In this document: positions 1 to 64,000 of the stretch, piece by piece | How positions within the stretch are numbered: position 1 is the stretch's first letter | Layout of the letters: the number at the start of each line of letters is the position of its first letter | Assembly: GCF_000737325.1 (NCBI RefSeq) | Contig: NZ_CP011125.1 | Span: 3,162,001 to 3,226,000, forward strand | Source of the DNA: Sandaracinus amylolyticus | GTDB taxonomy: Bacteria > Myxococcota_A > Polyangia > Polyangiales > Sandaracinaceae | Direction of reading: 5' to 3' | Length of the DNA stretch: 64,000 nt | Position numbers and translations under genes: made by a program | Notes under the pieces: generated by a model | Databases searched by the model: none | What the model saw: the letters and a program-made list of their open reading frames with translations, nothing else | What the model was told of the DNA's origin: nothing

Positions 1-1263
<1,263 letters not shown>

Positions 1264-1361
1264 GGTGCGGCTCCTCCGGTGAGGCCCACGATGGGCCGGG
1301 CTCCATGTAGCAACGCCGCGACGGGGCGAGCAACATTCCTCACGCGCGCGCCTTTGTTTTC

Positions 1362-2033
1362 TCAAGCGAGCGCGAGCCCGAGCAGGAACGAGCCGAACCC
1401 GAGGATCCACACCGTTCCCCACACGCGCGCTTGGGCGGCGACGAGCCGATCTTCCTCGTCGATCGCGCGGGTCACGAACGCGAGCGCGGCCACGATCCAC
1501 GTCGCGAGGCCGAGCAGCGCGACCAATCCCCAGAACGGCGAAGGACGCGGGACGTCGCGCAACAGCTCGAGGTGCGCGGCGCGTCGCTCCGCCTCGCTCC
1601 GACCGGCGTCGACCGGGGGCGGCGGCAGCGCGGCCATCAGCGTCGCGATGTGCTCGTCGGCGCGCTCGAGGCGCTCCGCGTGAGGCACGTAGAAGCTCCG
1701 CGCGCCGAGGATCGCACCGCGCACCGAGCGCCACGCCGCGAGCGCGAGATCGCGATCCCCCGCGGCCTCTGCGCCTCGCGCGATCTCCGCGAGGCGATCG
1801 AGCGCGTCGGTCGAGTACGGATTGCCCGGCGCGTACCACCGCGCTGCGCGACGGTAGTGCGCGACCGAGGCATCGACGTCGCCGCGCTCGCGCAGTCGAT
1901 CCGCCTCGACGAGCTCGGCGCGCGACGCGGTCACCACGCGCACGGCGAGCACCAGCAGCAGCACGCCCGCGATCCCGACCGCGCGTGCGATGCGCCGCGC
2001 CCAGCGCCCGTCTTCGCGCGCCGGCGCGGTCAA
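1362..2033 (-). CDS. TPR-containing membrane protein, probable TTG start coupled to the ABC permease
   Basis: 223-residue membrane protein of unknown function. One hydrophobic segment lies at about residues 17-34, a helical middle part resembles tetratricopeptide repeats (about 40-130), and two further hydrophobic segments lie at about 167-187 and 204-223. No ATG fits. The TTG at 2033 overlaps the stop of the upstream permease gene by four bases (TTGA), a usual sign of translational coupling; later GTGs would remove the first membrane helix. The coupling suggests it works with the ABC-2 permease, perhaps as an accessory or scaffold (inference). I do not recognise the family. The frame is open further upstream, but that part is shadow of the permease gene. 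Confidence 0.72.
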
Positions 2034-2959
2034 AGGAAGTCGCGCCTCCGGAACACCACGCACGCCATCACGATCAGGATCGCCGCGTAGAGCACGCCGT
2101 AGCCCATCGCCGACGCGACGTACTCGACGGGTCCGCCCGAGCCCTCGACGTGCTCGGTGAGCGCGCGATGCGGCGGCACGAAGAGGTTCAGGTTGGGCAC
2201 CACCCACGCGAGCCCGTGCAGCAGATCGCGCACGCTCTCGGGCAGCACGTTGCTGCGCATCGTCGCCATCTCGTCGGCGGAGCGACCGACGAGCCACACC
2301 CCGACGGTCAGCACGCCCGTGAGGAACGGCGTCGAGAAGCTCGAGAAGAAGAGCGCCACCGCCGCCACGACGAGCACCTCGCCCACGTCGAGCGTGAGCG
2401 CCGCGAGCGTCGGTCCGACCGCGACGCCCGCGCTCTGCGCGACGCCCGCCGACGCCGCGAGCGCGACGAGCGAGAACGGCACGAGCACGCTCGTGCGATC
2501 CTTCGCCTTCCACAGCGCGAGCCCGAGCGCGATGCCGAGCACCACGGGCTCGACCACGAGCCACATCGCCGACGCGCCCGCCTGGATCGCAGCGAGCCAG
2601 AGCTGCATCGCGCCCATGATCGCGACGAACACGATCGCGGTGAGCGCGATCCCCGCGTACTTGCCGATCAAGAACTCGTGTCGTCGGATCGGCTTGGGGA
2701 GGATCACGTAGAGCGTCTTGCGCTCGATCTCCTTGTAGAGCAGCGACGAGCCCAGGAAGATCGCGACCACCACGGAGAAGAGCGAGATCGACGCGAGGCC
2801 GAGGTCGCGCACCACGCGCTCCTGCTGATCGAGCGAGAGCTCCGCGAGCGCGAGCGTGAAGAGCAGGAGCGCGGTCGCGAACCCGAGCACGCCGTAGAGC
2901 ACGCGATCGCGCACCGCCTCGCGGAACGTGTTGATCGCGATCGCCCAGACGCGGCCCAT
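2030..2959 (-). CDS. ABC-2 type transporter permease
   Basis: 309-residue polytopic inner-membrane protein. It opens with [20 protein letters not shown], the typical start of ABC-2 permeases of the NatB/NosY kind, followed by about six hydrophobic segments. An amphipathic stretch around [19 protein letters not shown] is characteristic of the cytosolic coupling part of this family. It should export an unknown substrate with a separate ATPase, and no ATPase gene is adjacent. It lies 28 bp after the rhomboid-like gene and overlaps the next gene by four bases, so the three probably form one operon. The family call is firm; the substrate cannot be told from sequence. Confidence 0.88.
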
Positions 2960-2987
2960 CGGCCGCGCATCCTAGCTCACGTCGCGG

Positions 2988-3713
2988 TCAGTTGAGCCAG
3001 CGCGGACGCTCGTCCTCGCTCGACTGACCGCCGGGGATGACCTGCAGGTGCGACGCGCCACCGCGCCGCCGCGGCCCGTTGCCGCCCGCCTTTTTCGTCG
3101 GCTTCGCCGGGCGCTGCTCGATCCAGCGCACGAAGAGCACCGCGGCCGCGAGCGCGCCGAGCGCGATGAGCAGCGGCGTCGGCGTGCGCGCCCACATCGA
3201 CTGGAGCGCGGTGACGACGAGGAACACGCCGAGCGCGTGCCACGCGCTCATCGCCGGCATGAACACGAAGTTCACCGGCGCGCCGCGCGTGATCACCGCG
3301 AACGCGCCCATCATCGCCCACGAGATCGCGCCCGCGCCCGCGGCCGGCACCGCGTAATCACGGAAGAGCAGCCCGAAGACGAGGGGCAGCACCGCCCCAC
3401 CGATCACCGACACGACCACGAGCTGGATCGTGCGGTTGCGCCCCAGGTGCGACTCCGCCATCGCGCCGAACGTCCAGACGAGCAACAGGTCGATCGCGCG
3501 CGAGATCACCGCGCTCGAGCCCACGTACTCCACCAGCGGATACGTCGCCCACTGCCACGCCAGCGGCACGTCGAGCTCGGGCGAGAGCGCGAGCCAGTCG
3601 AAGAGCGGCAGCCCGATGAGGCCCTGCAGCAGGCTCTGCGCGACGAACGACGCGAAGAGCACCACGAGGATCACGCGGACGACGGGTGTGAGCGGCGGGA
3701 ACGCGAACCTCAT
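2988..3713 (-). CDS. Rhomboid-like membrane protein, apparently without the catalytic serine
   Basis: 241-residue membrane protein. The ATG at 3713 was chosen because a GGAGGG ribosome site lies just upstream and the residues before it look non-coding. It has the rhomboid layout: an N-terminal helix, then a WQWATYPLVE stretch matching the L1-loop/helix-2 motif, and several more helices. Where active rhomboid proteases have GASGAIFGLLGAF, this protein reads AGAGAISWAMMGAF (about 125-138), placing alanine at the nucleophile position. It may therefore be an inactive relative (iRhom/derlin-like) that binds membrane proteins rather than cutting them. The tail from about residue 200 is basic and low in complexity. 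First gene of the operon with the ABC-2 permease. Confidence 0.75.
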   Translation of the reverse strand: MRFAFPPLTPVVRVILVVLFASFVAQSLLQGLIGLPLFDWLALSPELDVPLAWQWATYPLVEYVGSSAVISRAIDLLLVWTFGAMAESHLGRNRTIQLVVVSVIGGAVLPLVFGLLFRDYAVPAAGAGAISWAMMGAFAVITRGAPVNFVFMPAMSAWHALGVFLVVTALQSMWARTPTPLLIALGALAAAVLFVRWIEQRPAKPTKKAGGNGPRRRGGASHLQVIPGGQSSEDERPRWLN

Positions 3714-3979
3714 GCAGACACCCTCCGGGGAGCGATGGGGGAGCGGGACGAGCCCGAGCACCGACGCGCTTCACGAAGCGTTCCACGTTCGGCGCACGAC
3801 GGCGAGCGCGACCTGTCTTGACCGCCCGATCGACATGCTTACCGTGCGGCTCGTCGCCCGAGGCGACGCCGAGGCCGAGCGAACAGCTCGCGAGTGCGGC
3901 GTCGACCGAGGGCAGAGCCAACCACGTGTGTCGACGCGCGGACGGGCGAGATCCGTCTCGCGCAGGGAGGAGTACGCCG

Positions 3980-4396
3980 ATGCTGACCCGCTGGGATCCC
4001 TTCACCGAGATGAGCCGCCTCCAGGACGAGCTGTTCCGTTCTTCGTTCGCCCCGCGCGGTGCCGCGGCGACGCGCTCGACCTTCTCGCCCGCGGTCGACG
4101 TCTTCGAGGACGCCGACGCGATCTTCGTGCAGGCCGAGCTCCCCGGGCTGAAGCTCGAGGAGATCAGCGTGGGCGTCGAGAACGACGTCCTGACGTTCAG
4201 CGGCGAGCGCAAGAGCGAGCGCGAGGAGGGCCACTACCTGCGCGAGCGCTGGGTCGGCGCGTTCTCGCGCTCGTTCAAGCTGCCGCGCACCGTCGACGTC
4301 GAGAAGATCGAGGCGACGCTCAAGGACGGCATCCTCACCGTGCGCCTCCCGAAGCGCGAGAACGTGAAGGCGCGCCGCATCGAAGTGAAGAGCTGA
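3980..4396 (+). CDS. Small heat-shock protein, Hsp20/alpha-crystallin family
   Basis: 138-residue ATP-independent chaperone that holds unfolding proteins in the cytoplasm for refolding. It starts MLTRWDPFTEMSRLQDELFR, the standard N-terminus of bacterial Hsp20 class A proteins. The alpha-crystallin domain spans about 38-138, with VFEDADAIFVQAELPGL, the GVENDVLTFSGER strand, and the C-terminal LKDGILTVRLPK motif. The ATG at 3980 follows a good GGGAGG site (3965-3970). A weak sigma-70-like pair, TTGACC (3818) and TACCGT (3840), lies upstream; I see no CIRCE operator. It is divergent from the rhomboid operon and convergent with sucA, with a shared hairpin terminator between. Confidence 0.95.
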   Translation: MLTRWDPFTEMSRLQDELFRSSFAPRGAAATRSTFSPAVDVFEDADAIFVQAELPGLKLEEISVGVENDVLTFSGERKSEREEGHYLRERWVGAFSRSFKLPRTVDVEKIEATLKDGILTVRLPKRENVKARRIEVKS

Positions 4397-4405
4397 GCCA
4401 TCGCC

Positions 4406-4559
4406 GGAGTGCTCGTTCGCCGGTCCCGGACGGAAGCGCGCGACGCGCGCGTACGGTAGGGACCGGCGGGCGAGCCGATGTTCGAGTCCTCGCTGGAGTG
4501 CTCGTTCGCCGGTCCCGGACGGGAGCGCGCAGACGGTAGGTCCGGCGGGCGAGCCGATG
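4406..4559 (+). repeat. Two tandem copies of a dispersed palindromic intergenic repeat
   Basis: Two copies (4406-4480 and 4495-4559) of an element that begins GGAGTGCTCG, has GGACGGGAGCGCGC in the middle, then an ACGGTAGG stretch, and ends GGGCGAGCCGATG. The two ends are roughly complementary (CTCG...CGAG, CCGG...CCGG), so each can fold into an imperfect hairpin. A third good copy, inverted, lies at 12279-12356, and a degraded one at about 30972-31050. It sits between the Hsp20 gene and its terminator. Size and palindromic form resemble REP or MITE sequences. Confidence 0.8.
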
Positions 4560-4596
4560 TTTCGACGCGCGCGTTCGCGCGCCACCCAGAACGACG

Positions 4597-4632
4597 AAGC
4601 CCCTCTCGCCGCGAGGCGAGGGGGGCTTTTTC
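4597..4632 (+). terminator. Rho-independent terminator between hsp20 and sucA
   Basis: Hairpin with arms GCCCCTCTCGCC and GGCGAGGGGGGC around a GCGA loop, followed by TTTTT at 4627-4631. The T run marks it as a terminator for the plus-strand Hsp20 transcript. Lying 20 bp past the sucA stop, the stem may also help end the minus-strand sucA transcript. Confidence 0.85.
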
Positions 4633-4651
4633 GTGCGCCTCGAGCGCGCGA

Positions 4652-7588
4652 TCAGCTCGCGGTCGACGCGCGCGGACGCGTGCTCGCGCGCGCCGTCTTC
4701 GCGCCGATGTTCGCGAACGCTTCCTCGATCAGCTGCTGCTGCTCGAGCGCGTGCGCCTTGCCCGATCCGGTCGCCGGGCTCGCCGACTCGACGCGCGACA
4801 CGCAGCGCAGCGGCAGCCGGTACTCGATCATCGAGGGCAGGCGCGCGTTCAGGAAGTACCACGCGCCGCTGTTGAACGGCTCTTCCTGCACCCACACGAG
4901 GTCGGTGCCGTCCGCGTAGACGCTGAGCACGTCGCGGATCTCCTCGGGGCGCAGCGGGTAGAGCTGCTCGAGGCGGATGATCGCGACGTCGTCACGGCCG
5001 AGCTTGTGACGGTACTGCGCGAGGTCGTAGTAGACCTTGCCCGAGCAGAGGATCACGCGCTTCGCCTTCTTCGGCGCGATCTCCGCGTCCCCGATGATGC
5101 GCTGGAAGCTGCCCGTCGCGAGGTCGTCGAGCGTGCACGTCGCCTCCGCCGCGCGGAACAGGCTCTTCGGCGACATCACGATCAGCGGCTTGCGCCAGGG
5201 GCGCACCACCTGACGGCGCAGCGCGTGGAAGATCTGCGCCGCGTTCGTGAGGTTGACGACCTGGATGTTGTCCTCGGCCGCGAGCGCGAGGAAGCGCTCG
5301 AGGCGCGCGCTCGAGTGCTCCGGGCCCGCGCCCTCGAAGCCGTGCGGCAGCAGCATCACGAGCCCGTTGAGGCGATGCCACTTGTCCTCGCCGCTCACGA
5401 GGAACTGGTCGATGATGACCTGCGCGCCGTTCGCGAAGTCACCGAACTGCGCTTCCCAGATCACCAGCGCGTCCGGCGAGTCGAGCGAGTACCCGTACTC
5501 GAAGCCGAGCACGCCCTGCTCGCTGAGCGGCGAGTCGTAGATCTCGAAGCGACCCTGGCCCTCGCCGAGGTGGTGCAGCGGCACGAACTCGTTGCCGGTG
5601 TTCGTGTCGTGGAGGACCGCCATGCGGTGCGCGAACGTGCCGCGCCGCGAGTCCTGCCCGGTCAGCCGGACGTTGTAGCCCTGCGCGAGCAGCGTCGCGT
5701 AGGCGAGGTTCTCGGCGACGCCCCACTTGATGCCGCTCCCCTTCTCGGCGGCATCGCGATACTGCTGCTGCACCCCGGCGACCTGGCGCATCAGCTGGTA
5801 GCCGTCGGGCACGTGCGCGAGCGTGTTGAGCAGCGGCACCAGCGTCGACTTCGCCACCGCGGTCGGCGCGTCGGGCGCGCTCGCGTCGGGGCCGCCCTGG
5901 TACGCCGTCCACACGCCGGTGAACGCGGAAGGCTCGTAGGTGCGCTTGGTCTCGCGGACCTCGTGGAGCGCCTTCGAGAGACGCTCGCGACGCTCCTGCA
6001 TGATCGCGTCGGCCTCGTTCGGCGTGATCTTGCCGAGCTCGAGCAGGCGATCGACGTAGACCTGGCGGACCGTCTTCTTCGAGTCGACCGCGCGGTACAT
6101 CACGGGCTGCGTGAAGCGCGGCTCGTCGCCCTCGTTGTGGCCGTACTTGCGGTAGCAGTAGAGGTCGACGACGACGTCCTTGCCGTAGCGCTGGCGGTAC
6201 TCCGCCGCGAGCTTCGCGACCTGCGCGACCGCCTCGGGGTCCTCGCCGTTCACGTGGAAGACCGGGCAGCGCAGCATGCGCACGAGGTCGGTGCAGTAGC
6301 GCGTGCTGCGCGCGTCCTCGACCTCCGTCGTGTAGCCGATCTGGTTGTTGATCACGACGTGGATCGTGCCGCCCGTCGTGTACCCGCGGAGGTTCGCGAG
6401 GTTGAGCGTCTCGGCGACCACGCCCTGGCCGATGAACGCCGCGTCGCCGTGGATCAGCAGCGGCACGACGCGCTTGCGGTGGTGGTCCTCGCGGCGGTCC
6501 TGCTTCGCGCGGACGCGGCCCTCGACCACCGGGTTCACGAACTCGAGGTGGCTCGGGTTGAACGACAGCGTGAGGTGGACGTTCTTGCCCGCGAACTTGC
6601 GATCGCTCGAGTACCCGAGGTGGTACTTCACGTCGCCGCGGCCCTTGTACTTCTCGGGCTGCGCGTCCTCGAACGCCGCGAGCAGGTCGTGCGCGGGCAG
6701 CTCCATCACGTTGACGAGCACGTTGAGGCGGCCGCGGTGCGCCATGCCGATGACGACCTCGTCCGCGCCGTGCGCGGCCGACGTCTCGATCAGCAGCTCG
6801 AGCAGCGGGATCGTGCTCTCACCGCCCTCGAGGCTGAAGCGCTTCGTCTTCACGTAGGTCGTGTCGATGAAGGTCTCCCAGACCTCGGCCTCGGTGAGCT
6901 TGCCGAGCAGGCGCAGCTGCTGCTCGCGCGAGAGATCGACGTGGTTGAGCGTCGACTCCATGCGGTGCTGCAGCCAGTTGCGCTCCTCGGGGTCCTCGAT
7001 CTGCGTGACCTCGGTGCCGATCGTGCGGCAGTAGGTCTCCTTGAGGCGCGCGACGATCTGCCGCAGCGAGAGCTGCTGGCCCATCGCCTGGAAGGTCGTC
7101 TCGGGGTCGACGTTCTCGAGGCCGAACGCCGACAGGTCGATGTCGAACGCGGGCTTCGGCGCGAGGCCGAGCGGATCGAGGTCGGCGAAGAGGTGGCCGC
7201 GCACGCGGTACGCGTTGACCATCGCGGACACGCGGCTCTGCAGCTCGGTGGCGGCGCGGGTCTCGGGGCCGGGGATGAACGAGCGGCGATCCGACGCCGA
7301 GCGCGCCGCCATCGCGGGCTGCGCCGCGGCCGCCGCTTGTCCGTTCGCGGCGTGCGCGCCGTTCGTCGCGGGCGCGGTGAGGGTCCCGACGGCGCTCGGC
7401 GTGAGCAGCGTGCCCACCGAGCTCGGCGCCGCGACGGCGCCCGCCGACGAGCGGCGGGGCGGGAAGGGATCTTCGTCGAGCGTGTCGAAGAACTTGCGCC
7501 ATTCGGCCGGCACTGCGGCCGGGTTCTCGCGGTACTTGAGGTAGAGCTCCTCGACGAGTCCCTGGTTGACGCCGAAGTCGTGAGCCAT
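4652..7588 (-). CDS. sucA: 2-oxoglutarate dehydrogenase E1 component
   Basis: 978-residue thiamine-diphosphate enzyme of the TCA cycle that decarboxylates 2-oxoglutarate and passes the succinyl group to the E2 component. The ATG at 7588 follows an AGGAAGG site, and the protein starts MAHDFGVNQGLVEELYLKYR, the family N-terminus that contacts E2. A low-complexity Ala/Pro linker at about 45-100 replaces a more compact stretch in E. coli. Family motifs follow: VVIGMAHRGRLNVLVN, YHLGYSSDRK, SFNPSHLEFVNPVVEGR, GDAAFIGQGVVAETLN, YGHNEGDEPRFTQP, and the transketolase-like pyrimidine and C-terminal domains (HGFEGAGPEHSSARLERFL, PKSLFRAAEA). sucB and lpd are not adjacent. Confidence 0.97.
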   Translation of the reverse strand: MAHDFGVNQGLVEELYLKYRENPAAVPAEWRKFFDTLDEDPFPPRRSSAGAVAAPSSVGTLLTPSAVGTLTAPATNGAHAANGQAAAAAQPAMAARSASDRRSFIPGPETRAATELQSRVSAMVNAYRVRGHLFADLDPLGLAPKPAFDIDLSAFGLENVDPETTFQAMGQQLSLRQIVARLKETYCRTIGTEVTQIEDPEERNWLQHRMESTLNHVDLSREQQLRLLGKLTEAEVWETFIDTTYVKTKRFSLEGGESTIPLLELLIETSAAHGADEVVIGMAHRGRLNVLVNVMELPAHDLLAAFEDAQPEKYKGRGDVKYHLGYSSDRKFAGKNVHLTLSFNPSHLEFVNPVVEGRVRAKQDRREDHHRKRVVPLLIHGDAAFIGQGVVAETLNLANLRGYTTGGTIHVVINNQIGYTTEVEDARSTRYCTDLVRMLRCPVFHVNGEDPEAVAQVAKLAAEYRQRYGKDVVVDLYCYRKYGHNEGDEPRFTQPVMYRAVDSKKTVRQVYVDRLLELGKITPNEADAIMQERRERLSKALHEVRETKRTYEPSAFTGVWTAYQGGPDASAPDAPTAVAKSTLVPLLNTLAHVPDGYQLMRQVAGVQQQYRDAAEKGSGIKWGVAENLAYATLLAQGYNVRLTGQDSRRGTFAHRMAVLHDTNTGNEFVPLHHLGEGQGRFEIYDSPLSEQGVLGFEYGYSLDSPDALVIWEAQFGDFANGAQVIIDQFLVSGEDKWHRLNGLVMLLPHGFEGAGPEHSSARLERFLALAAEDNIQVVNLTNAAQIFHALRRQVVRPWRKPLIVMSPKSLFRAAEATCTLDDLATGSFQRIIGDAEIAPKKAKRVILCSGKVYYDLAQYRHKLGRDDVAIIRLEQLYPLRPEEIRDVLSVYADGTDLVWVQEEPFNSGAWYFLNARLPSMIEYRLPLRCVSRVESASPATGSGKAHALEQQQLIEEAFANIGAKTARASTRPRASTAS

Positions 7589-8050
7589 CTCTAGCCTTCC
7601 TCGCTCTGCTTCTTCGCTCGCTGCGCGCGGCTTCCGCGCGGCTGGGCGAGAGGAATGACCCGGTTTCGCGGTCGTGCACGCGAAATCCGCCGGGGCGGTG
7701 GAACGTGCCGTGAGCCTGCACGGCGACGGAGAAACGGTCTGGATGGTACAGCCGCGGATCGCGATCGACCAGGGAACGGGGCGCGTTCCGTCGCCACGGT
7801 TCGCGGCGGCGGTGGGTGGGCCTCCGTGGGGTCGCCGAGGATGCGCGTCGAGCTCCATGAGCGACGCGATTTCATGAGCTTGCGCGAGGTCGGTCAGTGC
7901 GTGCGCGGCCGTGCGTCGAGCGTGCCCGGCCGGAGACCGTCCCACCTCTTCACGCGGCCGCGGCTCGCCTGCACGAACCTGCTCTGCACGCGCCGCCACC
8001 GGGGACGCGCGAGGCCGGTGCGTGCTCGCACCGGCCCCCGTCCGTCGCGC
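7589..8050. other. 462-bp intergenic region between sucA and aidB-like gene
   Basis: No convincing gene on either strand; the open frames here have no ribosome site or family resemblance. It must hold the sucA promoter (minus strand), but I could not pick out a credible -35/-10 pair. The left end carries the sucA ribosome site, and the right end a strong hairpin (8013-8036) past the aidB-like stop. Confidence 0.6.
8013..8036 (-). terminator. Hairpin downstream of the acyl-CoA dehydrogenase gene
   Basis: Perfect 10-bp stem GGCCGGTGCG / CGCACCGGCC with a TGCT loop, 14 bp beyond the stop at 8051. No U-tract follows, so it may act with Rho or simply protect the 3' end. Confidence 0.5.
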
Positions 8051-9748
8051 TCACACCGCGAGCGGCTCGTCGTTCGCCAGCGCGCGCAGATCCGCGACCG
8101 GCGTGTCCTCGACGAGATCGAACGGCGCGCGCGCGAAGCGCAGCGCCGCCGCGCGCGACCGCGCGTCGCGCTCGTTCCTCAGCGACCAGTCGGCGTGGTG
8201 CGCCAGCAGGAGCAGCTCCAGCGAGCGCCCCAGGGTCAGCGCGAACCGGCGCGCGCCGCCCTCGACGTCGAGCGGGCTCGACGAGTACGTCGACGCGAGC
8301 CACCCCAGCGCACGACGCACCGCGCCTCGCGCCCGCTCCGCGACCTCGCGCAGCGACGTGTCCGAGATCGTCCCGACGCGCGACTCCATCTCCTGCTCGA
8401 GCGCCGCCGCCACGTCGGGCCCGTGGCCGAGCGCGCGCAGCGTGTCGAGCGAGAGCACGTTCGTCGTGCCTTCCCAGATCGGCAGGACCTGCGCGTCGCG
8501 CAGCAGCACCGGCAGCCCGGTGTCCTCGACGTAGCCCGCGCCTCCGAAGCTCTCGAGCACCTCGCTCGCGACCGCAACCGCCTGCTTGCCGGTGACGAGC
8601 TTCGCGATCGGCGTGAGCAGGCGCGCGAGCAGGACGTCGCGATCGCTCGCCTCGCGCGCCTCGATGCGCCCGTGGAGCTGCACCACGAAGAACGCGAGCT
8701 GGAGCGCCGCCTCGTACTCCGCCGCGACGCCCGCGAGCGTGTCGACGTGGAGCGGCTTCTCCGAGAGCGGCGCGCCGAACGCGACGCGCTTCGTCGCGTA
8801 GTCGCGCGCCAGCGCGACGCCGCGCCGCATGCCGGCCACGGCCATCACCGTGTTCCAGGTGCGCGTGACGTTGAGCATCGGCGAGATGTACTTCGTGCCG
8901 CTGTCGAGCCCGATCACCGGGGTCGCGGGCGTGCCGTCGAGCGTGAGCTCCGCGGTCGGCACCTTGCGCGTGCCGAGCTTGTCCTTGAGGCGGTGCACCA
9001 GGATGTTGCGGAGGCGCCCGTCCTGATCGCGCGTCTCGACGTAGAAGAGCGCGAGGCCGCGACCGCCGGGTCCGTTGCCCTCGGGGCGCGCGAGCGTGAG
9101 CGACATCTGCGCGGTGGTCGCGGACGTGAACCACTTGCGGCCCCAGAGGCGCCACTGGCCGCTCTCGTCCTTCGTCGCGACGGTCTCGCTGCGGCCGACG
9201 TCGGATCCGCCGGTCGACTCGGTCATCCACTGGCCGCTCGTCCAGAAGCGATCGGGATCGCGCGACGTGAGGCGCGGCACCGCGCGCTCCGCGAGCACCG
9301 CGTTGCCCGACTCGAGCAGCGTGCGCGCCGCGCCGTCGGTCATCGCGAGCGGGCACGCGTAGATGTCCGTCGCGGGCCCGAAGAGGTGCACGAGCGAGAA
9401 CTGGTGCACGCGCGAGAGCGCGCCGAGCCGACGCTCGTAGGCGGTCGCGACCAGGCCCTTCTCCGCGGCGATGCGCTCGGCGCGCTTCCACAGCGGCGAG
9501 ACCTCGATGTGATCGATGCGGTTGCCCCACGCGTCCCAGTGGACGAGCTTCGGGTCGTTCTCGCGATCGTCGAGCTGCATCCGGTAGAGCTCGCCGCCGG
9601 CGAGCTCGCCCAGGTCGCGCAGCGCGGGCTCGATCGAGAGGAGCGCGTCGCGGGGGACGATGCGGGCGAGCAGCGAGCGGAGCGGGCGATCCTCGTCGTA
9701 CTGGTTGCCCAGCGCGGGCGGAGGCTGGTTGAACGGCGTGACCTTCAT
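8051..9748 (-). CDS. AidB-like acyl-CoA dehydrogenase
   Basis: 565-residue FAD-dependent flavoprotein of the acyl-CoA dehydrogenase superfamily. The motif WMTESTGGSDVGRSETVA followed by WRLWGRKWFTSA is the FAD-binding middle domain in the form typical of the AidB branch (E. coli has MTEKQGGSDV...). LESFGGAGYVEDTGLPVLLRD and LPIWEGTTNVLSLD mark the C-terminal helical domain. An N-terminal extension of about 150 residues before the flavin domain and a C-terminal extension past LDTLRAL also match AidB-type proteins. In E. coli AidB is induced by alkylation damage and binds DNA; whether this protein does that or oxidises an acyl-CoA cannot be told from sequence. It stands alone on the minus strand, 54 bp from the divergent start at 9803. 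Confidence 0.9.
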   Translation of the reverse strand: MKVTPFNQPPPALGNQYDEDRPLRSLLARIVPRDALLSIEPALRDLGELAGGELYRMQLDDRENDPKLVHWDAWGNRIDHIEVSPLWKRAERIAAEKGLVATAYERRLGALSRVHQFSLVHLFGPATDIYACPLAMTDGAARTLLESGNAVLAERAVPRLTSRDPDRFWTSGQWMTESTGGSDVGRSETVATKDESGQWRLWGRKWFTSATTAQMSLTLARPEGNGPGGRGLALFYVETRDQDGRLRNILVHRLKDKLGTRKVPTAELTLDGTPATPVIGLDSGTKYISPMLNVTRTWNTVMAVAGMRRGVALARDYATKRVAFGAPLSEKPLHVDTLAGVAAEYEAALQLAFFVVQLHGRIEAREASDRDVLLARLLTPIAKLVTGKQAVAVASEVLESFGGAGYVEDTGLPVLLRDAQVLPIWEGTTNVLSLDTLRALGHGPDVAAALEQEMESRVGTISDTSLREVAERARGAVRRALGWLASTYSSSPLDVEGGARRFALTLGRSLELLLLAHHADWSLRNERDARSRAAALRFARAPFDLVEDTPVADLRALANDEPLAV

Positions 9749-9802
9749 GCGAGAAGGGAGCGTACGCGCGTGCGCGGGTGGGTGCTATCTTGGCGTCCCC
9801 GC

Positions 9803-10432
9803 ATGGAGCGCGATCTCGCCGGACGCTGTGGCAGCTGCTCGTTCTTCATCTCGTACCGCGAGACGGAGGACGGCGCGCAGGAAGGCGAGTGTCGGCTCGG
9901 GTGCTGGGTGCCGCCGCTCCGCGACGACAACACGTGCTCGCACTTCAAGCAGCGCGGCACGTCGTTCGACGGAGCGCTGAAGCGCAAGGTCGCGGCGGGC
10001 ACGCCGCGGCGGATGCGCGAAGAAGAAGCGCGCGCGAGCGAGCCGAAGAAGCCGCTGCCGCAGGAGATCGACATCGACATGGACCAGGACGAGTTCCGCC
10101 GGGTGCTGCGCGAGGTGCTCCTCGAGGAGCTGGGGGTCGGCGACGTCGCGATGGGCGATCGATGGCGCGGCGGCGAGATGATCCTCAAGCCGGGCAAGGA
10201 CGGGACGCAGCCGAAGAGCGTCCCGCTCGATCAGTTCTTCCACAAGATCGTGATGCTCCGCGACAAGCTGCGCGTGCTCGAGCAGAAGGTGAACTCGAGC
10301 AAGGGCCTCGCCGACGACGAGAAGGTCCAGCTCCAGCAGTACATCACCGCGTGTTACGGCTCGCTGACGACGTTCAACGCGCTGTTCCGGGATCGCGAAG
10401 ACTACTTCGTGGGGCAGGGCACGAAGGAGTAG
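9803..10432 (+). CDS. Conserved hypothetical protein with N-terminal Cys motif and coiled coil
   Basis: 209-residue soluble protein that I do not recognise. The first 50 residues hold five cysteines (C9, C12, C30, C34, C45) in a CxxC...CxxxC...C pattern, suggesting a zinc site or an iron-sulfur cluster (inference). The middle is acidic (IDIDMDQDEFRRVLREVLLEELG). The C-terminal third (DQFFHKIVMLRDKLRVLEQKVNSSKGL) looks like a helical hairpin or coiled coil. The ATG at 9803 is the first good start, with no strong Shine-Dalgarno. Transcribed divergently from the aidB-like gene and followed by the 43-bp tandem array. Confidence 0.75.
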   Translation: MERDLAGRCGSCSFFISYRETEDGAQEGECRLGCWVPPLRDDNTCSHFKQRGTSFDGALKRKVAAGTPRRMREEEARASEPKKPLPQEIDIDMDQDEFRRVLREVLLEELGVGDVAMGDRWRGGEMILKPGKDGTQPKSVPLDQFFHKIVMLRDKLRVLEQKVNSSKGLADDEKVQLQQYITACYGSLTTFNALFRDREDYFVGQGTKE

Positions 10433-10468
10433 AGGTCTCGGCGGGAGGCGCGAGGGGGTGGGTCCGGC

Positions 10469-10726
10469 GGAGCGCCGGTCGAGGCTCGTGTGGGGCGTCG
10501 CGCGTGTCCGCGGAGCGCCGGTCGAGGCTCGTGTGGGGCTCCGCGCGCGTCCGGGGAGCGCCGGTCGAGGCTCGTGCGGGGCGTCGCGCGTGTCCGCGGA
10601 GCGCCGGTCGGGGCTCGTGCGGCGCGTCGTGCGGGTACGCGGAGCGCCGGTCGGGGCTCGTGCGGCGCGTCGCGTGTGTCCGAGGAGCGCCGGTCGAGGC
10701 TCGTCTGGCGCGTCGCGGCCGCGCGT
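10469..10726. repeat. 43-bp tandem repeat array, six copies
   Basis: Six head-to-tail units, each starting GGAGCGCCGGTCG, begin at 10469, 10512, 10555, 10598, 10641 and 10684, an exact 43-bp period. The first 13 bases and the following GGCTCGTG are nearly invariant, while the last 20 bases vary. Since 43 is not a multiple of three, it is not a coding repeat. It fills the convergent gap between the 9803 gene and lnt. Confidence 0.95.
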
Positions 10727-10784
10727 GGTGTCGTTCGTGAGGCGCTCCCGCTGCGCCGCGGCGCACGCGGGGCGGGCCGAGACG

Positions 10785-12281
10785 TCAACGTGGCGCGCCG
10801 CGCCGACGCGCGAGGGCCATCGCGAGGTACACGCCGAGCAGCGCGGGCGTGACGAGGTCGCCGAAGCGCACCCACGGGGTCGGCGCGCCGTCGAGCAGGC
10901 GCACCTCGGCGACGAACGACGTGCGCACGAACGGCGCGGTGCGGCCCGCGTCCTCGCCGGTCGCGAGCACGAGGCCGCTGATGCCGGTGTTGACCGCGCG
11001 CACGAGATCGCGGCGCGTCTCGACCGCGCGCAGGCGCGCGAGCATGTGGTGCAGGTGCGGCGCGCTCGTGTCGCCGAACCACGCGTCGTTCGTGAAGTTC
11101 GCGAGGAACGACGGGCCCCGCGCCGCGGTCAGGCGCGCGTGCTCGACGAGGAGATCCTCGTAGCAGTTGAGCACCCCGACGCGCGCGCCCGCGATCGGCA
11201 CGACGCCCTCCGCGACGCCGTGGGTGAAGCCTCGTCGCACCACGCGCTGCAGCGGCGGGAGGAAGTCCCAGAGCGGCACGTACTCGCCGAACGCGAGCAG
11301 GTTCACCTTGTCGTAGATGCCGGTGACGCGGCCCTCGCGCGCGAGACCGATCACCGAGTTGTAGCGACGCCCCGGGGCCTCGGTGAGCGCGCCGAAGAGG
11401 ATCGGGCCGCGCACTCCGTCGGTGAGGATGCGTCCGATCGCGCGCACGTCGCGGCCGGGATCGTGCGGCAGGTACGACGGGTACGAGCTCTCGGGCCAGA
11501 GCACGAGCTCGACGCCCTGCGCCTCGAGCTCGCGCGTCATGTCGCGATGCAGGCGCAGGTGCGCGTCGCGCAGAAACGGGTCGTGCTTCTCGCGCACCCC
11601 GAGGTTCGGCTGGACCACGCCGACGCGCAGGCTCGGCGCGGCCTCGCGCTGCGCTTGGATCGCGTCGATGCGCCACGCGCCGTAGGCGTACGGCGTCGCG
11701 ATCACCAGCGCCGCCACGATCGCGACGCGCGCGTCGCGGCGACGCAGCGCGTGCATCGCGGCGCAGGATCCGAGCGCGAGCGCGAGATCGATCAGCGGCG
11801 GCCCCCCGAGCTCCGCGAGCTGCACGAAGGTGACGCCCGGCATCTGCGAGACGCCGAGCCGCCACGGGAAGAGCATCGGCGCGATCGAGCCCGCGATCGT
11901 CAGCGTGATCGGCAGCGCGATCCATCCCGCGATCCCGCGCGCGATGAGCGGCGCAGCGAGCCACGCCGCGACCGCGAAGGGGAGCGCCTGGCCGATCCAC
12001 ATCAGCGCGCCGACCGCGATGCCCGCGACCAGCGGGAACGCGGCGTACTCCTCGAGCAGCGGGACGATCCACGACGTCGTGATCGCATTGCACACGAAGC
12101 CACACGACGCGCCGGCGAGCAGCGCGACGCGAGGCGTGATCTCGCGATCGTCGATCGCGAGCATCAGCAGCGCGGGCCCGAGGAACGCGAGCGCGACGAG
12201 CTCGATCGGCGAGCCCGCGACCGCGATGCACGCGCCGCCCGCACCGCCGAGCAGCACCGCGCGGAGCGCTCGCGTCATCAT
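10785..12281 (-). CDS. lnt: Apolipoprotein N-acyltransferase
   Basis: 498-residue inner-membrane enzyme that adds the third acyl chain to the N-terminal cysteine of lipoproteins. About six to seven N-terminal hydrophobic segments (GSPIELVALAFLGPALLML, GVTFVQLAELGGPPLIDLAL) precede a periplasmic nitrilase domain. The catalytic triad is visible: Glu264 in LVLWPESSYP, Lys325 in YDKVNLLAFGEYVPL and Cys373 in GVLNCYEDLL, matching E267/K335/C387 of E. coli. Two ATGs stand side by side (12281 and 12278). The upstream 78 bp are an inverted copy of the dispersed palindromic repeat, whose end coincides with the start codon. This gene serves the many lipoproteins in the window. Confidence 0.95.
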   Translation of the reverse strand: MMTRALRAVLLGGAGGACIAVAGSPIELVALAFLGPALLMLAIDDREITPRVALLAGASCGFVCNAITTSWIVPLLEEYAAFPLVAGIAVGALMWIGQALPFAVAAWLAAPLIARGIAGWIALPITLTIAGSIAPMLFPWRLGVSQMPGVTFVQLAELGGPPLIDLALALGSCAAMHALRRRDARVAIVAALVIATPYAYGAWRIDAIQAQREAAPSLRVGVVQPNLGVREKHDPFLRDAHLRLHRDMTRELEAQGVELVLWPESSYPSYLPHDPGRDVRAIGRILTDGVRGPILFGALTEAPGRRYNSVIGLAREGRVTGIYDKVNLLAFGEYVPLWDFLPPLQRVVRRGFTHGVAEGVVPIAGARVGVLNCYEDLLVEHARLTAARGPSFLANFTNDAWFGDTSAPHLHHMLARLRAVETRRDLVRAVNTGISGLVLATGEDAGRTAPFVRTSFVAEVRLLDGAPTPWVRFGDLVTPALLGVYLAMALARRRGAPR

Positions 12282-12356
12282 CGGCTCGCCCGGAGCTCCC
12301 TTCCGTCCGCGCGCGAGACGCGCGCTCCCGTCCGGAACCTCCGGGACGAGCACTCC
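12279..12356 (-). repeat. Inverted copy of the dispersed palindromic repeat, in the lnt leader
   Basis: On the minus strand this reads GGAGTGCTCG, then CCGGACGGGAGCGCGCG, then GGACGGAAGGGAGC, and ends CGGGCGAGCCGATG. It matches in order the two copies at 4406-4559. The terminal GCCGATG includes the lnt start codon, so the hairpin would form directly in front of the initiation site and leaves no free Shine-Dalgarno. Confidence 0.75.
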
Positions 12357-12361
12357 TGCAG

Positions 12362-13315
12362 TCATCCGCGCAGGTGGATCGCGCTCGCGCGCACCGAGAA
12401 CGTCGCGGGCAGGCGGCCCGGCGCTTCGCCGTCGACGTCGAGCAGCACGTGATCGCCCTCGCTCACCGGCTCGGCGCGCACGCGACGCGCGCGCTCGAAG
12501 CTCACGCCGGGACGATCGAGATGGCGCCCTCGGTAGATGCGCGACGTGAGGCCGAAGCTCGCGCTCACGTCCATCTCGAGCCCGACGACGTCGAAGAGCC
12601 CGTCGTCGATCTCGGCGCGCGGCGCGATCTGCATGCCACCGCCGAAGAAGCGTCCGTTCGCGACCGCCATGTTCACGATCTTCGTCTCGCGCGCGGCTCC
12701 GTCGTCGAGCCTCACGCGCACTCGCTGGCTGCGATAGCGCGCGAGCGCGCGCACCGTGCCGAGGAAGAACGCGGGCGTGCCGCCCATCCACTTCGGGGTC
12801 TCGTTCACCAGGCGATCGACGAGCCCGCCGACGCCGAAGCTCGCGATGTTGAGGAACGCGCGGCGCGCGGGCGCGCCGTCGTGATCGAGCATCTCGAGCC
12901 AGCCGACGTCGAGCGGCCGCGGCGTCGCGGCGACGAAGCGGCTCGCGAGCGCGTCCATGCCGCGCCCGCCGGCGCCGACGTCGGGGCTGCCGATCGTCTT
13001 GCGGAAGTCGCCGCCGGTGCCGCACGAGAGCGGGCCGATCCACGCGTCGGGATCGATGACGCGCCCGTCGCCGTCGAAGAACCCGTTGACCGCTTCGTTG
13101 AGCGTCCCGTCGCCGCCGACGACGCCGATGCCGCGCACGCCGCGCCCGAGCGCATCGCGCACGATCTCGGTCGCGTGGCGCGGCCCCGCGGTGCGCGCGA
13201 CCTCGAACTTCGCGCCCGCCGCGTGCAGCGCGTCGCTCAGCGCGGGGAGGCGCTTCTCGGCCCGACCGGCGCCCGCGCGTGGGTTGACGACGAGAAGGAA
13301 GGAGTCGCGATCCAC
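12362..13315 (-). CDS. Diacylglycerol/lipid kinase family protein
   Basis: 317-residue cytoplasmic lipid kinase of the DgkB/YegS family, which phosphorylates diacylglycerol or a related lipid with ATP. The start at 13315 is GTG. VVNPRAG near the N-terminus and VGGDGTLNEAVNGF at about 66-79 are the nucleotide-binding motifs. The next motif, usually LPxGTxNDFA, here reads LSCGTGGDFRKTIG. The C-terminal beta-rich half (FLNIASFGVGGLVDRLV, IVNMAVANGRFFGGGMQIAP) is also typical. It precedes lnt on the same strand with the palindromic repeat between them. Both act on membrane lipids, since lnt releases a lysophospholipid, so joint expression would make sense (inference). Confidence 0.9.
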   Translation of the reverse strand: MDRDSFLLVVNPRAGAGRAEKRLPALSDALHAAGAKFEVARTAGPRHATEIVRDALGRGVRGIGVVGGDGTLNEAVNGFFDGDGRVIDPDAWIGPLSCGTGGDFRKTIGSPDVGAGGRGMDALASRFVAATPRPLDVGWLEMLDHDGAPARRAFLNIASFGVGGLVDRLVNETPKWMGGTPAFFLGTVRALARYRSQRVRVRLDDGAARETKIVNMAVANGRFFGGGMQIAPRAEIDDGLFDVVGLEMDVSASFGLTSRIYRGRHLDRPGVSFERARRVRAEPVSEGDHVLLDVDGEAPGRLPATFSVRASAIHLRG

Positions 13316-13337
13316 GCGCGCGAAGCTAACAGACTGC

Positions 13338-14195
13338 TCACTCGGGCGGGAACACGCGGAGCACGTTGGAGATCGACTCGGGCGCGCCGGGCTCGTCGAG
13401 CGGCAGGGTCTGGCTCGAGAGCAGGCCGTTCGCGTCGATCGTGCGCACCGCGATCGCGATGGTGCCCGCGCGGAGGATGCCGGTCCCGCCGATCGGGATC
13501 GACGTCTCGCACGCGTCCTCCGAGCACACCGTGCGATTGCCGCTCGGCAGGTCGGCGAAGTCGTCGGCGGTCGTGATCTCGCGCCAGCCGACGTCGTCTT
13601 CCGAGCCGTCGATCGTGAAGGGCACCTCGGCGAGCGCGCCCCACGCGTACTCGGGGCGGAACGAGTCCTCCGCGCTGAAGAGGACCGCGCTGCTGAGCGC
13701 GCGGTCGAGCGTGCCGACGTTGTCGGCGAGGCTGCCCGCGGTGAGCGTCACGCCGTCCTCGCCGCCGTACGCGGCGTCGAGCAGGAGCATCATGCCGCGC
13801 CCGGGACCGACGTTGCCCTCGATGCCGATCCACAGGCGCGTCGCGGTGCGGACCACGAGCAGGCGCGTGAGCTGATCGGGCAGGCCGGTCGGCGGCGTCG
13901 AGCTCGTGACGTCGTCGATGCCGAGCTCGTACTCGCGCTCGCCGATCACACCGTCGACCACGGGGAGGCCGACGCCCGCGTCGCCGAGATCGCCGCCGTC
14001 GAACGCGCCCGCGTCGATCCCGGCGTCGCGCTGACCGGCGTCGCGGCGCGTGATGACGAGCGGACCACCGTCGGGTCGCTCGATGGCGCCGTCGCGCTCC
14101 GGCGCGAAGGGCGCTGGATCGCGCTCCTCGCATGCGATCGAGAGCGCCCCTGCGAGCACCAGCGCGCACGTCGCGCGAACGTGATCAGTCGGCAT
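13338..14195 (-). CDS. Putative lipoprotein with Asp/Ala/Gly-rich linker
   Basis: 285-residue predicted lipoprotein. The signal peptide ends in lipobox LSIAC at about residue 22. A low-complexity linker of DAG-type repeats (about 45-75) is followed by a domain of roughly 200 residues beginning GVIGEREYELGIDDVTSS. That pattern resembles carbohydrate-binding or DOMON-like modules found in outer-surface proteins (weak inference). Two cysteines (VCSEDACE) probably form a disulfide. The first 11 bases overlap the end of the upstream metallophosphoesterase gene, so the two are co-transcribed. Function unknown. Confidence 0.78.
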   Translation of the reverse strand: MPTDHVRATCALVLAGALSIACEERDPAPFAPERDGAIERPDGGPLVITRRDAGQRDAGIDAGAFDGGDLGDAGVGLPVVDGVIGEREYELGIDDVTSSTPPTGLPDQLTRLLVVRTATRLWIGIEGNVGPGRGMMLLLDAAYGGEDGVTLTAGSLADNVGTLDRALSSAVLFSAEDSFRPEYAWGALAEVPFTIDGSEDDVGWREITTADDFADLPSGNRTVCSEDACETSIPIGGTGILRAGTIAIAVRTIDANGLLSSQTLPLDEPGAPESISNVLRVFPPE

Positions 14196-15288
14196 ACGGG
14201 ATCACCTCGTACGGCTTCCGCATCCCGTGCCACTTCACGAGCGAGATGCGGGGATCGCCGTCCTCCGAGTAGTCGATGGTGCAGTACGTGAGCCCGCTGT
14301 CCTGCCCGAGGTGGCTCACGTCGAGGTTGATCATCTTCATCCACGTGCCGGTGTTCACGAGGAGCTTGCCGCCCGGCATCTGCAGGTATCGAGGCCCGTG
14401 GCTGTGCCCGATGATCAAGCAGCGCACGCCGCGCAGCTTCTTGAGCTCGCGGTGCACGACCTCGTCGAAGCCGCCGAGCGCGATGATGTCCTCGCGCAGC
14501 ATCTGCGGGAGCCGGCGGATGCGCTCGACCCACGCGCCGATGTCGAACACCCGGCGCCGGAGGAAGTAGAGACTCGAGTGGTAGAGGAAGCGCAGCACGA
14601 ACATCGTGTCGAAGACGAACGCGCCGAGCAGGAAGCGCCCGAGCGGCTGGATGCGATCGACGTAGCTGCGCTGCTCCTTCGCGGGGTTCATCACGTCGAG
14701 GATCCAGAGGCTGCCCCAGGGCAGATCGAGGATCTCGCGGCCGTCGCGCAGCTTCCGCGTGAGGCGCGCGTAGTCGACGCGGTGGATGCGCTCGAGCTGG
14801 TGTCCGTGACGGATCTGGATGCCTTCCGGCAAATGATAGGTGTCCGTCGAGGTCACGAAGCGGACGCGCTCGCCCAGCGGGCCCGGGGCGACGTACCGGC
14901 GGAACAGCTCCTGCGGGCCGGGCAACACCATGTCGAGGTCGTGATTGCCGGGAAGGAAGACGAGACGCCGCCCCTTCTTCGCGAGCAGCGCGCGCAGCGC
15001 GTGCACGAAGCGCGGATGTCCGTCGAGGCACTGCCGGAGCTTCTCGGTGGCGATCTCGTCGGTGATCTCGGTGGGCCAGCGGCCGTCGATCTTCACCTTG
15101 AGGAGATCGAAGACGTCGCCGTTGAGGATGAGCTCGAGCTCGCCGTGCTCGCCGACCTCGCGGTCGTGGTGCGCGAGGAGGTCCGCGAACTCGTCGTCGT
15201 GGCGGAAGTCCTCGAACGCATTGAGCTCTCCGCGACGCACTCCGGTGCCGAGGTGCAGATCGCTGAGGACGAGCCGTAGGAGCTTCAT
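14185..15288 (-). CDS. Metallophosphoesterase (calcineurin-like)
   Basis: 367-residue hydrolase with the dinuclear-metal motifs in order: SDLHLGTG (Asp10, His12), LNGDVFD, LPGNHDLD and IIGHSHGP. Order and spacing resemble UDP-2,3-diacylglucosamine hydrolase LpxH and related phosphoesterases. However, an insert of about 110 residues (roughly 185-295, with LPWGSLWILDVMNPAKEQ and FLRRRVFDIG) makes it much longer than LpxH, so the substrate is uncertain. The ATG at 15288 begins MKLLRLVLSDLHLG. The frame is open upstream but lacks coding character there. Divergent from the IPT lipoprotein gene. Confidence 0.85.
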   Translation of the reverse strand: MKLLRLVLSDLHLGTGVRRGELNAFEDFRHDDEFADLLAHHDREVGEHGELELILNGDVFDLLKVKIDGRWPTEITDEIATEKLRQCLDGHPRFVHALRALLAKKGRRLVFLPGNHDLDMVLPGPQELFRRYVAPGPLGERVRFVTSTDTYHLPEGIQIRHGHQLERIHRVDYARLTRKLRDGREILDLPWGSLWILDVMNPAKEQRSYVDRIQPLGRFLLGAFVFDTMFVLRFLYHSSLYFLRRRVFDIGAWVERIRRLPQMLREDIIALGGFDEVVHRELKKLRGVRCLIIGHSHGPRYLQMPGGKLLVNTGTWMKMINLDVSHLGQDSGLTYCTIDYSEDGDPRISLVKWHGMRKPYEVIPYAD

Positions 15289-15318
15289 CGGAAGACGGAC
15301 ACGGTCGGAGAGGCTGCC

Positions 15319-15346
15319 TTGACTTGGTTCGACATACCTCGATACT
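15319..15346 (+). promoter_or_regulatory. Candidate sigma-70 promoter for the 15520 gene
   Basis: TTGACT (15319-15324) and GATACT (15341-15346) with a 16-bp spacer, in locally less GC-rich DNA. It points toward the lipoprotein gene at 15520, leaving a leader of about 165 nt. Sequence match only. Confidence 0.45.
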
Positions 15347-15519
15347 CCGGGAATGGCCAAGAAAGGCCTGACGACGCGCGTGACGCGACGGGACGAGCCC
15401 GGCGCGGCCACTCATCGCCCGCGGGCCCTCTTCCGCCGTTCACCACTTGTTCCGTCTCGCAGTGCTCGCCCACCCAGTCGGCTGGGGCTGGTCTGCGTTC
15501 GACCTGCGTAGGAGCTCGA

Positions 15520-17634
15520 ATGTCGGGACGCTTGCTTCTTATCGCGCTCGTGGCCGCCACGTCGCTCGCCGTGGGCTGCGACCGCCCGGGTGCCATCGCT
15601 CTGCCGGACGCCGCCGGGATCGACGCGACCGTACCGATCGACTCGGGCGTCCCCACCTTCTCGGACAGCGCGATCGCCAACACGTCGCTGTCGCTCGATC
15701 GCGTCGTGCCGTCGCACGGTCCGTTCGTCGGCGGCAATCAGGTGATCCTCCGCGGCACCGGGTTCACCGACGATGCGCAGGTGACGATCGGCGGGCGCGC
15801 GGTGCAGCCCGCGGACCACCAGCTGATCGACTCGCGCCGCCTCGCGGTGATCGTGCCGGCGGGCGACGTCGGTCCCGCCGACGTCGAGGTGCAGGTCGGC
15901 GACGAGACGGTCGTGCTCGAGGACGGCTACGTCTACGACGCGCTCTACGTCGACCCATCGCGCGGATCCATCGCGGGCGGGACCTTCGTGACGATCACGG
16001 GCAGCGGGACGACGTTCGCGACGGGCGACTCCGTCGTGTTCGGCCGCATGCCGTGCACGAACGTGACGGTCGTCTCGGAGACGCGCATCACGTGCCGCAC
16101 GCCCGCGTCGTCGGCGGGTGAGGTCGACGTCACGGTGCTCCGCGCCGCGGATGGCCACATGGACACCGCGGAGGACGCGTTCGAGTACTACGACACGTCG
16201 GACCCGCTGAACGGCGGGCTCGGCGGCGGCACGATCTCGGGCTCGCTCAACGTGACGGTCGTCGACTGGCTCAGCGACGCGCCGCTCGAGGGCGCGTTCG
16301 TGATCGTCGGCCAGGACCTCGACACGCCGCACCAGGGGCTCACGAACGCGCTCGGGCAGATCACGTTCTCGGGGCCCGACCTCGTCGGCCCGCTGACGGT
16401 GCACGTCGCGAAGGACTGCTACCAGCGCACGTCGGTGGTCGCGTTCGACGCGTCGGACGTGACGGTCTTCCTGCGCATGTGGGACCCGCTCACGCTGCCG
16501 GAGCGCTGCCGCGCGGACGGCGAGCCGCCGCCGCCGACCGGCGGACGTGGCCGCAACCTCTCGTTCGTCGAGGGTGATCTGATCTGGCGCGGGCCCAACG
16601 AGTACGGCCCGAACCCGTGGGCGAACATCCCCGAGCCGCGCGAGGGCTGGGAGCGCGTCGCGTACGTCTACACGACGGTGCGCGAGATCGGCCTCGCGAA
16701 CCCCGATCCGGCGGGCGGCGGCGCGCACCAGCGCGTGATCGAGGTGCTCCCCGACGACGGGACGCAGCACCTCGGATACCCGTATCGCATCCTCGCGTAT
16801 CCGCGCGGCATGGCGGTCTACGCGCTCGCGGGCCTGCAGGAGCGTCGCACCGGAGGGCGCTTCATCCCGTACGTGATGGGCGTCGCGCGCAGCGTGCTCG
16901 CGGGCCCGGGCGACACGGTGAGCGGCGTCGACATCGTGATGGACATCCCGCTCGATCACTACGTCGACGTCGATCTCGGCGTGCTGCCGGCGAGCACGCC
17001 GGTCGGGCCGAATCGCTTCCGCGTGCAGGCGTTCCTCGATCTCGGCGGTGAGGGGCTCATCCGCCGTCAGGTCGGCGCGCAGGACTTCGACACGCTGCGC
17101 CGGTACGACGCGGCGCGCGACTTCCGCTTCGTCAGCCAGCCTGCTCTCTCGGGCACGATCGCGGATGGCCGCTACCGGATCACGGCGGGCTGGTTCACCG
17201 GCGACGCCGATGGCGAGCCCTTCACGTACGCGGTGGTCAACGGCGTCACGGCGGTCGACGAGACGGTGCCGATGCCCGACTTCCTCGGGGTGCCGATGGC
17301 CGTCGCACCGAGCGTGGGGCAGAGCCTGCCTGCGGACCGCATCCTGCGCTGGCGCGCCGAGGGGGGCCCTGCGCCGGACCTCTACTGGCTGCTGATCTTC
17401 AGCGAGGACGGGAACCTCGCGTGGGAGATGTTCGTGCCCGGCTCCGTCACCGAGGCGCCGATGCCGGACCTCTCGACGATCCCGGAGCTCTTCGACGTGC
17501 CGGACGGCGCCATCTACTGGCAGGTGCGCGCGGCCAGCATCCCGGGGTTCGACTTCGACGAGCTCAGCTACGCCCAGCTGAGCGATCGCTACTGGAGCCA
17601 CTCGGCGCGCAACACGTTCATCGTGCAGCGCTGA
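15520..17634 (+). CDS. Large lipoprotein with IPT/TIG domains
   Basis: 704-residue predicted outer-surface lipoprotein. The ATG at 15520 has an AGGAG site upstream and gives a signal peptide MSGRLLLIALVAATSLAVGC with lipobox LAVGC. A short linker leads to two IPT/TIG immunoglobulin-like modules (LDRVVPSHGPFVGGNQVILRG and VDPSRGSIAGGTFVTITGSG, each ending in a VTV.../VEVQ strand). A carboxypeptidase-regulatory-like beta sandwich follows (GSLNVTVVDWLSDAPLEGAFV), then a long region of unknown fold. Such modules mediate binding to sugars or proteins outside the cell. The next gene begins 9 bp after the stop, so the pair is an operon. Confidence 0.85.
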   Translation: MSGRLLLIALVAATSLAVGCDRPGAIALPDAAGIDATVPIDSGVPTFSDSAIANTSLSLDRVVPSHGPFVGGNQVILRGTGFTDDAQVTIGGRAVQPADHQLIDSRRLAVIVPAGDVGPADVEVQVGDETVVLEDGYVYDALYVDPSRGSIAGGTFVTITGSGTTFATGDSVVFGRMPCTNVTVVSETRITCRTPASSAGEVDVTVLRAADGHMDTAEDAFEYYDTSDPLNGGLGGGTISGSLNVTVVDWLSDAPLEGAFVIVGQDLDTPHQGLTNALGQITFSGPDLVGPLTVHVAKDCYQRTSVVAFDASDVTVFLRMWDPLTLPERCRADGEPPPPTGGRGRNLSFVEGDLIWRGPNEYGPNPWANIPEPREGWERVAYVYTTVREIGLANPDPAGGGAHQRVIEVLPDDGTQHLGYPYRILAYPRGMAVYALAGLQERRTGGRFIPYVMGVARSVLAGPGDTVSGVDIVMDIPLDHYVDVDLGVLPASTPVGPNRFRVQAFLDLGGEGLIRRQVGAQDFDTLRRYDAARDFRFVSQPALSGTIADGRYRITAGWFTGDADGEPFTYAVVNGVTAVDETVPMPDFLGVPMAVAPSVGQSLPADRILRWRAEGGPAPDLYWLLIFSEDGNLAWEMFVPGSVTEAPMPDLSTIPELFDVPDGAIYWQVRAASIPGFDFDELSYAQLSDRYWSHSARNTFIVQR

Positions 17635-17643
17635 TCGGCCCCG

Positions 17644-19776
17644 ATGAGGAACGACATGGTGTTCGTCCGTTCGCTGACCGCCGCGTGCGCGGCGGTCGCC
17701 ATCGCCTCGTTGTGCTCGTGCACCCAGGGCAGGAGCGACCCCGATCGCCCCGACGGGGGCAACAACCCGATCATCGACGGCGGCTTCGTCTGCTTGTCCG
17801 AGACGTCCGAGGCGTGCCTCGGTGACGTCCACTACTCGTGCGAGGCCGACGGCGAGTTCCTCCGCCCGGTCATCGAGGACTGCGCCGAGCAGGGAAAGAC
17901 CTGCGCGGACGGCCTCTGGTGCGTGACGTGCCGCCCGAACAGCGGCGGCTGCGACGAGCAGGGCAACGCGGTCGTGTGCCGCGACGACGGCAGCGGGTGG
18001 GACCTCGTCGACGAGTGCGACATCGACAACGGCGAGGTCTGCGACCTCGGCTCGTGCCGCAACCTCTGCGAGCTCGCGCTCACGCGCCGCAGCTATCTCG
18101 GGTGCGAGTTCTACGCGACCGATCTCGACAACGCGTCGCTCGGCGCCGGTCGCGACGCGTCGGCGCAGCAGTACGCGGTCGTCGTGTCGAACCCGGGGAA
18201 CTACGCGGCGGACGTGATCGTGGAGATCGACACCGGCGCGTTCGGCGGCGCGACCGTCCCCGTGATCGTGGCGGAGCAGCGTGTGCTGCCGGGTGATCTC
18301 GAGGTGTTCGAGCTGCCGCGCCGCGAGCTCGACGGATCGAGCTCGATGGTGCCCTGCGCGGCCGACACGGAGTGTCAGTCGGCGATCGAGGCGTGCTGGT
18401 GCTCGGGCGGCGATCCCGTGGGCACTCCCGGTGCGACCGACTGCCGCTGCCGCAACGCGCCCGGCACGAACGGGATGAACGACGGGACGCACTCGGCGCT
18501 CACCGCGCACGCGTACCGCGTGCGCTCGTCGCTCCCGATCGTCGCGTACCAGTTCAACCCGCTCGACAACGTCGGCGTCTTCTCGAACGACGCGTCGCTC
18601 CTGCTGCCCACGTCGGGCATCGGCGAGCGCTACACGGTCGTCGGCTGGCCGCAGACGATCGCGGACTCGACGAACCCCGACGAGGACTTCGATCCGAGCC
18701 GCACCGACGAGGATCTCCGCGCGTTCTTGACGATCGTCGGCACGCAGCCGGACACGCACGTCGAGATCACGCTCGGGCCCCAGGTGCGCAACGTCGTCGG
18801 GCTCGGCGAAGACGACAACTACGTCGCGGGCGACGTCATCGAGCTCGACCTCGGCGAGTTCGACGTCGTGAACCTCGAGACCCAGGGCTTCAACGCGGAC
18901 TTCACGGGCACGCGCATCGTCGCGAGCCCCGAGCGTCCGGTCGCGGTCTTCGTCGGGACCGAAGCGAGCGACGCGCCGCGCTACGAGACGCTGCTGAACC
19001 GCCAGTGCTGCGGCGATCACGTCGAGGAGCAGCTCTTCGCGGACGACGCGCTGGGCCGGCACTTCTTCATCGGGCTCACGCCGCGCCGCTCGCGCGCGCT
19101 GAGCGCGGCGCTGATCGACGGCAGCTCGGTCGGTGACTTCGCCGAGCCGGAGTCGGTGCGCATCGTCGCCGTCGCGGAGGGCGTCACCACGATCGACACG
19201 ACGCTGGACGACGGCTTCGGCGGCTTCCTCTCGTACGAGCTCGCGGAGAACGAGAGCCTCGTGATCGAGACGACGCACGACTTCGAGATCCGTTCGTCGC
19301 AGGCGATCGCGGTGCTGCAGGTGCAGTCGAGCCAGGAGTCGATCGGCATCGACTCGCGCTATCCGGGCGGCGACCCGTCGATCGTCGGCGTGCCTCCGGT
19401 CGATCAGTACCGGCGCGACTACGTGTTCCTGACGCCCGATCTGTACGCGTTCGACTTCGTGACGATCGTCGCGCCTGCGACCGCGCAGATCCTTCTCGAC
19501 GAGCGACCGCTCACCGAGTTCGAGTGCGAGGCCGCGGCCGCCGACGGCATCGAGCGGATGATGGACGACCCGCCGCCGGAGTGGTTCGTCTACCGCTGCC
19601 AGCTCTCGTACCCCGACGTGATCGGCCCGCCGAACGTCGAGGTCGAGGACGGCGTGCAGAACGACGGCTACCACACGCTGCGCGCGACCGAGGAAGTGAG
19701 CCTGATCGTGTCGGGCTTCGACGCGTACGTGAGCTACGGCTACGCCGGCGGCGCGGACCTCGAGTCGATCGACTGA
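17644..19776 (+). CDS. IgGFc-binding-domain lipoprotein
   Basis: 710-residue predicted lipoprotein (cysteine in ASLCSC). A Cys-rich segment (about 45-150) is followed by a domain that resembles the IgGFc-binding N-terminal domain found in many myxobacterial surface proteins (VVSNPGNYAADVIVEI, VAYQFNPLDNVGVFSNDASLLLP, GTRIVASPERPVAVFVGTEAS, HFFIGLTP). The domain name comes from the mammalian mucus protein FCGBP; its bacterial role is unknown but adhesive. An in-frame ATG at 17656 (MVFVRSL...) has a better ribosome site, GAGGA, and may be the real start. A second Cys cluster (CWCSGGDPVG...DCRCR) sits inside the domain. Confidence 0.85.
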   Translation: MRNDMVFVRSLTAACAAVAIASLCSCTQGRSDPDRPDGGNNPIIDGGFVCLSETSEACLGDVHYSCEADGEFLRPVIEDCAEQGKTCADGLWCVTCRPNSGGCDEQGNAVVCRDDGSGWDLVDECDIDNGEVCDLGSCRNLCELALTRRSYLGCEFYATDLDNASLGAGRDASAQQYAVVVSNPGNYAADVIVEIDTGAFGGATVPVIVAEQRVLPGDLEVFELPRRELDGSSSMVPCAADTECQSAIEACWCSGGDPVGTPGATDCRCRNAPGTNGMNDGTHSALTAHAYRVRSSLPIVAYQFNPLDNVGVFSNDASLLLPTSGIGERYTVVGWPQTIADSTNPDEDFDPSRTDEDLRAFLTIVGTQPDTHVEITLGPQVRNVVGLGEDDNYVAGDVIELDLGEFDVVNLETQGFNADFTGTRIVASPERPVAVFVGTEASDAPRYETLLNRQCCGDHVEEQLFADDALGRHFFIGLTPRRSRALSAALIDGSSVGDFAEPESVRIVAVAEGVTTIDTTLDDGFGGFLSYELAENESLVIETTHDFEIRSSQAIAVLQVQSSQESIGIDSRYPGGDPSIVGVPPVDQYRRDYVFLTPDLYAFDFVTIVAPATAQILLDERPLTEFECEAAAADGIERMMDDPPPEWFVYRCQLSYPDVIGPPNVEVEDGVQNDGYHTLRATEEVSLIVSGFDAYVSYGYAGGADLESID

Positions 19777-19918
19777 GCGTCCAATCGGCTCGCCCGCTCG
19801 GGGCCGTTCGGTTCGGGCGCTCTGCACGCTTCCGTGCGGGCGCCGTGCCGCGAGCGGACCGAGCTGCTCCCGCAGCGCGGGTTGCGACGGTGATGGGTGC
19901 GCGGCGATACTTCCGCGC

Positions 19919-21067
19919 ATGTCGCCTTCGCGATCCGCGCTGCGCTCGTTCCTGCTCACGCTGCTCTTCGCGCTCGTGATCGCGATCGCCGGTCCCGCGC
20001 GCGTCGACGCGCAGGGCACCGGTGGCAGCTTCGGCGGCGGCGACTGGAGCGGCGGCGGCGGCGGCGGCAGCGGCGGTGGTGGTGGTGGCTCCGACTGGGG
20101 CGGCGGCGGGGGCGGCAGCTACGGCGGCGGCAGCTACGGCGGTGGCGGGTACGGCGGGAGCTACGGCGGCGGTGGGTACGGCGGCAGCTACGGTGGCGGT
20201 GGCGGCGGCATGGGCTGCGGGGGCGCGTGCTGCCTGCTGATGTTCCTCGGCCTGTTCATCACGATCGCGATCGTCAACCAGCGTCGTCGCGCCGCCGGTG
20301 GCGGGGGTGGCGGCGCGCCGTTCATGCCGATGGGCATGCCGGGCGGTGGAGCGGGCGGCTACTCGGGCCCGAACGCGATGTACCTCTCGCAGATCCAGCT
20401 GGGCCTCGACTGGCGCGCTCGCGCGCAGCTGCAGCAGCACCTGATGCGCCTCGCGCAGACCGGCGACACGCGCAGCCCGAGCGGCCTCGCGCAGCTGCTG
20501 TCCGAGTCCGTGCTCGCGCTGCGACGACACGAGATGAGCTGGCTCTACGCCGCGACGAAGGACGGCGGCGGCATGCAGCCCCAGCAGGCCCAGGGCGCGT
20601 TCCAGCAGTGGGCGAACGACGCGCGCTCGCGCTTCCAGCACGAGCTCGTGCGCGGCCATCAGGGCGGGATGCAGCAGCAGCAGGGCCCCGAGATGACGGC
20701 CCACGCGCACGAGGGCCAGGGCACCGTCGTCGTCACGATCATCCTCGCGACGCGCCGTCCGGTGCAGGGCTTCATGGTCCCCGACGCGAGCCAGATCCGG
20801 AACGCGCTCAGTGATCGCGGCGCGATCCTCCCGAACCAGATGGTCGCGCTCGAGGTGATCTGGTCGCCCGCCGCCGAGAACGATCGGATGAGCACCTCGG
20901 AGCTCGAGCAGAACTACCCCGAGCTCAAGCTGATCGACCCGAACAGCATCGCCGGGCGCGTCTTCTGCGCGTACTGCAGCGGGCCCTTCCCGATGGAGCT
21001 GCTCAACTGCCCGCACTGCGGCGCGCCCGCCGAGGCGAGCAAGGGACGTCGCGAGCCCCCGCGCTGA
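19919..21067 (+). CDS. DUF1517-like membrane protein with Gly-rich region and C-terminal zinc ribbon
   Basis: 382-residue membrane protein. A signal sequence (about 1-32) precedes a Gly/Tyr/Ser-rich segment (about 33-95, repeats of SYGGG and GYGGS). A transmembrane helix follows (about 103-121, CCLLMFLGLFITIAIV), then a domain of roughly 200 residues with LAQLLSESVLALRRHEMSWLYA and EGQGTVVVTIILATR. These resemble the DUF1517 family of chloroplast and bacterial membrane proteins. The C-terminus carries CAYC...CPHC, a zinc-ribbon-like pair facing the cytoplasm or periplasm depending on topology. Function is unknown; Gly-rich linkers of this kind are often surface-exposed. It stands alone with no strong ribosome site. 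Confidence 0.8.
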   Translation: MSPSRSALRSFLLTLLFALVIAIAGPARVDAQGTGGSFGGGDWSGGGGGGSGGGGGGSDWGGGGGGSYGGGSYGGGGYGGSYGGGGYGGSYGGGGGGMGCGGACCLLMFLGLFITIAIVNQRRRAAGGGGGGAPFMPMGMPGGGAGGYSGPNAMYLSQIQLGLDWRARAQLQQHLMRLAQTGDTRSPSGLAQLLSESVLALRRHEMSWLYAATKDGGGMQPQQAQGAFQQWANDARSRFQHELVRGHQGGMQQQQGPEMTAHAHEGQGTVVVTIILATRRPVQGFMVPDASQIRNALSDRGAILPNQMVALEVIWSPAAENDRMSTSELEQNYPELKLIDPNSIAGRVFCAYCSGPFPMELLNCPHCGAPAEASKGRREPPR

Positions 21068-21127
21068 GCGCGCGGCGCGGGCCCTCCGCGCGCGGCGTGG
21101 TACGGTCGGCCTCATCACGGAGGGGCC

Positions 21128-23158
21128 ATGAAGGCACGCTCGCGCGCGGGGACACCAATCGCTCGGCTCACCGCGCAGATCTCGACCATCCTCGCGATCG
21201 CGAGCTGCGGTGGAGGCTCGACGCAGATCGATCCGCGCTTCGTCACCGTGCACAACACGATGGCCGCGATGGGCCTCGTGCAGAGCGGCGAGATCAGCCA
21301 GGGCTCGCTCTCCGAAGGCGCCGAGACGACCATCCGCATGCCGATGCGCGCGGGCGATTGCTACACGGTCGTCGCGCTCGCGCAGGAAGGGGTGCGCGAT
21401 CTCGACGTCGTCGTGCGCGACGCGTCGGGCAACGAGCTCGGTCGCGATCGCACGCAGGACCCGCAGGCCGCGGCGCAGGTGTGCCCTCCTTACGCAGGCG
21501 AGTTCGAGGTCGTCGTGCGGATGGTGCGCGGCAGCGGGACGTGGATCGCGAGCGCGTGGTCGGGCGGCGCGCGTCCCGCGGGCGACTTCCCGGGCGGCGA
21601 AGAGCCCGGCGCGATCGTCTCGCGCCCGCCGCACGGAGGCCCCGGCACGTGCGAGGAGCCGTACCCGATCACCGCCGGCACCGCGGCGCGCGGCGACACG
21701 ACGAGCGGCGACTCGGTGATCACCGGCACGTGCCTCGGCGGCGGCAACGCGCCCGAGCACGTCTACTCGTTCACGCTCGATCAGCGCTCGATGGTGAGCG
21801 CCGTGATGAACTCGGTGTTCGACGGCTCGCTCTACCTCCTCGGCGCGTGTGGCGAGTCGCGCAGCGAGATCGCGTGCAACGACGATGCGCCGAGCACGTC
21901 GCGCTCGGAGATCGGCGCGACGCTCGAGCCGGGCCTCTACTTCCTCGTCGTCGACGGCTTCGGCACCGCGGCGGGCGAGTACGAGGTGACCCTGACGACG
22001 ACCGCGATGCAGTCGGTCGCGGAGATGTGCGGCGGCGCGACGACGCTCTCGCCGGGCCAGCCGGTCGCGGGCACGACCGCGGCGCGCGCCGACTACTTCC
22101 AGGGCACGTGCGCGGGCCAGACGCGCTCGGGCGATCAGGTCTACGCGATCGACGTCGCGCAGCGCTCGCGCATGCGCGTCCGCATGCAGAGCACGTACGA
22201 CGGTGCGCTCCACGTGCGCCGCGACTGCGCCGACGCGAGCACCGAGATCGCGTGCAACGACGACTTCCGCGACACGCGCCACTCGCTGATCACCGCGACC
22301 GTCGATCCCGGTCGCTACTACGTCTTCGCGGACGGCTACGCGACCGGCGCGACGGGCGACTACTCGCTCATGGCGGAGCTCGCGCCTGCCACCGGCACCG
22401 GCGCCGCGAGCGACACCTGCGCGTCGCCGGGCGCGCACGTCGCGGGGCAGGACCTGATCGCCGACACGTTCACCGCGGCCGACGATCTCGCGGGCAGCTG
22501 CGGCGGCCAGGGCGCGCCCGACGTCGTGTACCGCCTCGACGTCCGGTCGCGCACGCGGATCCGCGCGCGCTTCCTCGATCAGGAGTTCGCGCCCGTCGTC
22601 TACCTGCAGAGCGCGTGCGGCACGCAGACCAGCGAGCTCTTCTGCGTCGACGGGAGCGCGGGGGCGCCGATCGATCAGACCGTGCAGCCGGGCACGTACT
22701 TCCTCGTCGTCGACGGGCAGAACGCGGATGCGTTCGGCAGCGCGCAGATCTCGCTGCAGCTCGACGATCTCGGCGCGCTCGATCAGTCGTGCCGCTCGGC
22801 GCCGCAGATCCGCCCGGGTCGCCAGATCACCGGCGACACGACGGGCAGCACCGATCGCTTCCAGGCGACGTGCGCCGGGAACGCGCAGAGCCCCGACCTC
22901 GTCTACCGCCTGCAGCTGCGCCGCCGGCAGCGCGTGCGCATCAGCTCGGAGCAGACCGACTTCGACGGCGCGATCTACGTGCGCAGCGACTGCATCGACG
23001 CGAACACCGAGGTCGCGTGCAACGACGACGCGGGCGACAACCGCCACTCGATGATCGAGGTAGTGCTCGACCCCGGGAACTACTTCGTGTTCGTCGACGG
23101 GTACGCGACGGGCAACCAGGGGCGCTTCACGCTCGACGTCGACCTCTCCGCGCCGTGA
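21128..23158 (+). CDS. Lipoprotein with four tandem PPC-like domains
   Basis: 676-residue predicted lipoprotein (lipobox LAIASC at about residue 27) with a good GGAGG site before the ATG at 21128. After an N-terminal module there are four repeats of about 125 residues. Each starts near a cysteine (CEEPYPITAG, CGGATTLSPG, CASPGAHVAG, CRSAPQIRPG), has a GTCAGQ-type motif and ACNDD, and ends in PGxYYxFVDGY. These resemble bacterial pre-peptidase C-terminal (PPC) beta-sandwich domains, usually attached to secreted proteases, but no protease is present. A role in binding or adhesion outside the cell is inferred. The neighbouring lipoproteins support an exported-protein cluster. Confidence 0.85.
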   Translation: MKARSRAGTPIARLTAQISTILAIASCGGGSTQIDPRFVTVHNTMAAMGLVQSGEISQGSLSEGAETTIRMPMRAGDCYTVVALAQEGVRDLDVVVRDASGNELGRDRTQDPQAAAQVCPPYAGEFEVVVRMVRGSGTWIASAWSGGARPAGDFPGGEEPGAIVSRPPHGGPGTCEEPYPITAGTAARGDTTSGDSVITGTCLGGGNAPEHVYSFTLDQRSMVSAVMNSVFDGSLYLLGACGESRSEIACNDDAPSTSRSEIGATLEPGLYFLVVDGFGTAAGEYEVTLTTTAMQSVAEMCGGATTLSPGQPVAGTTAARADYFQGTCAGQTRSGDQVYAIDVAQRSRMRVRMQSTYDGALHVRRDCADASTEIACNDDFRDTRHSLITATVDPGRYYVFADGYATGATGDYSLMAELAPATGTGAASDTCASPGAHVAGQDLIADTFTAADDLAGSCGGQGAPDVVYRLDVRSRTRIRARFLDQEFAPVVYLQSACGTQTSELFCVDGSAGAPIDQTVQPGTYFLVVDGQNADAFGSAQISLQLDDLGALDQSCRSAPQIRPGRQITGDTTGSTDRFQATCAGNAQSPDLVYRLQLRRRQRVRISSEQTDFDGAIYVRSDCIDANTEVACNDDAGDNRHSMIEVVLDPGNYFVFVDGYATGNQGRFTLDVDLSAP

Positions 23159-23260
23159 TCGGCTTGCCCGACGACTTCGTTCACGCGACGTTCACGCGCG
23201 CGTCGCACGAACGAGGCACGCAGCGCGCAGAGCGCTGCGCGCGCGACACGGGTGGCTCGA

Positions 23261-23290
23261 TTGACCACCGAACGGGCTCTCGCCTACGTT
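23261..23290 (+). promoter_or_regulatory. Candidate sigma-70 promoter for the TPR-PEGA gene
   Basis: TTGACC (23261-23266) and TACGTT (23285-23290), spacer 18 bp, 32 bp before the start codon at 23322. Sequence match only. Confidence 0.4.
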
Positions 23291-23321
23291 GAGCCCCGAC
23301 GGTTCCAAGGAAAACGCACGA

Positions 23322-24413
23322 ATGTCTCGACTCTGCAGCTTCCTTCCAGCTCTCCTCGCGATCGCCGTCGGGCTCGCTCCGGCGCTGATGGCCCCGGGCC
23401 TCGCGTCGGCCCAGCAAGCGGCGGCGCCCACCGCGGAGCAGCGCCAGCGCGCGCGTGAGCTCTACGGAGAGGGCCAGGCGCACTTCGAGGCGGGACGTTT
23501 CGCGGAAGCGCAGGCGGCGTTCGAGGGCGCGTACCGAGAGGTGCCGAACCCGGTCGTGCTCCTCGGTGTCGCGTCGGCGCAGGAGGGCCTCGGGCAGCCG
23601 CTCGATGCCGCGCGCACGCTGCGTCGCTACCTGCGCGAGCGACCCGACGCACCGGATCGCGCCACGATCGAGCAGCGCATCGCGGCGATGGATCCGAACG
23701 GCGTGACCGCCTCGCAGGAGCCCGCCGCGCCGGCCGCGACGGGCACGATCCGCGTCGTCTGCACGCCTGCCGGCGCGGCGATCGCGCTCGACGGGACCGA
23801 CACCGGACGCACGGCGCCGGCCGACCTCGAGGTGCCCGCGGGTGAGCACACGATCACGCTCACGCTCGCGGGGTACCAGCCGATCACGGAGACCGTGAAC
23901 GTCGCGGCGGGCGGCATGAACGAGCTCGCGCTCACGCTCGTCGAGGCGAGCGCGGAAGGCGAAGGCCTGCAGGGCGAGGGCGATGCGTTCGGCGAGGGCG
24001 GCGTCGAGGAAGCGACCGCCGAGGGCGAGGCCGAGGGCGCTGCCGAGCCTCCGCCGCCGGCGGACACCGGCCCGAGCGCGGGGGTGTGGGTCACCACGGC
24101 GATCGCGGGCGTGGGGCTCGTGACCGGCACGATCTTCGGGTTCCTCGCGCTCTCGGAGCAGAGCGACTTCGACGCGATGCCCACCGCTGACGCGGCCGAT
24201 CGCGGCGAGACCTTCGCGCTGATCGCGGATCTGTCGTTCGGCGTCGCGATCGCGGCGGGCGTGACGGCGATCGTGCTCTACGCGGTCGATCGCCCGCAGC
24301 CCGAGAGCGAGACGCCGCCGGAGACGGCGCGTCGCGACGAGGGACCGCGCTTCACGCTCGCCCCGTGGGCCTCGCCGACGTCGGGCGGCGCGGCGGCGCG
24401 CATCGAGTTCTGA
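23322..24413 (+). CDS. Exported TPR and PEGA-domain protein
   Basis: 363-residue predicted envelope protein. The ATG at 23322 gives a signal peptide ending ASAQQ (about residue 30), with AAGG-type spacing to an upstream AAGG. A tetratricopeptide pair (ARELYGEGQAHFEAGRFAEA, VLLGVASAQEGLGQPLDAAR) is followed by a PEGA domain (IRVVCTPAGAAIALDGTDTGRT...GEHTITLTLAGYQP). After an acidic Glu/Gly/Ala linker come two transmembrane helices (about 257-280 and 301-325). PEGA domains are thought to bind surface or S-layer polymers. This architecture is very common in myxobacteria. Next gene follows 30 bp later. Confidence 0.88.
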   Translation: MSRLCSFLPALLAIAVGLAPALMAPGLASAQQAAAPTAEQRQRARELYGEGQAHFEAGRFAEAQAAFEGAYREVPNPVVLLGVASAQEGLGQPLDAARTLRRYLRERPDAPDRATIEQRIAAMDPNGVTASQEPAAPAATGTIRVVCTPAGAAIALDGTDTGRTAPADLEVPAGEHTITLTLAGYQPITETVNVAAGGMNELALTLVEASAEGEGLQGEGDAFGEGGVEEATAEGEAEGAAEPPPPADTGPSAGVWVTTAIAGVGLVTGTIFGFLALSEQSDFDAMPTADAADRGETFALIADLSFGVAIAAGVTAIVLYAVDRPQPESETPPETARRDEGPRFTLAPWASPTSGGAAARIEF

Positions 24414-24443
24414 CCTGCTTCTCTTGTGCGGAGGATCGAGAGG

Positions 24444-25106
24444 ATGCTTGGAGTGAACGCGCGGGCGCGCATCATCGCGGCGCTGCTGGTCGGCCTCGCG
24501 CTGCAGGGATGCCAGCTGATCGTCGACTTCGATCGCAGTCGGATCGTGGAAGGCGATGCCGGTGTCGACGCCGGCGCGGCCGACGCGGGCGGTGGCGGCA
24601 TGGACGCCGGGAGCGACGCGGGCGGCGACGACGCGGGCACCGACGCGGCGATGGACGATGCGGCGATGGACGACGCCGGGAGCGACGCGGCGATGGACGA
24701 CGCGGGGAGCGACGCGGCCGTCGCGATGACCTGCGGCAACGGGACCGAAGAGGGCACCGAGGCCTGCGACGACGGCAACACCGTCACCGAGGCCGAGTGC
24801 CCGTACGGCTCGACGCCGCCGTGCATGATCTGCGACGCGACGTGCGAGCACGAGATCGAGCGCACGACCGCGCCGCGCTGCGGCGACGGCGACACCGACG
24901 CGCCGCAGGAAGACTGCGACGACGGGAACACCACGACGGAGCGCTGCGCGTACGGCACGGCGACCTGCACCGTGTGCGACGCGACCTGCCAGGACGCGGC
25001 CGCCACCGGTCCGACGTGCGGCGACGGAACCGTCGACGCCCCGCAGGAAGAGTGCGAGCCGCCGAGCACCGCGACCTGCGACGCGAGCTGCCAGGACGTC
25101 ACCTGA
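24444..25106 (+). CDS. Cys-rich lipoprotein with DUF4215-like repeats
   Basis: 220-residue lipoprotein. The ATG at 24444 has GGAGG at 24430-24434 (a GTG 18 bases earlier is less likely) and gives MLGVNARARIIAALLVGLALQGC with lipobox LALQGC. A striking Asp/Ala/Gly linker built of DAGSDAAMD-type units precedes three repeats. Each has CGDG or CGNG, EeCDDGN and a paired CD(A)TC motif, the pattern of the myxobacterial Cys-rich repeats (DUF4215). The cysteines should form disulfides outside the cell. Function unknown; probably a displayed structural or binding protein. Confidence 0.85.
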   Translation: MLGVNARARIIAALLVGLALQGCQLIVDFDRSRIVEGDAGVDAGAADAGGGGMDAGSDAGGDDAGTDAAMDDAAMDDAGSDAAMDDAGSDAAVAMTCGNGTEEGTEACDDGNTVTEAECPYGSTPPCMICDATCEHEIERTTAPRCGDGDTDAPQEDCDDGNTTTERCAYGTATCTVCDATCQDAAATGPTCGDGTVDAPQEECEPPSTATCDASCQDVT

Positions 25107-25160
25107 GCCGCGGGTAGGGCGACGTTGCGGTGCCGCGACGTCGCCCTAGAATCGCGCTCG

Positions 25161-25508
25161 ATGGACTCGCGCGACGAGAAGAAGACCGCGGCTCCGAAGC
25201 CCGAGGCTCCGCGCCGCGAGGATGTCGTCCTCGTGCACTCTCCGACGGACGACGGTCGCGGCTGGCGCGTGCTGCGCAAGCGCGAGGATCGCATCGAGGC
25301 CGGCGCGATCCATCCGGTGCGCGAGGGTCAGCCGATCCAGGGCGAGCTCGTGTCGCTCAGGCAGCGCGCGGGCACGCCGCTCTTCGACGTCGAGACCCAC
25401 TACGCGCCGAAGAGCGGCCCCGCGCAGGTCGCGAGCTCCGCGTATCGCGCGAACTGGGATGCGATCTTCGGCTCCCGCGCCGACGACACGCCGCAGCTGA
25501 CGAACTGA
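25161..25508 (+). CDS. Small conserved hypothetical protein
   Basis: 115-residue soluble protein starting at the ATG at 25161 (MDSRDEKKTAAPKPEAP). A charged N-terminal tail of about 25 residues leads to a compact stretch (VVLVHSPTDDGRGWRVLRKREDRIEAGAI ... QPIQGELVSLRQRAGTPLFDVE). This has a strand-rich look and could be a small beta-barrel. No signal peptide, cysteines or recognised motif. I do not know the family. It is set apart by codon use equal to its neighbours and a clean start, so I believe it is real. Confidence 0.65.
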   Translation: MDSRDEKKTAAPKPEAPRREDVVLVHSPTDDGRGWRVLRKREDRIEAGAIHPVREGQPIQGELVSLRQRAGTPLFDVETHYAPKSGPAQVASSAYRANWDAIFGSRADDTPQLTN

Positions 25509-25548
25509 TCGCGTCCTATCGCGTCCGCCGGCGTCATAGAATGCGTCT

Positions 25549-26472
25549 ATGTCGCCCGACGCGCTGACGCCGGCCGCGCTGCGCTACTTCGTGTGCATCG
25601 CGGAGCTCGGGAGCCTCACTGCCGCGTCCCGCGCGCTCCGCATCAGCCAGCCCTCGCTCACCGTCGCGCTGCGCAAGCTCGAGGAGGAGCTCGGCACGAC
25701 GCTGTTCGTGCGCACGAGCCGCGGCGTGCGCACCACGTCGAGCGGTGACGCGCTGCTGCGCCACGCGCGACAGGTGATGCGCTCGCTCGCCGATGCGCGC
25801 ACCGAGATCGAAGGGCTCGAGAAGGAGCCCCGCGGGCGCTTCACGGTCGGGTGCCACGAGAGCCTCGGCGCGTACTTCCTGCCCGGCCTCATGGCGCCGT
25901 TCCTCGCGCGTCATCCGGGGATCGAGCTCGCGCTGTGGAACGGCAACTCGCGCGACGTGCAGCGCGCGGTGCTCGATCGTGTCGTCGACGTGGGCATCGT
26001 CGTGAACCCCGAGCCGCATCCCGAGCACGTCGTGCAGACGCTCTTCGAGGATCGCGTCGAGCTCGTGGTGACGTCGGCGCTGCGTCGCACCGCGCGTCGT
26101 GAGCCGCTCGCGCTGCTGCGCTCGCACCCGCTCCTGTACGTGCCGGCGCTGAAGCAGGTGCAGTGGCTGCTCGTCGCGCTCGAGAAGCGCGATGTGCGCG
26201 CGTCGCGCCCGCTGCCGTGCTCGAGCATGGAGCTCGTGAAGAGCCTCATCCTCGACGGCACGGGCGTCGGCGTGCTGCCGCGTCGCGTCGCGAGCCATCG
26301 CGTCGCCGAAGGACGCCTGGTCGCGCTCGACGATGCGCTTCCGGCCTACGAAGACTCGATCGCGGTGGTGCGCCGCGCCGACGCGCACGTCACGAGCGCG
26401 ATGCGCCTCCTGCTCGACGCGCTCGTCGCGCACGGACGGAGCATGCGCGCCGCCGCGAGCGTATCGCGATAG
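25549..26472 (+). CDS. LysR-family transcriptional regulator
   Basis: 307-residue DNA-binding regulator. The N-terminal winged helix-turn-helix (about 8-67) has the standard LysR signature: LRYFVCIAELGSLTAASRALRISQPSLTVALRKLEEELGTTLF, where the recognition helix is SQPSLTVALRKLE. The effector domain (about 95-295) has GRFTVGCHESLGAYFLP and the periplasmic-binding fold. Ligand and targets are unknown. LysR genes usually point away from the gene they control, but here the next gene starts 40 bp downstream on the same strand and the upstream gene is also plus-strand, so its target is not obvious. Confidence 0.95.
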   Translation: MSPDALTPAALRYFVCIAELGSLTAASRALRISQPSLTVALRKLEEELGTTLFVRTSRGVRTTSSGDALLRHARQVMRSLADARTEIEGLEKEPRGRFTVGCHESLGAYFLPGLMAPFLARHPGIELALWNGNSRDVQRAVLDRVVDVGIVVNPEPHPEHVVQTLFEDRVELVVTSALRRTARREPLALLRSHPLLYVPALKQVQWLLVALEKRDVRASRPLPCSSMELVKSLILDGTGVGVLPRRVASHRVAEGRLVALDDALPAYEDSIAVVRRADAHVTSAMRLLLDALVAHGRSMRAAASVSR

Positions 26473-26512
26473 GATGCCGGTCCCCGCCTGCGGGGCGGGA
26501 CGAGGAGCGATC

Positions 26513-27124
26513 ATGGCGCGTTCGATCGTGTTGCGTCTCGGGGACGAAGAGAGCGCCTTCGCGTTCGCGAAGGTCGAGCGCGACAAGCTCTACGGGCGCA
26601 AGCAGCGGGTCGTCGTCGACGAGCAGAACCGCGCGTGCGCGCAGGCGTACCTGACGGCCGACGGGACCGCGCTCGTGCCCACGGGTGGCACCGCGCACGT
26701 GTGGATCGACGAGCGCTGGGACGCGGTCGAGCAGGACGGACGCCTCCCGGTGGACGAAGCCGGACAGGCGCTCGAGCTGCATCCGTCGACGCTCGGTGTC
26801 GCGCAGGACGCGAGCGTGGTCGACCCCAAGCGCGTGCTCGATCACGTCACGAGCGCGATCTACCAGCTCGATGCCGAGGCGATCTCGCCGAAGCTCGAGG
26901 ACGTGCTCGCGAAGGGCGGGATCGTCGAGGTGCCGTTCTGCTACCGCGACGGCTTCGATCAGGACGTGCTCTTCGTGCTGAAGAACGACGAGGGCTACTT
27001 CGCGATGGTGGCGCAGCCGACGGGGTTCGAGATGCTCGAGCGCGAGGCGCTCCCGCTCGCGATCGAGCCCTCGGGCGAAGAGAGCGACGAGCTCTCGGAC
27101 GATCTCGACTTCTCGATGATGTGA
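26513..27124 (+). CDS. Unrecognised protein, first gene of the ligase-like cassette
   Basis: 203-residue soluble protein, ATG at 26513 with GAGGAG upstream. No signal peptide or membrane helix. It opens MARSIVLRLGDEESAFAFAK, and the first half (KQRVVVDEQNRACAQAYLTADGTALVP) looks beta-rich. The second half (VVDPKRVLDHVTSAIYQLDA...VEVPFCYRDGFDQDVLFVLKNDEGYFAMVAQPTGF) ends in an acidic tail. I do not recognise the family. Ten bases separate it from the next gene, which in turn overlaps the ligase-like gene, so the three are almost certainly co-translated and act together. Confidence 0.8.
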   Translation: MARSIVLRLGDEESAFAFAKVERDKLYGRKQRVVVDEQNRACAQAYLTADGTALVPTGGTAHVWIDERWDAVEQDGRLPVDEAGQALELHPSTLGVAQDASVVDPKRVLDHVTSAIYQLDAEAISPKLEDVLAKGGIVEVPFCYRDGFDQDVLFVLKNDEGYFAMVAQPTGFEMLEREALPLAIEPSGEESDELSDDLDFSMM

Positions 27125-27134
27125 GGGAAGGGCG

Positions 27135-27881
27135 ATGCCGAGGCTGATTTCGATCGCAGATGCGAAGAAGCGCGACGCGCAGATCGAGCTCGTGTCGCCC
27201 GCTCGCGGCGAGCGCGTGCGCTGGGTGAGCAAGGGCCACGGCGCGCCGCTCAAGCTCGAGCGCCTGATCAAGAGCACCGAGAAGACGAGCTTCGACGCGC
27301 TCGTGAAGCAGGTGGGCTCGCCCGAGGCGCTGTCCAAGGCGCTGGTCGAGGGCGATCCCGAGATCGATCTCGAGCAGGTCGGTCGCCGGCTCGGCAATGC
27401 GACGCGCGTGTGGGTCGGGCCCGAGGGCAACGTGCTCTACGCCGCGCGTGTGCTGCAGATCGTGAGCGCGCCCGACGGCGCCGAGAAGTCGCGCGCGGAC
27501 TTCGTCGACGTCGAGGCGACGGTCGGCGAGGAGCAGCCGCCGATCCTGTGGTCGGGGCGACTGATGCCCGCCGATCAGGTGGTGCGCCGCTTCGCGCTCG
27601 TGCGGAAGGTGCAGCTGCGCCACGTGAACGGCCTCACCTTCGACTTCCTCCACGACATCGCGGCGCACCTCGATCGCGAGCAGAAGCTGCTCGTGGTCGG
27701 CGCGGGACCGAAGGCCGCGCTCCCGCTGATCTTCCAGACGAACGGCACGCCGTTCCGCGGGTTCCTCGAAGGACGCGTCGAGGGCGAGCGCTACAAGCTC
27801 GTGCTCCACCTCTCGAACCTCGAGATCAAGCGCGTCGCCGCGCCCGCGAAGGACGTCGCGCTGCCGAAGGAGGGCGCATGA
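27135..27881 (+). CDS. Unrecognised protein, second gene of the ligase-like cassette
   Basis: 248-residue soluble protein, ATG at 27135 behind GAGGGAAGG. It is basic at the N-terminus (MPRLISIADAKKRDAQIEL) and contains LKLERLIKSTEKTSFDALVKQVGSPEALSKAL, a helical stretch. It ends with a beta-rich half (LPLIFQTNGTPFRGFLEGRVEGERYKLVLHLSNLEIKRV). No catalytic motif is evident. Its stop overlaps the start of the nucleotidyltransferase gene (ATGA). It could be a DNA-binding or adaptor subunit of the ligase-like enzyme (inference from gene order only). Confidence 0.8.
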   Translation: MPRLISIADAKKRDAQIELVSPARGERVRWVSKGHGAPLKLERLIKSTEKTSFDALVKQVGSPEALSKALVEGDPEIDLEQVGRRLGNATRVWVGPEGNVLYAARVLQIVSAPDGAEKSRADFVDVEATVGEEQPPILWSGRLMPADQVVRRFALVRKVQLRHVNGLTFDFLHDIAAHLDREQKLLVVGAGPKAALPLIFQTNGTPFRGFLEGRVEGERYKLVLHLSNLEIKRVAAPAKDVALPKEGA

Positions 27882-29575
27882 GCGCCGAGGCGTGGAAGTC
27901 GTGGGCCGCGGTGAGCGAGCCCTACGGGAGCGGGCGCAAGGCCGGCGTCGGCGCGCTGCTCGATCAGGATCTCCTCTCGCGGCTCAAGCGCTACAAGCGC
28001 CAGGTCGCGAAGCGCTATCGCGTGGTCGAGCCCGACATCGTCGATCGCGCGCTGCCGAGCGGTGAGCAGCTCTTCATCTCGCCCAAGCTCGACGGAGAGC
28101 TCTGGTTCCTCGTGAAGCGCGAGGGCGACGTCGCGCTCGTCGCGTACAACGGGCGCGTGCTGCACGGCATCTCGGTGCTGAGCGGGGTCGCGAAGAAGCT
28201 CGAGGGGGTCTCGCAGATCGTGATCGCCGGCGAGCTCGTCGGCGCGTCCGGCAGCGAGCGGCCGCGATCGCACCACGTGAACACTGCGCTCTCGGACACG
28301 AAGCTCGAAGGCGCGCTCTCGTTCCACGCGTTCGATCTCGTCGAGGAGGACGGCGCGGACGCGCTCTCGCGCAACTACGAGGCGCGGCACACGCGCTTGC
28401 TCTCGCTGCTCGGCGAGGACGCGGGCGCGCGCTGCACCGTCGTGCACACGCAGCGCGGCGAGCCGAACGTCGTCGCGCAGCGCTATCGCGACTGGGTGCT
28501 CGCGGATCGCTTCGAGGGCGTCGTCGCGCGCAGCGATCGCGGCCTCACCTACAAGATCAAGCCGACGAGCACGGTGGATCTCGTCGTGCTCGCGTTCGGC
28601 GAGCGCATCACCGGCAACGTGAAGCAGGTGCGCGAGCTGCAGGTCGGCCTGGTGCGCGAGGACGGGAGCTTCCAGCTCGTCGGGTCGGTGGGCACCGGCC
28701 TGTCCGAGGACGATCGCGTGAAGTGGCACGCGAAGCTCAGCGCGATCGAGGCGAAGAGCTCGTTCCGCCTCGCGAACCGCGAAGGCACGCTGTGTCGCTT
28801 CGTGCGGCCCGAGATCGTCGTCGAGGTGCGCGTCTCCGACTTCCTCTCGAGCGACGGATGGGACGTTCCGATCCGACGCATGTCGCTCGGGTGGGATCCG
28901 TCGAGCGGCTGGCGCGCGATCGGTGAGACGCGCACCGCAGTGCCGCTCCATCCGGTGCTCCTGCGCGAGCGCACCGACAAGACCGTCGACGTCGGCAGCG
29001 TCGGGATGACGCAGATCACCGCGTACCTCGACGACGTCGCGGAAGAGGTCGTGAAGGCGACGCGGCGCGCGAGCGCCGAGGTCGTGCGTCGCGCGGTGTT
29101 CACGAAGGACGCGAAGGGCGCGGTCGCGGTGCGGAAGATCGTGGTGGTGCGCACCCACAAGGAGCACGAGGGATCGCACCCGCCGTTCGTGGTGTTCGCG
29201 ACCGACTACTCGCCGGGCCGGAAGGAGCCCCTGCAGACGACGCTGCGCACGGCATCGAACGCCGAGGGCGCGGACGCGCACGTGGTCGCGTGGCTCGTCG
29301 AGAACGTGAAGAAGGGCTGGAACGAAGTCGTCGAGCAGCGGAAGGGCGTGCCCACGGTCGCGGCGGAGACGCCGCCCGTCGAAGAAGCGAGCGCGCCGGC
29401 CCCGAAGACGGCGAAGAAGAAGAGCGCCGCGAAGAGCGAAGAGCCCGAGACGACGTCGGCCGCGCCTCCGAGCGAAGCGGAGGACGCGGCCGACGAGGCG
29501 AAGCCGAAGAAGAAGGCAGCGCGCAAGCGCGCGACGAAGAGCGAGGGCGCGTCGCCCGAAGACGAAGCGAAGTGA
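27878..29575 (+). CDS. ATP-dependent DNA ligase-like nucleotidyltransferase with basic C-terminal tail
   Basis: 565-residue protein of the ATP-dependent ligase/mRNA-capping superfamily. Visible motifs: I, SPKLDGELW with the lysine expected to be adenylated at 70; an IAGELVG strand (117-123); III, ALSFHAFDLVEEDG (146-159); IV, FEGVVARS (212-219); V, TYKIKPTSTVDLVVL (224-238). A presumed OB-fold part follows (VKQVRELQVGLVRE...). After about residue 460 comes a Lys/Ala-rich tail (KTAKKKSAAKS, KPKKKAARKRATKS) able to bind DNA non-specifically. Motif I has Glu where most ligases have Arg (KxDGxR), which argues for a divergent substrate. It overlaps the preceding gene by four bases. No Ku, primase or nuclease domain. 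Confidence 0.85.
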   Translation: MSAEAWKSWAAVSEPYGSGRKAGVGALLDQDLLSRLKRYKRQVAKRYRVVEPDIVDRALPSGEQLFISPKLDGELWFLVKREGDVALVAYNGRVLHGISVLSGVAKKLEGVSQIVIAGELVGASGSERPRSHHVNTALSDTKLEGALSFHAFDLVEEDGADALSRNYEARHTRLLSLLGEDAGARCTVVHTQRGEPNVVAQRYRDWVLADRFEGVVARSDRGLTYKIKPTSTVDLVVLAFGERITGNVKQVRELQVGLVREDGSFQLVGSVGTGLSEDDRVKWHAKLSAIEAKSSFRLANREGTLCRFVRPEIVVEVRVSDFLSSDGWDVPIRRMSLGWDPSSGWRAIGETRTAVPLHPVLLRERTDKTVDVGSVGMTQITAYLDDVAEEVVKATRRASAEVVRRAVFTKDAKGAVAVRKIVVVRTHKEHEGSHPPFVVFATDYSPGRKEPLQTTLRTASNAEGADAHVVAWLVENVKKGWNEVVEQRKGVPTVAAETPPVEEASAPAPKTAKKKSAAKSEEPETTSAAPPSEAEDAADEAKPKKKAARKRATKSEGASPEDEAK

Positions 29576-29597
29576 GCCGGACTCACTTTTCGCGAGG

Positions 29598-29759
29598 TCA
29601 GATCCGGCGCACGGACTCGAGCGTGCGCTGGGCCGACACGCGTCGATCGCCGAGCGTCGCGCGACGCTCGTCGGCGCGGCGATCGGGCACCTCGCGTCGC
29701 GGCTCGGCCTCGGCGTAGTCGACGATCGAACGGGTCTGCTGGGGGTCGTTCCAGAGCAT
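29598..29759 (-). CDS. Possible small protein overlapping the methyltransferase start
   Basis: 53-codon frame starting MLWNDPQQTRSIVDYAEAEP and rich in Arg/Asp/Glu, with strong G/C third-base use like real genes here. Its ATG and the methyltransferase ATG share the palindrome CATG (29757-29760), so both cannot be freely used at once. No ribosome site is visible. It may be a real small basic protein, or chance. If real, the methyltransferase may begin later. Confidence 0.35.
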   Translation of the reverse strand: MLWNDPQQTRSIVDYAEAEPRREVPDRRADERRATLGDRRVSAQRTLESVRRI

Positions 29760-30663
29760 GGCGGGCAGTCTCGGCAAGCGTCGGATCGCGAGCAAGAAAG
29801 CGGCGCTGCGGCGCATCGTGCACGGCGAGAGCCTCGCCGCGCTCGCGACGCTGCCCGATGCGTGCGCGCGCCTCGTGTACATCGATCCGCCGTTCAACAC
29901 CGGGCGCGTGCAGTCGCGCCGACGGCTGCGCGTGACGCGCGACGAAGAAGGCGAGCGCATCGGCTTCCAGGGCGCGCGGTATCGCGTCGAGAAGCTCGAC
30001 GAGGTCGCGCGCTACGACGACAAGCGCGGCGACGAGTACGTGCCGTGGCTGATGTCGCGCGTGGAGGCATCGCTTCGCTGTCTCAGCGAGGATGGATCGA
30101 TCTTCGTGCACGTCGATCCGCGCGAGTCGCACTACGTGAAGGTCGCGCTCGACGGATTGCTGGGACGCGCGTCGTTCGTGAACGAGATCGTGTGGGCCTA
30201 CGACTACGGCGCGCGCACCAAGAAGCGCTGGCCCGCGAAGCACGACGTGCTGCTCTGGTACGCGCGCGACCCGAAGCGCTACGTGTTCGATCACGACGCG
30301 ATCGATCGCGTGCCGTACATGGCGCCGAAGCTCGTCGGTCCCGAGAAGGCCGCGCGCGGCAAGACGCCGACCGACGTGTGGTGGAACACGATCGTGCCGA
30401 CCAACGGACGCGAGAAGACGGGCTATCCCACGCAGAAGCCGCTCGCGATCCTCGAGCGCATCGTGCGCGTGCACAGCGCGCCGGGCGACGTCGTGCTCGA
30501 CTTCTTCGCGGGGAGCGGGACGACGGGCGAAGCGGCGGCGAAGCACGATCGCGGGTTCGTCCTGATCGACTCGAGCCGCGACGCGGTGCGCGTGATGAAG
30601 GCGCGGCTCGCGCGCTGGGAGCCCGAGATCGCGCGCGTGCGCTCGCGTTCGCGCGTTTTTTGA
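29758..30663 (+). CDS. Site-specific DNA methyltransferase, N4/N6 type, beta-class order
   Basis: 301-residue stand-alone methyltransferase transferring a methyl group from S-adenosylmethionine to adenine N6 or cytosine N4. The catalytic motif IV comes first (LVYIDPPFNTGR, about 40-51), then the SAM-binding motif I near the C-terminus (VVLDFFAGSGTTGEAA, about 246-261). GYPTQKPLAILERI precedes motif I. This order is that of beta-class enzymes, as in Mod subunits of type III systems. At about 300 residues it lacks room for a large separate recognition domain, and no nuclease gene is adjacent, so it is probably an orphan methylase. It lies 182 bp after the ligase-like cassette on the same strand. 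Confidence 0.92.
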   Translation: MAGSLGKRRIASKKAALRRIVHGESLAALATLPDACARLVYIDPPFNTGRVQSRRRLRVTRDEEGERIGFQGARYRVEKLDEVARYDDKRGDEYVPWLMSRVEASLRCLSEDGSIFVHVDPRESHYVKVALDGLLGRASFVNEIVWAYDYGARTKKRWPAKHDVLLWYARDPKRYVFDHDAIDRVPYMAPKLVGPEKAARGKTPTDVWWNTIVPTNGREKTGYPTQKPLAILERIVRVHSAPGDVVLDFFAGSGTTGEAAAKHDRGFVLIDSSRDAVRVMKARLARWEPEIARVRSRSRVF

Positions 30664-30711
30664 CCGGCGCTCGCCGTATCGTGCATGCATCGCCGCACGA
30701 GGTGGTCGGCG

Positions 30712-30963
30712 ATGAGCGAGAAGGATCTCCTGGATCGCGTTCGTGCGTTGGTGGCGGACGTCACGCGCGCGCGCTTCGAGGGCAGTGCGTACGCGAAGCT
30801 CTCTCGCGCGCACGGCTACGCGGATGGCTACATGCGGGCGCTGCTCGATGCGGGGCTCGTGAGCCGTGAGACGTTGATCTCGGCGGTCGGCGACGCGCGT
30901 CGTGGTGTGGTCGACGGCGAGCTCGAGCCGGTCTCGGGCGTCTCGTCGCGCACCGCGGCCTGA
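30712..30963 (+). CDS. Small helical hypothetical protein
   Basis: 83-residue protein, ATG at 30712 (MSEKDLLDRVRALVADVTRA). It is largely alpha-helical, with SAYAKLSRAHGYADGYMRALLDAGLVS resembling a short helix-turn-helix-like stretch, but without a confident match. It follows the methyltransferase by 49 bp and ends just before an IR-bearing intergenic region. It might be a small partner or regulator of the methylase; that is only an inference from position. Confidence 0.65.
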   Translation: MSEKDLLDRVRALVADVTRARFEGSAYAKLSRAHGYADGYMRALLDAGLVSRETLISAVGDARRGVVDGELEPVSGVSSRTAA

Positions 30964-30971
30964 GCCCAGCT

Positions 30972-31050
30972 GGAGTGCTCGCCTGCGCGAGGCCCGCACG
31001 GGAGCGTGCGGCGCACGCGGACAGTCTCTGACCGGAGCGCAGACGGAAAC
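30972..31050. repeat. Degraded copy of the dispersed palindromic repeat
   Basis: Begins TGGAGTGCTCGCC (30971) and has CACGGGAGCGTGCGG in the middle, as in the full copies at 4406 and 12279, then ACCGGAGCGCAGACGG. The far end does not match well. It lies just before the shared terminator hairpin. Confidence 0.45.
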
Positions 31051-31052
31051 GC

Positions 31053-31091
31053 GAAGCGGCGAGCGCCTCTCTCGAGGGCGCTCGCCGCTTC
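31053..31091. terminator. Bidirectional hairpin terminator between convergent genes
   Basis: Perfect 15-bp stem, GAAGCGGCGAGCGCC / GGCGCTCGCCGCTTC, around a 9-nt loop, with TTCGTT on the plus side. It lies between the small protein gene (stop 30963) and the large lipoprotein gene (stop 31115), so it can end transcripts from both sides. Confidence 0.85.
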
Positions 31092-31114
31092 TTCGTTCCG
31101 TCAGTGCGTCGTGA

Positions 31115-34100
31115 TCACTCGACGGTCAGCACGCGCACGCCCTGCTCCGACGCGGCGCGCGACTCCTGGCGCCACCACGTCGCGACGTACGACGTGGTGC
31201 CGATCAGGACCTGCTCCGCCCAGAACCCAGTGTGGTTCTCGTCGTCGAGCACCGAGATCGTCCACTCCCCGCCGCCCGCGGCGCGACGCGCGAGCATGAG
31301 GTGCTGCACCGTCGCGTCCTGGTACGTGACGCGGATCTCGCCACCGTCGGTCACGACGATCGACGAGTCGTCGCCGACGATGTGGCGCCCGTCGGTGTGC
31401 GGCGTGGTGCCGTCGCTCGTGCCGGTGTCGATCGTCTGCGGCACCGAGGGCACGCCGCCCGCGATCGAGACGTAGCGCAGCGCTTCCTCGGCACCGTCGA
31501 CGTACGCGACGTGCACGGTGCCCGCCGCGTCGACGAAGATCGACGTGCCGATGCCGCTGTCGCCCGAGCTCGAGTCGTCGCCGCGCGCGTAGCCGTCGAC
31601 GAGGATCGGCGCGCCCCACGTGCCGCCGACGCTCGCCAGCTCCGACGCGTAGAGGTTGCCCTGGCCGCGGTCGTACCACGCGACCACGAGCCCGCCCGAG
31701 GGCGTGCGCGCGAGCGCGGTGTAGAGGCCGTACGCGGGCGGCAGATCCTCGACGTAGTTCGCGGGCAGCGCGGCCTGGCAGGTGCCCATGAAGCACTGGT
31801 TGTCGCCGCAGTCCTCCGCGCAGTCGCTCGTCGGGACCACGCACGAGCCGTTCTCGAGGCAGACCTGGCCGGTGCCGCAGAAGTCGGGGCGGCAGAAGAC
31901 GTCCGCGCCCGCGACCTCGGTGATCGTCCAGCTCGTCTCGCTCGTCGGGTTCGCGTCGCTCGCGACGGCGACGCGCACGGTGCTGCGCGGCTGGCCCGAG
32001 CCCGCTGCGTTCTCCTCGACGCGGAGGTACGCGACGGCCGGCGCGCCGCCCTCGAGCAGCACGAGCGACGCGTAACGACCCGCGTCGCCGGTGTCGTCGA
32101 CGGTGTGGGTCTCCCACGCGCCGGGCGATCCGATCGCGAGCTTCAGCGCGCCGTTCGTCGCGTCGTAGTACGCGATGTAGAGGCTCGACCCGGAGTCGGC
32201 GATCGACGTCCAGCGACCGACGTCGTCGCCGGGCGCGCTCACGCCTTCGCGCCAAGCGTCGGGATCGTTGGTGACCGGGCGGTCGGGGGCGCCGTCGACG
32301 ATCTCCCACTCGACGTCACCGCTCGTCGAGATCGTGCCGAGCACGAGATCGCCGTAGCGCTGGTTCGTCGGCACGCCCGCGCTGTACGCGCTGACGTACT
32401 GCTCGCCGCTCTCGCTCACGACGAGATCGAGATCGGTGCCGATCATGCCCTGCTGGAGCGGCGGCTTGCGCATGCACTCGCTGCACGTGACCTCGCAGCC
32501 CGTGCCGACGACGAGGTTCGCGATCGGGCACGTGAACCCGGGATCGCAGAGCGCGTCGACGTCGTAGCTCGCGCACATGTTGGTCTCTTCGCAGCAGATC
32601 TGACCCGCGGTGAGGCCCGGCGGCGCGGCCGCGATGCACATGTCACCGCAGGGCGCGCCGCCACCGCCGTCGCCGCACTCGCAGCCCTGCGCGCCGAGCA
32701 CGAGCGGGAGCATCAGCATCCCGATCGTCAGGACGCGACGCAGCTTCGCGCCATCGAGCGCGCGACGGCGGCGCACCACCATCGCGCCGAGCAGCAGCAG
32801 CGAGCCGACGAGCGCGAGCGGCGCGTTGCGGTCGGTGCCGCCGACCGCGACGCCGCAGTCACAGCCGCCGCCGACCGGGTTCGGAATGCCGCGGATGAGC
32901 GGGAACGTCGCGGAGCTCACGTTGCCCGCTTCGTCACGCACCTCGATGCCGAGCATGCCGCCGTCGACCAGCAGCGAGTCGGGCTCGTAGCGCGGCGACG
33001 ACTGCCACGCGCTCCACTCACCGTCGCGCACGCGGAAGCGGTACTCGAGCTGCTCCTCCGCGCTGATGAGGTCGCTCGCGTGCACGACGAAGCCCGTGCC
33101 CTCGCTCGACACCTGCACCTCGGGCGGCAGGACGTCGACGATGAGCTCGGTGCGCGCCGGGCTGCGGTCGACCGAGTCGCCCTCGCCGCGGATGCGAGCG
33201 CGCGCCTCGATCACGTGGCGCGCCTGGAGCAGCAGCACGTCGTCGTCGATGCGGACGCGCGGATCGCTCGTCCACCGCGACCACGTCATGCCGTCGATGC
33301 GATAGCTGTACTCGTACTCGGCGCCCGGCGCGCCTTCCGCGCCGAAGTGGAGCCACACGCTGTTGCCGTCGCCCTGGGCCCACGTCTCGAGCGCCATGCT
33401 CTCGTGATCGAGCTCGAGGTCCGACACCTCGAGGCTCGTCTCGACCGGCGACACGATCGCGGAGCCCGCGAGCCGCAGGTTCGCGAAGATGCCGAGGAAC
33501 GACTCACCGCCGTCGGCCACGCCGCGAATGCCTTCCGCCGGCACGTCGAGCTCGAAGCCCATGATGTCGGGGAGCGCGATCGGATCGATCGAGCCGCCGA
33601 GCATGCCCGCGAACGTGCCGAGCACGTTCTCGACCGCGCGCGCGACGTTGTCCGGCGGCTCGGTGATCAGCTCGTTGTTGAAGACCATCGAGTTGGTCGC
33701 GGTGACGCCCTCGATGCGCGGCACGATCTCGCCCGCTTCGACGTCCAGATTGATCTCGATGGTGAGATCCGTCTGGTACGTCATGAAGCGCACGTAGCGC
33801 TCGGTGCTCCACACGTACCAGTCGATCTGCACCTGCTCGAGGAACACGGTGAGCAGCGGCGCGCCCGCGTTCGTCCCGATCGTGAAGTCGGGCGGCAGCT
33901 GCGGGCGGATCGCGAGCGTCAGGGGCGAGCCGCGCTCGGGGAACGTGAGCGTGTTGAGCGAGGGCACGAGGCCCGACACGAGACCGGTCGAGAGCTGCTG
34001 GCTGAGGCGCGTGCCCGCACCGATGCACAGCATGCCGCTGTCGAACATCCCGTAGCCCGCGTAGTCGAGGAAGTCCTCGGCGATGCCGATGCCGACGTGC

Positions 34101-35317
34101 GCCGGCGTCGAGGTGCCGGGGATCACGTTGCCGCGGAACGCCTCGGCGCGCGCGATGCTGCAGCCGTCCGCGCCCGTGCCACCGGGCACGCAGGGCGGGT
34201 CGACGACGGGCACGCACGGGTTGTGTCCGGGCGACGTGGTGAACGTCGGATCCATCGACATGAACCCGCCCACCATGAAGAGCGACATGCCGTTGTTGAC
34301 GGCTTCGCCTTCGCCGCCTGCACCGAGCACGAACTGACCGGGCGCGTGGGTTCCGGGCGAGAACCCACCGAGGAACGCCGCGCCGAGATCCCCGCGACCG
34401 TCGGTGCCGAGGAGGATCGGCACGCACTGATCCGGCGCGGACTCGAACACGCACACCGCGTCGGGACCCGCGCCGTCGGGGCGCGAGCCGGGCGTCGGGC
34501 ATCCGGTCTCGCCGGCGCGCGTGCAGAGCTGCGAGTCGATCGCGTCGGTGAGAACGGGCGTGATCTGACCGGTGAGCGCGCCGAGGAGCTGGCCCTTCAC
34601 GAGGCCGATGACGCCGTTGATGATCCCGCCGTCGAGACCGTCACAGCCACCGATGTCGATGTCGTCGTCCTCGATGTCCTGGCCGCTGGCGAAGTTGGCG
34701 CTGGCGACCGCGACGCGCGTGTACCCCGTGCGAGGCGCTCGCGTTTCCTCCACGAAGTCGATGTCGGCCGCGAATCCGATGTGCGGGCGCGATCCGTTCC
34801 TCGTGTCGATGTCGGCCTGGCACGTCGTGTCGAGCCAGAAGAGCACGCCGGATCCGCGCAGTCGGACTGGGATCGCGCGGCGATTTCCTGCCGAATCGCG
34901 GCTGTCGAGGATGACCTGGATCAGCGCGGAGAGGCGGTTCGACCCGTTCTGAGGCGTGAGATCGAGGTCCTGGATCTCACCGCGCGCGACGCAGTCGTTC
35001 GAGGTGCAGAGCGTGTACGAGACGTTCCCGACGCCGATCGACTGGCTGCCCGACATCTGCGGGACGTCGAACTCGAGGCCTCCCATGAGCAGCGTTCCGA
35101 CGATGCTCATGATGTTGTCTTCGATGAACTGGATCCCGCTCTCCGAGAGCCGCACCTGCGCGGAGTTCGGAATGCGCTGGCTGAGCGGGAATCCACCCGG
35201 GATCGGCGCGACGCCGCATCCTTCGCACCCGGAGCAGCCACCGCCGCCGCATGCGAACACCGTGAAGATCAGCATGACCGCGAACAGCGGTCGGCTAAGC
35301 GAGCCAAGGCGTTTCAT
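31115..35317 (-). CDS. Large exported protein: N-terminal lipoprotein with internal MYXO-CTERM fused to a second lipoprotein module
   Basis: 1400-residue protein. The ATG at 35317 has a GGGGAGGA site, and the signal peptide ends in lipobox FTVFAC. The first 800 residues (FPLSQRIPNSAQVRLSESG, then several beta-rich blocks with Ig-like edges around SPVETSLEVSDLELD and PPEVQVSSEGTG) are unrecognised. At 819-821 comes GGCDC, then a hydrophobic helix and RRRR at 849-852, the form of a MYXO-CTERM sorting signal, which normally ends a protein. Here the frame continues without a stop. LRRVLTIGMLMLPLVLGAQGC follows, a second signal-peptide-like segment with lipobox cysteine at about 879. A Cys-rich part and repeat motifs with WYDRGQGNLY and YYDATNGALKLAIG (WD/FG-GAP-like, about 1050-1330) complete it. 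Confidence 0.82.
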   Translation of the reverse strand: MKRLGSLSRPLFAVMLIFTVFACGGGGCSGCEGCGVAPIPGGFPLSQRIPNSAQVRLSESGIQFIEDNIMSIVGTLLMGGLEFDVPQMSGSQSIGVGNVSYTLCTSNDCVARGEIQDLDLTPQNGSNRLSALIQVILDSRDSAGNRRAIPVRLRGSGVLFWLDTTCQADIDTRNGSRPHIGFAADIDFVEETRAPRTGYTRVAVASANFASGQDIEDDDIDIGGCDGLDGGIINGVIGLVKGQLLGALTGQITPVLTDAIDSQLCTRAGETGCPTPGSRPDGAGPDAVCVFESAPDQCVPILLGTDGRGDLGAAFLGGFSPGTHAPGQFVLGAGGEGEAVNNGMSLFMVGGFMSMDPTFTTSPGHNPCVPVVDPPCVPGGTGADGCSIARAEAFRGNVIPGTSTPAHVGIGIAEDFLDYAGYGMFDSGMLCIGAGTRLSQQLSTGLVSGLVPSLNTLTFPERGSPLTLAIRPQLPPDFTIGTNAGAPLLTVFLEQVQIDWYVWSTERYVRFMTYQTDLTIEINLDVEAGEIVPRIEGVTATNSMVFNNELITEPPDNVARAVENVLGTFAGMLGGSIDPIALPDIMGFELDVPAEGIRGVADGGESFLGIFANLRLAGSAIVSPVETSLEVSDLELDHESMALETWAQGDGNSVWLHFGAEGAPGAEYEYSYRIDGMTWSRWTSDPRVRIDDDVLLLQARHVIEARARIRGEGDSVDRSPARTELIVDVLPPEVQVSSEGTGFVVHASDLISAEEQLEYRFRVRDGEWSAWQSSPRYEPDSLLVDGGMLGIEVRDEAGNVSSATFPLIRGIPNPVGGGCDCGVAVGGTDRNAPLALVGSLLLLGAMVVRRRRALDGAKLRRVLTIGMLMLPLVLGAQGCECGDGGGGAPCGDMCIAAAPPGLTAGQICCEETNMCASYDVDALCDPGFTCPIANLVVGTGCEVTCSECMRKPPLQQGMIGTDLDLVVSESGEQYVSAYSAGVPTNQRYGDLVLGTISTSGDVEWEIVDGAPDRPVTNDPDAWREGVSAPGDDVGRWTSIADSGSSLYIAYYDATNGALKLAIGSPGAWETHTVDDTGDAGRYASLVLLEGGAPAVAYLRVEENAAGSGQPRSTVRVAVASDANPTSETSWTITEVAGADVFCRPDFCGTGQVCLENGSCVVPTSDCAEDCGDNQCFMGTCQAALPANYVEDLPPAYGLYTALARTPSGGLVVAWYDRGQGNLYASELASVGGTWGAPILVDGYARGDDSSSGDSGIGTSIFVDAAGTVHVAYVDGAEEALRYVSIAGGVPSVPQTIDTGTSDGTTPHTDGRHIVGDDSSIVVTDGGEIRVTYQDATVQHLMLARRAAGGGEWTISVLDDENHTGFWAEQVLIGTTSYVATWWRQESRAASEQGVRVLTVE

Positions 35318-35375
35318 GGAACATCCTCCCCGACGCTCGCGCACATTGCGCAACACGCGGTTCCACCGTCGAGCG

Positions 35376-35405
35376 AGGATAAGCGGGTCGTTGAACGCGA
35401 ATCAA
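35376..35405 (-). promoter_or_regulatory. Candidate sigma-70 promoter for the large fused lipoprotein
   Basis: On the minus strand, TTGATT (35405-35400) and TATCCT (35381-35376), spacer 18 bp, about 60 bp before the start codon at 35317. Confidence 0.45.
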
Positions 35406-35435
35406 CGGCGGCCGGAGTGTCAGAGCCGGCCGTCG
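35406..35435 (-). terminator. Hairpin after the MopE-like lipoprotein gene
   Basis: Stem CGGCCGG / CCGGCCG around a 10-nt loop (35409-35432), about 25 bp past the stop at 35461. On the minus strand it is followed by GTTGATTC, weakly U-rich. It overlaps the -35 box of the next gene's promoter candidate. Confidence 0.5.
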
Positions 35436-35460
35436 TGCGCGTCGACACCCGGACGAGCGT

Positions 35461-37110
35461 TCACGGACAGCGGATCGGACGCGCGTCGAATCCGGGCTCG
35501 CGACCTTCGGTCGCGTGCCCGAGAGGCACCCACGGTGTCGTTCCGATGACTGTTGCTCGCCCGATGCCCAGCGAGCGCACGGTCGTCGACTCGAGCTCGA
35601 GCGGTGCGCCGGCGACGCGTGCATCGCGAGAGATCGGATGGAGCGCGACGGACGACGAGTACGTCGTCGAGAGCCTCTGCGCGACGATCGCGAGCCAGCC
35701 TCCGGCACGCGGCACGATGTCGTGCGTGGCGAACGCGTCGACGGTGCCGATCGTCACCTCGTCGCCCGCCGGCCACGGACTGCTCGCAGTCGGCACGATC
35801 GAATGGACCTCCAGCGACGACGTGCCGGATCCCGTCGTTGCCCGCTGCAGCCACGCGATCGCGAGTCGATCGCCTTCGTCGGCCACCACCGGACGATCGT
35901 CGTGCAGCGCGTTGTCGGTGATGCGATGCGCCGTTCCTTCAGCGCCGAGCGAGGTGACGGGCTGTACGTAGATCTCGTAGTCCTCGGCCTCCGAAGCGCG
36001 GCCCGAGTAGACGACGTACGTCCGGTCGATCGACGTCGCGGGGACCACGACCTCGTAGTCGAGCGTGCTGAGAGCGATTGCTGTCCGCTCGCTGAAGGCG
36101 TCGGTCGCGATGTTCGTGCCCGAACGCATGCGGACGCCGCTCCCCGATGCGGCGTCGTGAAAGACCATCGTCGTGTACGTGTGCTCGACTTGCAGGCCGT
36201 GCGTCGGGGTCGCGAGGGTGGCGATCCGTCGGGGCCCGGCGGTCACGGCCAACGATGGAAGCTCGGCCGAGAGCAGGTAGACCTCGGTGCCGCGCGAGTA
36301 CGCGACGTACAAGACCGCGCCGCGGACGTCGGTGTCGAGCTGATCAGTGTCGAGCGTGGACGCGAGGTCGACCGTCACGCCCGCAGGCGCGCCGGCAGCA
36401 TCCAGAAGGCGCGCGTGCACGCCCGCATGGTCGGCCCACACCGCGACCAGCCCATCCGCTCGGGGCTCGACGTGGAAGTGGTTGCCCGCGAGCGCGATCC
36501 AGTCCACCGGCTCGCCGAACGCCAGCACACCTTCGTCGACCACGCCGTCGCAGTCGTCGTCGTCTCCGTCGCACGCCTCCGCCGGAGGCGTGCACGTCGC
36601 GCTCGCTGGCAGCGCGCAATCGGCTCCGCACGCGGCGACGCCCGTCGAGCCGCAGCTCGTCTCGCACTCGGTCGCGGCGCCGCGCACGCACGCGAACGTG
36701 TCGTCCGCGCCGCTCGCGCAGTCGTTGTCGCGGCCATCGCAGATCTCGATCGCGCCCGGGTGGCACTCGGCGCACGCGTCGTCGCAGTCGTCGCCGATCG
36801 GCACGCCCTCGCATCGCAGCGCGATGCTGCCCGCGCGTCCGCGTCCATCGCCGTCGCCGTCCTCGAAGAGCTCACGCATCGGGCGGCCATCCGGGCACGC
36901 CTCGGGCGCCGCTCCGTCCCACCCGGGCGGGAAGATCATCCCGCCATCGCTCAGCACGCACGTGCCCACGTCGGTCGCCGTCGTGCCCATCGGGCACACG
37001 CAGCGCCCTTGGTCCTCGCTCCACACGAAATCGCCGCACGCGTAGTCCGGCTCGCACGCGACCAGCACCATCGCCACGCACAGCCCCGACCCGATCACGA
37101 CCTTCGACAT
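35461..37110 (-). CDS. MopE-like metal-binding-motif lipoprotein
   Basis: 549-residue lipoprotein. The ATG at 37110 follows GGAGGG, and the lipobox is VLVAC (about residue 19). A Cys/Asp-rich part (about 20-190) carries the motifs EDGDGDGRG, DDCDDACAECHPGA, EICDGRDNDCASGADD and EACDGDDDDCDGVVDEG. These match the putative metal-binding repeats named after MopE, a copper-binding surface protein of Methylococcus. The remaining 350 residues form beta-propeller-like repeats (WADHAGVHARLLDAAGAP, VYSGRASEAEDYEIYV, ADEGDRLAIAWLQRA). Acidic repeats may bind calcium or copper outside the cell. It is upstream of the fused lipoprotein on the same strand. Confidence 0.88.
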   Translation of the reverse strand: MSKVVIGSGLCVAMVLVACEPDYACGDFVWSEDQGRCVCPMGTTATDVGTCVLSDGGMIFPPGWDGAAPEACPDGRPMRELFEDGDGDGRGRAGSIALRCEGVPIGDDCDDACAECHPGAIEICDGRDNDCASGADDTFACVRGAATECETSCGSTGVAACGADCALPASATCTPPAEACDGDDDDCDGVVDEGVLAFGEPVDWIALAGNHFHVEPRADGLVAVWADHAGVHARLLDAAGAPAGVTVDLASTLDTDQLDTDVRGAVLYVAYSRGTEVYLLSAELPSLAVTAGPRRIATLATPTHGLQVEHTYTTMVFHDAASGSGVRMRSGTNIATDAFSERTAIALSTLDYEVVVPATSIDRTYVVYSGRASEAEDYEIYVQPVTSLGAEGTAHRITDNALHDDRPVVADEGDRLAIAWLQRATTGSGTSSLEVHSIVPTASSPWPAGDEVTIGTVDAFATHDIVPRAGGWLAIVAQRLSTTYSSSVALHPISRDARVAGAPLELESTTVRSLGIGRATVIGTTPWVPLGHATEGREPGFDARPIRCP

Positions 37111-37190
37111 CGAGCCCTCCCGCCGCGAGCCTACTCGCCACGTGCCGCCATCGCTCTCGCTCGCGCCGCGTTGCTCGACGGAACGACGAA

Positions 37191-37215
37191 GCCCGCCCGG
37201 GTGACCCGGGCGGGC
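37191..37215 (-). terminator. Hairpin after the 37239 lipoprotein gene
   Basis: Perfect 11-bp stem GCCCGCCCGGG / CCCGGGCGGGC with loop TGA, 24 bp past the stop at 37239. TTCGTCGTTCC follows on the minus strand, only partly U-rich. Confidence 0.7.
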
Positions 37216-37238
37216 TCCATCGCGCGCTCACGCGATCG

Positions 37239-38270
37239 TCAGTTCGTGATCTCGATGCCCTGCGCCGCGAACTGCGCGACGAGACGCCACGCGTTGCACG
37301 CGGGCAGGCCCGTCGTGCTGTCGCCGCCGCGATCGCACACGTCCTCTTCGCAGCTCGCGTTCGCGGTGCAGCCGCTCGCGTCGCAGAGCGAGTCCGGCTG
37401 CGTCATCCACGCGCTCTGCGGGTTCACCTCGCAGTAGTCCGCCTGGGTCAGCAGGCCCGCGATCGCCGCGCAGACCGTCGTCATCACGGGGCCGCTCACG
37501 ACCATGCCCTCGCGCGCCGACGCGACCTCGATGAAGCCGTCGAGGATCGCGCCGGTCTGGAAGCGACCGCGGCCCTGCTGCCAGCCGACGCAGCTGCGCT
37601 CGCTGTTGAGCTCGCCCTCGATCACCTGGATGTTCCGCAGCTCGAGCTCGAGCTGCACGTCGGTCTCGGCCTCGTTGAGCACCGGCACCACGACCGAGCC
37701 GGTGTGGCGCTCCGTGACGACGCGCTCGCCCGTGATCGTGCCCGGGATCTCCGCGGGGCCGTAGCGCTCCACGTCGTCGACGCCGAGCGGGTCGCTGCCG
37801 TCGCCCGTCGGGAACGCGTACGTGCCGTCGTCGGCCTTCACGCCGAAGCCCGTGCGCACCGTGACCTCACCGTCTCCGTCCGCGCCCTCGACGCGGATCA
37901 GCCACGCGAACGTGCCCTTCTCGAGCGCGCCGTTGAGCACGCCGAGCAGCACCGGCCCGGTCAGCTGCGAGCCCTCGGGCGCGCTGATCTCGAGGTAGCG
38001 CAGCCGCAGCTCGGGCGCGTCCTGCGCGTCCGACTGCGAGTCGACGTAGCAGCACGGGCCCATGCCCGGCGTGCCGCCGTCGGGCGCCGTGCACGTGACG
38101 TCCGTCGGAGGATCCTCGGTGGGCAGCATCGGCGGTGTCATGGGCGTGCAGCCCGCGTCCGCCTGACCACCGCCGTCCATCCCCCCCGACGTCCCGTCGT
38201 CGTCTCCGCAGCCCACGCTCAGCGCTCCGGCGAGCGCGATCATCGCCAAGCCAATCCGCCCCTTCGACAT
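37239..38270 (-). CDS. Putative lipoprotein of unknown function
   Basis: 343-residue predicted lipoprotein. The ATG at 38270 has GAGGAG upstream; the signal peptide ends in lipobox LSVGC, followed by GDDDGTSGGMDGG, a short flexible linker. The body starts with CTP...MLPTEDPPTDVTC and has several cysteine pairs (GPCCYVD, CEEDVCDRGGD). It contains EISAPEGSQLTGPVLLGVLNGALEKGTFAWLIRVEG, which looks like a beta-sandwich. I do not recognise the family. Probably exported to the outer surface like its neighbours. Confidence 0.75.
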   Translation of the reverse strand: MSKGRIGLAMIALAGALSVGCGDDDGTSGGMDGGGQADAGCTPMTPPMLPTEDPPTDVTCTAPDGGTPGMGPCCYVDSQSDAQDAPELRLRYLEISAPEGSQLTGPVLLGVLNGALEKGTFAWLIRVEGADGDGEVTVRTGFGVKADDGTYAFPTGDGSDPLGVDDVERYGPAEIPGTITGERVVTERHTGSVVVPVLNEAETDVQLELELRNIQVIEGELNSERSCVGWQQGRGRFQTGAILDGFIEVASAREGMVVSGPVMTTVCAAIAGLLTQADYCEVNPQSAWMTQPDSLCDASGCTANASCEEDVCDRGGDSTTGLPACNAWRLVAQFAAQGIEITN

Positions 38271-38375
38271 CCCCAATCTCCTCGTGGTCGCGCGCACGCG
38301 CGAGGCGCCATCCTAACCACAAAGCGGGGCGGTCTGCGCGGTTCGTGGCGCGCGCAACGTTTTTTGTCGGCGCGC

Positions 38376-38409
38376 GCTACGGAATCCGTAGCGCTACGGA
38401 TTCCGTAGC
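38376..38409. repeat. 34-bp perfect palindrome made of two near-palindromic halves
   Basis: GCTACGGAATCCGTAGC and its complement GCTACGGATTCCGTAGC abut exactly, so the whole reads the same on both strands. Each half (CTACGGAATCCGTAG) is itself a near-perfect palindrome about its centre base. It lies 12 bp past the PfkB kinase stop (minus) and about 105 bp before the 38270 gene. A run of TTTTTT (38359-38365) lies on the plus side. Confidence 0.9.
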
Positions 38410-38420
38410 ACTGCGTTCGA

Positions 38421-39350
38421 TCAGAGCGTGCCGATCTCGGCCGGCGTCGCGAAGTGCGCGAGCCGCGCGAACGCCGCGTAGCGCGTCGCGATCTCCGCGG
38501 GCGTCACGCGCACGAGGCGCTCGACCGAGATCCCCTCGACGAGGAACGACGCCATCACCGAGCCGTGGATCACCGCGCGGCGCAGCGTCGCGCCGTCGAC
38601 GCGATCCTCCTTCGCCAGGAAGCCGAGCAGGCCGCCCGCGAACGAGTCTCCCGCGCCCGTCGGGTCGAGCACTTCTTCGCACGGGTACGCCGGCGCGCTG
38701 AAGACGCTGTCGCCCTCGAAGAGCAGCGCGCCGTACTCGCCGCGCTTGATGACGACGATGCGCGGTCCCATCGCGAGCAGCGCGCGCGCCGCCTTGAGGA
38801 TGTTGTGCACGCCCGCGAGCTGGCGCGCTTCCTCCTCGTTGATCACGAGCAGGTCGACGCGCTTCAGCATCTTGGCGAGCTCGAGCGGCTTGCCCGAGAT
38901 CCAGAAGTTCATCGTGTCCGCGATCACCAGCTTCGGCGCGTCGATCTGATCGAGCACCGCGACCTGCAGCTCGGGATCGATGTTGCCGAGCATCACGTAC
39001 GGCGTCTTCCGGTGCTCGGCCGGGATCTTCGGCTGGAACGACGCGAACACGCCGAGCTCGGTCTTCAGCGACTCGCGGCTCGTGAGGTCGTCCGAGTAGC
39101 GGCCCTCCCAGAAGAACGTCTTGCCCTCGACGACCTCGAGGCCGCGCACGTCGACGCCCTTGTCGCGGAGCAGCTGCACGCCCGAGTCGGGGAAGTCGCG
39201 TCCGACGACGCCGACCAGCTTCACCGGCGTGAAGTACGACGCCGCGAGCGCCGCGAACGTCGCCGAGCCGCCGAGCACGCGCTCGTGCGTGCCGAGGTGG
39301 TTGTGGATGGTGTCCTGCGCGACCGAGCCGACCACGAGCATCGACGACAT
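38421..39350 (-). CDS. PfkB-family carbohydrate/nucleoside kinase
   Basis: 309-residue cytoplasmic kinase. The ATG at 39350 has GAGGAG 8 bp upstream. It starts MSSMLVVGSVAQDTIHN; the PfkB motif 2 DPTGAGDSFAGGLLGFLA (about 240) holds the catalytic aspartate and anion hole. VLGGSATFAALAASYF matches motif 1. The pattern fits adenosine/ribokinase-type enzymes. It lies 112 bp after the MTA phosphorylase gene, so a nucleoside such as adenosine or methylthioribose-related sugar is a plausible substrate (inference from gene order). Confidence 0.9.
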   Translation of the reverse strand: MSSMLVVGSVAQDTIHNHLGTHERVLGGSATFAALAASYFTPVKLVGVVGRDFPDSGVQLLRDKGVDVRGLEVVEGKTFFWEGRYSDDLTSRESLKTELGVFASFQPKIPAEHRKTPYVMLGNIDPELQVAVLDQIDAPKLVIADTMNFWISGKPLELAKMLKRVDLLVINEEEARQLAGVHNILKAARALLAMGPRIVVIKRGEYGALLFEGDSVFSAPAYPCEEVLDPTGAGDSFAGGLLGFLAKEDRVDGATLRRAVIHGSVMASFLVEGISVERLVRVTPAEIATRYAAFARLAHFATPAEIGTL

Positions 39351-39462
39351 GGGCTCACTCCTCATGAGAACGAACGGGGCACACACGAGTCCGCGCCGCG
39401 GCGATCCTCCTGCTGCGAGGACGCGCGCGGCGCGCACGAAGAACACGGGAAGCCGATCGGGC

Positions 39463-40329
39463 CTACGAAAGATGACGGCCGATGAGGGCCGCGAGCTTCT
39501 CCTTGGCCGCTGCCGAGATGTGCGAGGGCGGGGTGATCAGCGCGTGCCGCATCGCGTTCGTCGCGGGGCTCTGCGCGGGATCCGGGATCTTCGACGCGAC
39601 CGCGCGCAGCATCGCCTGCGCGGTCCCGACGTTCTTCTTGAGCACGGCGAGCACTGCATCGACGCTCACCGCGGCCTCCTCGCGACGCCAGCAGTCGTAG
39701 TCCGTCACGAGCGCGACGGTCGCGTAGGGAAGCTCGGCCTCGCGCGCGAGGCGCGCCTCGGGGAGGTTCGTCATCCCGATGACGGTCGTGCCCCAGCTCC
39801 GATAGAGATCGCTCTCGGCGCGCGTCGAGAACTGCGGGCCCTCGATGCACACGTAGGTGCCGCCGCGGCGCGCGCGGACGCCGACCTCGAGCGCGGCGCG
39901 ATAGAGCGCGTCCTGCAGCGCTGCGTCGATCGGATCCGCGAACTCGACGTGCGCGACCACTCCGTCGTCGTCGAAGTACGTGGTCGGGCGGCTGCGCGTG
40001 CGATCGATGAACTGATCGACGAGCACCACGTCGCCGGGGTGGATGTCTTCCTGCATCGAGCCGACGGCGCTGATGCTGATCACCTGCTCGGCGCCGAGCT
40101 GCTTCAGCGCGAGGAGGTTCGCGCGGTAGTTGATGCGGTGCGGCGGGATGCGGTGACCGCGCCCGTGGCGCGGCAGGAACAGCAAGCGCGTCTCGCCCAA
40201 CGTTCCCGCGATCACGACGTCGGACGGATCGCCGAACGTCGTGCTGACACGGTGCTCGCCGCGATCGACGAGCCCATCCATCTCGTAGAGGCCGCTGCCT
40301 CCGATCACGCCGACGATTCGGGTCGTCAT
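39463..40329 (-). CDS. mtnP: S-methyl-5'-thioadenosine phosphorylase
   Basis: 288-residue phosphorylase that splits methylthioadenosine (a by-product of polyamine synthesis) into adenine and 5-methylthioribose-1-phosphate. It is the first step of methionine salvage. The ATG at 40329 follows GGGAG. Family signatures: VIGGSGLYEMDGL, FLPRHGRGHRIPPHRINYRANLLAL, SAVGSMQEDIHPGDVVLVDQFIDRT, CIEGPQFSTRAES and GMTNLPEARLAREAEL. The substrate-pocket pattern is that of MTA rather than inosine phosphorylase. It heads a pair with the PfkB kinase. Confidence 0.95.
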   Translation of the reverse strand: MTTRIVGVIGGSGLYEMDGLVDRGEHRVSTTFGDPSDVVIAGTLGETRLLFLPRHGRGHRIPPHRINYRANLLALKQLGAEQVISISAVGSMQEDIHPGDVVLVDQFIDRTRSRPTTYFDDDGVVAHVEFADPIDAALQDALYRAALEVGVRARRGGTYVCIEGPQFSTRAESDLYRSWGTTVIGMTNLPEARLAREAELPYATVALVTDYDCWRREEAAVSVDAVLAVLKKNVGTAQAMLRAVASKIPDPAQSPATNAMRHALITPPSHISAAAKEKLAALIGRHLS

Positions 40330-40358
40330 CGCGTTCTCCCGGCGAAAATCGCGCGACC

Positions 40359-41279
40359 CTAGCACCCGCCCGCGCCGGGCGCGAGGTGCTCCAGCGCGAG
40401 GCCCCAGCGCACGCCGCCGTTCGAGATCTCGATCGACGAGACCTCTGCGCGGATCGCGATCCGATCGAGCAGCAGCGCGCCCGCCGCCACGACGTCCTCG
40501 CGCCCCGGAGGCACCCCCGGCGTCGCGCGTCGCTCGTCGATCCGCATGGCCGCGAGGCGCATCGCCACGTCGTGCAGCGCGTCGCGCGAGAGGCTCGTGC
40601 CGTGCACCGCGCCCGCGTCGAACGGCTCGATCCCGCGCGCCACCGCGGCGACCGTGCACGCCGTCCCGGCGAGCGCGATCAGCGAGCCCGAGAAGCGCGC
40701 GTCGCCCGCGTCGATCGCGCGATCGACGTCGGCGAGCAGCGCGTCGATCTGGGCGCGCGACGGCGGATCGGCGCGGAGGTGTCGCTCGAACAGGCGCACG
40801 CTGCCGACGTCGAGGCTCACGGAGCGCGCGAGCCGGCCGCCGCGCCCCGATGCGATCTCGGTGCTCCCACCGCCGACGTCGACGATCGTGCTCTCGCCTT
40901 CCGGCACGCGCGGAAGGGCGCCGCAGAACGTGAGCTGCGCCTCGCGCGCGCCGTCGATCACCTCGATCGTCACGCCGAGCTCGCGCTGCGCGCGCGCGAT
41001 CAGCACGTCGCGGTTCGTCGCGTCGCGCATCGCGCTCGTGCCCACCGCGACGATCGTGCGCACGCCGTGGATCGCACGCGCGCGCTCCACGACCTCGCGC
41101 ATCGCGCCCATCGCGCGATCCATCGCGTCGTCGGCGAGACGTCCCTGCGCGTCGACGCCGCGCCCGAGCCGCGTGATGTGACCGAGATCGTCGAGCACGC
41201 GGAGCGACCCCGCGCGCTCGACGATCAGCCCGAGCAGCGTGTTCGTCCCGACGTCGATCGCGCAGACGCGATCGCTCAG
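40359..41279 (-). CDS. Ppx/GppA exopolyphosphatase-family phosphatase, probable CTG start
   Basis: 306-residue hydrolase of the actin-like Ppx/GppA superfamily, acting on polyphosphate or pppGpp. The N-terminal phosphate motif AIDVGTNTLLGLIV (about 7-20) is required for the fold, then TSAMRDATNRD and VDVGGGSTEIA (about 120-130, second phosphate motif). No ATG, GTG or TTG precedes the first motif. A CTG at 41279 overlaps the OmpA stop as CTGA, a coupled-start arrangement. The first GTG (41198) would delete the motif. About 306 residues lacks the C-terminal HD domain of full-length GppA. Confidence 0.82.
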   Translation of the reverse strand: MSDRVCAIDVGTNTLLGLIVERAGSLRVLDDLGHITRLGRGVDAQGRLADDAMDRAMGAMREVVERARAIHGVRTIVAVGTSAMRDATNRDVLIARAQRELGVTIEVIDGAREAQLTFCGALPRVPEGESTIVDVGGGSTEIASGRGGRLARSVSLDVGSVRLFERHLRADPPSRAQIDALLADVDRAIDAGDARFSGSLIALAGTACTVAAVARGIEPFDAGAVHGTSLSRDALHDVAMRLAAMRIDERRATPGVPPGREDVVAAGALLLDRIAIRAEVSSIEISNGGVRWGLALEHLAPGAGGC

Positions 41280-42112
41280 GTGCCGCCTCCGCCGCCGCCG
41301 GTCTCGCCGGTGAGCGCCGAGAGATCGGGCAGCTCGTCGATGTTCGGCACGAGCTGGATCTCGATGCGGCGGTTGTGCGCGCGGCCCTCGTCGGTGTCGT
41401 TGCTGTCGACCGGCTGCGTGTCCGCGTAGCCCGCCGCGCTGATGCGCTCGCCCGAGATGCCCTGCTCGATGAGGAAGCGCGCGACGCTCACCGCGCGCGC
41501 CGTCGAGAGCTCCCAGTTCGACGGGAAGCGGCGCGATCGGATCGGCACGTTGTCGGTGTGACCGGCGACCTGGAACTGCCGGCCCTCGATCGTGCGCAGC
41601 ACCGACGCGACCTCCGCGAGCGTCTGCTGGCCCTGCTCGCGCAGCTCGGCCTCGCCGGAGTCGAAGAGCACGTTGTCGGGCAGCTCGACGACCATGCGGT
41701 TGCGGAAGATCCGCACGCGCAGCCGGCCCGAGTCGATCATCGCGCGGAAGCGCTCGAGCATCTGCCGGAACGTCGCCAGGCGCGCCTGCTGCTGGCGCTC
41801 GCGCTCACGCAGCTCTTCGAGGGCGCGCTGCGTCTCGGTGAGGCTCGACTGCAGCGAGCTGCGCTCGCTCTGCAGGCCCTCGACGTCCTGTCCGAGCGCC
41901 TCGAGGCGCGAGACGAGCTGCGCGTTGAGCGCCTCGAGCTCGGTGATGCGCGTTTCCATCTGCGTGCGCTGCTCTTCGGCGCTGCGCAGCTGGCCTTCGA
42001 GCTCGTTGATCCGCGCGATGTCTCGCTCGTCGCGGCCGCCGCATCCCGCGACGGTGCCGAGCACCAGGCCGAGGGCCATCACGGCCACTGTTCCCCACGT
42101 CTTCGCCCGCAT
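41276..42112 (-). CDS. OmpA-like peptidoglycan-binding lipoprotein
   Basis: 278-residue predicted lipoprotein anchoring the outer membrane to the cell wall. The ATG at 42112 gives a signal peptide with lipobox LGTVAGC. A coiled coil (about 30-120, ELEGQLRSAEEQRTQMETRITELEALNAQLV) is followed by an OmpA C-terminal domain (about 155-260): NVLFDSGEAELREQGQQTL, AGHTDNVPIRSRRFPSNWELSTARAVSVARFLI and AGYADTQPVDSN...NRRIEI. The Asp and Arg that bind diaminopimelate are present. It overlaps the Ppx gene by four bases. Confidence 0.92.
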   Translation of the reverse strand: MRAKTWGTVAVMALGLVLGTVAGCGGRDERDIARINELEGQLRSAEEQRTQMETRITELEALNAQLVSRLEALGQDVEGLQSERSSLQSSLTETQRALEELRERERQQQARLATFRQMLERFRAMIDSGRLRVRIFRNRMVVELPDNVLFDSGEAELREQGQQTLAEVASVLRTIEGRQFQVAGHTDNVPIRSRRFPSNWELSTARAVSVARFLIEQGISGERISAAGYADTQPVDSNDTDEGRAHNRRIEIQLVPNIDELPDLSALTGETGGGGGGT

Positions 42113-42505
42113 GTCGTCCTCGCCTGCCGCGTCACCGCGGCGCTGGTGTTGGAAGCCCTGGGTGCGGGTCCTCGAGACCGGGCGGCCGACCCGCGCGGCG
42201 GACCTTAGCCCCGCGTCCGCCGGGGCTGCAACCCCGAGCCGCGATCTGCCCGATCGGGCTGGTCGCGGCTTCCCGTGGAGTTCCGCGGGTGTGCGTGACC
42301 ATGCGAAAAAACCGAGGAAATTCAGGAATATGCGAAACTGATCGTGAAATGAGGGGTCTGTGATCACTAAGTTAGATATAATTTATGTGGCAGTTCGGCT
42401 TGACACACTGAGTGACGTGACAATACGGTACGTCAAGTCGGTGGTCGTGAGACCGCGGACAAGGACCCCGAGGGCACTCCACGGGGCCGTCAAGGAGGTC
42501 GACTG
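42113..42505. other. 393-bp divergent regulatory region, partly AT-rich
   Basis: The stretch 42297-42420 is far richer in A/T than anything else in the window (for example AGTTAGATATAATTTATG at 42370-42387). It should hold the minus-strand promoter of the OmpA-Ppx pair and the plus-strand promoter of the histone-like gene. TATAAT is found at 42377-42382 but with no matching -35 at the proper distance. No coding frame is supported. Confidence 0.7.
42400..42435 (+). promoter_or_regulatory. Candidate promoter with overlapping operator for the histone-like gene
   Basis: Perfect -35 TTGACA at 42400-42405 and a weaker -10 AATACG (42422-42427), spacer 16 bp. The inverted repeat TGACGT (42413-42418) / ACGTCA (42430-42435), 11 bp apart, straddles the -10 box, so a bound dimer would block polymerase. 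Both observations are direct; the repressor role is inferred. Confidence 0.55.
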
Positions 42506-42799
42506 ATGGCGACGAAGAAGGCTGCGAAGAAGGGCGGCGCGAAGAAGGCCGCGAAGAAGGGCGGCGCGAAGAAGGCTGCCAAGAAGGCCCCCGCGAAGAA
42601 GGCGGCCAAGAAGGCGCCGGCGAAGAAGGCGGCCAAGAAGGGCGGCGCGAAGAAGGCGGCTGCCAAGAAGGCGCCGGCGAAGAAGGCGGCCAAGAAGGGC
42701 GGCGCCAAGAAGAAGGCGTCGAAGCGCGGCGGCAAGAAGGGCTCGGCGCCCGAGACCACCTCGATGGAGGCGGGCTCGACGAACCTCCTCAACGGCTGA
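42506..42799 (+). CDS. Histone H1-like Lys/Ala-rich protein
   Basis: 97-residue extremely basic protein built almost wholly of AKKAAKKAPAKK-type units (about 2-78), ending in a short non-basic tail SAPETTSMEAGSTNLLNG. A near-perfect GGAGG Shine-Dalgarno (42494-42498) stands before the ATG. Such repeats occur in bacterial histone H1-like proteins (chlamydial Hc1, Bordetella BpH1, Pseudomonas AlgP) that bind DNA non-specifically. It probably helps compact the nucleoid. Short perfect DNA repeats (GCGAAGAAGG, GCCAAGAAGG) make its length prone to slippage. Strong SD and promoter suggest high expression. Confidence 0.88.
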   Translation: MATKKAAKKGGAKKAAKKGGAKKAAKKAPAKKAAKKAPAKKAAKKGGAKKAAAKKAPAKKAAKKGGAKKKASKRGGKKGSAPETTSMEAGSTNLLNG

Positions 42800-42955
42800 T
42801 CCCAGCCGAGCGCGGACCCGCTCGCGGGCGCGCATGAAAGTGACGGGCCCGGCGCGCAGACCGACCCAGGCGGCACGGGTCGCCGCCGGCCCAGATTGAA
42901 ATCCGGAGCGTCTTCGGCCTCGCGTGCTTCGTGTGCGCCGCCCTGGACGTCATGC

Positions 42956-42990
42956 GCCCTGACGGCAATCGCCGTCAGGGCGTTCTGGTT
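42956..42990 (+). terminator. Hairpin terminator between histone-like gene and RqcH-like gene
   Basis: Perfect 11-bp stem GCCCTGACGGC / GCCGTCAGGGC with loop AATC (42956-42981), followed by GTTCTGGTTT on the plus side. It lies 157 bp past the histone-like stop and 16 bp past the convergent gene's stop (42997), so it can serve both. Confidence 0.75.
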
Positions 42991-42996
42991 TAAGCC

Positions 42997-44412
42997 TCAG
43001 TCGCTCGGCTCGCGGCCCAGCAGGCGCGCCAGTCGCTCGGGCACGACGCGGAGCCCGAGGGCGCGCTCGTTCGCGACGATGACCTTCCCGGGCGCGCCGC
43101 CCTTCGGCTTCCGTAAGTGCTTGCGGGGCGCGTGCTGGATCTCGACCTGCGGCTCGCCGCGCGCGCTCGAGAAGTGGGCCGCGAGGTGCGCCGCGTCGAC
43201 GAGGAGCTCGGGCGGGCAGATCTCGCCGCGCTTCAGGGGAACGATCACGTGCGAGCCGGGGACGCCGCGGACGTGCACCCAGAGATCGTGCGGTGACGCG
43301 ACGCGGAACGTGAGCTCGTCGTTGTCCGCGCCGCCCTTGCCGACGAGGATGACGCGGCCGCCGTGGCCCTCGTAGCGGCGGAACGCCGAGCGCGACTCGG
43401 GCTCGCGTTTCTTCTTCGCGCTCGGCGCGGCGGGCGTGATGCGCAGGCGCGCGGCCTCGGCCTCGACCGCGTCGAGCTGCGCGTCGTCGGCGAGCTCGAG
43501 GCGCGCGCGGATCGACTCGATCGTGGTGGCCTCGGTCATCGCTTCGTCGTGGCGGGCCGAGGCGATCGCGGCACCGGCCTCGAGCTTGCGGGCGCGGGTG
43601 AAGAGCGCGTCCGCGGTCGCGCGCGCGCCGATCGCGGGATCGATGTCGATCTCGAGCGTGCCCGGGGGATCGACGGACCAGTCGGGGAGCGAGACGTGCG
43701 TCGCGCCGCGCGGGATCGTCGCCAGTGCGGCGAGCAGCGCCGAGCCGCGAGCGCGCAGCGAAGGGACGTCGTTCGCGCGATCGAGATCGCCGAGCGTCGC
43801 TTCGGCGCGGCGGAGCGCGCGCTTGTGCGCGCGGCGGAGCGCGCGATCGAGCGCGGTGCGGCGAGCGCGCGCGTGCGCGTCGCGGCGCGCCTCGAGGAGG
43901 GCGGTGCCGAGCGCGAGGAGCGCGTCGAGATCGCCCGGGAGATCGCGGGCGCGATCGCTGGGCTCGGGCGGTGACCAGGGCTCGCCGAGGCGCAGCCCGC
44001 GGGGCTCGAGGCGCGCGGGATGGAGCGCCGCGACGATCGCGCCCTCGGCATCGAGCACCAGCACGTTCGAGCGATCGCCGAGCGACTCGTGGATCAGCGC
44101 GATCGCTTCGGGGCCGCGTCGCAGATCGATCGCGATCGCGCCGCCGCCCGCGTCGATCGCGCGCTCGAGGCGCGCACCTTCGACGAGGTTGCGCAGCTGT
44201 TTCGCGATGCCCTCCGCGGGAAGGCCGCGCGGGCGCTCGGGGACGCATCCGAGGCCCGGCGATCCGGGATCGGTCGAGAGGACGAGCGCGACGCGGAGTT
44301 CGCCTGCGCCGAGCGTGAGCGCGACGAGGTCGGGCTCCGGAACGTCCACGCGGCGCGCACGCGCGCCGAGGAGCGCGGCGAGCGGAGCGTCGCTTGTATC
44401 TACCCCAGTCAT
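42997..44412 (-). CDS. NFACT-family (RqcH-like) protein
   Basis: 471-residue protein of the NEMF/Rqc2/RqcH family, which in bacteria binds stalled 50S subunits and adds alanine tails to the nascent chain. The ATG at 44412 starts MTGVDTSDAPLAALLG. The N-terminal NFACT-N domain contains IHESLGDRSNVLVLD. A helical middle (about 190-320) leads to the NFACT-R (DUF814) domain: FRRYEGHGGRVILVGKGGADNDELTFRVASPHDLWVHVRGVPGSHVIVP, with HLRKPKGGAPGKVIV near the end. It is about 100 residues shorter than Bacillus RqcH, so part of the middle may be missing. Whether it is active in tailing cannot be judged here. Confidence 0.85.
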   Translation of the reverse strand: MTGVDTSDAPLAALLGARARRVDVPEPDLVALTLGAGELRVALVLSTDPGSPGLGCVPERPRGLPAEGIAKQLRNLVEGARLERAIDAGGGAIAIDLRRGPEAIALIHESLGDRSNVLVLDAEGAIVAALHPARLEPRGLRLGEPWSPPEPSDRARDLPGDLDALLALGTALLEARRDAHARARRTALDRALRRAHKRALRRAEATLGDLDRANDVPSLRARGSALLAALATIPRGATHVSLPDWSVDPPGTLEIDIDPAIGARATADALFTRARKLEAGAAIASARHDEAMTEATTIESIRARLELADDAQLDAVEAEAARLRITPAAPSAKKKREPESRSAFRRYEGHGGRVILVGKGGADNDELTFRVASPHDLWVHVRGVPGSHVIVPLKRGEICPPELLVDAAHLAAHFSSARGEPQVEIQHAPRKHLRKPKGGAPGKVIVANERALGLRVVPERLARLLGREPSD

Positions 44413-44531
44413 CGGCGGCTGGTTCGTGATAGCAGGCCGCCACGCGGTTTCGGGAGAGGGTCGCCGGGCATCGCTTGGGGCAACGTCCCCGTGAGTGAGA
44501 TTGGCGCCCTCGACCGAGTTTCTTTGCTCGA

Positions 44532-46727
<2,196 letters not shown>

Positions 46728-46852
46728 GGGCCGAGTAAGGTAGTGCAGCAGCGGATGCGTCGCACCTTTCCTCGGCTCGGGAGCGTCGGCGCGGGATTGC
46801 GCACGCGAGCCACCGCTCGGCGGCGAGGGTCGCCATGATAGGCTCGCGCGCG

Positions 46853-47686
46853 ATGCGCTCTTGGTCGTGGATGCTCGCTGCGTGCGCCGCGCTCGCGGGC
46901 TGTGAGTCGTCGGTTCCTTCGTTTCCACCCGTGACGCGAGACGCGGGCTACGAGTGCGGAGACGCCGACGGCGGGTCGGTCGCCTGCCCCTCCGGCGAGG
47001 TCTGCCTCCAGGGCTTCTGCTACGCGCAGTGCAGCGAGACGCGCCCGTGCGGGCCGCTCGAGATGTGCTCTGCGCAGGGCGTCTGCGTCGCGAGCACCAC
47101 GGACGCGGGCCCGCCCGTCGACGGCGGTCCGCCCGATCCCTGCGAGACCACGACCTGCAGCGATCCGACGCCGTTCTGCCGCGCCGGCAGCTGCCTCGCG
47201 TGCCTCGAGGCGACCGGGATCTGTCCCGCCCCGGCGCCCGTCTGCGATCTCGCGCGCGGCAGCTGCGTCGCGTTCGACGGCGGCGGCGGGGCGATCTGCA
47301 CGGCGTGCAACATGGACGCGGACTGCACGTCGGTGGATCCGAGCCTGCGCTGCCTGACGCGCTCGTTCCCCGAGCCCACCGAGCGCGTCTGCGTACCGAG
47401 CTGCGAGGGCGGCGCCGCGTGCCCCGCGGGCCTGGAGTGCGACGCCGAGACGCTGCGCTGCGTGCCCCGCTTCAACTACTCGTGCACGGGGTTCCGGGCG
47501 TCGCTCGCAGCGCGCGCGTGCGCGAGCGACGCGGAGTGCGCGCCGGTCGGGGCGAGCGCCGCCGACGGGCTCTTCACCGGGAGCTGCTCCGAGGACGGCG
47601 TGCGTCCCGGGCTCACCTGCCACGTGCCGTGTGGCGTCGACGCGGACTGCCCGGCAGGGACGTGCATGACCGGGTTCTGCCGCTGA
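46853..47686 (+). CDS. Cys-rich lipoprotein
   Basis: 277-residue lipoprotein. The start at 46853 gives MRSWSWMLAACAALAGC with lipobox LAGC; an ATG at 46835 is possible but adds six residues of no value. The mature protein has about 35 cysteines in EGF-like spacing (CPSGEVCLQGFCYAQCSET, CGPLEMCSAQGVCV, CSDPTPFCRAGSCLAC, CDLARGSCV, CNMDADCTS), with DGG/DAG spacers. Such proteins in myxobacteria are surface-displayed with unknown ligands. No catalytic motif. Neighbouring genes are unrelated in sequence. Confidence 0.82.
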   Translation: MRSWSWMLAACAALAGCESSVPSFPPVTRDAGYECGDADGGSVACPSGEVCLQGFCYAQCSETRPCGPLEMCSAQGVCVASTTDAGPPVDGGPPDPCETTTCSDPTPFCRAGSCLACLEATGICPAPAPVCDLARGSCVAFDGGGGAICTACNMDADCTSVDPSLRCLTRSFPEPTERVCVPSCEGGAACPAGLECDAETLRCVPRFNYSCTGFRASLAARACASDAECAPVGASAADGLFTGSCSEDGVRPGLTCHVPCGVDADCPAGTCMTGFCR

Positions 47687-47770
47687 GAGAGCGTCCAAGC
47701 GCGGGCAGCGCTCCGGCTCGACCGAGCGTTCGCGCTTCGACCGCCGGGTGCGCTGCCGCATACTGAGCGC

Positions 47771-50700
47771 GTGGTGCGCCGGCGTCGGCCGTTCTCGTTC
47801 CTCCTCGCGATCCTCCTGCTGACGGTCCCGGCGTCCTCTCGCGCGCAGGACGACTGGGGGCTCATCCGCGAGCGCGGCGGCGGCGGGAGCACGACCACGC
47901 GGCCGCGCGGCGGAGGCGGCGCGCGACGCCCGCGCGCGGAGCCGCGCACGCCCGAGGTGGCGCCGCCGAGCGATCGCAGCGCGGTGATGCTCGAGCGATA
48001 TCTGCGCGTGCTCGAGTCGGAGCCCTCGGACGGGTTCGCGCTCGATCGCCTGATCGAGCTGCACCGCGAGCGCGACGGGAACGATCGCGCGCTGCGCGAG
48101 CTGCTCGAGGCGCGCGCCACCGGCGAGAACGGCTGGTGGGCGCGCATGCTGCTCGGTCATCTCGCGCGCCGTGCGCATCGCCTCGACGAAGCGCGCGCGC
48201 AGTACGAGCAGGCCGCCACGCTGCGCCCCGACGAGCCGCTCGCGACGATCGCGATCGCGCGCGTGCTGCGGGAGTCGGGCGACACCGAGGGCGCGCGGAC
48301 CCGCTACGAAGCGGCGCTCGAGCGCACGCCGCGCGGCCCTGCGCGCGACGACGTCACGCGCGAGCTCGCGACGCTCGCGCTCGATCGCGGCGACGTCGAC
48401 GAGGCCCGGCGGCGCTTCGATCAGCTCGCGGGCGGCGCCGGAGGGAGCCTCTATCTGCGCACGGAGCTCGCCCGCGCGCTGCTCGCGCGGGGTGATCACG
48501 AGCGCGCGATCGCCGAGTACGAGCGCGTCGCGGGCGGCCTTCGCGGCGATGCACGGGCGAGCGCGCCGGTGCTGATCGAGCTCGCGCGCGCACAGCTCGG
48601 CGCGGGGCGCGACGCGGACGCGATCGCGACGCTCGATCGCGCCGTGGCGAGCGCGGGCGGCGCTTCGGGCACGCGCGCCGAGGCCGACGAGCTGCGGCTC
48701 GAGGCGTATCGCCGAGCCGATCGCCTCGACGAGCTCGCGACGTCGCTCGCGCGTCGCAGCGGCCCCGAAGCGGCCGCGCTGCTCGGACGCGTGCACGACG
48801 AGCTCGGTCACGACGGCGAGGCGCTCGATGCGTACCGCCGCGCGCTGCGCGCGCGTCCGCGCGACGTCGATCTGCGCCTGCGTATCGTGCAGGTGCTCGC
48901 GCGCGCCGGGCGCATCGACGAGCTCATCGAAGAGTACCGCGCGCTCGTGCGCAGCGCGCCCGACGAGCCGCGCCACGTCGTGCAGCTCGCCGAGCTCCTG
49001 CGCGAGACGGGGCGGCGCGACGAGGCCCTCGCGACGCTCGAGGCCGCATCGCGGCGCTCGCGCGATCCCGCGCTGCACCAGCGGCTCGCGGAGCTCTACG
49101 CGCGCTGGGGTGAGCGTCAGCGCGCCGAGGCCGAGCTCGCCGCGCTGGTGCGCCTCGATCCCAGCGACGCGCTCCACCTGATCGCGCTCGGCTCGCAGCA
49201 GTTCGACGCCGGTGATCGCGAAGGCGCGATGACGACGTGGCGGCGCATCCTGACGCTCGGCGGCGATCGCGCGGACGCGCACGCGACGCTCGGCGGGATC
49301 CTGGCCGATCACGATCTGCTCTCCGACGCGATCGACGAGCACACGGAGGCGGCGCGGCTCGCGCCCGATCGGCTCGAGATCGTGCGCGGCCTCGCGACGA
49401 CGCTGGAGCGCGCGGGGCGCGACGCCGAAGCGCTGCCCCACTGGCAGCGCGTGCTCGCGCTCGCGGGAGACGATCGCGCCGCGCGTCGCGAGGCGCGCGA
49501 GCGCATCGTCGGGCTCTGGGTGCGCACCCGTCAGGTCGACGCGATGGCGCAGTCGCTCGGGCGCGCGTTCCAGGGTGACCCGCCCGATCTCGAGGCCGGT
49601 CGGATGCTCGCGGAGATCCATCGCCGGCGTCGCGATCTCGAGGGCTCGCAGCGTGTGCTCGCGCGGCTCGCCGAGCTCGAGCCGGGCGACATCGAGACGC
49701 TCACCGCGCTCGAGCGCGTGCGCTCGCAGGCGGGTGATCGCGCGGGCGCGATCGAGGTGCTCCGCCGGCTCGTCGAGATCGATCCGCGACGCGCGGCGAC
49801 GCACCTGTCGCGCATGGCCGAGCACGCGCTCGCGCTCTATCGCGACGACGACGCGCGCGCGTACGCCGCGGAGGCGGTCGAGCTCAGCCCCGAGGACGCG
49901 AGCGCGCACCGTCGGCTCGGCGATCTGCTGCGCGCGGGACAGGACGTCGATGGTGCGATCGCGAGCTACCGCCGCGCGCTCGAGCGCGATCCGCGGCTCT
50001 TCGACACCGCGTTCGATCTCGCGGAGATGCACCTCGCGCGCGGCGAGCACGAGGACGCGGACCGCGTGTACCGCGACGTGCTCGCGCGCGCGCCGGACGA
50101 CGATCTCGTCGCGCGCGCGGCCCGCGCGTCACTGCAGATCCACGTGGGCGTCGGCACGCTCGAGGCGCTCGAGCGAGAGCTCCTGCCGCTCGCGCTCGCG
50201 CACCCGGAGCGCCCGATCTACCGGCGCGTGGTCGTCGAGCTCTACGACGCGATGACCGGCCCGCTCGTCGTGCGCGCGCGCCGCAGCGGTCCCGAGGGAG
50301 ACGAGGCGCGCGCCTCGCTTCGTCGCTGGGGCGCGCGCGCGATCAAGCCGCTCCTCGAGGCGCTCGCCGACGCCGATCCGTCGCAGCGTCGCATCGCGCT
50401 CGCGATCCTCGGTCCGCTGGGCAACCCCGCAGCGGCTGCGCCGCTGCTCGGGGTCGCCGAGACCGCCGAGTCGCTCGACGTGCGCGTGCAGGCGCTGCTC
50501 GGCGTCGCCGCGATTCCGTCGGCCGCGCTGGTGCCCCGCCTCGCGACCCTCGCCACCGCCGAGGCGCCCGCGATCCGCGCTGCCGCGACGCTCGCGCTCG
50601 CGCGGACCGGAGGACGCGCCGCGATCGAGGTCCTGCGCGCGCGGCTCGCCGACGACGATTCCCAGGTCCGCGGCTGGGCCGCGCTGGGCCTCGGCGCGAC

Positions 50701-51784
50701 GCGCGACGTCGCGAGCGCACCGGCGCTGCGCCGCATCGTCGAAGATCCGCGGCAGCCCCGCGCCAGCGCCGCGCTCGCGCTCGGCTGGCTCGGGGATCGT
50801 GACGCGATCGCGCCGCTCGTCGCGCTCGCGCGCGAAGCGCACCCCGGGGTCGCGCCCGCCGCGCTCGCTGCGCTCGCCGCGCACGACACGCCGGTCGCAC
50901 GCGCGGCGCGCGTGACCGCGCTCTTCCCGGGGGACGGCCGCGTGCGTCGCGCCGCGGCGGCCTCGCTGCGCACCTCCGCGCGCGCGCCCGACGCGCTCCC
51001 GCTGCCGGCTCCCGGAGAAGGCCCCGCCGATCTCGCGCTGCGCCTCGCGCGCGCCGACGAGACGCTCCCGCCGCCCGATCTGGACGCGCTCGCGCCCACG
51101 CTCGTCTCCGTGCTGCGCGAGGCGCTCTCGAGCGGGCCCGCGCCGCGCGTCGCCGCGACGCTCTCGGTGCTCGCCGCGGGCCCCGCTCCGCTCGGGCTCG
51201 GGGAGCTCACGCGCGACCTCGACACCTGGCCCGAGGCCGCGCGCGCCTCCGCGGCGCGCTCGCTCGAGCGCCTGCTCGCGCAGCTGGTCCCCGATCTCTC
51301 GACCTGCGCGCGCGCCGACGACGCCAGCGTGCGCGCCGAGGCCGCGCGCGTGCTCGCGCACGCCGACGACACGACCGCCGCGACCGTGCTCGCCGACGCG
51401 CTCGACGACGGCGCCGCCACGGTCCGACGCGCCGCGCTCGACGCGCTCGCCGAGGCCGAGCTCGACCCCACCGAGACCCTCCGCGCGCGCACCGCGTCCT
51501 TGCTCGCGTCGAGCGACGACTGGGCGATGCGCACCCGCGCCGCCCGCGCGCTCGGCACGCTCGGCGGCGACGCCGCACGCGCCGCGCTGATCACCGCCCT
51601 GCGCGACGACGCGTTCGCGTTCGTGCGCGAGGAGGCCGCGCTCGCCCTCGGACGCCTCGGCGGGGAGGGCGCCGACGTCGCGCTCAGCGACGCGTGCGCG
51701 CGCGACGACGAGCCCCGCGTCCGGGCAGGCGCGGCCCGCGCGATCGAGGCGCTGGGCGGCTCCTGCGATCCCCGTGTTCGTTGA
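47771..51784 (+). CDS. Large exported TPR and HEAT-repeat protein
   Basis: 1337-residue protein with a signal peptide (VVRRRRPFSFLLAILLLTVPASSRAQ) from a GTG at 47771. About 14-18 tetratricopeptide repeats span about 70-810 (for example ALDAYRRALRARPRDVDLRL, RAAHLSRMAEHALALYRDDDA...), a scaffold for protein binding. From about 830 to 1330 there are HEAT/PBS-like repeats (LLEALADADPSQRRIALAIL, VRGWAALGLGATRD, ALITALRDDAFAFVREEAALALGRLG). It is most likely a periplasmic or surface assembly scaffold, but no partner is evident. Ala/Arg/Glu-rich composition follows from codon use. Confidence 0.88.
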   Translation: MVRRRRPFSFLLAILLLTVPASSRAQDDWGLIRERGGGGSTTTRPRGGGGARRPRAEPRTPEVAPPSDRSAVMLERYLRVLESEPSDGFALDRLIELHRERDGNDRALRELLEARATGENGWWARMLLGHLARRAHRLDEARAQYEQAATLRPDEPLATIAIARVLRESGDTEGARTRYEAALERTPRGPARDDVTRELATLALDRGDVDEARRRFDQLAGGAGGSLYLRTELARALLARGDHERAIAEYERVAGGLRGDARASAPVLIELARAQLGAGRDADAIATLDRAVASAGGASGTRAEADELRLEAYRRADRLDELATSLARRSGPEAAALLGRVHDELGHDGEALDAYRRALRARPRDVDLRLRIVQVLARAGRIDELIEEYRALVRSAPDEPRHVVQLAELLRETGRRDEALATLEAASRRSRDPALHQRLAELYARWGERQRAEAELAALVRLDPSDALHLIALGSQQFDAGDREGAMTTWRRILTLGGDRADAHATLGGILADHDLLSDAIDEHTEAARLAPDRLEIVRGLATTLERAGRDAEALPHWQRVLALAGDDRAARREARERIVGLWVRTRQVDAMAQSLGRAFQGDPPDLEAGRMLAEIHRRRRDLEGSQRVLARLAELEPGDIETLTALERVRSQAGDRAGAIEVLRRLVEIDPRRAATHLSRMAEHALALYRDDDARAYAAEAVELSPEDASAHRRLGDLLRAGQDVDGAIASYRRALERDPRLFDTAFDLAEMHLARGEHEDADRVYRDVLARAPDDDLVARAARASLQIHVGVGTLEALERELLPLALAHPERPIYRRVVVELYDAMTGPLVVRARRSGPEGDEARASLRRWGARAIKPLLEALADADPSQRRIALAILGPLGNPAAAAPLLGVAETAESLDVRVQALLGVAAIPSAALVPRLATLATAEAPAIRAAATLALARTGGRAAIEVLRARLADDDSQVRGWAALGLGATRDVASAPALRRIVEDPRQPRASAALALGWLGDRDAIAPLVALAREAHPGVAPAALAALAAHDTPVARAARVTALFPGDGRVRRAAAASLRTSARAPDALPLPAPGEGPADLALRLARADETLPPPDLDALAPTLVSVLREALSSGPAPRVAATLSVLAAGPAPLGLGELTRDLDTWPEAARASAARSLERLLAQLVPDLSTCARADDASVRAEAARVLAHADDTTAATVLADALDDGAATVRRAALDALAEAELDPTETLRARTASLLASSDDWAMRTRAARALGTLGGDAARAALITALRDDAFAFVREEAALALGRLGGEGADVALSDACARDDEPRVRAGAARAIEALGGSCDPRVR

Positions 51785-51842
51785 CGCCGCCGCTGCATCC
51801 GGCCTACAACGTTCGGGTTCCGAGGGAGCGAGCGAGCAGTCG

Positions 51843-52778
51843 ATGGAGCACGACATCGGGATCGCGTGTGGCCGCTGCGACACGTTCAACCCGATGGGGG
51901 CGGCGTTCTGCTCCTCCTGTGGGAACGATCTCTCGTTCCGTGCGAGTGCCAAGGCGGCGAGCCCGGCTGCGGGCGTGTCGGAGGATCCGATGGAGCAGAA
52001 CCGTTACTACGTGTGCAAGGAGTGCTCGTCGCCGGTGCCGCCGGGGCACAAGTTCTGCGGCGCGTGCGGTGCGACAGTCCCCGACGAGCTGCTCGACAAG
52101 AAGGTCGAGTTCTTCGGGACGATGCAGGCGCCGGGCAAGGCGCGCTTGATCCTGATCCGCGGCACCGACGGCGCCGACGGCCTCTCGTACCTGCTGCAGG
52201 GCACCGAGCACGTCACCGGCCGCACGAACGCGCAGATCCCGTTCCCGAACGATCCGTTCGTGAGCGATCGCCACGCGAACTTCATCTACCGCGGCGACAA
52301 GCTCGTCGTGCGCGACGAGGGCAGCCTCAACGGCGTCTTCGTGCGCGTGCGCCAGCCGGTGCCGATCGCGCCGGGCGATCAGTTCCTCTGCGGCGAGCAG
52401 GTCTTCCGCCTCGACGCGACGCCGAAGGACACGTCGGGCCCCGATCCCGATCAGACGTACTTCTACTCGTCGCCGAAGCGCCCGAGCCCGTTCCGCATCG
52501 TGCAGGTGCTGCGCGGCGGCGGTGACGGGATGGTCTACTGCGCGCGCGACACCTCGGTGCAGATCGGCCGCGAGGACAACGAGATGAACTTCCCCGACGA
52601 CATCTACATGTCGGGGCGCCACGCGAAGGTCGAGCTCTCGCCGGACGGCACGTACGCGCTGCACGATCTCGGATCGCGCAACGGCACCTACGTGCGGATG
52701 CGCGGCGAGCGCGAGCTCGCGCACGGCGACTACCTGTTCCTCGGCCAGCAGCTGCTGCGCGTCGAACAGACCGCGTGA
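51843..52778 (+). CDS. Double zinc-ribbon and FHA-domain protein
   Basis: 311-residue cytoplasmic protein. ATG at 51843. Two zinc ribbons, CGRCDTFNPMGAAFCSSCG and CKECSSPVPPGHKFCGACG (about 10-75), are followed by two forkhead-associated domains. The first (about 100-200) has TGRTNAQIPFPNDPFVSDRH and the second (about 220-310) has IGREDNEMNFPDDIYMSGRH with LGSRNGTYVRM. FHA domains bind phosphothreonine. The stop is three bases from the stop of the convergent Ser/Thr kinase, so it may bind that kinase's products (inference). A partner in a signalling group with the second FHA gene at 54644. Confidence 0.9.
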   Translation: MEHDIGIACGRCDTFNPMGAAFCSSCGNDLSFRASAKAASPAAGVSEDPMEQNRYYVCKECSSPVPPGHKFCGACGATVPDELLDKKVEFFGTMQAPGKARLILIRGTDGADGLSYLLQGTEHVTGRTNAQIPFPNDPFVSDRHANFIYRGDKLVVRDEGSLNGVFVRVRQPVPIAPGDQFLCGEQVFRLDATPKDTSGPDPDQTYFYSSPKRPSPFRIVQVLRGGGDGMVYCARDTSVQIGREDNEMNFPDDIYMSGRHAKVELSPDGTYALHDLGSRNGTYVRMRGERELAHGDYLFLGQQLLRVEQTA

Positions 52779-52781
52779 AGC

Positions 52782-54479
52782 TCAGCCGCCCTGCTGGGCG
52801 ATGATGCGCTCGACGACCGCGCGATCCGCGGCGTCGGGCGCGAGCTCCAGATAGCGGCGATACGCGGCGATGCTGCGCGCGACGTCGCCCGCGCGCATGT
52901 ACACGCGACCGAGCTGCTTCTGCACGTCGGCGTCGCTCGGCGCCGCGCGCGCGGCCTCTTCGAAGCGCGCGATCGCGCCCGGGACGTCGTTCGCGAGGAA
53001 GCGGCGGCGCCCTTCCTCGAACGCGATCTCCGCGATGGTGCGCGACGGCTCGGCCGGCGCGACCTCGACGCTCGCCGCGGCCGGCTCGCCGGTGTCGACG
53101 ATCGCGCTCGTCGTCGCGCGCTCGCGCCGGGCGCGCGGGGGAGGGGGCGAGACCGGCGCCGGGGTCTCGTGCGTCGTCTCGTCGAGCCGCGGGTCGTCGG
53201 TGCGCGCGGGCTCGATCGACGGCGCCTCGATCGCCGTCGTGGGCGGCGCTGCGACGCTCACCTGCGCGGGCGTGGCTGCAGCCTCGCGGGGCGCCCTCGG
53301 CGCGTCCTCCGATCCTCTCGAGCCCAGCACCGCGACGAGCGCGATCGCCGCGATCAACGCGGGCGCCATCATCATCCACGTGCGCGGCAGCGCGCTCGCG
53401 CGCGTCGCGACGGGCTCGTTCGGCGGCGGCGCCTCCGACTTCTTCGGCGCGGGCTTCGCGGCGGTCGGGCGGAACGGCCCCTCGCCGAGCCGCGCGTCCG
53501 CATCGGTCCCGAGCTCGCGCACCGCGCGCTCCACCGCGTCGGCCATGTCGGCGGCGCTCTGCCACCGATCACCCGGGTCCTTCTGCAGCGCGCGCAGACA
53601 GATCGCCTCGAGCGCCGGCGGCACGCCCAGCTCGTGGCGTCGCTCGCTCGGCGGGATCGGCGCCTCGACGAGGTGCCGCGTCAGCACGCCGAGCGCGTTC
53701 TCGCCGGCGAACGGAACGACCCCGCAGATCATCTGGTACAGCACCACGCCCGCCGCGTAGAGGTCGCTGCGGTGATCGATCACGTCTCCGCGGCTCTGCT
53801 CGGGCGCCATGTACTGCGGCGTCCCGCACACGAACCCGTCGACGGTGATCGCGTGCCCTTCGTCCTGATCGAGGATCTTCGCGATCCCGAAGTCGCACAC
53901 CTTCACGTGCTCGCGCCCGCTGCGATCGGGCTGCACCACGACGTTCTCGGGCTTCAGATCGCGGTGGATGATCCCCGCGCGGTGCGCCTCCTCGAGCGCG
54001 CGCAGCACAGGCACCAGCAGCGCCGCGATGCGCGCCGGCGAGAGCGGATGATCGTGGTCGAGGATCGTCTGCAGATCCTCGCCGTCGAGCAGCTCCATCG
54101 CGATGTAGAGCGTGCCGTCGTCGGTCGTCCCGAAGTCGTGGATGTGCAGCGAGTTCGGGTGCGAGAGCCGGCTCGCCGCGCGCGCCTCGCGATGGAAGCG
54201 CATCTCGATGCGCTCGGTGCCCGTGAGGTGCCGGTGCAGCACCTTCACCGCGATCTCCTTGTCGAGCGCGATCTGCTTGGCGCGGTACACGCGCCCCATC
54301 GCGCCCTCGCCGAGGAGCTCGAGCACCTGGTACTTCCCGGCGAGCGTCGCGCCGAGCACCGGGTCCGGACGCAGCGACTCGCGACGCGCCCGCGAGCGCA
54401 CCTTCGCGTCCGCCCCCGTGTGGCTGACGGACGACGCGCCGCGCGCGGCGTCGTCTTCGTGTGCGGGGGCGCTGCTCAT
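52782..54479 (-). CDS. Ser/Thr protein kinase with transmembrane segment and TPR tail
   Basis: 565-residue membrane kinase. Hanks-type kinase domain about 48-312: LGEGAMGRVYRAKQ (P-loop), IAVKVLH (Lys), HRDLKPENVV (catalytic), VCDFGIAKIL (DFG), GTPQYMAPEQSRGD. A Pro-rich linker and one transmembrane helix (about 370-391, MMMAPALIAAIALVAVLG) lead to a periplasmic part with TPR-like helices at the end (IAEIAFEEGRRRFLANDVPGAIARF). It should phosphorylate cytosolic proteins on Ser/Thr; the FHA proteins on either side are natural readers. The start at 54479 is ATG. Confidence 0.93.
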   Translation of the reverse strand: MSSAPAHEDDAARGASSVSHTGADAKVRSRARRESLRPDPVLGATLAGKYQVLELLGEGAMGRVYRAKQIALDKEIAVKVLHRHLTGTERIEMRFHREARAASRLSHPNSLHIHDFGTTDDGTLYIAMELLDGEDLQTILDHDHPLSPARIAALLVPVLRALEEAHRAGIIHRDLKPENVVVQPDRSGREHVKVCDFGIAKILDQDEGHAITVDGFVCGTPQYMAPEQSRGDVIDHRSDLYAAGVVLYQMICGVVPFAGENALGVLTRHLVEAPIPPSERRHELGVPPALEAICLRALQKDPGDRWQSAADMADAVERAVRELGTDADARLGEGPFRPTAAKPAPKKSEAPPPNEPVATRASALPRTWMMMAPALIAAIALVAVLGSRGSEDAPRAPREAAATPAQVSVAAPPTTAIEAPSIEPARTDDPRLDETTHETPAPVSPPPPRARRERATTSAIVDTGEPAAASVEVAPAEPSRTIAEIAFEEGRRRFLANDVPGAIARFEEAARAAPSDADVQKQLGRVYMRAGDVARSIAAYRRYLELAPDAADRAVVERIIAQQGG

Positions 54480-54561
54480 GAGCTGCGGGTCTCGCGCCTC
54501 GAGCCGAGGAGTGTACGAGCTTCATGGGCGCGGGCCAAGGACGCGCCAGGCTCCTGCTTGC

Positions 54562-54591
54562 TTGACCCCACAAAGGCACCGCGGCTATCGT
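54562..54591 (+). promoter_or_regulatory. Candidate sigma-70 promoter for the second FHA gene
   Basis: TTGACC (54562-54567) and TATCGT (54586-54591), spacer 18 bp. Transcription would begin near 54598, directly before the small hairpin at 54604. Confidence 0.45.
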
Positions 54592-54603
54592 GCACGCGGC
54601 CAA

Positions 54604-54630
54604 GAGGGTGGAAAACGCCCTCTTTCTTCG
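54604..54630 (+). terminator. Leader hairpin with U-run before the second FHA gene (attenuator candidate)
   Basis: Stem GAGGGTG / CGCCCTC (one G-T pair) with loop GAAAA, followed by TTTCTT. It has the form of a weak intrinsic terminator and lies between the presumed transcription start and the Shine-Dalgarno GAGGAG (54632-54637). No alternative anti-terminator stem is obvious. Confidence 0.5.
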
Positions 54631-54643
54631 CGAGGAGCCCGAG

Positions 54644-55819
54644 GTGATCGTCTGCCCCCGTTGCGGCAAGGAGAACCAGGACCATTACAAGTTCTGCCTC
54701 GGCTGTGGTGCCGAGCTGCCGCGAGACGCCGCGCACGCGCCGAAGAGCTTCACGGCGGCGACGCCGCCGGCGGGTTTCCAGGGTGGATCGGGGGGCGCGA
54801 GCGGGGGCTTCGGTGCGCCGCAGGCTTCGCCTGCGCCGCGTCCGGGCGGGTTCGGTCCGCCGCCGGGGGGTGGGTTCGGTCCGCCGCCGCCGGTCGCGTC
54901 GCCGGCTCCGTCGTCGGGCTTCGGTGCGCCGGTGGGCGCGCCTCCGAGCGGAGGCTTCGGTCCGCCGCCCGCGATCTCGCCTGCGCCCGCGCCCGCGATG
55001 GCCGCGCCGCCGATGCCCGCAGCCGCGCCTGCGCCGGCTGCGGCCGCCGACACCGTGACCTGCCCGAAGTGCGGCAGCTCGAACAACAAGAACTTCAAGT
55101 TCTGCGGGACCTGTGGCCACCCGCTGCAGGGCGCGTCGGCCGCGCCGCCGCCGATGGCCGCGCCCGCCGCCGCGCCCGCGGTCTCGTCGGGCCCGAAGCG
55201 CGGCTCGCTCGTGCTCATCCGCCCCGACGGCAGCGAGGGCGACTCGTTCCCGCTCTCCGACATCACGGTCGTCGGCCGTGAAGCGGGCGGGCTCTTCGCG
55301 AGCGACTCGTACCTCTCGCCGCGCCACGCGACGTTCTCGTTCGGCGCCAGCGGCCTCACGGTGCGCGACGAGAGCAGCCTGAACGGCGTCTACATCCGCA
55401 TCGCCGCGGACACGCCGAGCGAGCTGCGCGACGGCGCCGTCTTCCGCATCGGCCAGGAGATCATCCGCTTCGAGCGCCTGAAGGCGTCGCCGCCGCAGCA
55501 GGGCGTCGAGGTGATGGGCAGCCCGAGCGCCGGCCTCGTCGGCCGCATCTGCCTCGTCATCGGCCGCGAGACGACCGGCAACTGCTACGCGATCCCCACG
55601 AGCGGTCTGCACCTGGGCCGTGAGCGCGGCGACATCCTGTTCCCCGACGACGGCTACGTCTCGGGCCTGCACTGCCGCCTCCACGAGGAGGGCGGCCGGA
55701 TGCTGATCACCGACGTCGGCAGCTCGAACGGCACGTTCCTGCGGATCACCGGGAGCGCACCGGTGCCGAGCGGCTCGCTGCTCCTGATGGGTCAGCAGCT
55801 CTTCCGCGTCGAGTTCTGA
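54644..55819 (+). CDS. Zinc-ribbon and FHA-domain protein with Pro/Gly linker
   Basis: 391-residue cytoplasmic protein. The GTG at 54644 has GAGGAG 6 bp upstream and gives VIVCPRCGKENQDHYKFCLGCG, a zinc ribbon. A long Pro/Gly/Ala linker (about 45-145, repeats of GGFGPPP) leads to a second ribbon CPKCGSSNNKNFKFCGTCG (about 150). Two FHA domains follow (FPLSDITVVGREAGGLFASDSYLSPRHATF, and IPTSGLHLGRERGDILFPDDGYVSGLHCRL with GSSNGTFLRI). Same architecture as the 51843 protein, so the two are paralogues flanking a kinase. It probably assembles on phosphothreonine targets. Confidence 0.9.
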   Translation: MIVCPRCGKENQDHYKFCLGCGAELPRDAAHAPKSFTAATPPAGFQGGSGGASGGFGAPQASPAPRPGGFGPPPGGGFGPPPPVASPAPSSGFGAPVGAPPSGGFGPPPAISPAPAPAMAAPPMPAAAPAPAAAADTVTCPKCGSSNNKNFKFCGTCGHPLQGASAAPPPMAAPAAAPAVSSGPKRGSLVLIRPDGSEGDSFPLSDITVVGREAGGLFASDSYLSPRHATFSFGASGLTVRDESSLNGVYIRIAADTPSELRDGAVFRIGQEIIRFERLKASPPQQGVEVMGSPSAGLVGRICLVIGRETTGNCYAIPTSGLHLGRERGDILFPDDGYVSGLHCRLHEEGGRMLITDVGSSNGTFLRITGSAPVPSGSLLLMGQQLFRVEF

Positions 55820-55839
55820 GCGCCCGACCGCACCAACGA

Positions 55840-55872
55840 GAAACGGCGGCCGCATCCCGCGGCCGCCGTTTC
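55840..55872 (+). terminator. Strong intrinsic terminator
   Basis: 14-bp perfect stem GAAACGGCGGCCGC / GCGGCCGCCGTTTC, loop ATCCC, then GTGCTTTC. It lies 20 bp past the FHA stop (55819) and 20 bp before the convergent hydrolase stop (55893), and could serve both. Confidence 0.85.
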
Positions 55873-55892
55873 GTGCTTTCTGGCCTCGAGCC

Positions 55893-56819
55893 TCAGCCCA
55901 CTTCGCGCCGAGAGCTCGCCTGGGGCGCGAACCGATCCGCGAGCCACTTCGCGATCCGCACCTCGACCGCGACGGGCTGCTCGACCGGCGCCGCGTGGCT
56001 CGCGCCACGCAGCAGGAAGAACTCGGCGCCCGGGATCACGTCCGCCATGTGCTGCGCGAGCGCGTTCGGCGTGAACGTGTCGCGCTCCGCCGCGACGACC
56101 AGCGCCGGCACGTGGATGCGCTCGAGCACGTCCTCCGCGGTGTGCTCGCCCGCCAGGCGCAGCATCGCGAAGAAGATGCCCGGCTCCATCGACGCGACGT
56201 GCTCCATGTAGAACCGGAAGTCCTCCTCGCGGATCGCGAGCGCGTCCACCTCGCGCGCCAGCTGCGCGAAGCGGAACGCCAGCGCCGGCGGGATGCGCCC
56301 CCACACCGCGCGCGCGAGGCCCTGGTTCCTCTCGACGACGTCGATGATCGACGGCAGGACGGTCTTCAGCACGTCGCTGCCGTGGAAGGTCGTCGTGATC
56401 TTCCCGTACGAGCCGCACAGCAGCGCCAGCCCGCGCACGCGATCGGGCGCCAGGCGATACGCCTCGAGCGACACCTGCGTGCCCATCGAGTGGCCCGCGA
56501 GGATCGCGCTCTCGATCCCCGCTGCGTCCATCACCGCGAGCAGATCACGCGCGTGCGCGGGGATGTCGATGCGCGCCGCATCGACGGGCAACCCACTGCG
56601 CCCGTGCGCGCGGTAGTGCCAGTGCACCACGCGATGCCGCTCGGCGAGGTGCGGCTGGAGATAACGCCACGCGAACCCGTCGCAGCCGATGCCGTCGCTC
56701 AGGATCCACGTGGGACCGGCCGCGCCGGACTCCAGCACGTCGGGCCGCGGCCCGCGCACCCCGTAGAACAAGCGGGTGCCATCGGGCGCGGTCGCGAACG
56801 CTTGTCGGTCGTACTGCAT
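55893..56819 (-). CDS. Alpha/beta-hydrolase
   Basis: 308-residue cytoplasmic hydrolase with the canonical fold. The nucleophile elbow is GHSMGTQ (about 109-115, Ser111), the oxyanion part LSDGIGCDGFAWRYL (about 40), the acid likely in VVAAERDTFTPNALA (Asp255), and the histidine in RGASHAAPVEQP (His280). The helix-4 pattern of GRSGLPVDAARIDI is typical. The substrate is unknown: an ester, a lactone or a haloalkane are all possible. Its upstream leader holds four copies of GCAGCGAGAG-like short repeats. Confidence 0.88.
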   Translation of the reverse strand: MQYDRQAFATAPDGTRLFYGVRGPRPDVLESGAAGPTWILSDGIGCDGFAWRYLQPHLAERHRVVHWHYRAHGRSGLPVDAARIDIPAHARDLLAVMDAAGIESAILAGHSMGTQVSLEAYRLAPDRVRGLALLCGSYGKITTTFHGSDVLKTVLPSIIDVVERNQGLARAVWGRIPPALAFRFAQLAREVDALAIREEDFRFYMEHVASMEPGIFFAMLRLAGEHTAEDVLERIHVPALVVAAERDTFTPNALAQHMADVIPGAEFFLLRGASHAAPVEQPVAVEVRIAKWLADRFAPQASSRREVG

Positions 56820-56990
56820 GGGACCGGTCTTGCCGTGCCGCAGCGAGAGTTGCTCGGGCCGCAGCGAGAGAGATGCGTGCGCCGCGAGAGACCGCGTGGG
56901 CTGCAGCGAGAGAGCCGTCAGCGAGAAGGGAGACGAACGAGACGAGCGGCGTCGTACGACCGTGGAGCGCGACGTCGCCCGTGTCGGGCG

Positions 56991-57188
56991 TCAGCCCTCC
57001 TCGCCTCCCTCGCCCTCGTCCACGTCGTTGACCGAGGGGAGCTTCCGGATCTCCGGCAGCCCGATCTTCACGCAGCGCTGGACGATCCACGACAGCGACC
57101 GGTCCAGACGGGCCGCCTCGTGCTGGATGTCCTGAAGCATCGACTCGGGGAAGTACAAGCTCTGCTTGCGCTTGTCGGTGCCCGCCAT
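56991..57188 (-). CDS. Small ribbon-helix-helix-like protein (TIGR04563-like)
   Basis: 65-residue protein. The ATG at 57188 follows AGGAAGG and gives MAGTDKRKQSLYFPESMLQD. The strand QSLYFPE, then helix IQHEAARLDRSLSWIVQRCVK, is a ribbon-helix-helix DNA-binding fold. The strings KRKQSLYFP and DRSLSWIVQ recall the TIGR04563 family, seen mostly in myxobacteria. The tail SVNDVDEGEGGEEG is acidic. It may regulate the divergent protease gene ctpA (57264), whose start lies within 75 bp. Confidence 0.82.
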   Translation of the reverse strand: MAGTDKRKQSLYFPESMLQDIQHEAARLDRSLSWIVQRCVKIGLPEIRKLPSVNDVDEGEGGEEG

Positions 57189-57247
57189 CCGTGTGCCTTC
57201 CTTGTTTGAAGCGAGCCGCTTGGGCGCGACCCGATCGGACGCCGATG

Positions 57248-57276
57248 GTACTACACGCATACCGTGGAACGGTCAA
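57248..57276 (-). promoter_or_regulatory. Candidate promoter for the ribbon-helix-helix gene
   Basis: On the minus strand TTGACC (57276-57271) and TAGTAC (57253-57248), spacer exactly 17 bp, 60 bp before the ATG. It overlaps the first codons of the divergent protease gene, so the two promoters cannot be independent. Confidence 0.4.
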
Positions 57277-58673
57277 CGAATGTCGGGAACGCGACGCGGA
57301 CGGGGACCGCGCGAGCGGAACGTGCGAGGTCGCGTCGTCTGTGGGCCGTGTGCGCGTCGGCGTTCGCCGGTGCGTTCGCCGCGGTGCTCGTGCTCGGCGC
57401 GACGCTGCTGCTGGGTGGGCGCGCGGAGGCCACGCCGACGCGCGCGAGCCCGTACGCGAACCTCGCGATCTTCGCGCGCGCCCTCGCGCACATCGAGGCC
57501 TCGCACGTCGAGCCGCCCGATCAGGATCGGCTGATCTACGGCGCGATCAAAGGGATGGTCGAGACGCTCGACCCGCACAGCACGTTCCTCGATCCCGAGG
57601 AGTACCGGATCCTCACCAGCGACACGCAGGGTCGCTTCGGCGGCATCGGCGTGTCGATCGACGTGCGCGACGGATGGCTGACGGTGCACGGCGTCACCGA
57701 GGGCAGCCCCGCGGATCGCGCGGGCGTGATCCCCGGCGATCGCTTCCTCACGATCGACGGCTGGGCCGCGCGCGACATGCCGATCTCCGAGGCGGTGCGC
57801 CGCATGCGCGGCGATCCCGGCACCGAGGTGCGCGTGCGCATCCGCCGCGAGAACGTCGAGGACGCGGTCGAGGTCACGCTCACGCGCGAGGTGATCCACG
57901 TCGAGGCGGTCGAGGCGCGCGTGCTGCCGGATCGCGTCGTCTACGTGCGCATCCGATCGTTCCAGGGGACCACGACGGACGAGCTCCGCGCCGCGATCGA
58001 TCACGCCGCCGAGGAGACGCGCGACGCGGGCGGCATCAGCGGCGTGATGCTCGATCTGCGCGGCAATCCGGGAGGATTGCTCGACGAGGCGGTGCGCGTC
58101 TCCGACGAGTTCCTCGAGGAGGGCGTGATCGTCTCGACGCGCGCGCGCGGCGGTGAGCTCATCGAGGAAGCGCGCGCGCGGCGCGCAGGCACGCGACCGA
58201 ATTGGCCGATGGTGATCCTCGTCGATCACTTCAGCGCGAGCGCGTCGGAGATCGTCGCGGGCGCGCTCCAGGATCATCGCCGCGCGGTCGTCGTCGGATC
58301 GCGCACGTGGGGGAAGGGCAGCGTGCAGAACATCGTCGAGCTGCCCGACGGAAGCGCGCTCAAGCTGACGGTCGCGCGCTACTTCACGCCGAACGGCACG
58401 TCGATCCAGGCGCACGGCATCGACCCCGACGTCGAGGTCGAGCAGCTCGACGCGGAGACGCTCGCACGCCTGCGCCGCGAGGGCGTCGTGGTGAGCGAGG
58501 CGGTGCTCGAGGGGCACCTGTCGGGCGAGCGCGAGCGACGCACCGAGACGAGCACACCGCGCGACCAAGCGCGCACCGGGCCGAGCGAGGGCGACGCGAG
58601 CGAAGGCTCGCTCGACGACGACTTCCAGGCCCACCTCGCGCACGAGATCCTGCGCGCGATGATCTCGCGCTGA
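57264..58673 (+). CDS. Carboxyl-terminal processing protease (S41 family, CtpA-like)
   Basis: 469-residue envelope protease that trims or degrades exported proteins. Signal anchor at about 25-53 (LWAVCASAFAGAFAAVLVLGATLLLGG). Then a helical part with ARALAHIEASHVEPPDQDRLIYGAIKGMVETLDPHSTFLDP (the N-terminal S41 helix), a PDZ domain (about 125-210, GIGVSIDVRDGWLTVHGVTEGSPADRAG), and the catalytic core (DHFSASASEIVAGAL, Ser about 333, and SRTWGKGSVQN, Lys about 358). The C-terminal extension is acidic. The start is GTG at 57264, with no better ATG in frame. It is followed at once by a giant hairpin. Confidence 0.93.
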   Translation: MERSTNVGNATRTGTARAERARSRRLWAVCASAFAGAFAAVLVLGATLLLGGRAEATPTRASPYANLAIFARALAHIEASHVEPPDQDRLIYGAIKGMVETLDPHSTFLDPEEYRILTSDTQGRFGGIGVSIDVRDGWLTVHGVTEGSPADRAGVIPGDRFLTIDGWAARDMPISEAVRRMRGDPGTEVRVRIRRENVEDAVEVTLTREVIHVEAVEARVLPDRVVYVRIRSFQGTTTDELRAAIDHAAEETRDAGGISGVMLDLRGNPGGLLDEAVRVSDEFLEEGVIVSTRARGGELIEEARARRAGTRPNWPMVILVDHFSASASEIVAGALQDHRRAVVVGSRTWGKGSVQNIVELPDGSALKLTVARYFTPNGTSIQAHGIDPDVEVEQLDAETLARLRREGVVVSEAVLEGHLSGERERRTETSTPRDQARTGPSEGDASEGSLDDDFQAHLAHEILRAMISR

Positions 58674-58745
58674 AGGTGTGACCAGACCGCGCGTGGTGCG
58701 ACGAACGGCACGTCGCACCTCGCGCGGTCAGGTCACACCTTCAGC
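58669..58745 (+). terminator. 35-bp-stem hairpin terminator after ctpA
   Basis: Arms 58669-58703 and 58711-58745 pair over 35 positions with two mismatches, around a 7-nt loop. Outer parts GCTGAAGGTGTGACC / GGTCACACCTTCAGC are perfect. The ctpA stop codon TGA is inside the stem. TCTGTTTTCC follows. Far longer than the usual intrinsic terminator. Confidence 0.9.
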
Positions 58746-59306
58746 TCTGTTTTCCTGGTCGAGCATCTTCGATGCTCGACGGTGCGCGCTGCGCGCGCTT
58801 TGGTGCCACGACGCGCTCGGCGACGATGGGCGTCGCTCACGGCGTCCGTGCGCACTGCGCGATGTCGGCTGCACGGCGTGCGCACTGCGCGCGCTGTCGG
58901 CTGCACGGCGTGCGCACTGCGCGCGCTTCGGTGCCACGACGCGCTCGGCGACGATGGGCGTCGCCCACGGCTTCCATGCGCACTGCGCGCGCTGTCGGCT
59001 GCACGGCGTGCGCACTGCGCGCGATGCTCGCGCTGCGCGACGTGTGCACTGCGCGCTGCGCGCTCCACGACGCGCGCGCTGCGCGCTCCACGACGCGCGC
59101 GCTGCGCGCTCCACGACGCGCGCGCTGCGCGCTCCACGACGCGCGATGCTCGGCCGCACGATGCGCGATGCTGGGCTGCACGATGCGCGTGACGCGCGGT
59201 CGGAGCGCACCTCGTACCACCGTGTCGCTCGGCGCTCCGTGCTGTCTCTCGTGTGAGGCTCGGAGGGCGCACATCGAGAGCCTTGATCGTCGCGGTGCTC
59301 GCTCGG
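58746..59306. repeat. Complex intergenic repeat region between ctpA and the vWA gene
   Basis: 561 bp without credible genes. It contains a second small hairpin (GTCGAGCATC / GATGCTCGAC, 58758-58780). A segment beginning GGTGCCACGACGCGCTCGGC is duplicated at 58802 and 58930. GTCGGCTGCACGGCGTGCGC occurs at 58864, 58896 and 58994. Four 23-bp units with CTCCACGACGCGCGC begin at 59063, 59086, 59109 and 59132. Many GCGCGC and TGCGCA words recur. The long open frames seen in it are produced by this repetition. Confidence 0.85.
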
Positions 59307-60377
59307 ATGATGCGCGCCGTGTCCAAGCGCTTCATCCAACATCGTTCGTGGTTCGTGCTGGCGATCGCGGCAGCGGTCGTCGGCTGTGGTGGGCTCCGGG
59401 TCGCGATGGTCGACTCGGCGTACCAGCGTCCCAGCAACGTCGCCGTCTACTTCACGGTCGACACCGCGGGTGGCGATCCCGTCGGCGGCCTGCAGGCGAC
59501 CGACTTCCGCATCTACGAGGACGGGCAGCTCGTCTCGCCCACCGAGAGCGAGCAGACGATCGTCAATCCCGAGGTCGCCGCCGAGCACTACACGCTGCTG
59601 CTCGTCGACATGAGCGGCAGCGTCGTCGAGAGCGATCAGGTGCCCGCGCTGCAGCAGGCGGCGACGGAGTTCACCGCGCAGCTCGAGGGGCACCAGAAGG
59701 TCGCCGTCTACGCGTTCGACGGTGCCGAGGATCTCTACGCGATCGCCGACTTCACCTCGGGCGGCGGCGCGCAGGGCGCGATCGGGCGGCTCGGATCGTT
59801 CCGTCCTCGCGATCCGTCGACGAACCTCCACGGCGCGGTGGTGCAGGGCATCGCGGTGCTCGACGCGGAGCTCGCGCGCTCGCGCGTGCCGCTGCGCTTC
59901 GGGACGATCGTCGTGTTCACCGACGGCAGCGATCGCGCCGCGCGCATCACGCGCAACGAGATGGGGCGCGCCATCGACGCGTCGCCCTACGACATCTTCG
60001 CGATCGGCGTCGGCAGCGAGATCGACGAGGGCACCCTCGGCGCGGTCGGCCGCGACGGCTACGTGCTCGTCGAGGACACCGCCGCCGTCACCCAGGCGTT
60101 CCAGCAGATCGGCGCGCACATCCTCGCGATGACCCAGCGCTTCTACCTGCTGAGCTACTGCAGCCCGGCGCGCGCGGGCACGCACGAGGTGACGGTCGAG
60201 GCGGTCACGCCCGACGCACGCGGCTCGCTGACCTACGAGTTCGACGCGACGGGCTTCGGCCCCGACTGCAACCCGAGCCGGCCGCCGCCGTTCGCGATCG
60301 GCAACGCGCGCAACACGCGCACCCGCCCGCGCGCCGAGCGCGGCGCCCGCATCGAGGTGCGCGCCACGGCGCAGTGA
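59307..60377 (+). CDS. von Willebrand factor A-domain lipoprotein
   Basis: 356-residue predicted lipoprotein. Two ATGs at 59307 and 59310; the signal peptide RFIQHRSWFVLAIAAAVVGC has lipobox AVVGC. A short N-terminal beta-sandwich (PVGGLQATDFRIYEDGQ, resembling bacterial Ig/VWFA-adjacent domains) precedes a vWA domain (about 95-290). Its metal-ion site is DMSGS (VDMSGSVVESD, about 105), with TNLHGAVVQG and FTDGSDRAA (Asp in TDG). vWA domains bind proteins via a metal ion, often as adhesins or assembly factors. The tail is rich in Arg. Between two repeat-laden regions. Confidence 0.9.
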   Translation: MMRAVSKRFIQHRSWFVLAIAAAVVGCGGLRVAMVDSAYQRPSNVAVYFTVDTAGGDPVGGLQATDFRIYEDGQLVSPTESEQTIVNPEVAAEHYTLLLVDMSGSVVESDQVPALQQAATEFTAQLEGHQKVAVYAFDGAEDLYAIADFTSGGGAQGAIGRLGSFRPRDPSTNLHGAVVQGIAVLDAELARSRVPLRFGTIVVFTDGSDRAARITRNEMGRAIDASPYDIFAIGVGSEIDEGTLGAVGRDGYVLVEDTAAVTQAFQQIGAHILAMTQRFYLLSYCSPARAGTHEVTVEAVTPDARGSLTYEFDATGFGPDCNPSRPPPFAIGNARNTRTRPRAERGARIEVRATAQ

Positions 60378-60424
60378 TCCGCGGGTCCGGACGTTCGGAG
60401 TCCCGAATTTCGCGGTGTTTCGGG

Positions 60425-60886
60425 GTGAAGACCATCCCGAAGCGCCGCGAACGGTCATGTCGCGGGGTGATGACCCTCCGTGATCGCCGATGACGGCGGT
60501 TCGGCGGGGTGACGACCCTCCCGGATCGCCGAACACGGCGATCGGCCGGGGTGAACACCGTCGTCGATCGGCGTCCACGGCGCCGTCGCGGGGTGAACAC
60601 CGTCGTCGATCGCCGTTCGCGGCGCCGTCGCGGGGTGAACACCGTCGTCGATCGCCGTTCGCGGCGCCGTCGCGGGGTGAACACCGTCGTCGATCGGCGT
60701 CCACGGCGCCGTCGCGGGGTGAACACCGTCGTCGATCGGCGTCCACGGCGCTGTCGCGGGGTGAACACCGTCGTCGATCGGCGTCCACGGCGCCGTCGCG
60801 GGGTGAACACCGTCGTCGATCGCCGTCCACGGCGGCACCGGGCGGCGAAGACCGTGATCTCGCGATGTTCCGACCGCCGGGCGCGG
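60425..60886. repeat. 42-bp tandem repeat array, eleven copies
   Basis: Units with GTGA..ACC at the start begin at 60425, 60467, 60509, 60551, 60593, 60635, 60677, 60719, 60761, 60803 and (degraded) 60845, a strict 42-bp step. Units 4 to 10 are nearly identical (GCGGGGTGAACACCGTCGTC, then GATCGGCGTCCACGGCG or GATCGCCGTTCGCGGCG). The outer units are more diverged. Because 42 is a multiple of three, all frames stay open, but no start, codon pattern or family resemblance supports a protein. In the convergent gap between the vWA gene and mlaD. Confidence 0.95.
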
Positions 60887-60961
60887 CACGAGAGCGCCTC
60901 GCGCGGTCGGGACCACCCCGGGCGCCACGGAGGGTCGTTTCGTGGGCGCCGAACCACGACC

Positions 60962-61302
60962 GACCACCGGTCGTCGGTGGCTGCGGGTGGTCGGGACCAC
61001 GACGGACCACCGGTCGTCGGTGGTTGCGGGTGGTCGGGACCACGATGGACCGCCGGTCGTCGGTGGTCGCCGGTGGTTCGGTGGCTTCGGACCGCCGGTC
61101 GCCGGTGGTCGCGGGTGGTCGGGACCATGACGGACCACCGGTCCTCGGTGGTCGCCGGTGGTTCGAGGGCCTCGAGCCGGCGGTGTCGGCGGTCGCGGGT
61201 GGTTGGGACCACGAGGGCCCGGCGGTCGTCGGTGGTCGCTCGTGGTTTGGGACCACGACGACCGCCGCTCGTCGGTCGTGCCTGGTGGCTCGCGCGCGGC
61301 GG
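60962..61302. repeat. 42-43-bp tandem repeat array, eight copies
   Basis: Units start at 60962, 61005, 61048, 61090, 61133, 61174, 61217 and 61260, steps of 43, 43, 42, 43, 41, 43 and 43. Each has a hairpin core ACCACCG...CGGTGGT and a GGGTGGTCGGGACCAC stretch. Sequence differs from the array at 60425 but has nearly the same period. Confidence 0.93.
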
Positions 61303-61320
61303 GTGAGCGCCGCGCGGCGC

Positions 61321-62451
61321 TCACTCGGGCTGGGGCTCGGGGCGCGGCGCGGGGTCGCGCGCTTCGTCCTCGCGGATCGAGTAGCGCACCAGCGCGCGCA
61401 GGATGTCGTTGCGCTCGAGGTTGCCGGTGATGCGCTTGATGTCCTCGTAGATCGACGGATCCACGAGCAGGCCGCCGATCGTGCCGCGGCCCGCGCGCAC
61501 GTCCGCCATGACCGCGCGCAGGTCGCCGCTGATCGCCGTCAGGTTCGAGATCAGATCGCCCGCCGAGTCGCCGTAGAGCAGCTCGTGCGCGTTGCCGTCG
61601 CCGGTGCGGATGTCGCGCAGGATCGTCGCGGCCTCGCCCGCGGTGTCGGCGAGGTTCGACACCAGGCGCGTGCCCGTCTCGCCGTAGATGAGCTCGTGCG
61701 CGGTGCCGTCTCCGTCGCGGATCTCGTTGGTGATCGCGCGCACGTTGCGGGCCGTCTGCGCGAGCTCGGACGTCGCGACCTGCACCGAGCCGAGCGTGCT
61801 CTCGACGCGATCCGCGAGCTGCGGATCGCGGATGAGGCGCGGGATCGTCCCGTCCTCCTCGGCGAGCATGCGCGTGAGCTCCGCGACGTTGTGGCTGATC
61901 GCGTGGAGGTCGCGCCGGAAGTCCTCGTCGGCGAGCGTCTCGGTGAACTCGCGGACGTTCTCGACGGCGGGGCGCGCGTCCTCCATGAGCTCGCCCGCGC
62001 TCGAGAGCGCGCCGAAGATGCCGCCGGTCTCCTGGCTCGGGATCATCGCGCCCGCGGGCAGCGGCTCGCCGCGACCGGGCGAGAGATCGACGAGCATGTC
62101 GCCGAGCAGGCCCTTGCTGCCGAGCGTCGCGACGGTGCCGCCGGCGCCGGTCGCGGGATCGGTGGGCGAGGTGACGAGGTGGTGCACGTCCTCGCGCACC
62201 TCGAGCACGACCTCGAGCTCACCGTTGTCGGTGAAGTTGATGGCGGAGACGGTGCCGACCTCGATGCCCGCGAGGCGGATCGGCGATCCCGGGCGCAGGC
62301 CCGAGACGTTGGCGAACACCGTGCGGAACTCGAGCCGTGAAGCGAAGAGCGCGCTGCGGTTGCCGAGCGTGAAGACGAGCGCGGCACCGATGACGAGCGC
62401 GAGTGTGACGAAGATGCCGACCTTGAACTCGGTGGAGCGGCCTGAATTCAT
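61321..62451 (-). CDS. MlaD-type MCE-domain lipid-transport protein
   Basis: 376-residue inner-membrane-anchored periplasmic protein of the MCE family, the lipid-carrying ring of phospholipid transporters. One N-terminal helix (VGIFVTLALVIGAALVFTLG, about 11-30), then the MCE domain (FRTVFANVSGLRPGSPIRLAGIEVGTVSAI). A long helical tail (about 150-350) holds repeats ending in DGTAHELIYGE and DGNAHELLYGD. The last residues are acidic/Pro-rich. It is about twice the length of E. coli MlaD, as is common in Deltaproteobacteria. It lies 292 bp after mlaF on the same strand. The permease MlaE is not in between. Confidence 0.92.
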   Translation of the reverse strand: MNSGRSTEFKVGIFVTLALVIGAALVFTLGNRSALFASRLEFRTVFANVSGLRPGSPIRLAGIEVGTVSAINFTDNGELEVVLEVREDVHHLVTSPTDPATGAGGTVATLGSKGLLGDMLVDLSPGRGEPLPAGAMIPSQETGGIFGALSSAGELMEDARPAVENVREFTETLADEDFRRDLHAISHNVAELTRMLAEEDGTIPRLIRDPQLADRVESTLGSVQVATSELAQTARNVRAITNEIRDGDGTAHELIYGETGTRLVSNLADTAGEAATILRDIRTGDGNAHELLYGDSAGDLISNLTAISGDLRAVMADVRAGRGTIGGLLVDPSIYEDIKRITGNLERNDILRALVRYSIREDEARDPAPRPEPQPE

Positions 62452-62570
62452 GAAGTCGTGAGCCTCTCTATCGGCCCCTCGTAGGACACCCCTCGAACAC
62501 CGTCAACATGTCCCCCGTGGGGCGATGTGGGGAGGCGTCACGCGCAGTCCACAGGACGGCCGAACACCAC

Positions 62571-62710
62571 ATGACGACCGACCACGACCACGACCACGAC
62601 GACGACCACGACCACGACGACGACCACGACCACGACCACGAGGTCCACGTCGACGGCGGCCGTCCGTGCACGCGAACGTGGTCGTGGTCGTGAACGTGGT
62701 CGTGGTCGTC
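62571..62710. repeat. CACGAC hexamer tract with inverted partner
   Basis: About 60 bp of GACCAC/GACGAC hexamers (62577-62642) followed 45 bp later by complementary GTGGTC hexamers (62681-62709), so the DNA or RNA can fold back. In one frame it reads MTTDHDHDHDDDHDHDDDHD, a His/Asp-rich peptide of 40 residues from an ATG at 62571 with no ribosome site. It lies between mlaF and mlaD. Confidence 0.8.
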
Positions 62711-62743
62711 AACGCGACGCGAAGGTGCTCGTCGGTCCGCCGC

Positions 62744-63517
62744 TCACCCGCCGTAGCGCAGCAGCGTCGCGGCGTCGTCGGTCTCGGGCGCGTGGCCCAT
62801 GATGAAGTCGCGCACCTGCGGGTTGTCGGTCGAGCGCGCGTCGTCGACGGTGCCGGACCACACGACGTAGCCCTTGTGGATCATCGCGATGCGATCGCTG
62901 ATCTCGAACGCGCTCTCCATGTCGTGGGTGACGACGATCGAGGTCACGTTGAGCAGCTTCTTGGTCTCGACGATCAGCTGGTTGATGCGCTCGGTGTTGA
63001 TCGGATCGAGGCCGGTCGTCGGCTCGTCGTAGAGCAGCACCTGCGGGCGGATCGCGATCGCGCGCGCCAGGCCGACGCGCTTGCGCTGGCCGCCCGAGAG
63101 CGACGTCGGCATCGAGCGCTGGGTGCCCGGCAGGCCGACGTCCTCGAGCGCCTTGGCGACGCGCTCCTCGATCTCGTTCTCGGGCAGCCGCTCGTGCTCG
63201 CGCAGGCCGTACGCGACGTTGTCGTAGACGCTCATCGAGTCGAAGAGCGCCGCGCCCTGGAAGAGCATGCCGATGCGGCGGCGGATCGCGGGGAACTCGC
63301 GCTCGCCCTTGTCGTCGATGCGCTTCCCGTCGAACGTGATGGTGCCGCCGTCGGCGCGCAGCAGGCCGATCAGCATCTTGAGCATGACGCTCTTGCCCAT
63401 GCCCGAGCCGCCGATGATCGTGAGCGACTCGCCCGCGTGGACGTCGAGGTGCAGATCCTCGTAGACCACCTTCGGGCCGAACACCTTGCGGACGTTGCGG
63501 AACTCGATCAGCGCCAC
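62744..63517 (-). CDS. MlaF-type ABC transporter ATP-binding protein
   Basis: 257-residue cytosolic ATPase driving MCE-type lipid transport. Start GTG at 63517 (VALIEFRNVRKVFGPKVVYEDL). Walker A GGSGMGKSV (about 39-47), Q-loop MLFQGAALFDSMSVYDNVAYGL, signature LSGGQRKRVGLARAIA, Walker B VLLYDEPTTGLDP, and H-loop VTHDMES. The FQGAALFDSM part with the C-terminal DFIMG is specific to MlaF/MkI. The upstream gene is divergent, so the permease MlaE is encoded elsewhere. Confidence 0.93.
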   Translation of the reverse strand: MALIEFRNVRKVFGPKVVYEDLHLDVHAGESLTIIGGSGMGKSVMLKMLIGLLRADGGTITFDGKRIDDKGEREFPAIRRRIGMLFQGAALFDSMSVYDNVAYGLREHERLPENEIEERVAKALEDVGLPGTQRSMPTSLSGGQRKRVGLARAIAIRPQVLLYDEPTTGLDPINTERINQLIVETKKLLNVTSIVVTHDMESAFEISDRIAMIHKGYVVWSGTVDDARSTDNPQVRDFIMGHAPETDDAATLLRYGG

Positions 63518-63944
63518 GGCGGCGAGCCTAGCACTCGTGCTCTCCTGCACGGGGGAGCGCGACGAGCTCGACGCGGAGCGCGCCGTCGAGATCGCGCGCG
63601 AGCACGCCGAGGAGATGGACGCGTTCGAGCGCTGGGCGCGCCGCGTCGCGGCGGCGGACACGACGTTCCCGAGCCGCGCGGCGCTCGAGGAGGCGACGTT
63701 CGCGCCGGTGCGCAGAGAAGAAGGCGTGGTCGGCGCGTGGGTGGAGCGCGACGGGCCCGATCCGTGGTCGCTCGCGATGCGCCGGCGCGACGCGGTGCCG
63801 GGCGATCTCGAGTGGCGCCGGGCGCGGCTCGGCGGGCTCGAGGAGTACGAGGTCGCCGTCGTCGGCGCGCGCCGCTACGTGCGCGCACGGAGCGAGACGA
63901 CCGGCGGTGCGATGTTGATCGTGACGCTCGCGTTCGAGCCGTGA
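63486..63944 (+). CDS. Small putative lipoprotein overlapping the mlaF start
   Basis: 152-residue frame from TTG at 63486 (or 63495). RNSISATAASLALVLSC is a good lipoprotein signal peptide with lipobox LVLSC. The body (VEIAREHAEEMDAFERWARRVAAADTTFPSRAALEE, then EEYEVAVVGARRYVRARSETTGG) is helical then beta. It overlaps the 5' end of the divergent mlaF gene by about 30 bases, which is unusual; if the start is later, the signal peptide would be lost. Function unknown. Confidence 0.6.
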   Translation: MRTLRNSISATAASLALVLSCTGERDELDAERAVEIAREHAEEMDAFERWARRVAAADTTFPSRAALEEATFAPVRREEGVVGAWVERDGPDPWSLAMRRRDAVPGDLEWRRARLGGLEEYEVAVVGARRYVRARSETTGGAMLIVTLAFEP

Positions 63945-63970
63945 TCGCGACGGAGGGCGTGACCGCAGGC

Positions 63971-64000
63971 TCACGCGTCGGGCTCGCCGTCGAGCTCGGG
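63971..64000 (-). CDS. Possible C-terminal end of a gene entering from the right
   Basis: Minus-strand frame PELDGEPDA followed by a TGA at 63973-63971. Only nine codons are visible. It is convergent with the 63486 gene, 26 bp away. Nothing can be said of function. Confidence 0.3.
   Translation of the reverse strand, partial: PELDGEPDA

Follow-up and report, generated by a model that had tools for sequence, protein, structure and literature searches.

What is the function of three tightly packed genes in a myxobacterial genome, one of them encoding an ATP-dependent ligase and the other two encoding proteins without a match in Pfam, NCBIfam, PHROGs or PADLOC? The genes lie on the forward strand of the 64,000-nucleotide stretch of DNA that was analysed (the window), in a genome of 10.3 Mb assembled as a single contig. 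Gene A (positions 26513-27124; 203 aa) is separated by 10 bp from gene B (27135-27881; 248 aa), which shares an ATGA overlap with gene C (27878-29575; 565 aa), and the three open reading frames stand as described in an earlier, sequence-only reading of this DNA. Genes A and B each encode a predicted Ku-fold subunit, and gene C a dedicated ATP-dependent ligase. We consider it likely that the trio is a compact NHEJ-type DNA end-joining module, in which a divergent Ku-fold heterodimer of A and B works with ligase C.

The trio is a conserved functional unit, far beyond chance, because the same gene order recurs across phyla. A collection that spans 84,980 species of bacteria and archaea yielded 309 loci with a relative of B; many of these are MAGs, and the taxa, as taken from record titles, include Myxococcota, Planctomycetota, Verrucomicrobia, Lentisphaeria, Bacteroidota, Bacillota, several Proteobacteria, Actinomycetota and others. 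Among the best 80 of the 309 loci, which come from many phyla, the order A-B-C is found in 72 and B-C in 79. The earlier proposal of a single complex is supported here in the sense of one complex or pathway, as is its end-processing theme. Eight of these 80 loci lack an adjacent A: in three of them A lies at another place in the genome, and in three more B sits at the edge of a contig. Across loci, the median A-B gap is about 14 bases and the B-C distance is most often -4, and the pairwise distance matrices of the three show correlations of 0.83-0.85 (64 loci; not corrected for kinship).

Of 38 relatives, the same 10 carry A, B and C, always together. Across 284 Myxococcota genomes, A was present in 37, and B and C in 36 each, with the specific C ligase counted at E below 1e-50 (the next ligase matches drop to 1e-19). 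The three genes share the same 36 genomes, mostly as neighbours, which decisively answers the earlier concern that they might not be conserved together even in close relatives; in the sole genome with A only (G212), the contig stops 84 bases past this gene. Plasmids searched with A and phages searched with B gave no match, 2.9 million viral contigs likewise contained no relative of B, and a phage or plasmid origin of the trio was rejected on these null results.

The ligase is the only one of the three proteins with domains recognised by Pfam or NCBIfam. C passes the Pfam cut-offs for PF01068 DNA_ligase_A_M (2.3e-6, 27.9 bits against 26.2) and PF04679 DNA_ligase_A_C (8.3e-10, 39.4 bits against 27.5), in agreement with its previous placement in the ligase superfamily from motifs I, III, IV and V. 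Among NCBIfam models, the NHEJ ligase domain TIGR02779 ranks first (1.8e-22, at 79.9 bits far short of the cut-off of 227.75), and the nearest solved sequences in a PDB sequence search are those of the LigD ligase domain (1vs0/6nhz). No POL or PE domain was matched in C with either Pfam or NCBIfam. Motif I (KLDGELW, 28085-28105) contains Lys70, the predicted adenylated lysine; motifs IIIa (E119), III (F152-D153), IV (E213-G214) and V (K226, K228) extend over 28232-28561, and a motif VI-like RERTDK (R363, R365, D367, K368) lies at 28964-28981, all on the forward strand. Motifs I, IIIa, III, IV and V are kept in 72-76 of 76 homologues, with K70 and D72 present in 75 and G73 in all of them, and R365, D367 and K368 of motif VI are present in 75 of the 76. 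K70, D72, G73, E119, D153, E213, G214, K226, K228, R365, D367 and K368 are each retained in 74 to 76 homologues, and because these catalytic residues are kept, C should be an active nucleotidyltransferase.

At its C-terminus, C carries a WGR-like domain (29090-29323, forward strand), in which R405, K420, R448, G480 and W481, all within the last 90 conserved residues, are invariant in 76 of 76 homologues. Aligned to a WGR alignment with hhalign, this domain gave a probability of 74% over 38 columns, at a score of 30.4, where the best of 60 shuffles reached 13.9; the Pfam families listed for the 76 homologues do not include the WGR profile PF05406. The Lys-rich tail to which the sequence-only reading had drawn attention was rejected as a feature, as it is not kept in most homologues. 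Two variants of C were also identified. In one homologue (L204:4613-6034), ALPGG replaces KxDG and the active-site Lys and Asp are lost, while the WGR-like domain is kept, and this protein is perhaps a non-catalytic paralogue. At two other loci (L166:3605-6913 and L202:2404-5532), C is fused to a C-terminal Cdc48-type AAA ATPase (PF00004 and AAA_lid_3), with a further region between the two.

The absence of the Arg from motif I, first noted for KLDGELW of the window protein, proved to be general, as the Arg of KxDGxR (position 75) is never present in the 76 homologues and is mostly replaced by L, F or M. This missing DNA-ligase residue, and weak matches to PF09414 RNA_ligase in 18 of the 76 homologues (E<=0.5, best 3.4e-6, the window protein not among them), would suit a module for the repair or joining of RNA, or of the ends of RNA-DNA hybrids, possibly after nuclease attack, with C as an RNA ligase and A and B as RNA-end binders. 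We regard this as very unlikely, given that the PF04679 OB domain of DNA ligases is found in all 76 homologues (E<=0.5) alongside motif VI, that the best NCBIfam matches of C are NHEJ DNA ligases, that Ku is a DNA-end protein, and that no RNA-repair genes were found as recurring neighbours of the trio.

For A and B, which had been called unrecognised proteins, we indeed found zero matches in Pfam, NCBIfam, PHROGs and PADLOC. The Pfam search of 20 members of each family gave no match, to Ku (PF02735) or otherwise, and the Ku profile run on this genome finds a separate canonical Ku only, and neither A nor B. Compared by hhalign with 17 canonical myxobacterial Ku sequences, A reached a probability of 0.3% and B of 0.2%, both inside the shuffle range, with the best path between A and Ku colinear across 126 columns. 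The comparison of A with B was weak at best (26.3, where the highest of 60 shuffles scored 23.1), and HMM searches of the A and B alignments against PDB sequences returned nothing convincing. A sequence-level tie of either protein to Ku was thus rejected, the hhalign scores being no better than those of shuffled columns, and because the Ku family sequence test failed, we do not file A and B as members of PF02735.

Since sequence profiles show no link to Ku, the assignment of A and B comes from structure prediction. AlphaFold models, built from 69 aligned sequences for A and 79 for B, had mean pLDDT values of 90.3 and 89.5, respectively. In Foldseek searches of the PDB, Ku was the top match for B (best apo-MtbKu, E=2.6e-6), and all 46 matches at E<=1e-3 were Ku chains, alone or in complexes; the top match for A was the same apo-MtbKu chain (E=2.5e-5), and all 20 of its matches at this threshold were Ku. 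Among the viral models of BFVD, A had two matches at E<=1e-3, both to phage Ku (4.9e-5 and 8.4e-5), with the next at 0.13. VIA-align gave Z-scores against Ku of 12.1 for B and 9.8 for A, while TM-scores against bacterial Ku were moderate (0.36-0.51) and full-length rmsd large. Both proteins are thus predicted to carry the Ku core beta-barrel fold, contrary to the earlier statement that there is no Ku; from the fold plus context, we infer that they are homologous to Ku, and they probably work like it.

Alternatively, A and B could share a Ku/SPOC-type beta-barrel while serving the ligase as scaffolds or as adaptors that bind proteins, with no DNA-encircling ring. The Z-score of B against a related SPOC domain (11.2) is close to that against Ku, A scores 7.5-8.3 against INTS13/14 and MED25 ACID, and neither protein has a sequence match to Ku. 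We nonetheless think an adaptor or scaffold role unlikely: every Foldseek match at E<=1e-3 is to Ku, the whole bacterial Ku aligns more residues than SPOC or ACID domains do (for B, approximately 152-153 on Ku against approximately 111 on SPOC), and the partner protein C is an NHEJ-type ligase. The position of TIGR02779 as the nearest curated family of C was reached independently of the folds of A and B.

A further conserved feature is the acidic C-terminal tail of A (27098-27121, forward strand), which ends DDLDFSMM in the window protein. The last 20 residues of A average 45% D/E across 68 homologues, and the tail closes with a near-invariant DLDFxM at the extreme C-terminus; a [LMIF][DE]F motif was found in 63 of the 68 homologues by strict pattern, and is visible in nearly all. 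We take this tail to resemble in kind the acidic C-terminus of Ku80, by analogy only and as a lead.

Taking the end-joining reading beyond what is shown (a conserved three-gene unit, predicted Ku folds and intact ligase motifs), we infer heterodimer formation, a ring around DNA, DNA-end binding, ligase recruitment and joining. A and B would pair, most likely as an obligate heterodimer in the manner of Ku70/Ku80 and in contrast to the homodimer usual for bacterial Ku, into a Ku-like ring that threads onto broken double-stranded DNA ends. C, a ligase of LigD type that has neither polymerase nor nuclease domains, would then be recruited to the ring and held at the end via the A tail or its own WGR-like domain, the WGR-like domain and the acidic DLDFxM tail being likely docking or DNA-end contacts, and would self-adenylate at Lys70 before sealing the ends. 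After sealing, the A-B ring may in some lineages be stripped off by an AAA or MoxR partner, comparable to the action of p97 on Ku. The fusion of C to an AAA ATPase of Cdc48 type at two loci speaks for the end-joining reading; in eukaryotes, p97/Cdc48 extracts Ku rings after joining (PMC5577460). Against this reading stand the missing sequence link of A and B to Ku, the moderate TM-scores, the absent motif I Arg together with the weak RNA_ligase matches, and two Myxococcota genomes, the window genome among them, in which canonical Ku accompanies the trio.

The window genome also encodes a canonical Ku, followed by a stand-alone ligase with a 337-aa open frame and the motif KFDGYR (G000 C1:5259684-5261386; L239, L015). 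Elsewhere, 48 of 50 further genomes with the trio have no canonical Ku, which fits a repair role of the trio's own. Within the 284 Myxococcota genomes, the trio and canonical Ku overlap in two, the window genome included, against 4.95 expected (P=0.095), which is suggestive only of mutual exclusion within this phylum. Tandem pairs of canonical Ku genes were observed in two other Myxococcota genomes (G007 C105:219969-221250 and G099 C291:19497-20883).

We considered whether the genes around the trio point to further components or to a different role. Upstream, a LysR gene ends approximately 40 bp from the trio, and downstream there is a lone DNA methylase, positions that agree with the sequence-only reading; their membership in the system was rejected, since both are linked to the trio only in a near-identical congener, and the other local genes around the trio also recur only there. 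The methyltransferase (window 29758-30660) matches PADLOC MTase_II (4.9e-128), and beside it no restriction partner was seen. No recurrent fourth gene was found in most loci, with MoxR/vWA, DUF2779 and ankyrin neighbours in a few each; the neighbours are mostly unrelated housekeeping genes, and BrxL, TIR, MoxR/vWA and DUF2779 neighbours occur at a minority of loci.

Several of these minority loci have a distinctive composition. At one (L159:3-3586), a BrxL-like protease and a DUF2779-like protein lie upstream of the trio, in a BREX-type defence context. At another (L173:11511-18250), the trio is followed by a LOG-like gene and by genes for a TIR protein, for a DNA ligase of the NAD-dependent type with WGR and BRCT domains, and for another WGR-like protein, bringing two ligase types together in one island. 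Another group of loci (L151, L167, L182, L183 and L163) has an AAA_5/MoxR-like ATPase then a DUF2201 metallopeptidase-vWA protein beside the trio, and in L163 a SWIM/MoxR/DUF5682-type/vWA cluster lies directly 3' of C.

Such surroundings raise the question of whether the trio is a dedicated anti-phage or conflict system, in which the binding and ligation of ends would either shield the host's own genome or be directed at invading DNA. The BrxL and the TIR/NAD-dependent ligase loci, the MoxR-like and DUF2201 genes (as in L183) and the MoxR/SWIM/DUF5682-type cluster adjoining the trio, as well as its patchy distribution among phyla, would fit this idea; we rate it the least probable of the readings considered here, as A, B and C have no match in PADLOC-DB 2.0.0 up to E 1, as the neighbours are for the most part housekeeping genes, and as B has no relative among the viral contigs searched. 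The genome-maintenance or defence role suggested earlier is narrowed in its second part, with defence possible at some trio loci only.

The preferred reading, an end-joining module built on a Ku-fold heterodimer, can be set beside the known systems. NHEJ in bacteria is known as a Ku homodimer with LigD (PMC12784961). As in the Ku and LigD systems of Mycobacterium and Bacillus, the trio pairs a predicted Ku-fold end binder with an ATP-dependent ligase gene, the core of C is nearest to TIGR02779/LigD, and the distribution is patchy; in contrast, the trio has two distinct subunits instead of one, both missed by PF02735, and its ligase differs from LigD in having neither polymerase nor phosphoesterase domain, in lacking the motif I Arg and in carrying the WGR-like domain. 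Stand-alone NHEJ ligases of the LigC type similarly have no POL or PE domains, but the stand-alone ligase beside the canonical Ku of this genome differs from C, which has KLDGEL in place of KFDGYR, an N-terminal extension and the WGR-like domain. Tandem canonical Ku genes are known in bacteria such as Sinorhizobium, for which heterodimers have been proposed (PMC1378119). These pairs, like those of G007 and G099, share with the trio two Ku-type genes side by side, but they are ordinary PF02735 members, whereas A and B fall outside the profile and are distant from one another in sequence.

The trio also invites comparison with eukaryotic Ku70/Ku80 and ligase IV, in having two different predicted Ku-fold subunits, one of which (A) has an acidic-hydrophobic C-terminal tail whose likeness to Ku80 we presume by analogy only, and in its link to a Cdc48-type AAA ATPase, seen in two fusions of C. 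Unlike Ku70/Ku80, A and B have no vWA, SAP or DNA-PKcs-binding domains, and sequence similarity between the two systems is undetectable.

We found no prior description of the trio in open papers, most of the subscription literature lying outside the search, and the earlier suggestion of an undescribed system is borne out in these papers and in Pfam, NCBIfam, PHROGs and PADLOC. A survey of bacterial NHEJ by Ku and LigD sequence profiles, with an HMM cut-off of 1e-4, reported it in approximately 22% of genomes (PMC7719229). Because such surveys relied on Ku sequence profiles (PMC7719229), A and B were probably invisible to them. A broader reading, to which we give even chances, is that the trio represents a second bacterial lineage of Ku-based end joining, made up of a Ku of two obligate subunits and a WGR-ligase dedicated to it, which would have spread horizontally across many phyla and taken the place of canonical Ku-LigD, with an AAA/MoxR partner in some lineages that removes the Ku ring once the ends are sealed.

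If true, a Ku-like system that is invisible to profiles and present in hundreds of species would change the count of bacterial NHEJ, and would offer a natural bacterial two-subunit Ku for comparison with Ku70/Ku80. It would likewise provide a minimal end-joining kit of three proteins, useful in reconstitution and in genome editing, and the AAA fusions would offer a bacterial counterpart, open to testing, of the way in which p97/Cdc48 removes Ku rings.

Follow-up and report, generated by a model that had tools for sequence, protein, structure and literature searches.

By definition and in annotation, a C-terminal sorting tag marks the end of a protein, and bacterial polyproteins are, to our knowledge, rare. 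The Bradyrhizobium FbcH cytochrome b/c1 precursor is a bacterial polyprotein that is parted at an internal signal peptide, as we propose for the locus described here; there the cut is made by signal peptidase I (SPase I) and, unlike at our locus, no sorting tag and no lipobox are involved.

The MYXO-CTERM tag is cut by the myxosortase MrtX in a Cys-dependent manner, in Escherichia coli too (PMC11980579). In Myxococcus xanthus, MXAN_5598 carries this tag in mid-protein, and a gene fusion with processing of the N-terminal part has been suggested (Guo, Haft and Wall, mBio 2025, PMC11980579). TraA/TraB of the same species pairs a MYXO-CTERM surface protein with a partner encoded by an overlapping open reading frame (ORF) (PMC11980579). 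According to the same paper (its ref 46), a Tat substrate of Haloferax volcanii also holds a C-terminal-type sorting signal inside the protein, a non-C-terminal tripartite signal at which the archaeosortase ArtA processes it; that case concerns an archaeon, another enzyme and another signal.

Within the 64,000-nucleotide window of the Sandaracinus amylolyticus genome, we observe a single ORF in which an internal MYXO-CTERM is directly followed by a second lipoprotein signal, a junction we call the hinge. Like MXAN_5598, the protein has its MYXO-CTERM in the middle, but the C-terminal part of MXAN_5598 is an outer membrane beta-barrel with an OmpA domain, whereas half 2 here is a predicted lipobox-bearing beta-propeller. 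Furthermore, MXAN_5598 was reported as a single atypical case, while the present hinge is found in 72 homologues and in unrelated proteins. TraA/TraB resembles the split gene pairs described below; it consists of two ORFs, with TraB an OmpA-type barrel, in contrast to one chain with a lipoprotein propeller. The sequence-only reading had called cleavage of such a fusion a new processing scheme. Processing of the part ahead of an internal MYXO-CTERM had already been proposed for MXAN_5598; the second lipobox, the conservation of the hinge and its recurrence in unrelated proteins are new relative to the literature searched, in which nothing relevant on other bacterial double-signal polyproteins was found.

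Two export signals in one open frame

The gene (Table 1) is preceded by an SD-like GGGGAGG, and its orthologue in the same genus, 95% identical, is likewise in frame. The CDC motif (residues 819-821), the RRRR cluster (849-852) and the lipobox cysteine (879) of the hinge lie exactly where the sequence-only reading had placed them (that reading gave no strand), and the frame indeed runs on through the junction into the second lipoprotein signal. That reading missed the lipobox FTVFAC which also opens half 1, with Cys23 at least 90% conserved. Since half 1 thus has its own N-terminal lipobox besides the two hinge sites, the ORF holds three lipidation-type cysteine sites.

Table 1. Features of the polyprotein gene, with positions in the window
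Feature	Residues	Position	Strand	Basis
Whole polyprotein gene	1400 aa	31115..35317	minus	ATG at 35317, stop TGA 31115-31117
First signal peptide, ends FTVFA/C	1-22	35252..35317	minus	sequence; Cys23 conservation
Half 1, predicted BPI/LBP/CETP-like double TULIP fold	49-617	33467..35173	minus	AF2 pLDDT 79.8
Half 1, two predicted FN3/Ig-like domains	622-811	32885..33454	minus	fold matches, Z 8-10
Internal MYXO-CTERM: GGGCDCG, helix, RRRR	816-852	32762..32872	minus	TIGR03901 score; Cys819 invariance
Second signal segment: ALDGAKLRRVL + TIGMLMLPLVLGAQG	853-878	32684..32761	minus	sequence; homologous hinges
Lipobox Cys879, where lipidated half 2 is predicted to begin		32681..32683	minus	sequence
Half 2, predicted seven-bladed beta-propeller	about 956-1400	31118..32452	minus	AF2 pLDDT 88.4

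The internal tag shows the MYXO-CTERM build of a signature Cys motif, a hydrophobic helix and an Arg cluster, with Cys819 and R850 invariant among 29 half-1 sequences. Against the curated cut-off of 20 bits, TIGR03901 gives 23.0 bits in a six-frame genome search, 21.9 for the hinge fragment and 15.8 for the whole 1400-aa protein. As 548 residues follow a tag that is otherwise C-terminal, we term it an internal variant of MYXO-CTERM and not a standard member. The segment before half 2 has the features of a type II signal peptide (basic n-region, hydrophobic core and [GAS]C lipobox), with positions -2 and -3 of the lipobox loose (GAQG/C) and 852 residues upstream; an N-terminal position is found only in the split orthologues. 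Under a strict lipobox rule, the second signal is detected in 54 of 72 homologous hinges, whereas 12 of 1977 windows taken as controls from these proteins give a hit, and therefore it is not a product of chance.

The 72 distinct homologues with an open frame through the hinge are spread across Myxococcota, Sorangium cellulosum included, and none has the stop after RRRR that had been looked to as a possibility. By inspection, both signals are present in all 72 hinges: the first consists of a MYXO-type Cys with a helix and basic residues behind it, and the second is another hydrophobic stretch that ends in [G/A]Cys. The MYXO site reads CxC in 65 of them, and the lipobox Cys is preceded by G in 66 hinges and by A in the other six. 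The loop between the two hinge segments varies from 14 to 61 residues and is not conserved in sequence, while its net charge is always positive (mean +6.4, minimum +2; 525 R/K versus 63 D/E over the 72 hinges), as we would expect of a cytosolic hairpin loop.

Rather than being split in all relatives, an outcome that the sequence-only reading had named as speaking against it, the genes are split in two relatives, with stop and start overlapping and a second gene that starts like an ordinary lipoprotein. In one of these pairs (G021) the junction is TGATG and gene 2 begins MNARTCLVGALALTLAGVANPGC; in the other (L204) an ATGA overlap follows AGGAGGAGGGAG, and gene 2, which has a strong SD, begins MIARAVLAGAPLVLVALLATGC. 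These split orthologues bear the same two signals as true protein ends, and a half-1 paralogue in the S. amylolyticus genome terminates in ...VIGRRRRR-stop. The G021 pair is nested within a fused clade with 100% support and is the only split that is clearly so, rooting leaving undecided overall whether fused or split is the older state. Fused genes and a cleaved single protein, offered earlier as alternatives, are compatible with each other: the existence of split pairs shows that this is a gene fusion, and the 72 homologues in frame mark it as an old, conserved one and not a recent stop loss.

Predicted folds and recurrence of the hinge

No domain above cut-off was found in either half with Pfam and NCBIfam, and PDB sequence profiles gave no match for half 1 and one marginal match for half 2, so that the folds are known solely from structure prediction. 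The predicted model of half 1 has a double tubular lipid-binding (TULIP) fold, matching BPI (1bp1) with a Foldseek E of 3.7e-17; fold comparison also gives VIA Z 15.6 over 441 residues. It shares this double-TULIP BPI fold with the BPI/LBP/CETP proteins and the bacterial DUF4403 (PMC6791001), from which it differs in having no Pfam or PDB sequence match, at about 12% identity. Half 1 is thus modeled as what is probably a BPI-like lipid-binding protein. The model of half 2 matches PLL lectins (Z about 29-30) and CylK (Z 33), which points to a propeller whose binding partner is probably a sugar or other ligand.

The hinge is not confined to this family. Of 82 TIGR03901 matches from the six-frame search of the genome, seven have an open frame that continues into a signal peptide; six of these carry a lipobox and the seventh is of SPase I type. 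Besides the studied gene, these are six unrelated proteins (five lipobox, one SPase I type). A protein of SPase I type that resembles MXAN_5598 and has OmpA lies at G000 C1:867999 of this genome. In relatives, at least 20 further lipobox cases were confirmed; the hinge profile search over the class and phylum used strict thresholds that let known cases slip through, and its tallies are therefore minimum values. One MYXO-CTERM followed by a 117-aa Arg-rich tail (G000 C1:7047552), in which no signal was seen, was not counted. Another match (C1:10108873) was judged from its sequence to be a false MYXO-CTERM, lying inside a kinase/PAS-type protein.

Proposed processing and its alternatives

We consider it likely, at a probability of roughly 0.7, that two surface lipoproteins are made here as one chain, a bacterial polyprotein parted by an excisable two-helix hairpin. 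As more than 70 relatives conserve the join and unrelated proteins show it too, these bacteria probably make polyproteins that are cut into two lipid-anchored halves. The topology, both cleavages, the lipidation, the final location and the functions of the halves are what we infer. Half 1 would enter Sec via its N-terminal signal, and the MYXO-CTERM helix would halt transfer, with RRRR staying in the cytosol. The basic loop and hydrophobic segment would then act as a new signal sequence with which export of half 2 resumes, so that the Arg cluster would double as the C-terminal charge cluster of the first tag and the n-region of the second signal. On the periplasmic face, MrtC may cut near Cys819/Cys821, probably after Cys lipidation, leaving half 1 anchored, while Lgt and LspA would process Cys879, so that half 2 is set free as another lipoprotein. 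What remains would be a hairpin of about 57 residues, and the two halves would move on to the cell surface or outer membrane. The lipidation of half 1 at both ends that this polyprotein model implies would be unusual. The genome encodes the myxosortase MrtC (NF040594, 245.8 bits, cut-off 195) and LspA (two PF01252 genes).

The presence of both enzymes also weighs against a chain that is never cut, in which a permanent hairpin would keep TULIP and propeller tethered next to each other in the inner membrane. Hairpin topology alone agrees with the sequence, but a plain hairpin has no need of a Cys at both ends, yet both cysteines occur in every hinge, and identical signals form free ends in the split orthologues and the half-1 paralogue; such a tether is unlikely. 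It is quite unlikely, too, that just one signal is processed, most probably by LspA at Cys879, with the MYXO-CTERM uncut and half 1 keeping a hairpin tail. Myxosortase action has so far been demonstrated on C-terminal tags only, and in a delta-mrtX mutant uncleaved MYXO-CTERM proteins still reach the surface in part (PMC11980579). Nevertheless, no half-1 sequence varies at the MYXO-CTERM Cys, TIGR03901 is matched by 25 of 29 half-1 members with the tag internal in most, and sortase and archaeosortase tags function inside proteins, as far as PMC11980579 relates from its refs 45 and 46.

Two separate genes, in which half 2 would be translated from a start of its own inside the frame and the fusion would be accidental or an artifact of assembly, are very improbable. 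Split pairs do occur, and 51 of 72 homologues have some in-frame start codon close to the hinge, but a start with an SD-like motif is found there in only four, on which ground we rejected internal translation initiation. The split pairs, by contrast, have a stop, a start and, in L204, the strong SD, and the only clearly nested split lies inside a fused clade. A half-1 stop is absent from every fused member, and therefore translation must yield the full chain. Many independent assemblies, complete Sorangium genomes among them, moreover keep the frame. A sequencing error, such as the missing base raised earlier, or a lost stop is ruled out by the orthologue with 95% identity and some 70 further homologues in frame, both signals being intact.

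Meaning for surface proteins of Myxococcota

In one family conserved across Myxococcota, and in many proteins unrelated to it, another export signal regularly comes after the tag. We think it fairly likely that the hinge is a general polyprotein device of the phylum, in which MYXO-CTERM and signal peptide stand back to back with one shared Arg cluster as an excisable membrane hairpin, and a single ORF would yield unrelated surface-protein pairs in equal amounts, to be separated by myxosortase and LspA (or SPase I). The hinge would offer a ready natural substrate for testing myxosortase and LspA on one chain. If it is processed as proposed, myxosortase would work without a free C-terminus, the tolerance of such fusions would be explained, paired surface proteins would have a fixed 1:1 output, and current annotation would be counting two proteins as one.

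A MYXO-CTERM tag and a lipobox in one conserved frame

The CDC motif (residues 819 to 821), RRRR cluster (849 to 852) and lipobox cysteine (Cys879) that the sequence-only reading had placed in the 1400-residue open reading frame all match the sequence exactly, and the DNA from the MYXO-CTERM to the lipobox contains no stop, in line with the read-through claimed there. The MYXO-CTERM model TIGR03901 (cut-off, 20 bits) aligns to residues 816 to 852 with 23.0 bits in the genome search and 21.9 bits for the fragment alone, versus just 15.8 bits for the whole protein. The part up to and including the internal MYXO-CTERM (half 1) starts with a lipoprotein-like signal ending in FTVFAC (Cys23; conservation, at least 90%).

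A homologue search gave matches in 29 of 38 related genomes, and a scan of named genomes, among them complete Sorangium cellulosum genomes, Sandaracinaceae, Polyangiaceae, and Kofleriaceae, yielded 77 loci. Profiles of each half place both in a single stop-to-stop frame at nearly every locus spanning the two, and the stop between MYXO-CTERM and second signal that was to be sought in homologues is absent from nearly all of these. All 72 distinct hinges have a MYXO-type cysteine, which forms part of a CxC motif in 65. A helix and a basic cluster come next, and beyond a loop lies another hydrophobic segment that ends in a cysteine. The residue before the lipobox cysteine is Gly in 66 hinges, Ala in 6, and nothing else, and the strict lipobox rule holds for 54 of the 72, versus 12 of 1977 control windows drawn from the same proteins. 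Spacing from Arg cluster to lipobox cysteine ranges from 14 to 61 residues; the loop is unconserved in sequence, yet its net charge is positive in all 72 (mean, +6.4). Only 4 of the 72 homologues have, near the hinge, an in-frame start codon accompanied by an SD-like motif. Judged from these sequences, the fusion is real and old. Of the upstream neighbors, the PfkB-type kinase and the second lipoprotein precede the polyprotein gene in many relatives too, which supports orthology; the MopE neighbor was seen only in the source genome and in the related genome G002. A contig labeled “Actinomycetes bacterium” (JAJRXJ010000059.1, locus L190) also has the polyprotein gene, which groups inside Myxococcota in the tree, and is probably mis-binned.

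The halves are separate genes in two relatives. Gene 2 of G021 shares bases of its start codon with the stop codon of gene 1 (TGATG) and opens with MNARTCLVGALALTLAGVANPGC, and at locus L204 an ATGA overlap follows AGGAGGAGGGAG and gene 2 begins with MIARAVLAGAPLVLVALLATGC. Because these second genes start with ordinary lipoprotein signals, the second hydrophobic segment of the hinge is the counterpart of such a signal. Since the G021 pair is nested within a clade of fused genes (support, 100%), its split would most simply be a later fission. A half-1 paralogue in the source genome (G000:C1:7586213-7588750; L030/L048; 55% identity), with an orthologue in G002, carries the MYXO-CTERM at its true C terminus (VIGRRRRR-stop).

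Recurrence in unrelated proteins

We inspected the sequence downstream of each of the 82 MYXO-CTERM matches in the source genome. The majority reach a stop no more than 10 residues past the Arg cluster, and seven continue in frame into a signal peptide and a long domain, with a lipobox in six and an SPase I-type signal in one. The six cases beyond the window polyprotein (L119 to L123 and L127) belong to unrelated families. A hinge profile search of relatives produced further cases, 20 of them confirmed by inspecting the DNA; outside the source class, other families of the phylum contain the lipobox form (L285 and L291) and the SPase I-type form (L277). The L127 hinge holds a tandem repeat of SANAGTA-type units between Arg cluster and second signal. 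At L124 (G000:C1:7047552), the MYXO-CTERM is followed by a 117-residue Arg-rich tail that contains no signal and may stem from a frame error or the loss of a stop.

Genes at the locus and source-genome (G000) proteins with an internal MYXO-CTERM
Feature	Location	Strand	Second signal	Remark
Polyprotein (predicted BPI-like / predicted propeller)	window 31115-35317	minus	lipobox	1400 aa, from sequence; one of the seven
MopE-type lipoprotein gene	window 35461-37110	minus		upstream neighbor
Second lipoprotein gene	window 37239-38297	minus		upstream neighbor
PfkB-type kinase gene	window 38421-39446	minus		upstream neighbor
Nidogen-like / MopE-MAM	C1:41048		lipobox	
Amidase_3 / propeller-like	C1:10249955		lipobox	propeller part read from sequence, no Pfam match
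Heparinase-like / unassigned lipoprotein	C1:213837		lipobox	lipoprotein part read from sequence, no Pfam match
Ig-like / TSP3	C1:6224510		lipobox	
DUF4114-MopE / MopE-BNR	C1:9990039		lipobox	L127
DUF11 + Ig-like adhesin / OmpA	C1:867999		SPase I-type	

One protein with an internal MYXO-CTERM has been described, MXAN_5598, an adhesin plus OM barrel/OmpA, for which gene fusion was suggested and processing of the N-terminal part proposed (Guo, Haft and Wall; PMC11980579). Passages of that paper also note internally working C-terminal sorting tags, citing sortase and archaeosortase papers. The C1:867999 protein is, like MXAN_5598, of the SPase I/OmpA type, whereas the window polyprotein has a second lipobox in place of the barrel. 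Because MXAN_5598 was already reported, the window polyprotein varies a described kind, and the “new processing scheme” of the sequence-only reading narrows to the second lipobox, the conservation, and the recurrence. In the searchable literature, we found neither the use of this architecture by unrelated protein pairs nor its phylum-wide conservation.

Predicted folds and proposed processing

AlphaFold2 models built on family alignments reached a pLDDT of 79.8 for half 1 and 88.4 for half 2, the part from Cys879 onward. Half 1 is predicted to be a BPI/LBP/CETP-like double TULIP followed by two FN3/Ig-like domains (BPI match, Foldseek E 3.7e-17; Z 15.6, rmsd 4.6 over 441 residues) and half 2 a seven-bladed beta-propeller nearest to CylK (Z 33) and PLL-type lectins (Z about 29-30), a likeness of fold that is no proof of function. 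Half 1 (window 32762-35317) thereby places a predicted full BPI-like double-TULIP fold in a putative bacterial surface protein without a Pfam match, and is possibly a new bacterial TULIP family.

The order of elements fits an export hairpin, in which half 1 would lie outside, the first helix run inward, the Arg loop sit in the cytosol, and the second helix lead outward to an external half 2. Because the Arg loop would thus be cytosolic, one Arg cluster could serve both the preceding tag and the following signal. The source genome encodes the myxosortase MrtC and two LspA, and the myxosortase MrtX cleaves MYXO-CTERM in a cysteine-dependent manner, E. coli included, probably after lipidation (PMC11980579). 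MrtC would release half 1, and Lgt/LspA would release half 2. The hairpin might instead stay uncut, but both cysteines are retained in all homologues while the loop drifts, the best argument against this alternative, which we thus disfavor relative to the putative release of both halves.

Follow-up and report, generated by a model that had tools for sequence, protein, structure and literature searches.

The 34-bp perfect palindrome at positions 38376–38409 of the window, the whole 64-kb stretch of DNA analyzed here, is best read as a member of a dispersed REP-like repeat family whose copies probably function as hairpins in RNA, at the 3′ ends of mRNAs, and we place the probability of this reading at roughly 0.6. 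Its components differ in firmness. That the element belongs to a dispersed, constrained repeat of gene 3′ ends is highly probable; that the repeat acts as an RNA hairpin, a role modeled from predicted folding and placement, is favored slightly over even odds. A REP-like 3′-end hairpin is the best-supported reading, and the repeat is best regarded as a new REP-like family, devoid of the unpaired GTAG tag and of a RAYT transposase, in two closely related myxobacterial genomes: the window genome (10.33 Mb; G000) and a congener (G002). G001 denotes another genome of the genus.

Direct reading confirms the observation, first made in a sequence-only reading, that the perfect palindrome is assembled from two smaller ones: GCTACGGAATCCGTAGC is followed without a gap by its complement GCTACGGATTCCGTAGC, and each 17-mer half is itself nearly self-complementary. 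The site and its surroundings comprise the following features.

37239..38270, minus strand: downstream gene, same direction as the kinase gene; ATG at 38270 used as the start (codon-usage script start, 38243)
38310..38329, minus strand: putative promoter stretch for that gene, with minus-strand sequence TTTGTGGTTAGGAT, also kept in G002
38376..38392, no strand: palindromic unit 1, 17 bp, GCTACGGAATCCGTAGC, read directly
38393..38409, no strand: palindromic unit 2, 17 bp, GCTACGGATTCCGTAGC, the reverse complement of unit 1, read directly
38410..38420, minus strand: 11-bp gap between the palindrome and the kinase stop codon
38421..39350, minus strand: pfkB-family kinase gene, 309 aa (PF00294, 1e-30), with the palindrome directly 3′ of its stop codon

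The site is the longest gap-free palindrome of the window (runner-up, 22 bp), and when the window was simulated 100 times under a first-order Markov model, none longer than 26 bp arose, in keeping with the earlier view that such a palindrome is maintained. At up to three mismatches, the 17-mer finds no match in the window beyond the two units themselves, against a mean of 0.17 matches in 100 shuffles. A chance origin has a negligible probability: these simulations and shuffles, the reversed controls that fall below the observed copy numbers, and above all copy number and conservation refute it. A known RNA family was likewise rejected, Rfam covariance models returning no match in 37800–39000 at an E-value of 1.

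Genes were called by a codon-usage script written for this analysis, which starts the downstream gene 132 bp past the palindrome; the ATG at 38270 reduces this distance to 105 bp. Its product has a lipoprotein-like N-terminus (judged by eye) and no Pfam match at 0.001. A gene with a similar start, again judged by eye, follows the kinase in six of the eight family relatives outside G000 and G002; one of the remaining two carries a different downstream gene, and in the other the flank is cut off. The stretch at 38310..38329 may, from its sequence, hold the promoter of the downstream gene. A sigma-70-like promoter was rejected, as the search of 38000–39500 gave no match. On the plus strand, 38335–38354 forms a terminator-like hairpin ending in T6, and the codon-usage script finds no plus-strand gene before it; the corresponding minus-strand A6 may belong instead to the promoter of the downstream gene.

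A solitary and unconserved site, which would have spoken against selection, is not what we find: the search for copies elsewhere in the genome, proposed in the sequence-only reading, recovered dozens, and the site is kept in G002. The 13-bp core occurs 26 times in G000, against none for its reversed control. Among the matches listed, the unit GCTACG-N5-CGTAGC occurs 61 times in G000 (reversed control, 16), 53 times in G002 (29), and not at all in G001 (6). The usual center of the unit is RAWTY, giving a 17-bp consensus, GCTACG-RAWTY-CGTAGC; this centered form was found 46 times in G000 and 43 times in G002 (controls, 0 and 0) and once in the remaining 54 of the 56 genomes, again among the matches listed. 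Tandem units repeat at a 17-bp pitch and are often doubled head to tail. The two-unit form, with one mismatch allowed, gives 22 matches in each of G000 and G002 and none in 17 other relatives; with overlaps merged, these collapse to 20 multi-unit loci in G000 and 16 in G002. Its exact pattern is confined to two of 377 phylum genomes, among the matches listed.

Twenty-five independent multi-unit elements, 20 in G000 and 5 found only among G002 loci, form the basis of the analysis below. Twenty-two have two units and three have three; seven are perfect 34-bp palindromes and three are direct repeats. The largest array, at L078 in G002, has six canonical units and an adjoining degenerate one. Across the 108 collected units, 16 deviate somewhere from the 12 outer bases, in a collection that was seeded on GCTACN7GTAGC. 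At three loci (L027, L035, and L036), a longer, GC-rich stem carries a single unit at its tip. A differing form of array is seen at L039 (1228–1319), where three single GCTACGGAATTCGTAGC units are spaced by 37 and 38 bp instead of forming 17-bp tandems.

The placement of these elements relative to genes is skewed. The multi-unit elements occupy 14 convergent, 10 tandem, and 1 divergent gene gaps, compared with 39 convergent, 174 tandem, and 97 divergent among 310 background gaps measuring 40 bp or longer, which were drawn from the window and from 30 tiles round elements in both species rather than from random places. The distance from element to stop codon has a median of 10 bp and ranges from −33 to 348 (38 sides), and 4 of the 25 elements overlap a gene end (distance −16 or −33) and themselves supply its TAG stop. 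The neighboring genes are diverse: no family matched more than 3 of the 57 neighboring proteins scanned, out of 64 listed genes (left out were two L026 genes, a repeated L034 gene, and one each at L035, L038, L070, and L080, the last of which was scanned later). No transposase appears in the 25 of 116 neighbor-gene families listed.

Single units are distributed differently. The fetched loci, a subset of the genomic places, supplied 63 element rows, of which 27 hold single units, 11 of them in convergent gaps, 5 in tandem gaps, and 11 within genes; removal of L092, L096, L097, and L098, the G002 counterparts of G000 loci, leaves independent single units in 8 convergent gaps, 5 tandem gaps, and 10 genes, three single-unit rows belonging to the one locus L039. 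The in-gene units (L022, L028, L040–L044, L050, L051, and L054, near position 1250) encode RY(G/E)(I/F)RS or ATxxVA. When five of them were compared with G002, two were identical, two differed by one base, and one was not conserved. Given the RAWTY-center counts of 46 and 43 against controls of 0 and one match in 54 other genomes, pure chance is unlikely to account for these in-gene units. Their codons, judged by eye, look rare for the genome.

The element is constrained in sequence and labile in unit number. The kinase gene is present in 10 family genomes, and the expectation that the palindrome would be kept at the same place in relatives holds for one of them: in G002 the 34 bp behind the kinase are identical (34/34), the adjacent bases differ, and the palindrome extends to 36 bp. 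It fails farther out in the family. One of the eight other kinase loci ends within the gene, and the seven readable 3′ flanks of these farther relatives (350 bp) contain neither CTACN7GTAG nor a perfect palindrome longer than 10 bp; four of the seven match the 12 fixed bases at up to three mismatches, a threshold too loose to be informative.

Over 14 ortholog pairs, element positions give 423 matches, 17 mismatches, and 19 gaps, compared with 770, 143, and 130 for flanking intergenic DNA and 28104, 2229, and 1486 for coding DNA; identity over aligned bases is 96% for the element and 84% for the flanking intergenic DNA. These pairs are the loci with an element in both species and lean toward conserved cases, because L045, L033, L052, and L076, where one species lacks it, were left out; also left out were L070, L026, L022, L023, L028, L044, L050, and L051, and no G002 counterpart was established for L067 and L068. 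Between species, unit positions 1–5 match in 26 of 27 units, and position 11, which changes most, matches in 21 of 27; the outer bases change least. This pattern makes sequence recognition besides pairing likely.

Whole units, in turn, come and go. Canonical units number two versus six at L037/L078, three versus one at L070/L098, two versus one at L031/L092, and two versus none at L045/L084. The last is the sole exact empty/filled site: the two species differ there by precisely 34 bp adjoining the stop codon, with AGC on the flanks and no target-site duplication beyond that trinucleotide. The G000 elements at L045, L033, and L052 are absent from G002, and that at L076 is absent from G000. In two cases, gene and element are present or absent together between the species: a DUF1003 gene with its 3′ element (L034 1238–1954 versus L079), and a gene without a Pfam match with its 3′ element (L076 1239–1911 versus G000). 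Both gene-plus-element units resemble small cassettes. Integron attC sites are palindromes that also lie directly behind stop codons, and the two present/absent cases extend the likeness; however, attC end motifs appear to be absent from the unit, and no cassette arrays were seen.

Such turnover would also be expected of a selfish or neutral palindromic repeat, a nonautonomous mobile element that is tolerated mainly in 3′ intergenic space and serves no host function. The presence/absence differences between the two species fit this account, as do the confinement to two genomes of the genus, among the matches listed, and the unrelated neighboring genes. Nevertheless, we consider it distinctly unlikely: across the 14 pairs, a set without the loci that lost it, the element is better conserved than coding DNA and than its flanks, the L045/L084 site lacks a target-site duplication beyond AGC, copy number is low, and neither G000 nor G002 has a PF01797 match. 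A mobile carrier was also rejected, as the two-unit pattern has no match in IMG/VR.

Comparison with the GTAG REPs brings the family into sharper focus. GTAG REPs lie between convergent and unidirectional genes, often less than 20 bp from stop codons; their termini supply TAG stops, some copies lie in genes, and copies occur singly, as dimers, or grouped, in families that are sometimes confined to a single species or a single genus (Di Nocera et al. 2013, PMC3733652). The present repeat agrees with them in consisting of dispersed palindromes whose stem is short and whose loop is small (61 units in one genome and 53 in the other), in its location (24 of the 25 multi-unit elements are in convergent or unidirectional gaps, at the median of 10 bp from stops over the 38 sides), in supplying TAG stops, in forming dimers, and in having some copies within genes. 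It differs in that it has no unpaired terminal GTAG, which here pairs with CTAC inside the stem, that the unit is almost its own reverse complement, that tandems follow a spacer-less 17-bp pitch, that a genome holds about 50–60 units, and that PF01797 was not found. The spread of GTAG REPs is attributed to RAYT transposases, and these repeats carry the unpaired tag. Di Nocera et al. add that the transposase can be lost (PMC3733652). At an E-value of 0.001, PF01797, the RAYT (Y1) transposase, is absent from G000, G001, and G002, while 10 of the 19 genomes searched have some; a RAYT-driven REP was therefore rejected for G000 and G002. Because both the unpaired tag and PF01797 are missing, we call the element REP-like rather than a REP. 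CGTC-type REPs, described in the same work, are also palindromes without a dedicated transposase, but they carry a CGTC tag and another stem and loop and are mostly head-head dimers (PMC3733652).

The literature searched yielded no precedent: no publication containing the 15-mer in either orientation was found, searches on myxobacterial palindromic intergenic repeats gave no such family by titles and abstract openings among the matches listed, and those pairing Myxococcus xanthus with repetitive extragenic palindromic sequences were off topic by title. Searches for CRISPR and IS are mentioned in the paper on the Sandaracinus amylolyticus genome (PMC5010890).

At the RNA level, both foldings envisaged in the sequence-only reading, one long hairpin or two short ones, were computed: the 34-nt RNA forms a 15-bp stem with a 4-nt loop at −25.6 kcal/mol, and a single unit reaches −9.3. 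The 121-nt RNA round the site is more stable than its shuffles (z = −3.76). Between the first two units of the 25 elements, 91 of 125 cells are Watson–Crick pairs (shuffle mean 83.6, p 0.03), rising to 102 of 125 when G–U is included (p 0.02); this covariation is weak, three of the 25 pairs are direct copies, and some of the near-invariance seen at the outer bases follows from the use of GCTACN7GTAGC as the seed for collecting units.

Like an intrinsic terminator, the element places a GC-rich hairpin 3′ of a stop codon; unlike one, it has no U-tract, and its sequence is repeated and conserved. At the window site, the next 8 bases on the minus strand contain no T, and the earlier statements stand: a U-tract is missing there, and this is not a normal U-tract terminator for the kinase gene. 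More broadly, a U-tract (at least 4 T in the next 8 bases) is missing from all 60 gene-end sides, a set that takes in single units and orthologs, and a terminator-like hairpin with a T-rich tail lies within 110 nt on 5 of the 60. These five are the ortholog pairs L020/L077 and L029/L072, together with L056, which corresponds in G002 to the window site. A classical terminator role is thus unlikely. A U-less, I-shaped intrinsic terminator acting in both directions would dispense with the tract altogether. The strong symmetric hairpin, often between convergent genes and near both stop codons, would suit such a device, the single units of L027, L035, and L036 cap longer GC-rich stems, and termination by hairpin clusters has been proposed (PMC8355165). 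Still, with 0 of 60 sides carrying a U-tract and with T-tailed hairpins, which would then be redundant, downstream on 5 of 60, we rate this possibility as improbable.

The main rival to the 3′-end RNA hairpin is a protein-bound site. Here each 17-bp unit would, as duplex DNA, bind one protein dimer at gene ends and serve as a roadblock, an insulator, or a nucleoid or topology site. Between species, the half-sites are conserved better than the center, the pitch is 17 bp, convergent gene ends are preferred, U-tracts are absent, and the in-gene single units fit a DNA site better than a 3′-end RNA hairpin; outer bases kept beyond the needs of pairing suggest protein recognition. Furthermore, the CTACG-N5-CGTAGCG-CTACG-N5-CGTAG architecture recurs in Actinobacteria: a scan of GTDB contigs, which may omit the genus of the window, returned 13 records (L129–L141) with one site each, all Actinobacteria by name, including Bifidobacterium, Mycolicibacterium, and Rhodococcus. 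Two of these sites adjoin TetR genes (Pfam), and others adjoin genes resembling, by eye, TetR or YhgE/Pip. It is therefore plausible that CTACG-N5-CGTAG tandem half-sites serve as a protein site. The half-sites, the CG junction, and the 17-bp pitch are common to both groups; however, the actinobacterial sites occur once per record, near promoters where these were read, with a free center, and no close relative of their TetR was found in G000 or G002.

These differences weigh on the specific proposal, made at the outset, of a conserved repressor binding two dimers. The elements lie at gene 3′ ends, not at promoters, and only one of the 25 multi-unit elements is between divergent genes, a count that speaks against a promoter operator and leaves a roadblock untouched. 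Scoring covered 150 of 265 candidates in G000 and 150 of 284 in G002, and the list of TetR genes may therefore be incomplete. Of the 45 TetR_N matches in G000, none comes closer to an element than 2.5 kb; of the 52 in G002, the closest has a single unit 861 bp away, downstream of the match and not at its promoter. Within 4 kb of elements in G000 there are two matches against 1.4 expected, and none of the 45 and 52 matches in TetR, the one family examined, is a regulator with its own site. The search recovered only weak relatives of the actinobacterial TetR, 24–35% identical and present also in the repeat-less G001. A TetR operator was accordingly rejected on proteins, proximity, and location. 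A duplex site for another kind of protein is, in our estimation, unlikely. More speculative is a genus-specific punctuation, in which a protein seated on tandem 17-bp palindromes behind stop codons would block RNA polymerase from both sides. We regard this as a long shot; if true, gene ends would be marked by a bound protein instead of a U-tract, and genes may come and go together with their 3′ element.

The evidence as a whole returns us to the REP-like hairpin at 3′ ends. In its favor are the gene-end placement, the conservation in 14 pairs, the whole-unit changes, the z of −3.76, and the likeness in location to GTAG REPs. Against it, the 10 independent in-gene single units do not fit a role restricted to 3′ ends, covariation is weak, no transposase or carrier was found, and the element is missing in one species at L045, L033, L052, and L076. 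Mechanistically, we infer that the element is transcribed within mRNA 3′ ends, where the doubled form (34 nt, −25.6 kcal/mol) would fold into its 15-bp stem. The hairpin, lacking self-sufficient U-tract termination, could shield the 3′ end from 3′–5′ exonucleases and/or limit read-through into neighboring genes, perhaps together with Rho. Copies would have arisen by rare duplicative spread, and unit number would be altered by slippage between 17-bp units and by hairpin-promoted deletion.

Such a family, which has neither tag nor RAYT in the genomes searched yet is placed at 3′ ends as GTAG REPs are, poses the question of how palindromes spread without a known transposase. It exhibits sequence constraint together with whole-unit turnover between two sister species, and its about 20 multi-unit loci per genome offer a small set for distinguishing RNA 3′-end function, protein binding, and selfish spread.

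Two minor observations concern distribution. Of the 44 listed element places in G000, only 5 fall within 0–3.2 Mb, about one third of its length. A role as chromosome-domain marker was weighed, but this element-poor stretch is centered neither on the strongest dnaA match, at 9.82 Mb, nor on the point opposite. Other repeat-like stretches, exemplified by CAGAGAGCCGCAGAG and GGAGAGCAGGAGAGG, were noticed by eye at element-bearing gene ends (L045 ~1290–1400, L049 ~1170–1250, L030, and L069), and hence 3′ gaps may collect repeats.

Follow-up and report, generated by a model that had tools for sequence, protein, structure and literature searches.

The 42-bp tandem array at 60422-60841 of the window, the 64,000-nucleotide stretch of the chromosome of the soil myxobacterium Sandaracinus amylolyticus analysed here, is probably a young, species-specific noncoding minisatellite. 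It would have grown through slippage or unequal recombination, in a spacer that tolerates such growth. The sole unusual part of its story is the clustering of unit lengths at about 42 bases. The array (array A) sits between two convergent genes, where the preliminary description had rightly placed it, in a spacer of 943 bp. It shares this spacer with a second array (array B). Both genes were named from sequence, and codon-usage gene calling found no gene between 60377 and 61321. The features of the locus are as follows.

59253..60377, + strand: left flanking gene, von Willebrand A-type (VWA-type) protein; sister ortholog 97% identical
60422..60547, no strand: left part of array A, three diverged 42-bp units with GGGGTGANGACC in common, each matching the core consensus at 27/42 positions
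60548..60841, no strand: core of array A, seven near-identical 42-bp units with the consensus GGGGTGAACACCGTCGTCGATCGGCGTCCACGGCGCCGTCGC, the seventh diverging in its final bases
60953..61276, no strand: array B, tandem, period ~43 (also 85 and 128), unrelated in sequence to array A
61321..62451, - strand: right flanking gene for an MlaD/MCE-type protein, in convergent orientation to the left one; sister ortholog 97% identical

The genome of S. amylolyticus DSM 53668 (10.33 Mb, 72% GC) was assembled from PacBio reads with a mean length of 4.67 kb (PMC5010890), which is long enough to span array A. The words 'tandem' and 'intergenic' are absent from the published genome paper (PMC5010890).

The exact 42-bp period first described for the array was confirmed. 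With unit starts at 60422, 60464 and so on to 60800, there are ten units and nine consecutive steps of exactly 42 bp, and the lag-42 self-identity over 60378-60886 is 0.78, compared with at most 0.39 at any lag from 10 to 129 in 200 dinucleotide shuffles. TRF reported a period of 42 with 6.9 core copies, 96% matches and a score of 520. Eleven copies had been proposed at 60425-60886; ten are supported, as the putative eleventh (60842-60882) aligned to the unit no better than shuffled sequence (p = 0.20), and the same was true of the 42 bp ahead of the array (p = 0.95). Agreement with the core consensus is 39-42 of 42 in units 4-9 and 37 of 42 in the right-most, tenth unit, with changes mainly in its final bases, and the divergence is mostly one-sided, on the left. 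The proposed expansion from the centre is consistent with the homogenised core, although of the edges only the left is clearly diverged. Several core units have variants in common, GCCGTTCG in units 5-6 and GGCGTCCA in units 4 and 7-9, and near-identical units with common variants are what local duplication gives. A CRISPR array was rejected, since whole 42-bp units follow one another directly and no unique spacers separate them.

In the sister species (G002) the same convergent gene pair is separated by only 78 bp and the spacer contains neither array A nor array B; neither array is therefore needed by these genes. The preliminary description had named absence in close strains as evidence against its own reading, and the absence is seen here in a comparison between species rather than strains; at this level, a conserved function at the locus is not supported. 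The 78-bp spacer of the sister does carry the word GGTCCAGACC twice, 40 bp apart, a pair perhaps similar to the seed from which array B arose. Across 400 kb of synteny, most other noncoding arrays are likewise absent from the sister or swapped for different ones, with orthologous spacers measuring, for example, 376 versus 37 bp and 488 versus 128 bp, the shorter ones being free of arrays. Upstream of the VWA-type gene, nested arrays with periods of 16-128 occupy 58773-59189, and the same spacer in the sister holds a different, 79-bp array. Another convergent spacer in the window contains an array at 10462-10717 (period 43, 5.9 copies); its orthologous spacer in the sister is 2,294 bp long with a different 41-bp repeat, and a related 43-bp array is found elsewhere in the sister genome. 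The array A unit itself has no second match in its own 10.3-Mb genome at E <= 1e-3, no exact 22-mer match in 84,980 species genomes and no match among plasmids, and the weak matches in relatives are short, with E of about 1e-6 to 1e-3.

The period of array A belongs to a genome-wide regularity. We made a census of 1.6 Mb of the 10.3 Mb, with genes called by codon usage and a TRF score of at least 100, which yielded 62 noncoding and 72 coding arrays. Of the 22 noncoding arrays whose period lies between 26 and 62 bp, 16 fall at 41-43 bp (binomial p = 1.6e-13 versus a flat spread, a value that assumes independent arrays, which does not hold for a few homologous pairs), in contrast to 4 of 28 coding arrays in the same census (Fisher p = 4e-5). 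The noncoding set probably includes a few arrays in coding sequence that the gene calling missed, for example those at 3355863-3356688; without them the 16 would drop by one. The search for further arrays of like period, which had been suggested, returned 15-16 at 41-43 bp within the 1.6 Mb. Many further arrays lie near 21 or 84 bp; by autocorrelation, many of the 81-86-bp arrays hold a sub-period of ~42 bp and several others have a 21-bp base. Over 25 arrays the mean base period was 41.7 bp (sd 0.7), equal to 10.4 bp per turn over four turns, and unit lengths of three or five turns were not favoured in the census. The sister species shows the same bias (41-43 bp in six of nine noncoding arrays). 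In 400 kb sampled from a more distant genome there were three noncoding arrays, none near 42, and 674 kb of loci from other Myxococcota showed no peak near 42 among noncoding periods, a weak control because these are mostly metagenome assemblies and short-read assemblies may lose arrays. A literature search limited to titles and abstracts returned no report of such a length preference. Arrays are also enriched between convergent genes, where 19 of 93 spacers carry one compared with 34 of 655 other spacers (p = 4e-6, odds ratio 4.7), and the sister species gives the same picture, with 10 of 56 versus 9 of 355 (p = 4e-5). This enrichment fits tolerance, in that no promoter is disturbed, and also a role between convergent transcripts.

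Bacterial intergenic minisatellites and VNTR loci, such as the MIRU-VNTR of mycobacteria, are the closest known counterparts. Array A resembles them in being noncoding, in having tandem units within their range of about 10-100 bp, in its homogenised core and in its poor conservation between related species, with presence differing between close relatives. It differs in its company, as arrays of unrelated sequence here have one preferred length in common (~42 bp, also ~21 and ~84). Plasmid iterons are direct repeats spaced by whole helical turns, as are the units of array A, which is however chromosomal and not known to lie at a replication gene, and no common word links the arrays. Like REP/BIME elements (REPs: PMC3733652), array A is intergenic, and some ~42-bp arrays of this genome have palindromes 21 bp apart, whereas array A itself lacks both a significant palindrome and high-copy dispersal. 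We rejected a REP/BIME assignment for array A, since the unit shows no excess dyad symmetry (consensus z = -0.1 and -0.6) and has no other match in the genome at E <= 1e-3. A separate family of 82-101-bp tandem units (GGAGTGCTCG...CCGGACGGGAGCGCGCG) does look REP-like; it is dispersed, has short palindromes and occurs in both species, with members at 203330, 3413426, 4506924, 7402103, 7602478, 7704577, 7713422, 8718441 and 8916076 (L073, L050, L096 and others).

Several other readings of array A were weighed. The end of convergent transcription had been suggested, with repeated hairpins halting both transcripts, and the convergent setting, together with the convergent-spacer enrichment, speaks for it. 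So does a subset of ~42-bp arrays with strong palindromes centred at intervals of 21 bp (z = 4.4 for the dyad autocorrelation at that distance). The ~41-42-bp arrays at 3262420, 8906134, 1306515, 8118075, 3330104 and 5805849 have a palindrome roughly every 21 bp; their sequences differ, and they could serve as chains of RNA hairpins or as sites for dimer binding. Array A is not one of them: two dyads per unit 21 bp apart do not describe it (z = -0.6), on neither strand do its units fold better than shuffled sequence (z = -0.2 and -1.2), and no terminator-like site was found in it. An intrinsic terminator, a stable hairpin usually with a U tract, was accordingly discarded, although Rho-dependent termination could still act here, and Rfam gave no match at the gathering score over 58600-61400. 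As the sister manages in 78 bp without an array, and 74 of the 93 convergent spacers are free of any, we regard a bidirectional transcription end as improbable. The suggestion of a phased binding platform or chromosome-organisation site, in which a putative protein would sit on one word per unit along the same helix face, fares no better. The exact 42-bp step, the mean base period of four turns and the concentration of arrays in convergent spacers are consistent with it, but array sequences are mostly unrelated and no common word is apparent, which makes a shared binding word unlikely. In addition, array A is missing in the sister species, arrays of three or five turns are not favoured though they would phase equally well, and the 10.5-bp A/T harmonic is significant neither in array A (p = 0.08) nor consistently over 15 arrays. 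The four-turn period first described does reflect a real genome-wide regularity, but at this locus nothing demonstrates protein binding, termination or conserved function.

The length could also have been inherited rather than re-created, in which case array A would belong, in diverged form, to a single dispersed family of ~42-bp repeats. Clearly homologous arrays do occur at separate loci (3330104/5805849 and 3262420/8906134), array A has a weak cousin in an 84-bp array at genome position 8410705, with which it aligns in register (score 46 versus a null maximum of 40), and the mean similarity of array pairs is slightly above the null (20.1 versus 17.4). Common descent may therefore explain part of the common length. 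Nevertheless, only about ten of 435 pairs reach the 99.9% level of the null and most ~42-bp arrays are singletons of unrelated sequence, so that a single family accounting for array A seems unlikely. Least credible of all is a coding sequence with 14-residue repeats: the period is divisible by three and several reading frames run through the array without a stop, but gene calling leaves the spacer empty, adjacent and similar arrays have periods of 41 and 43 that are unable to keep frame, and the sister lacks this array-bearing spacer. We rejected this reading on these grounds.

For the preferred reading of a young minisatellite, we envisage that 42 bp of the spacer between the two convergent genes became duplicated on the S. 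amylolyticus lineage, which would make array A a gain in this species rather than a loss in the sister. Its copies would then have been multiplied and homogenised, presumably via unequal recombination or replication slippage, while older and diverged units survived at the left edge. The spacer would tolerate such growth because a convergent spacer is expected to hold no promoters, and the array is probably close to neutral. Array A would then be one of many arrays of the genus with units near 21, 42 or 84 bp. Pure slippage predicts no preferred length, and the 42-bp peak therefore needs an extra cause, for which helical phase in duplication, common descent and selection or a bound protein are candidates. 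Unit length may be set by how short duplications arise, with whole double turns preferred, or by a few ancestral repeats.

Array A alone is an ordinary minisatellite. More tentatively, and against our own expectation, the genus may carry mostly unrelated noncoding arrays locked to two or four helical turns (21 bp, ~42 bp and their doubles) and gathered between convergent genes. If true, this locking would suggest that either a duplication process or a topology-related protein acts on DNA according to helical phase instead of sequence. The ~42-bp preference, seen in two species and not in the other Myxococcota sampled, would make it possible to study how new tandem duplications originate in bacteria, and whether their size is set by helical phase or by the supercoiling that transcription drives between convergent genes.
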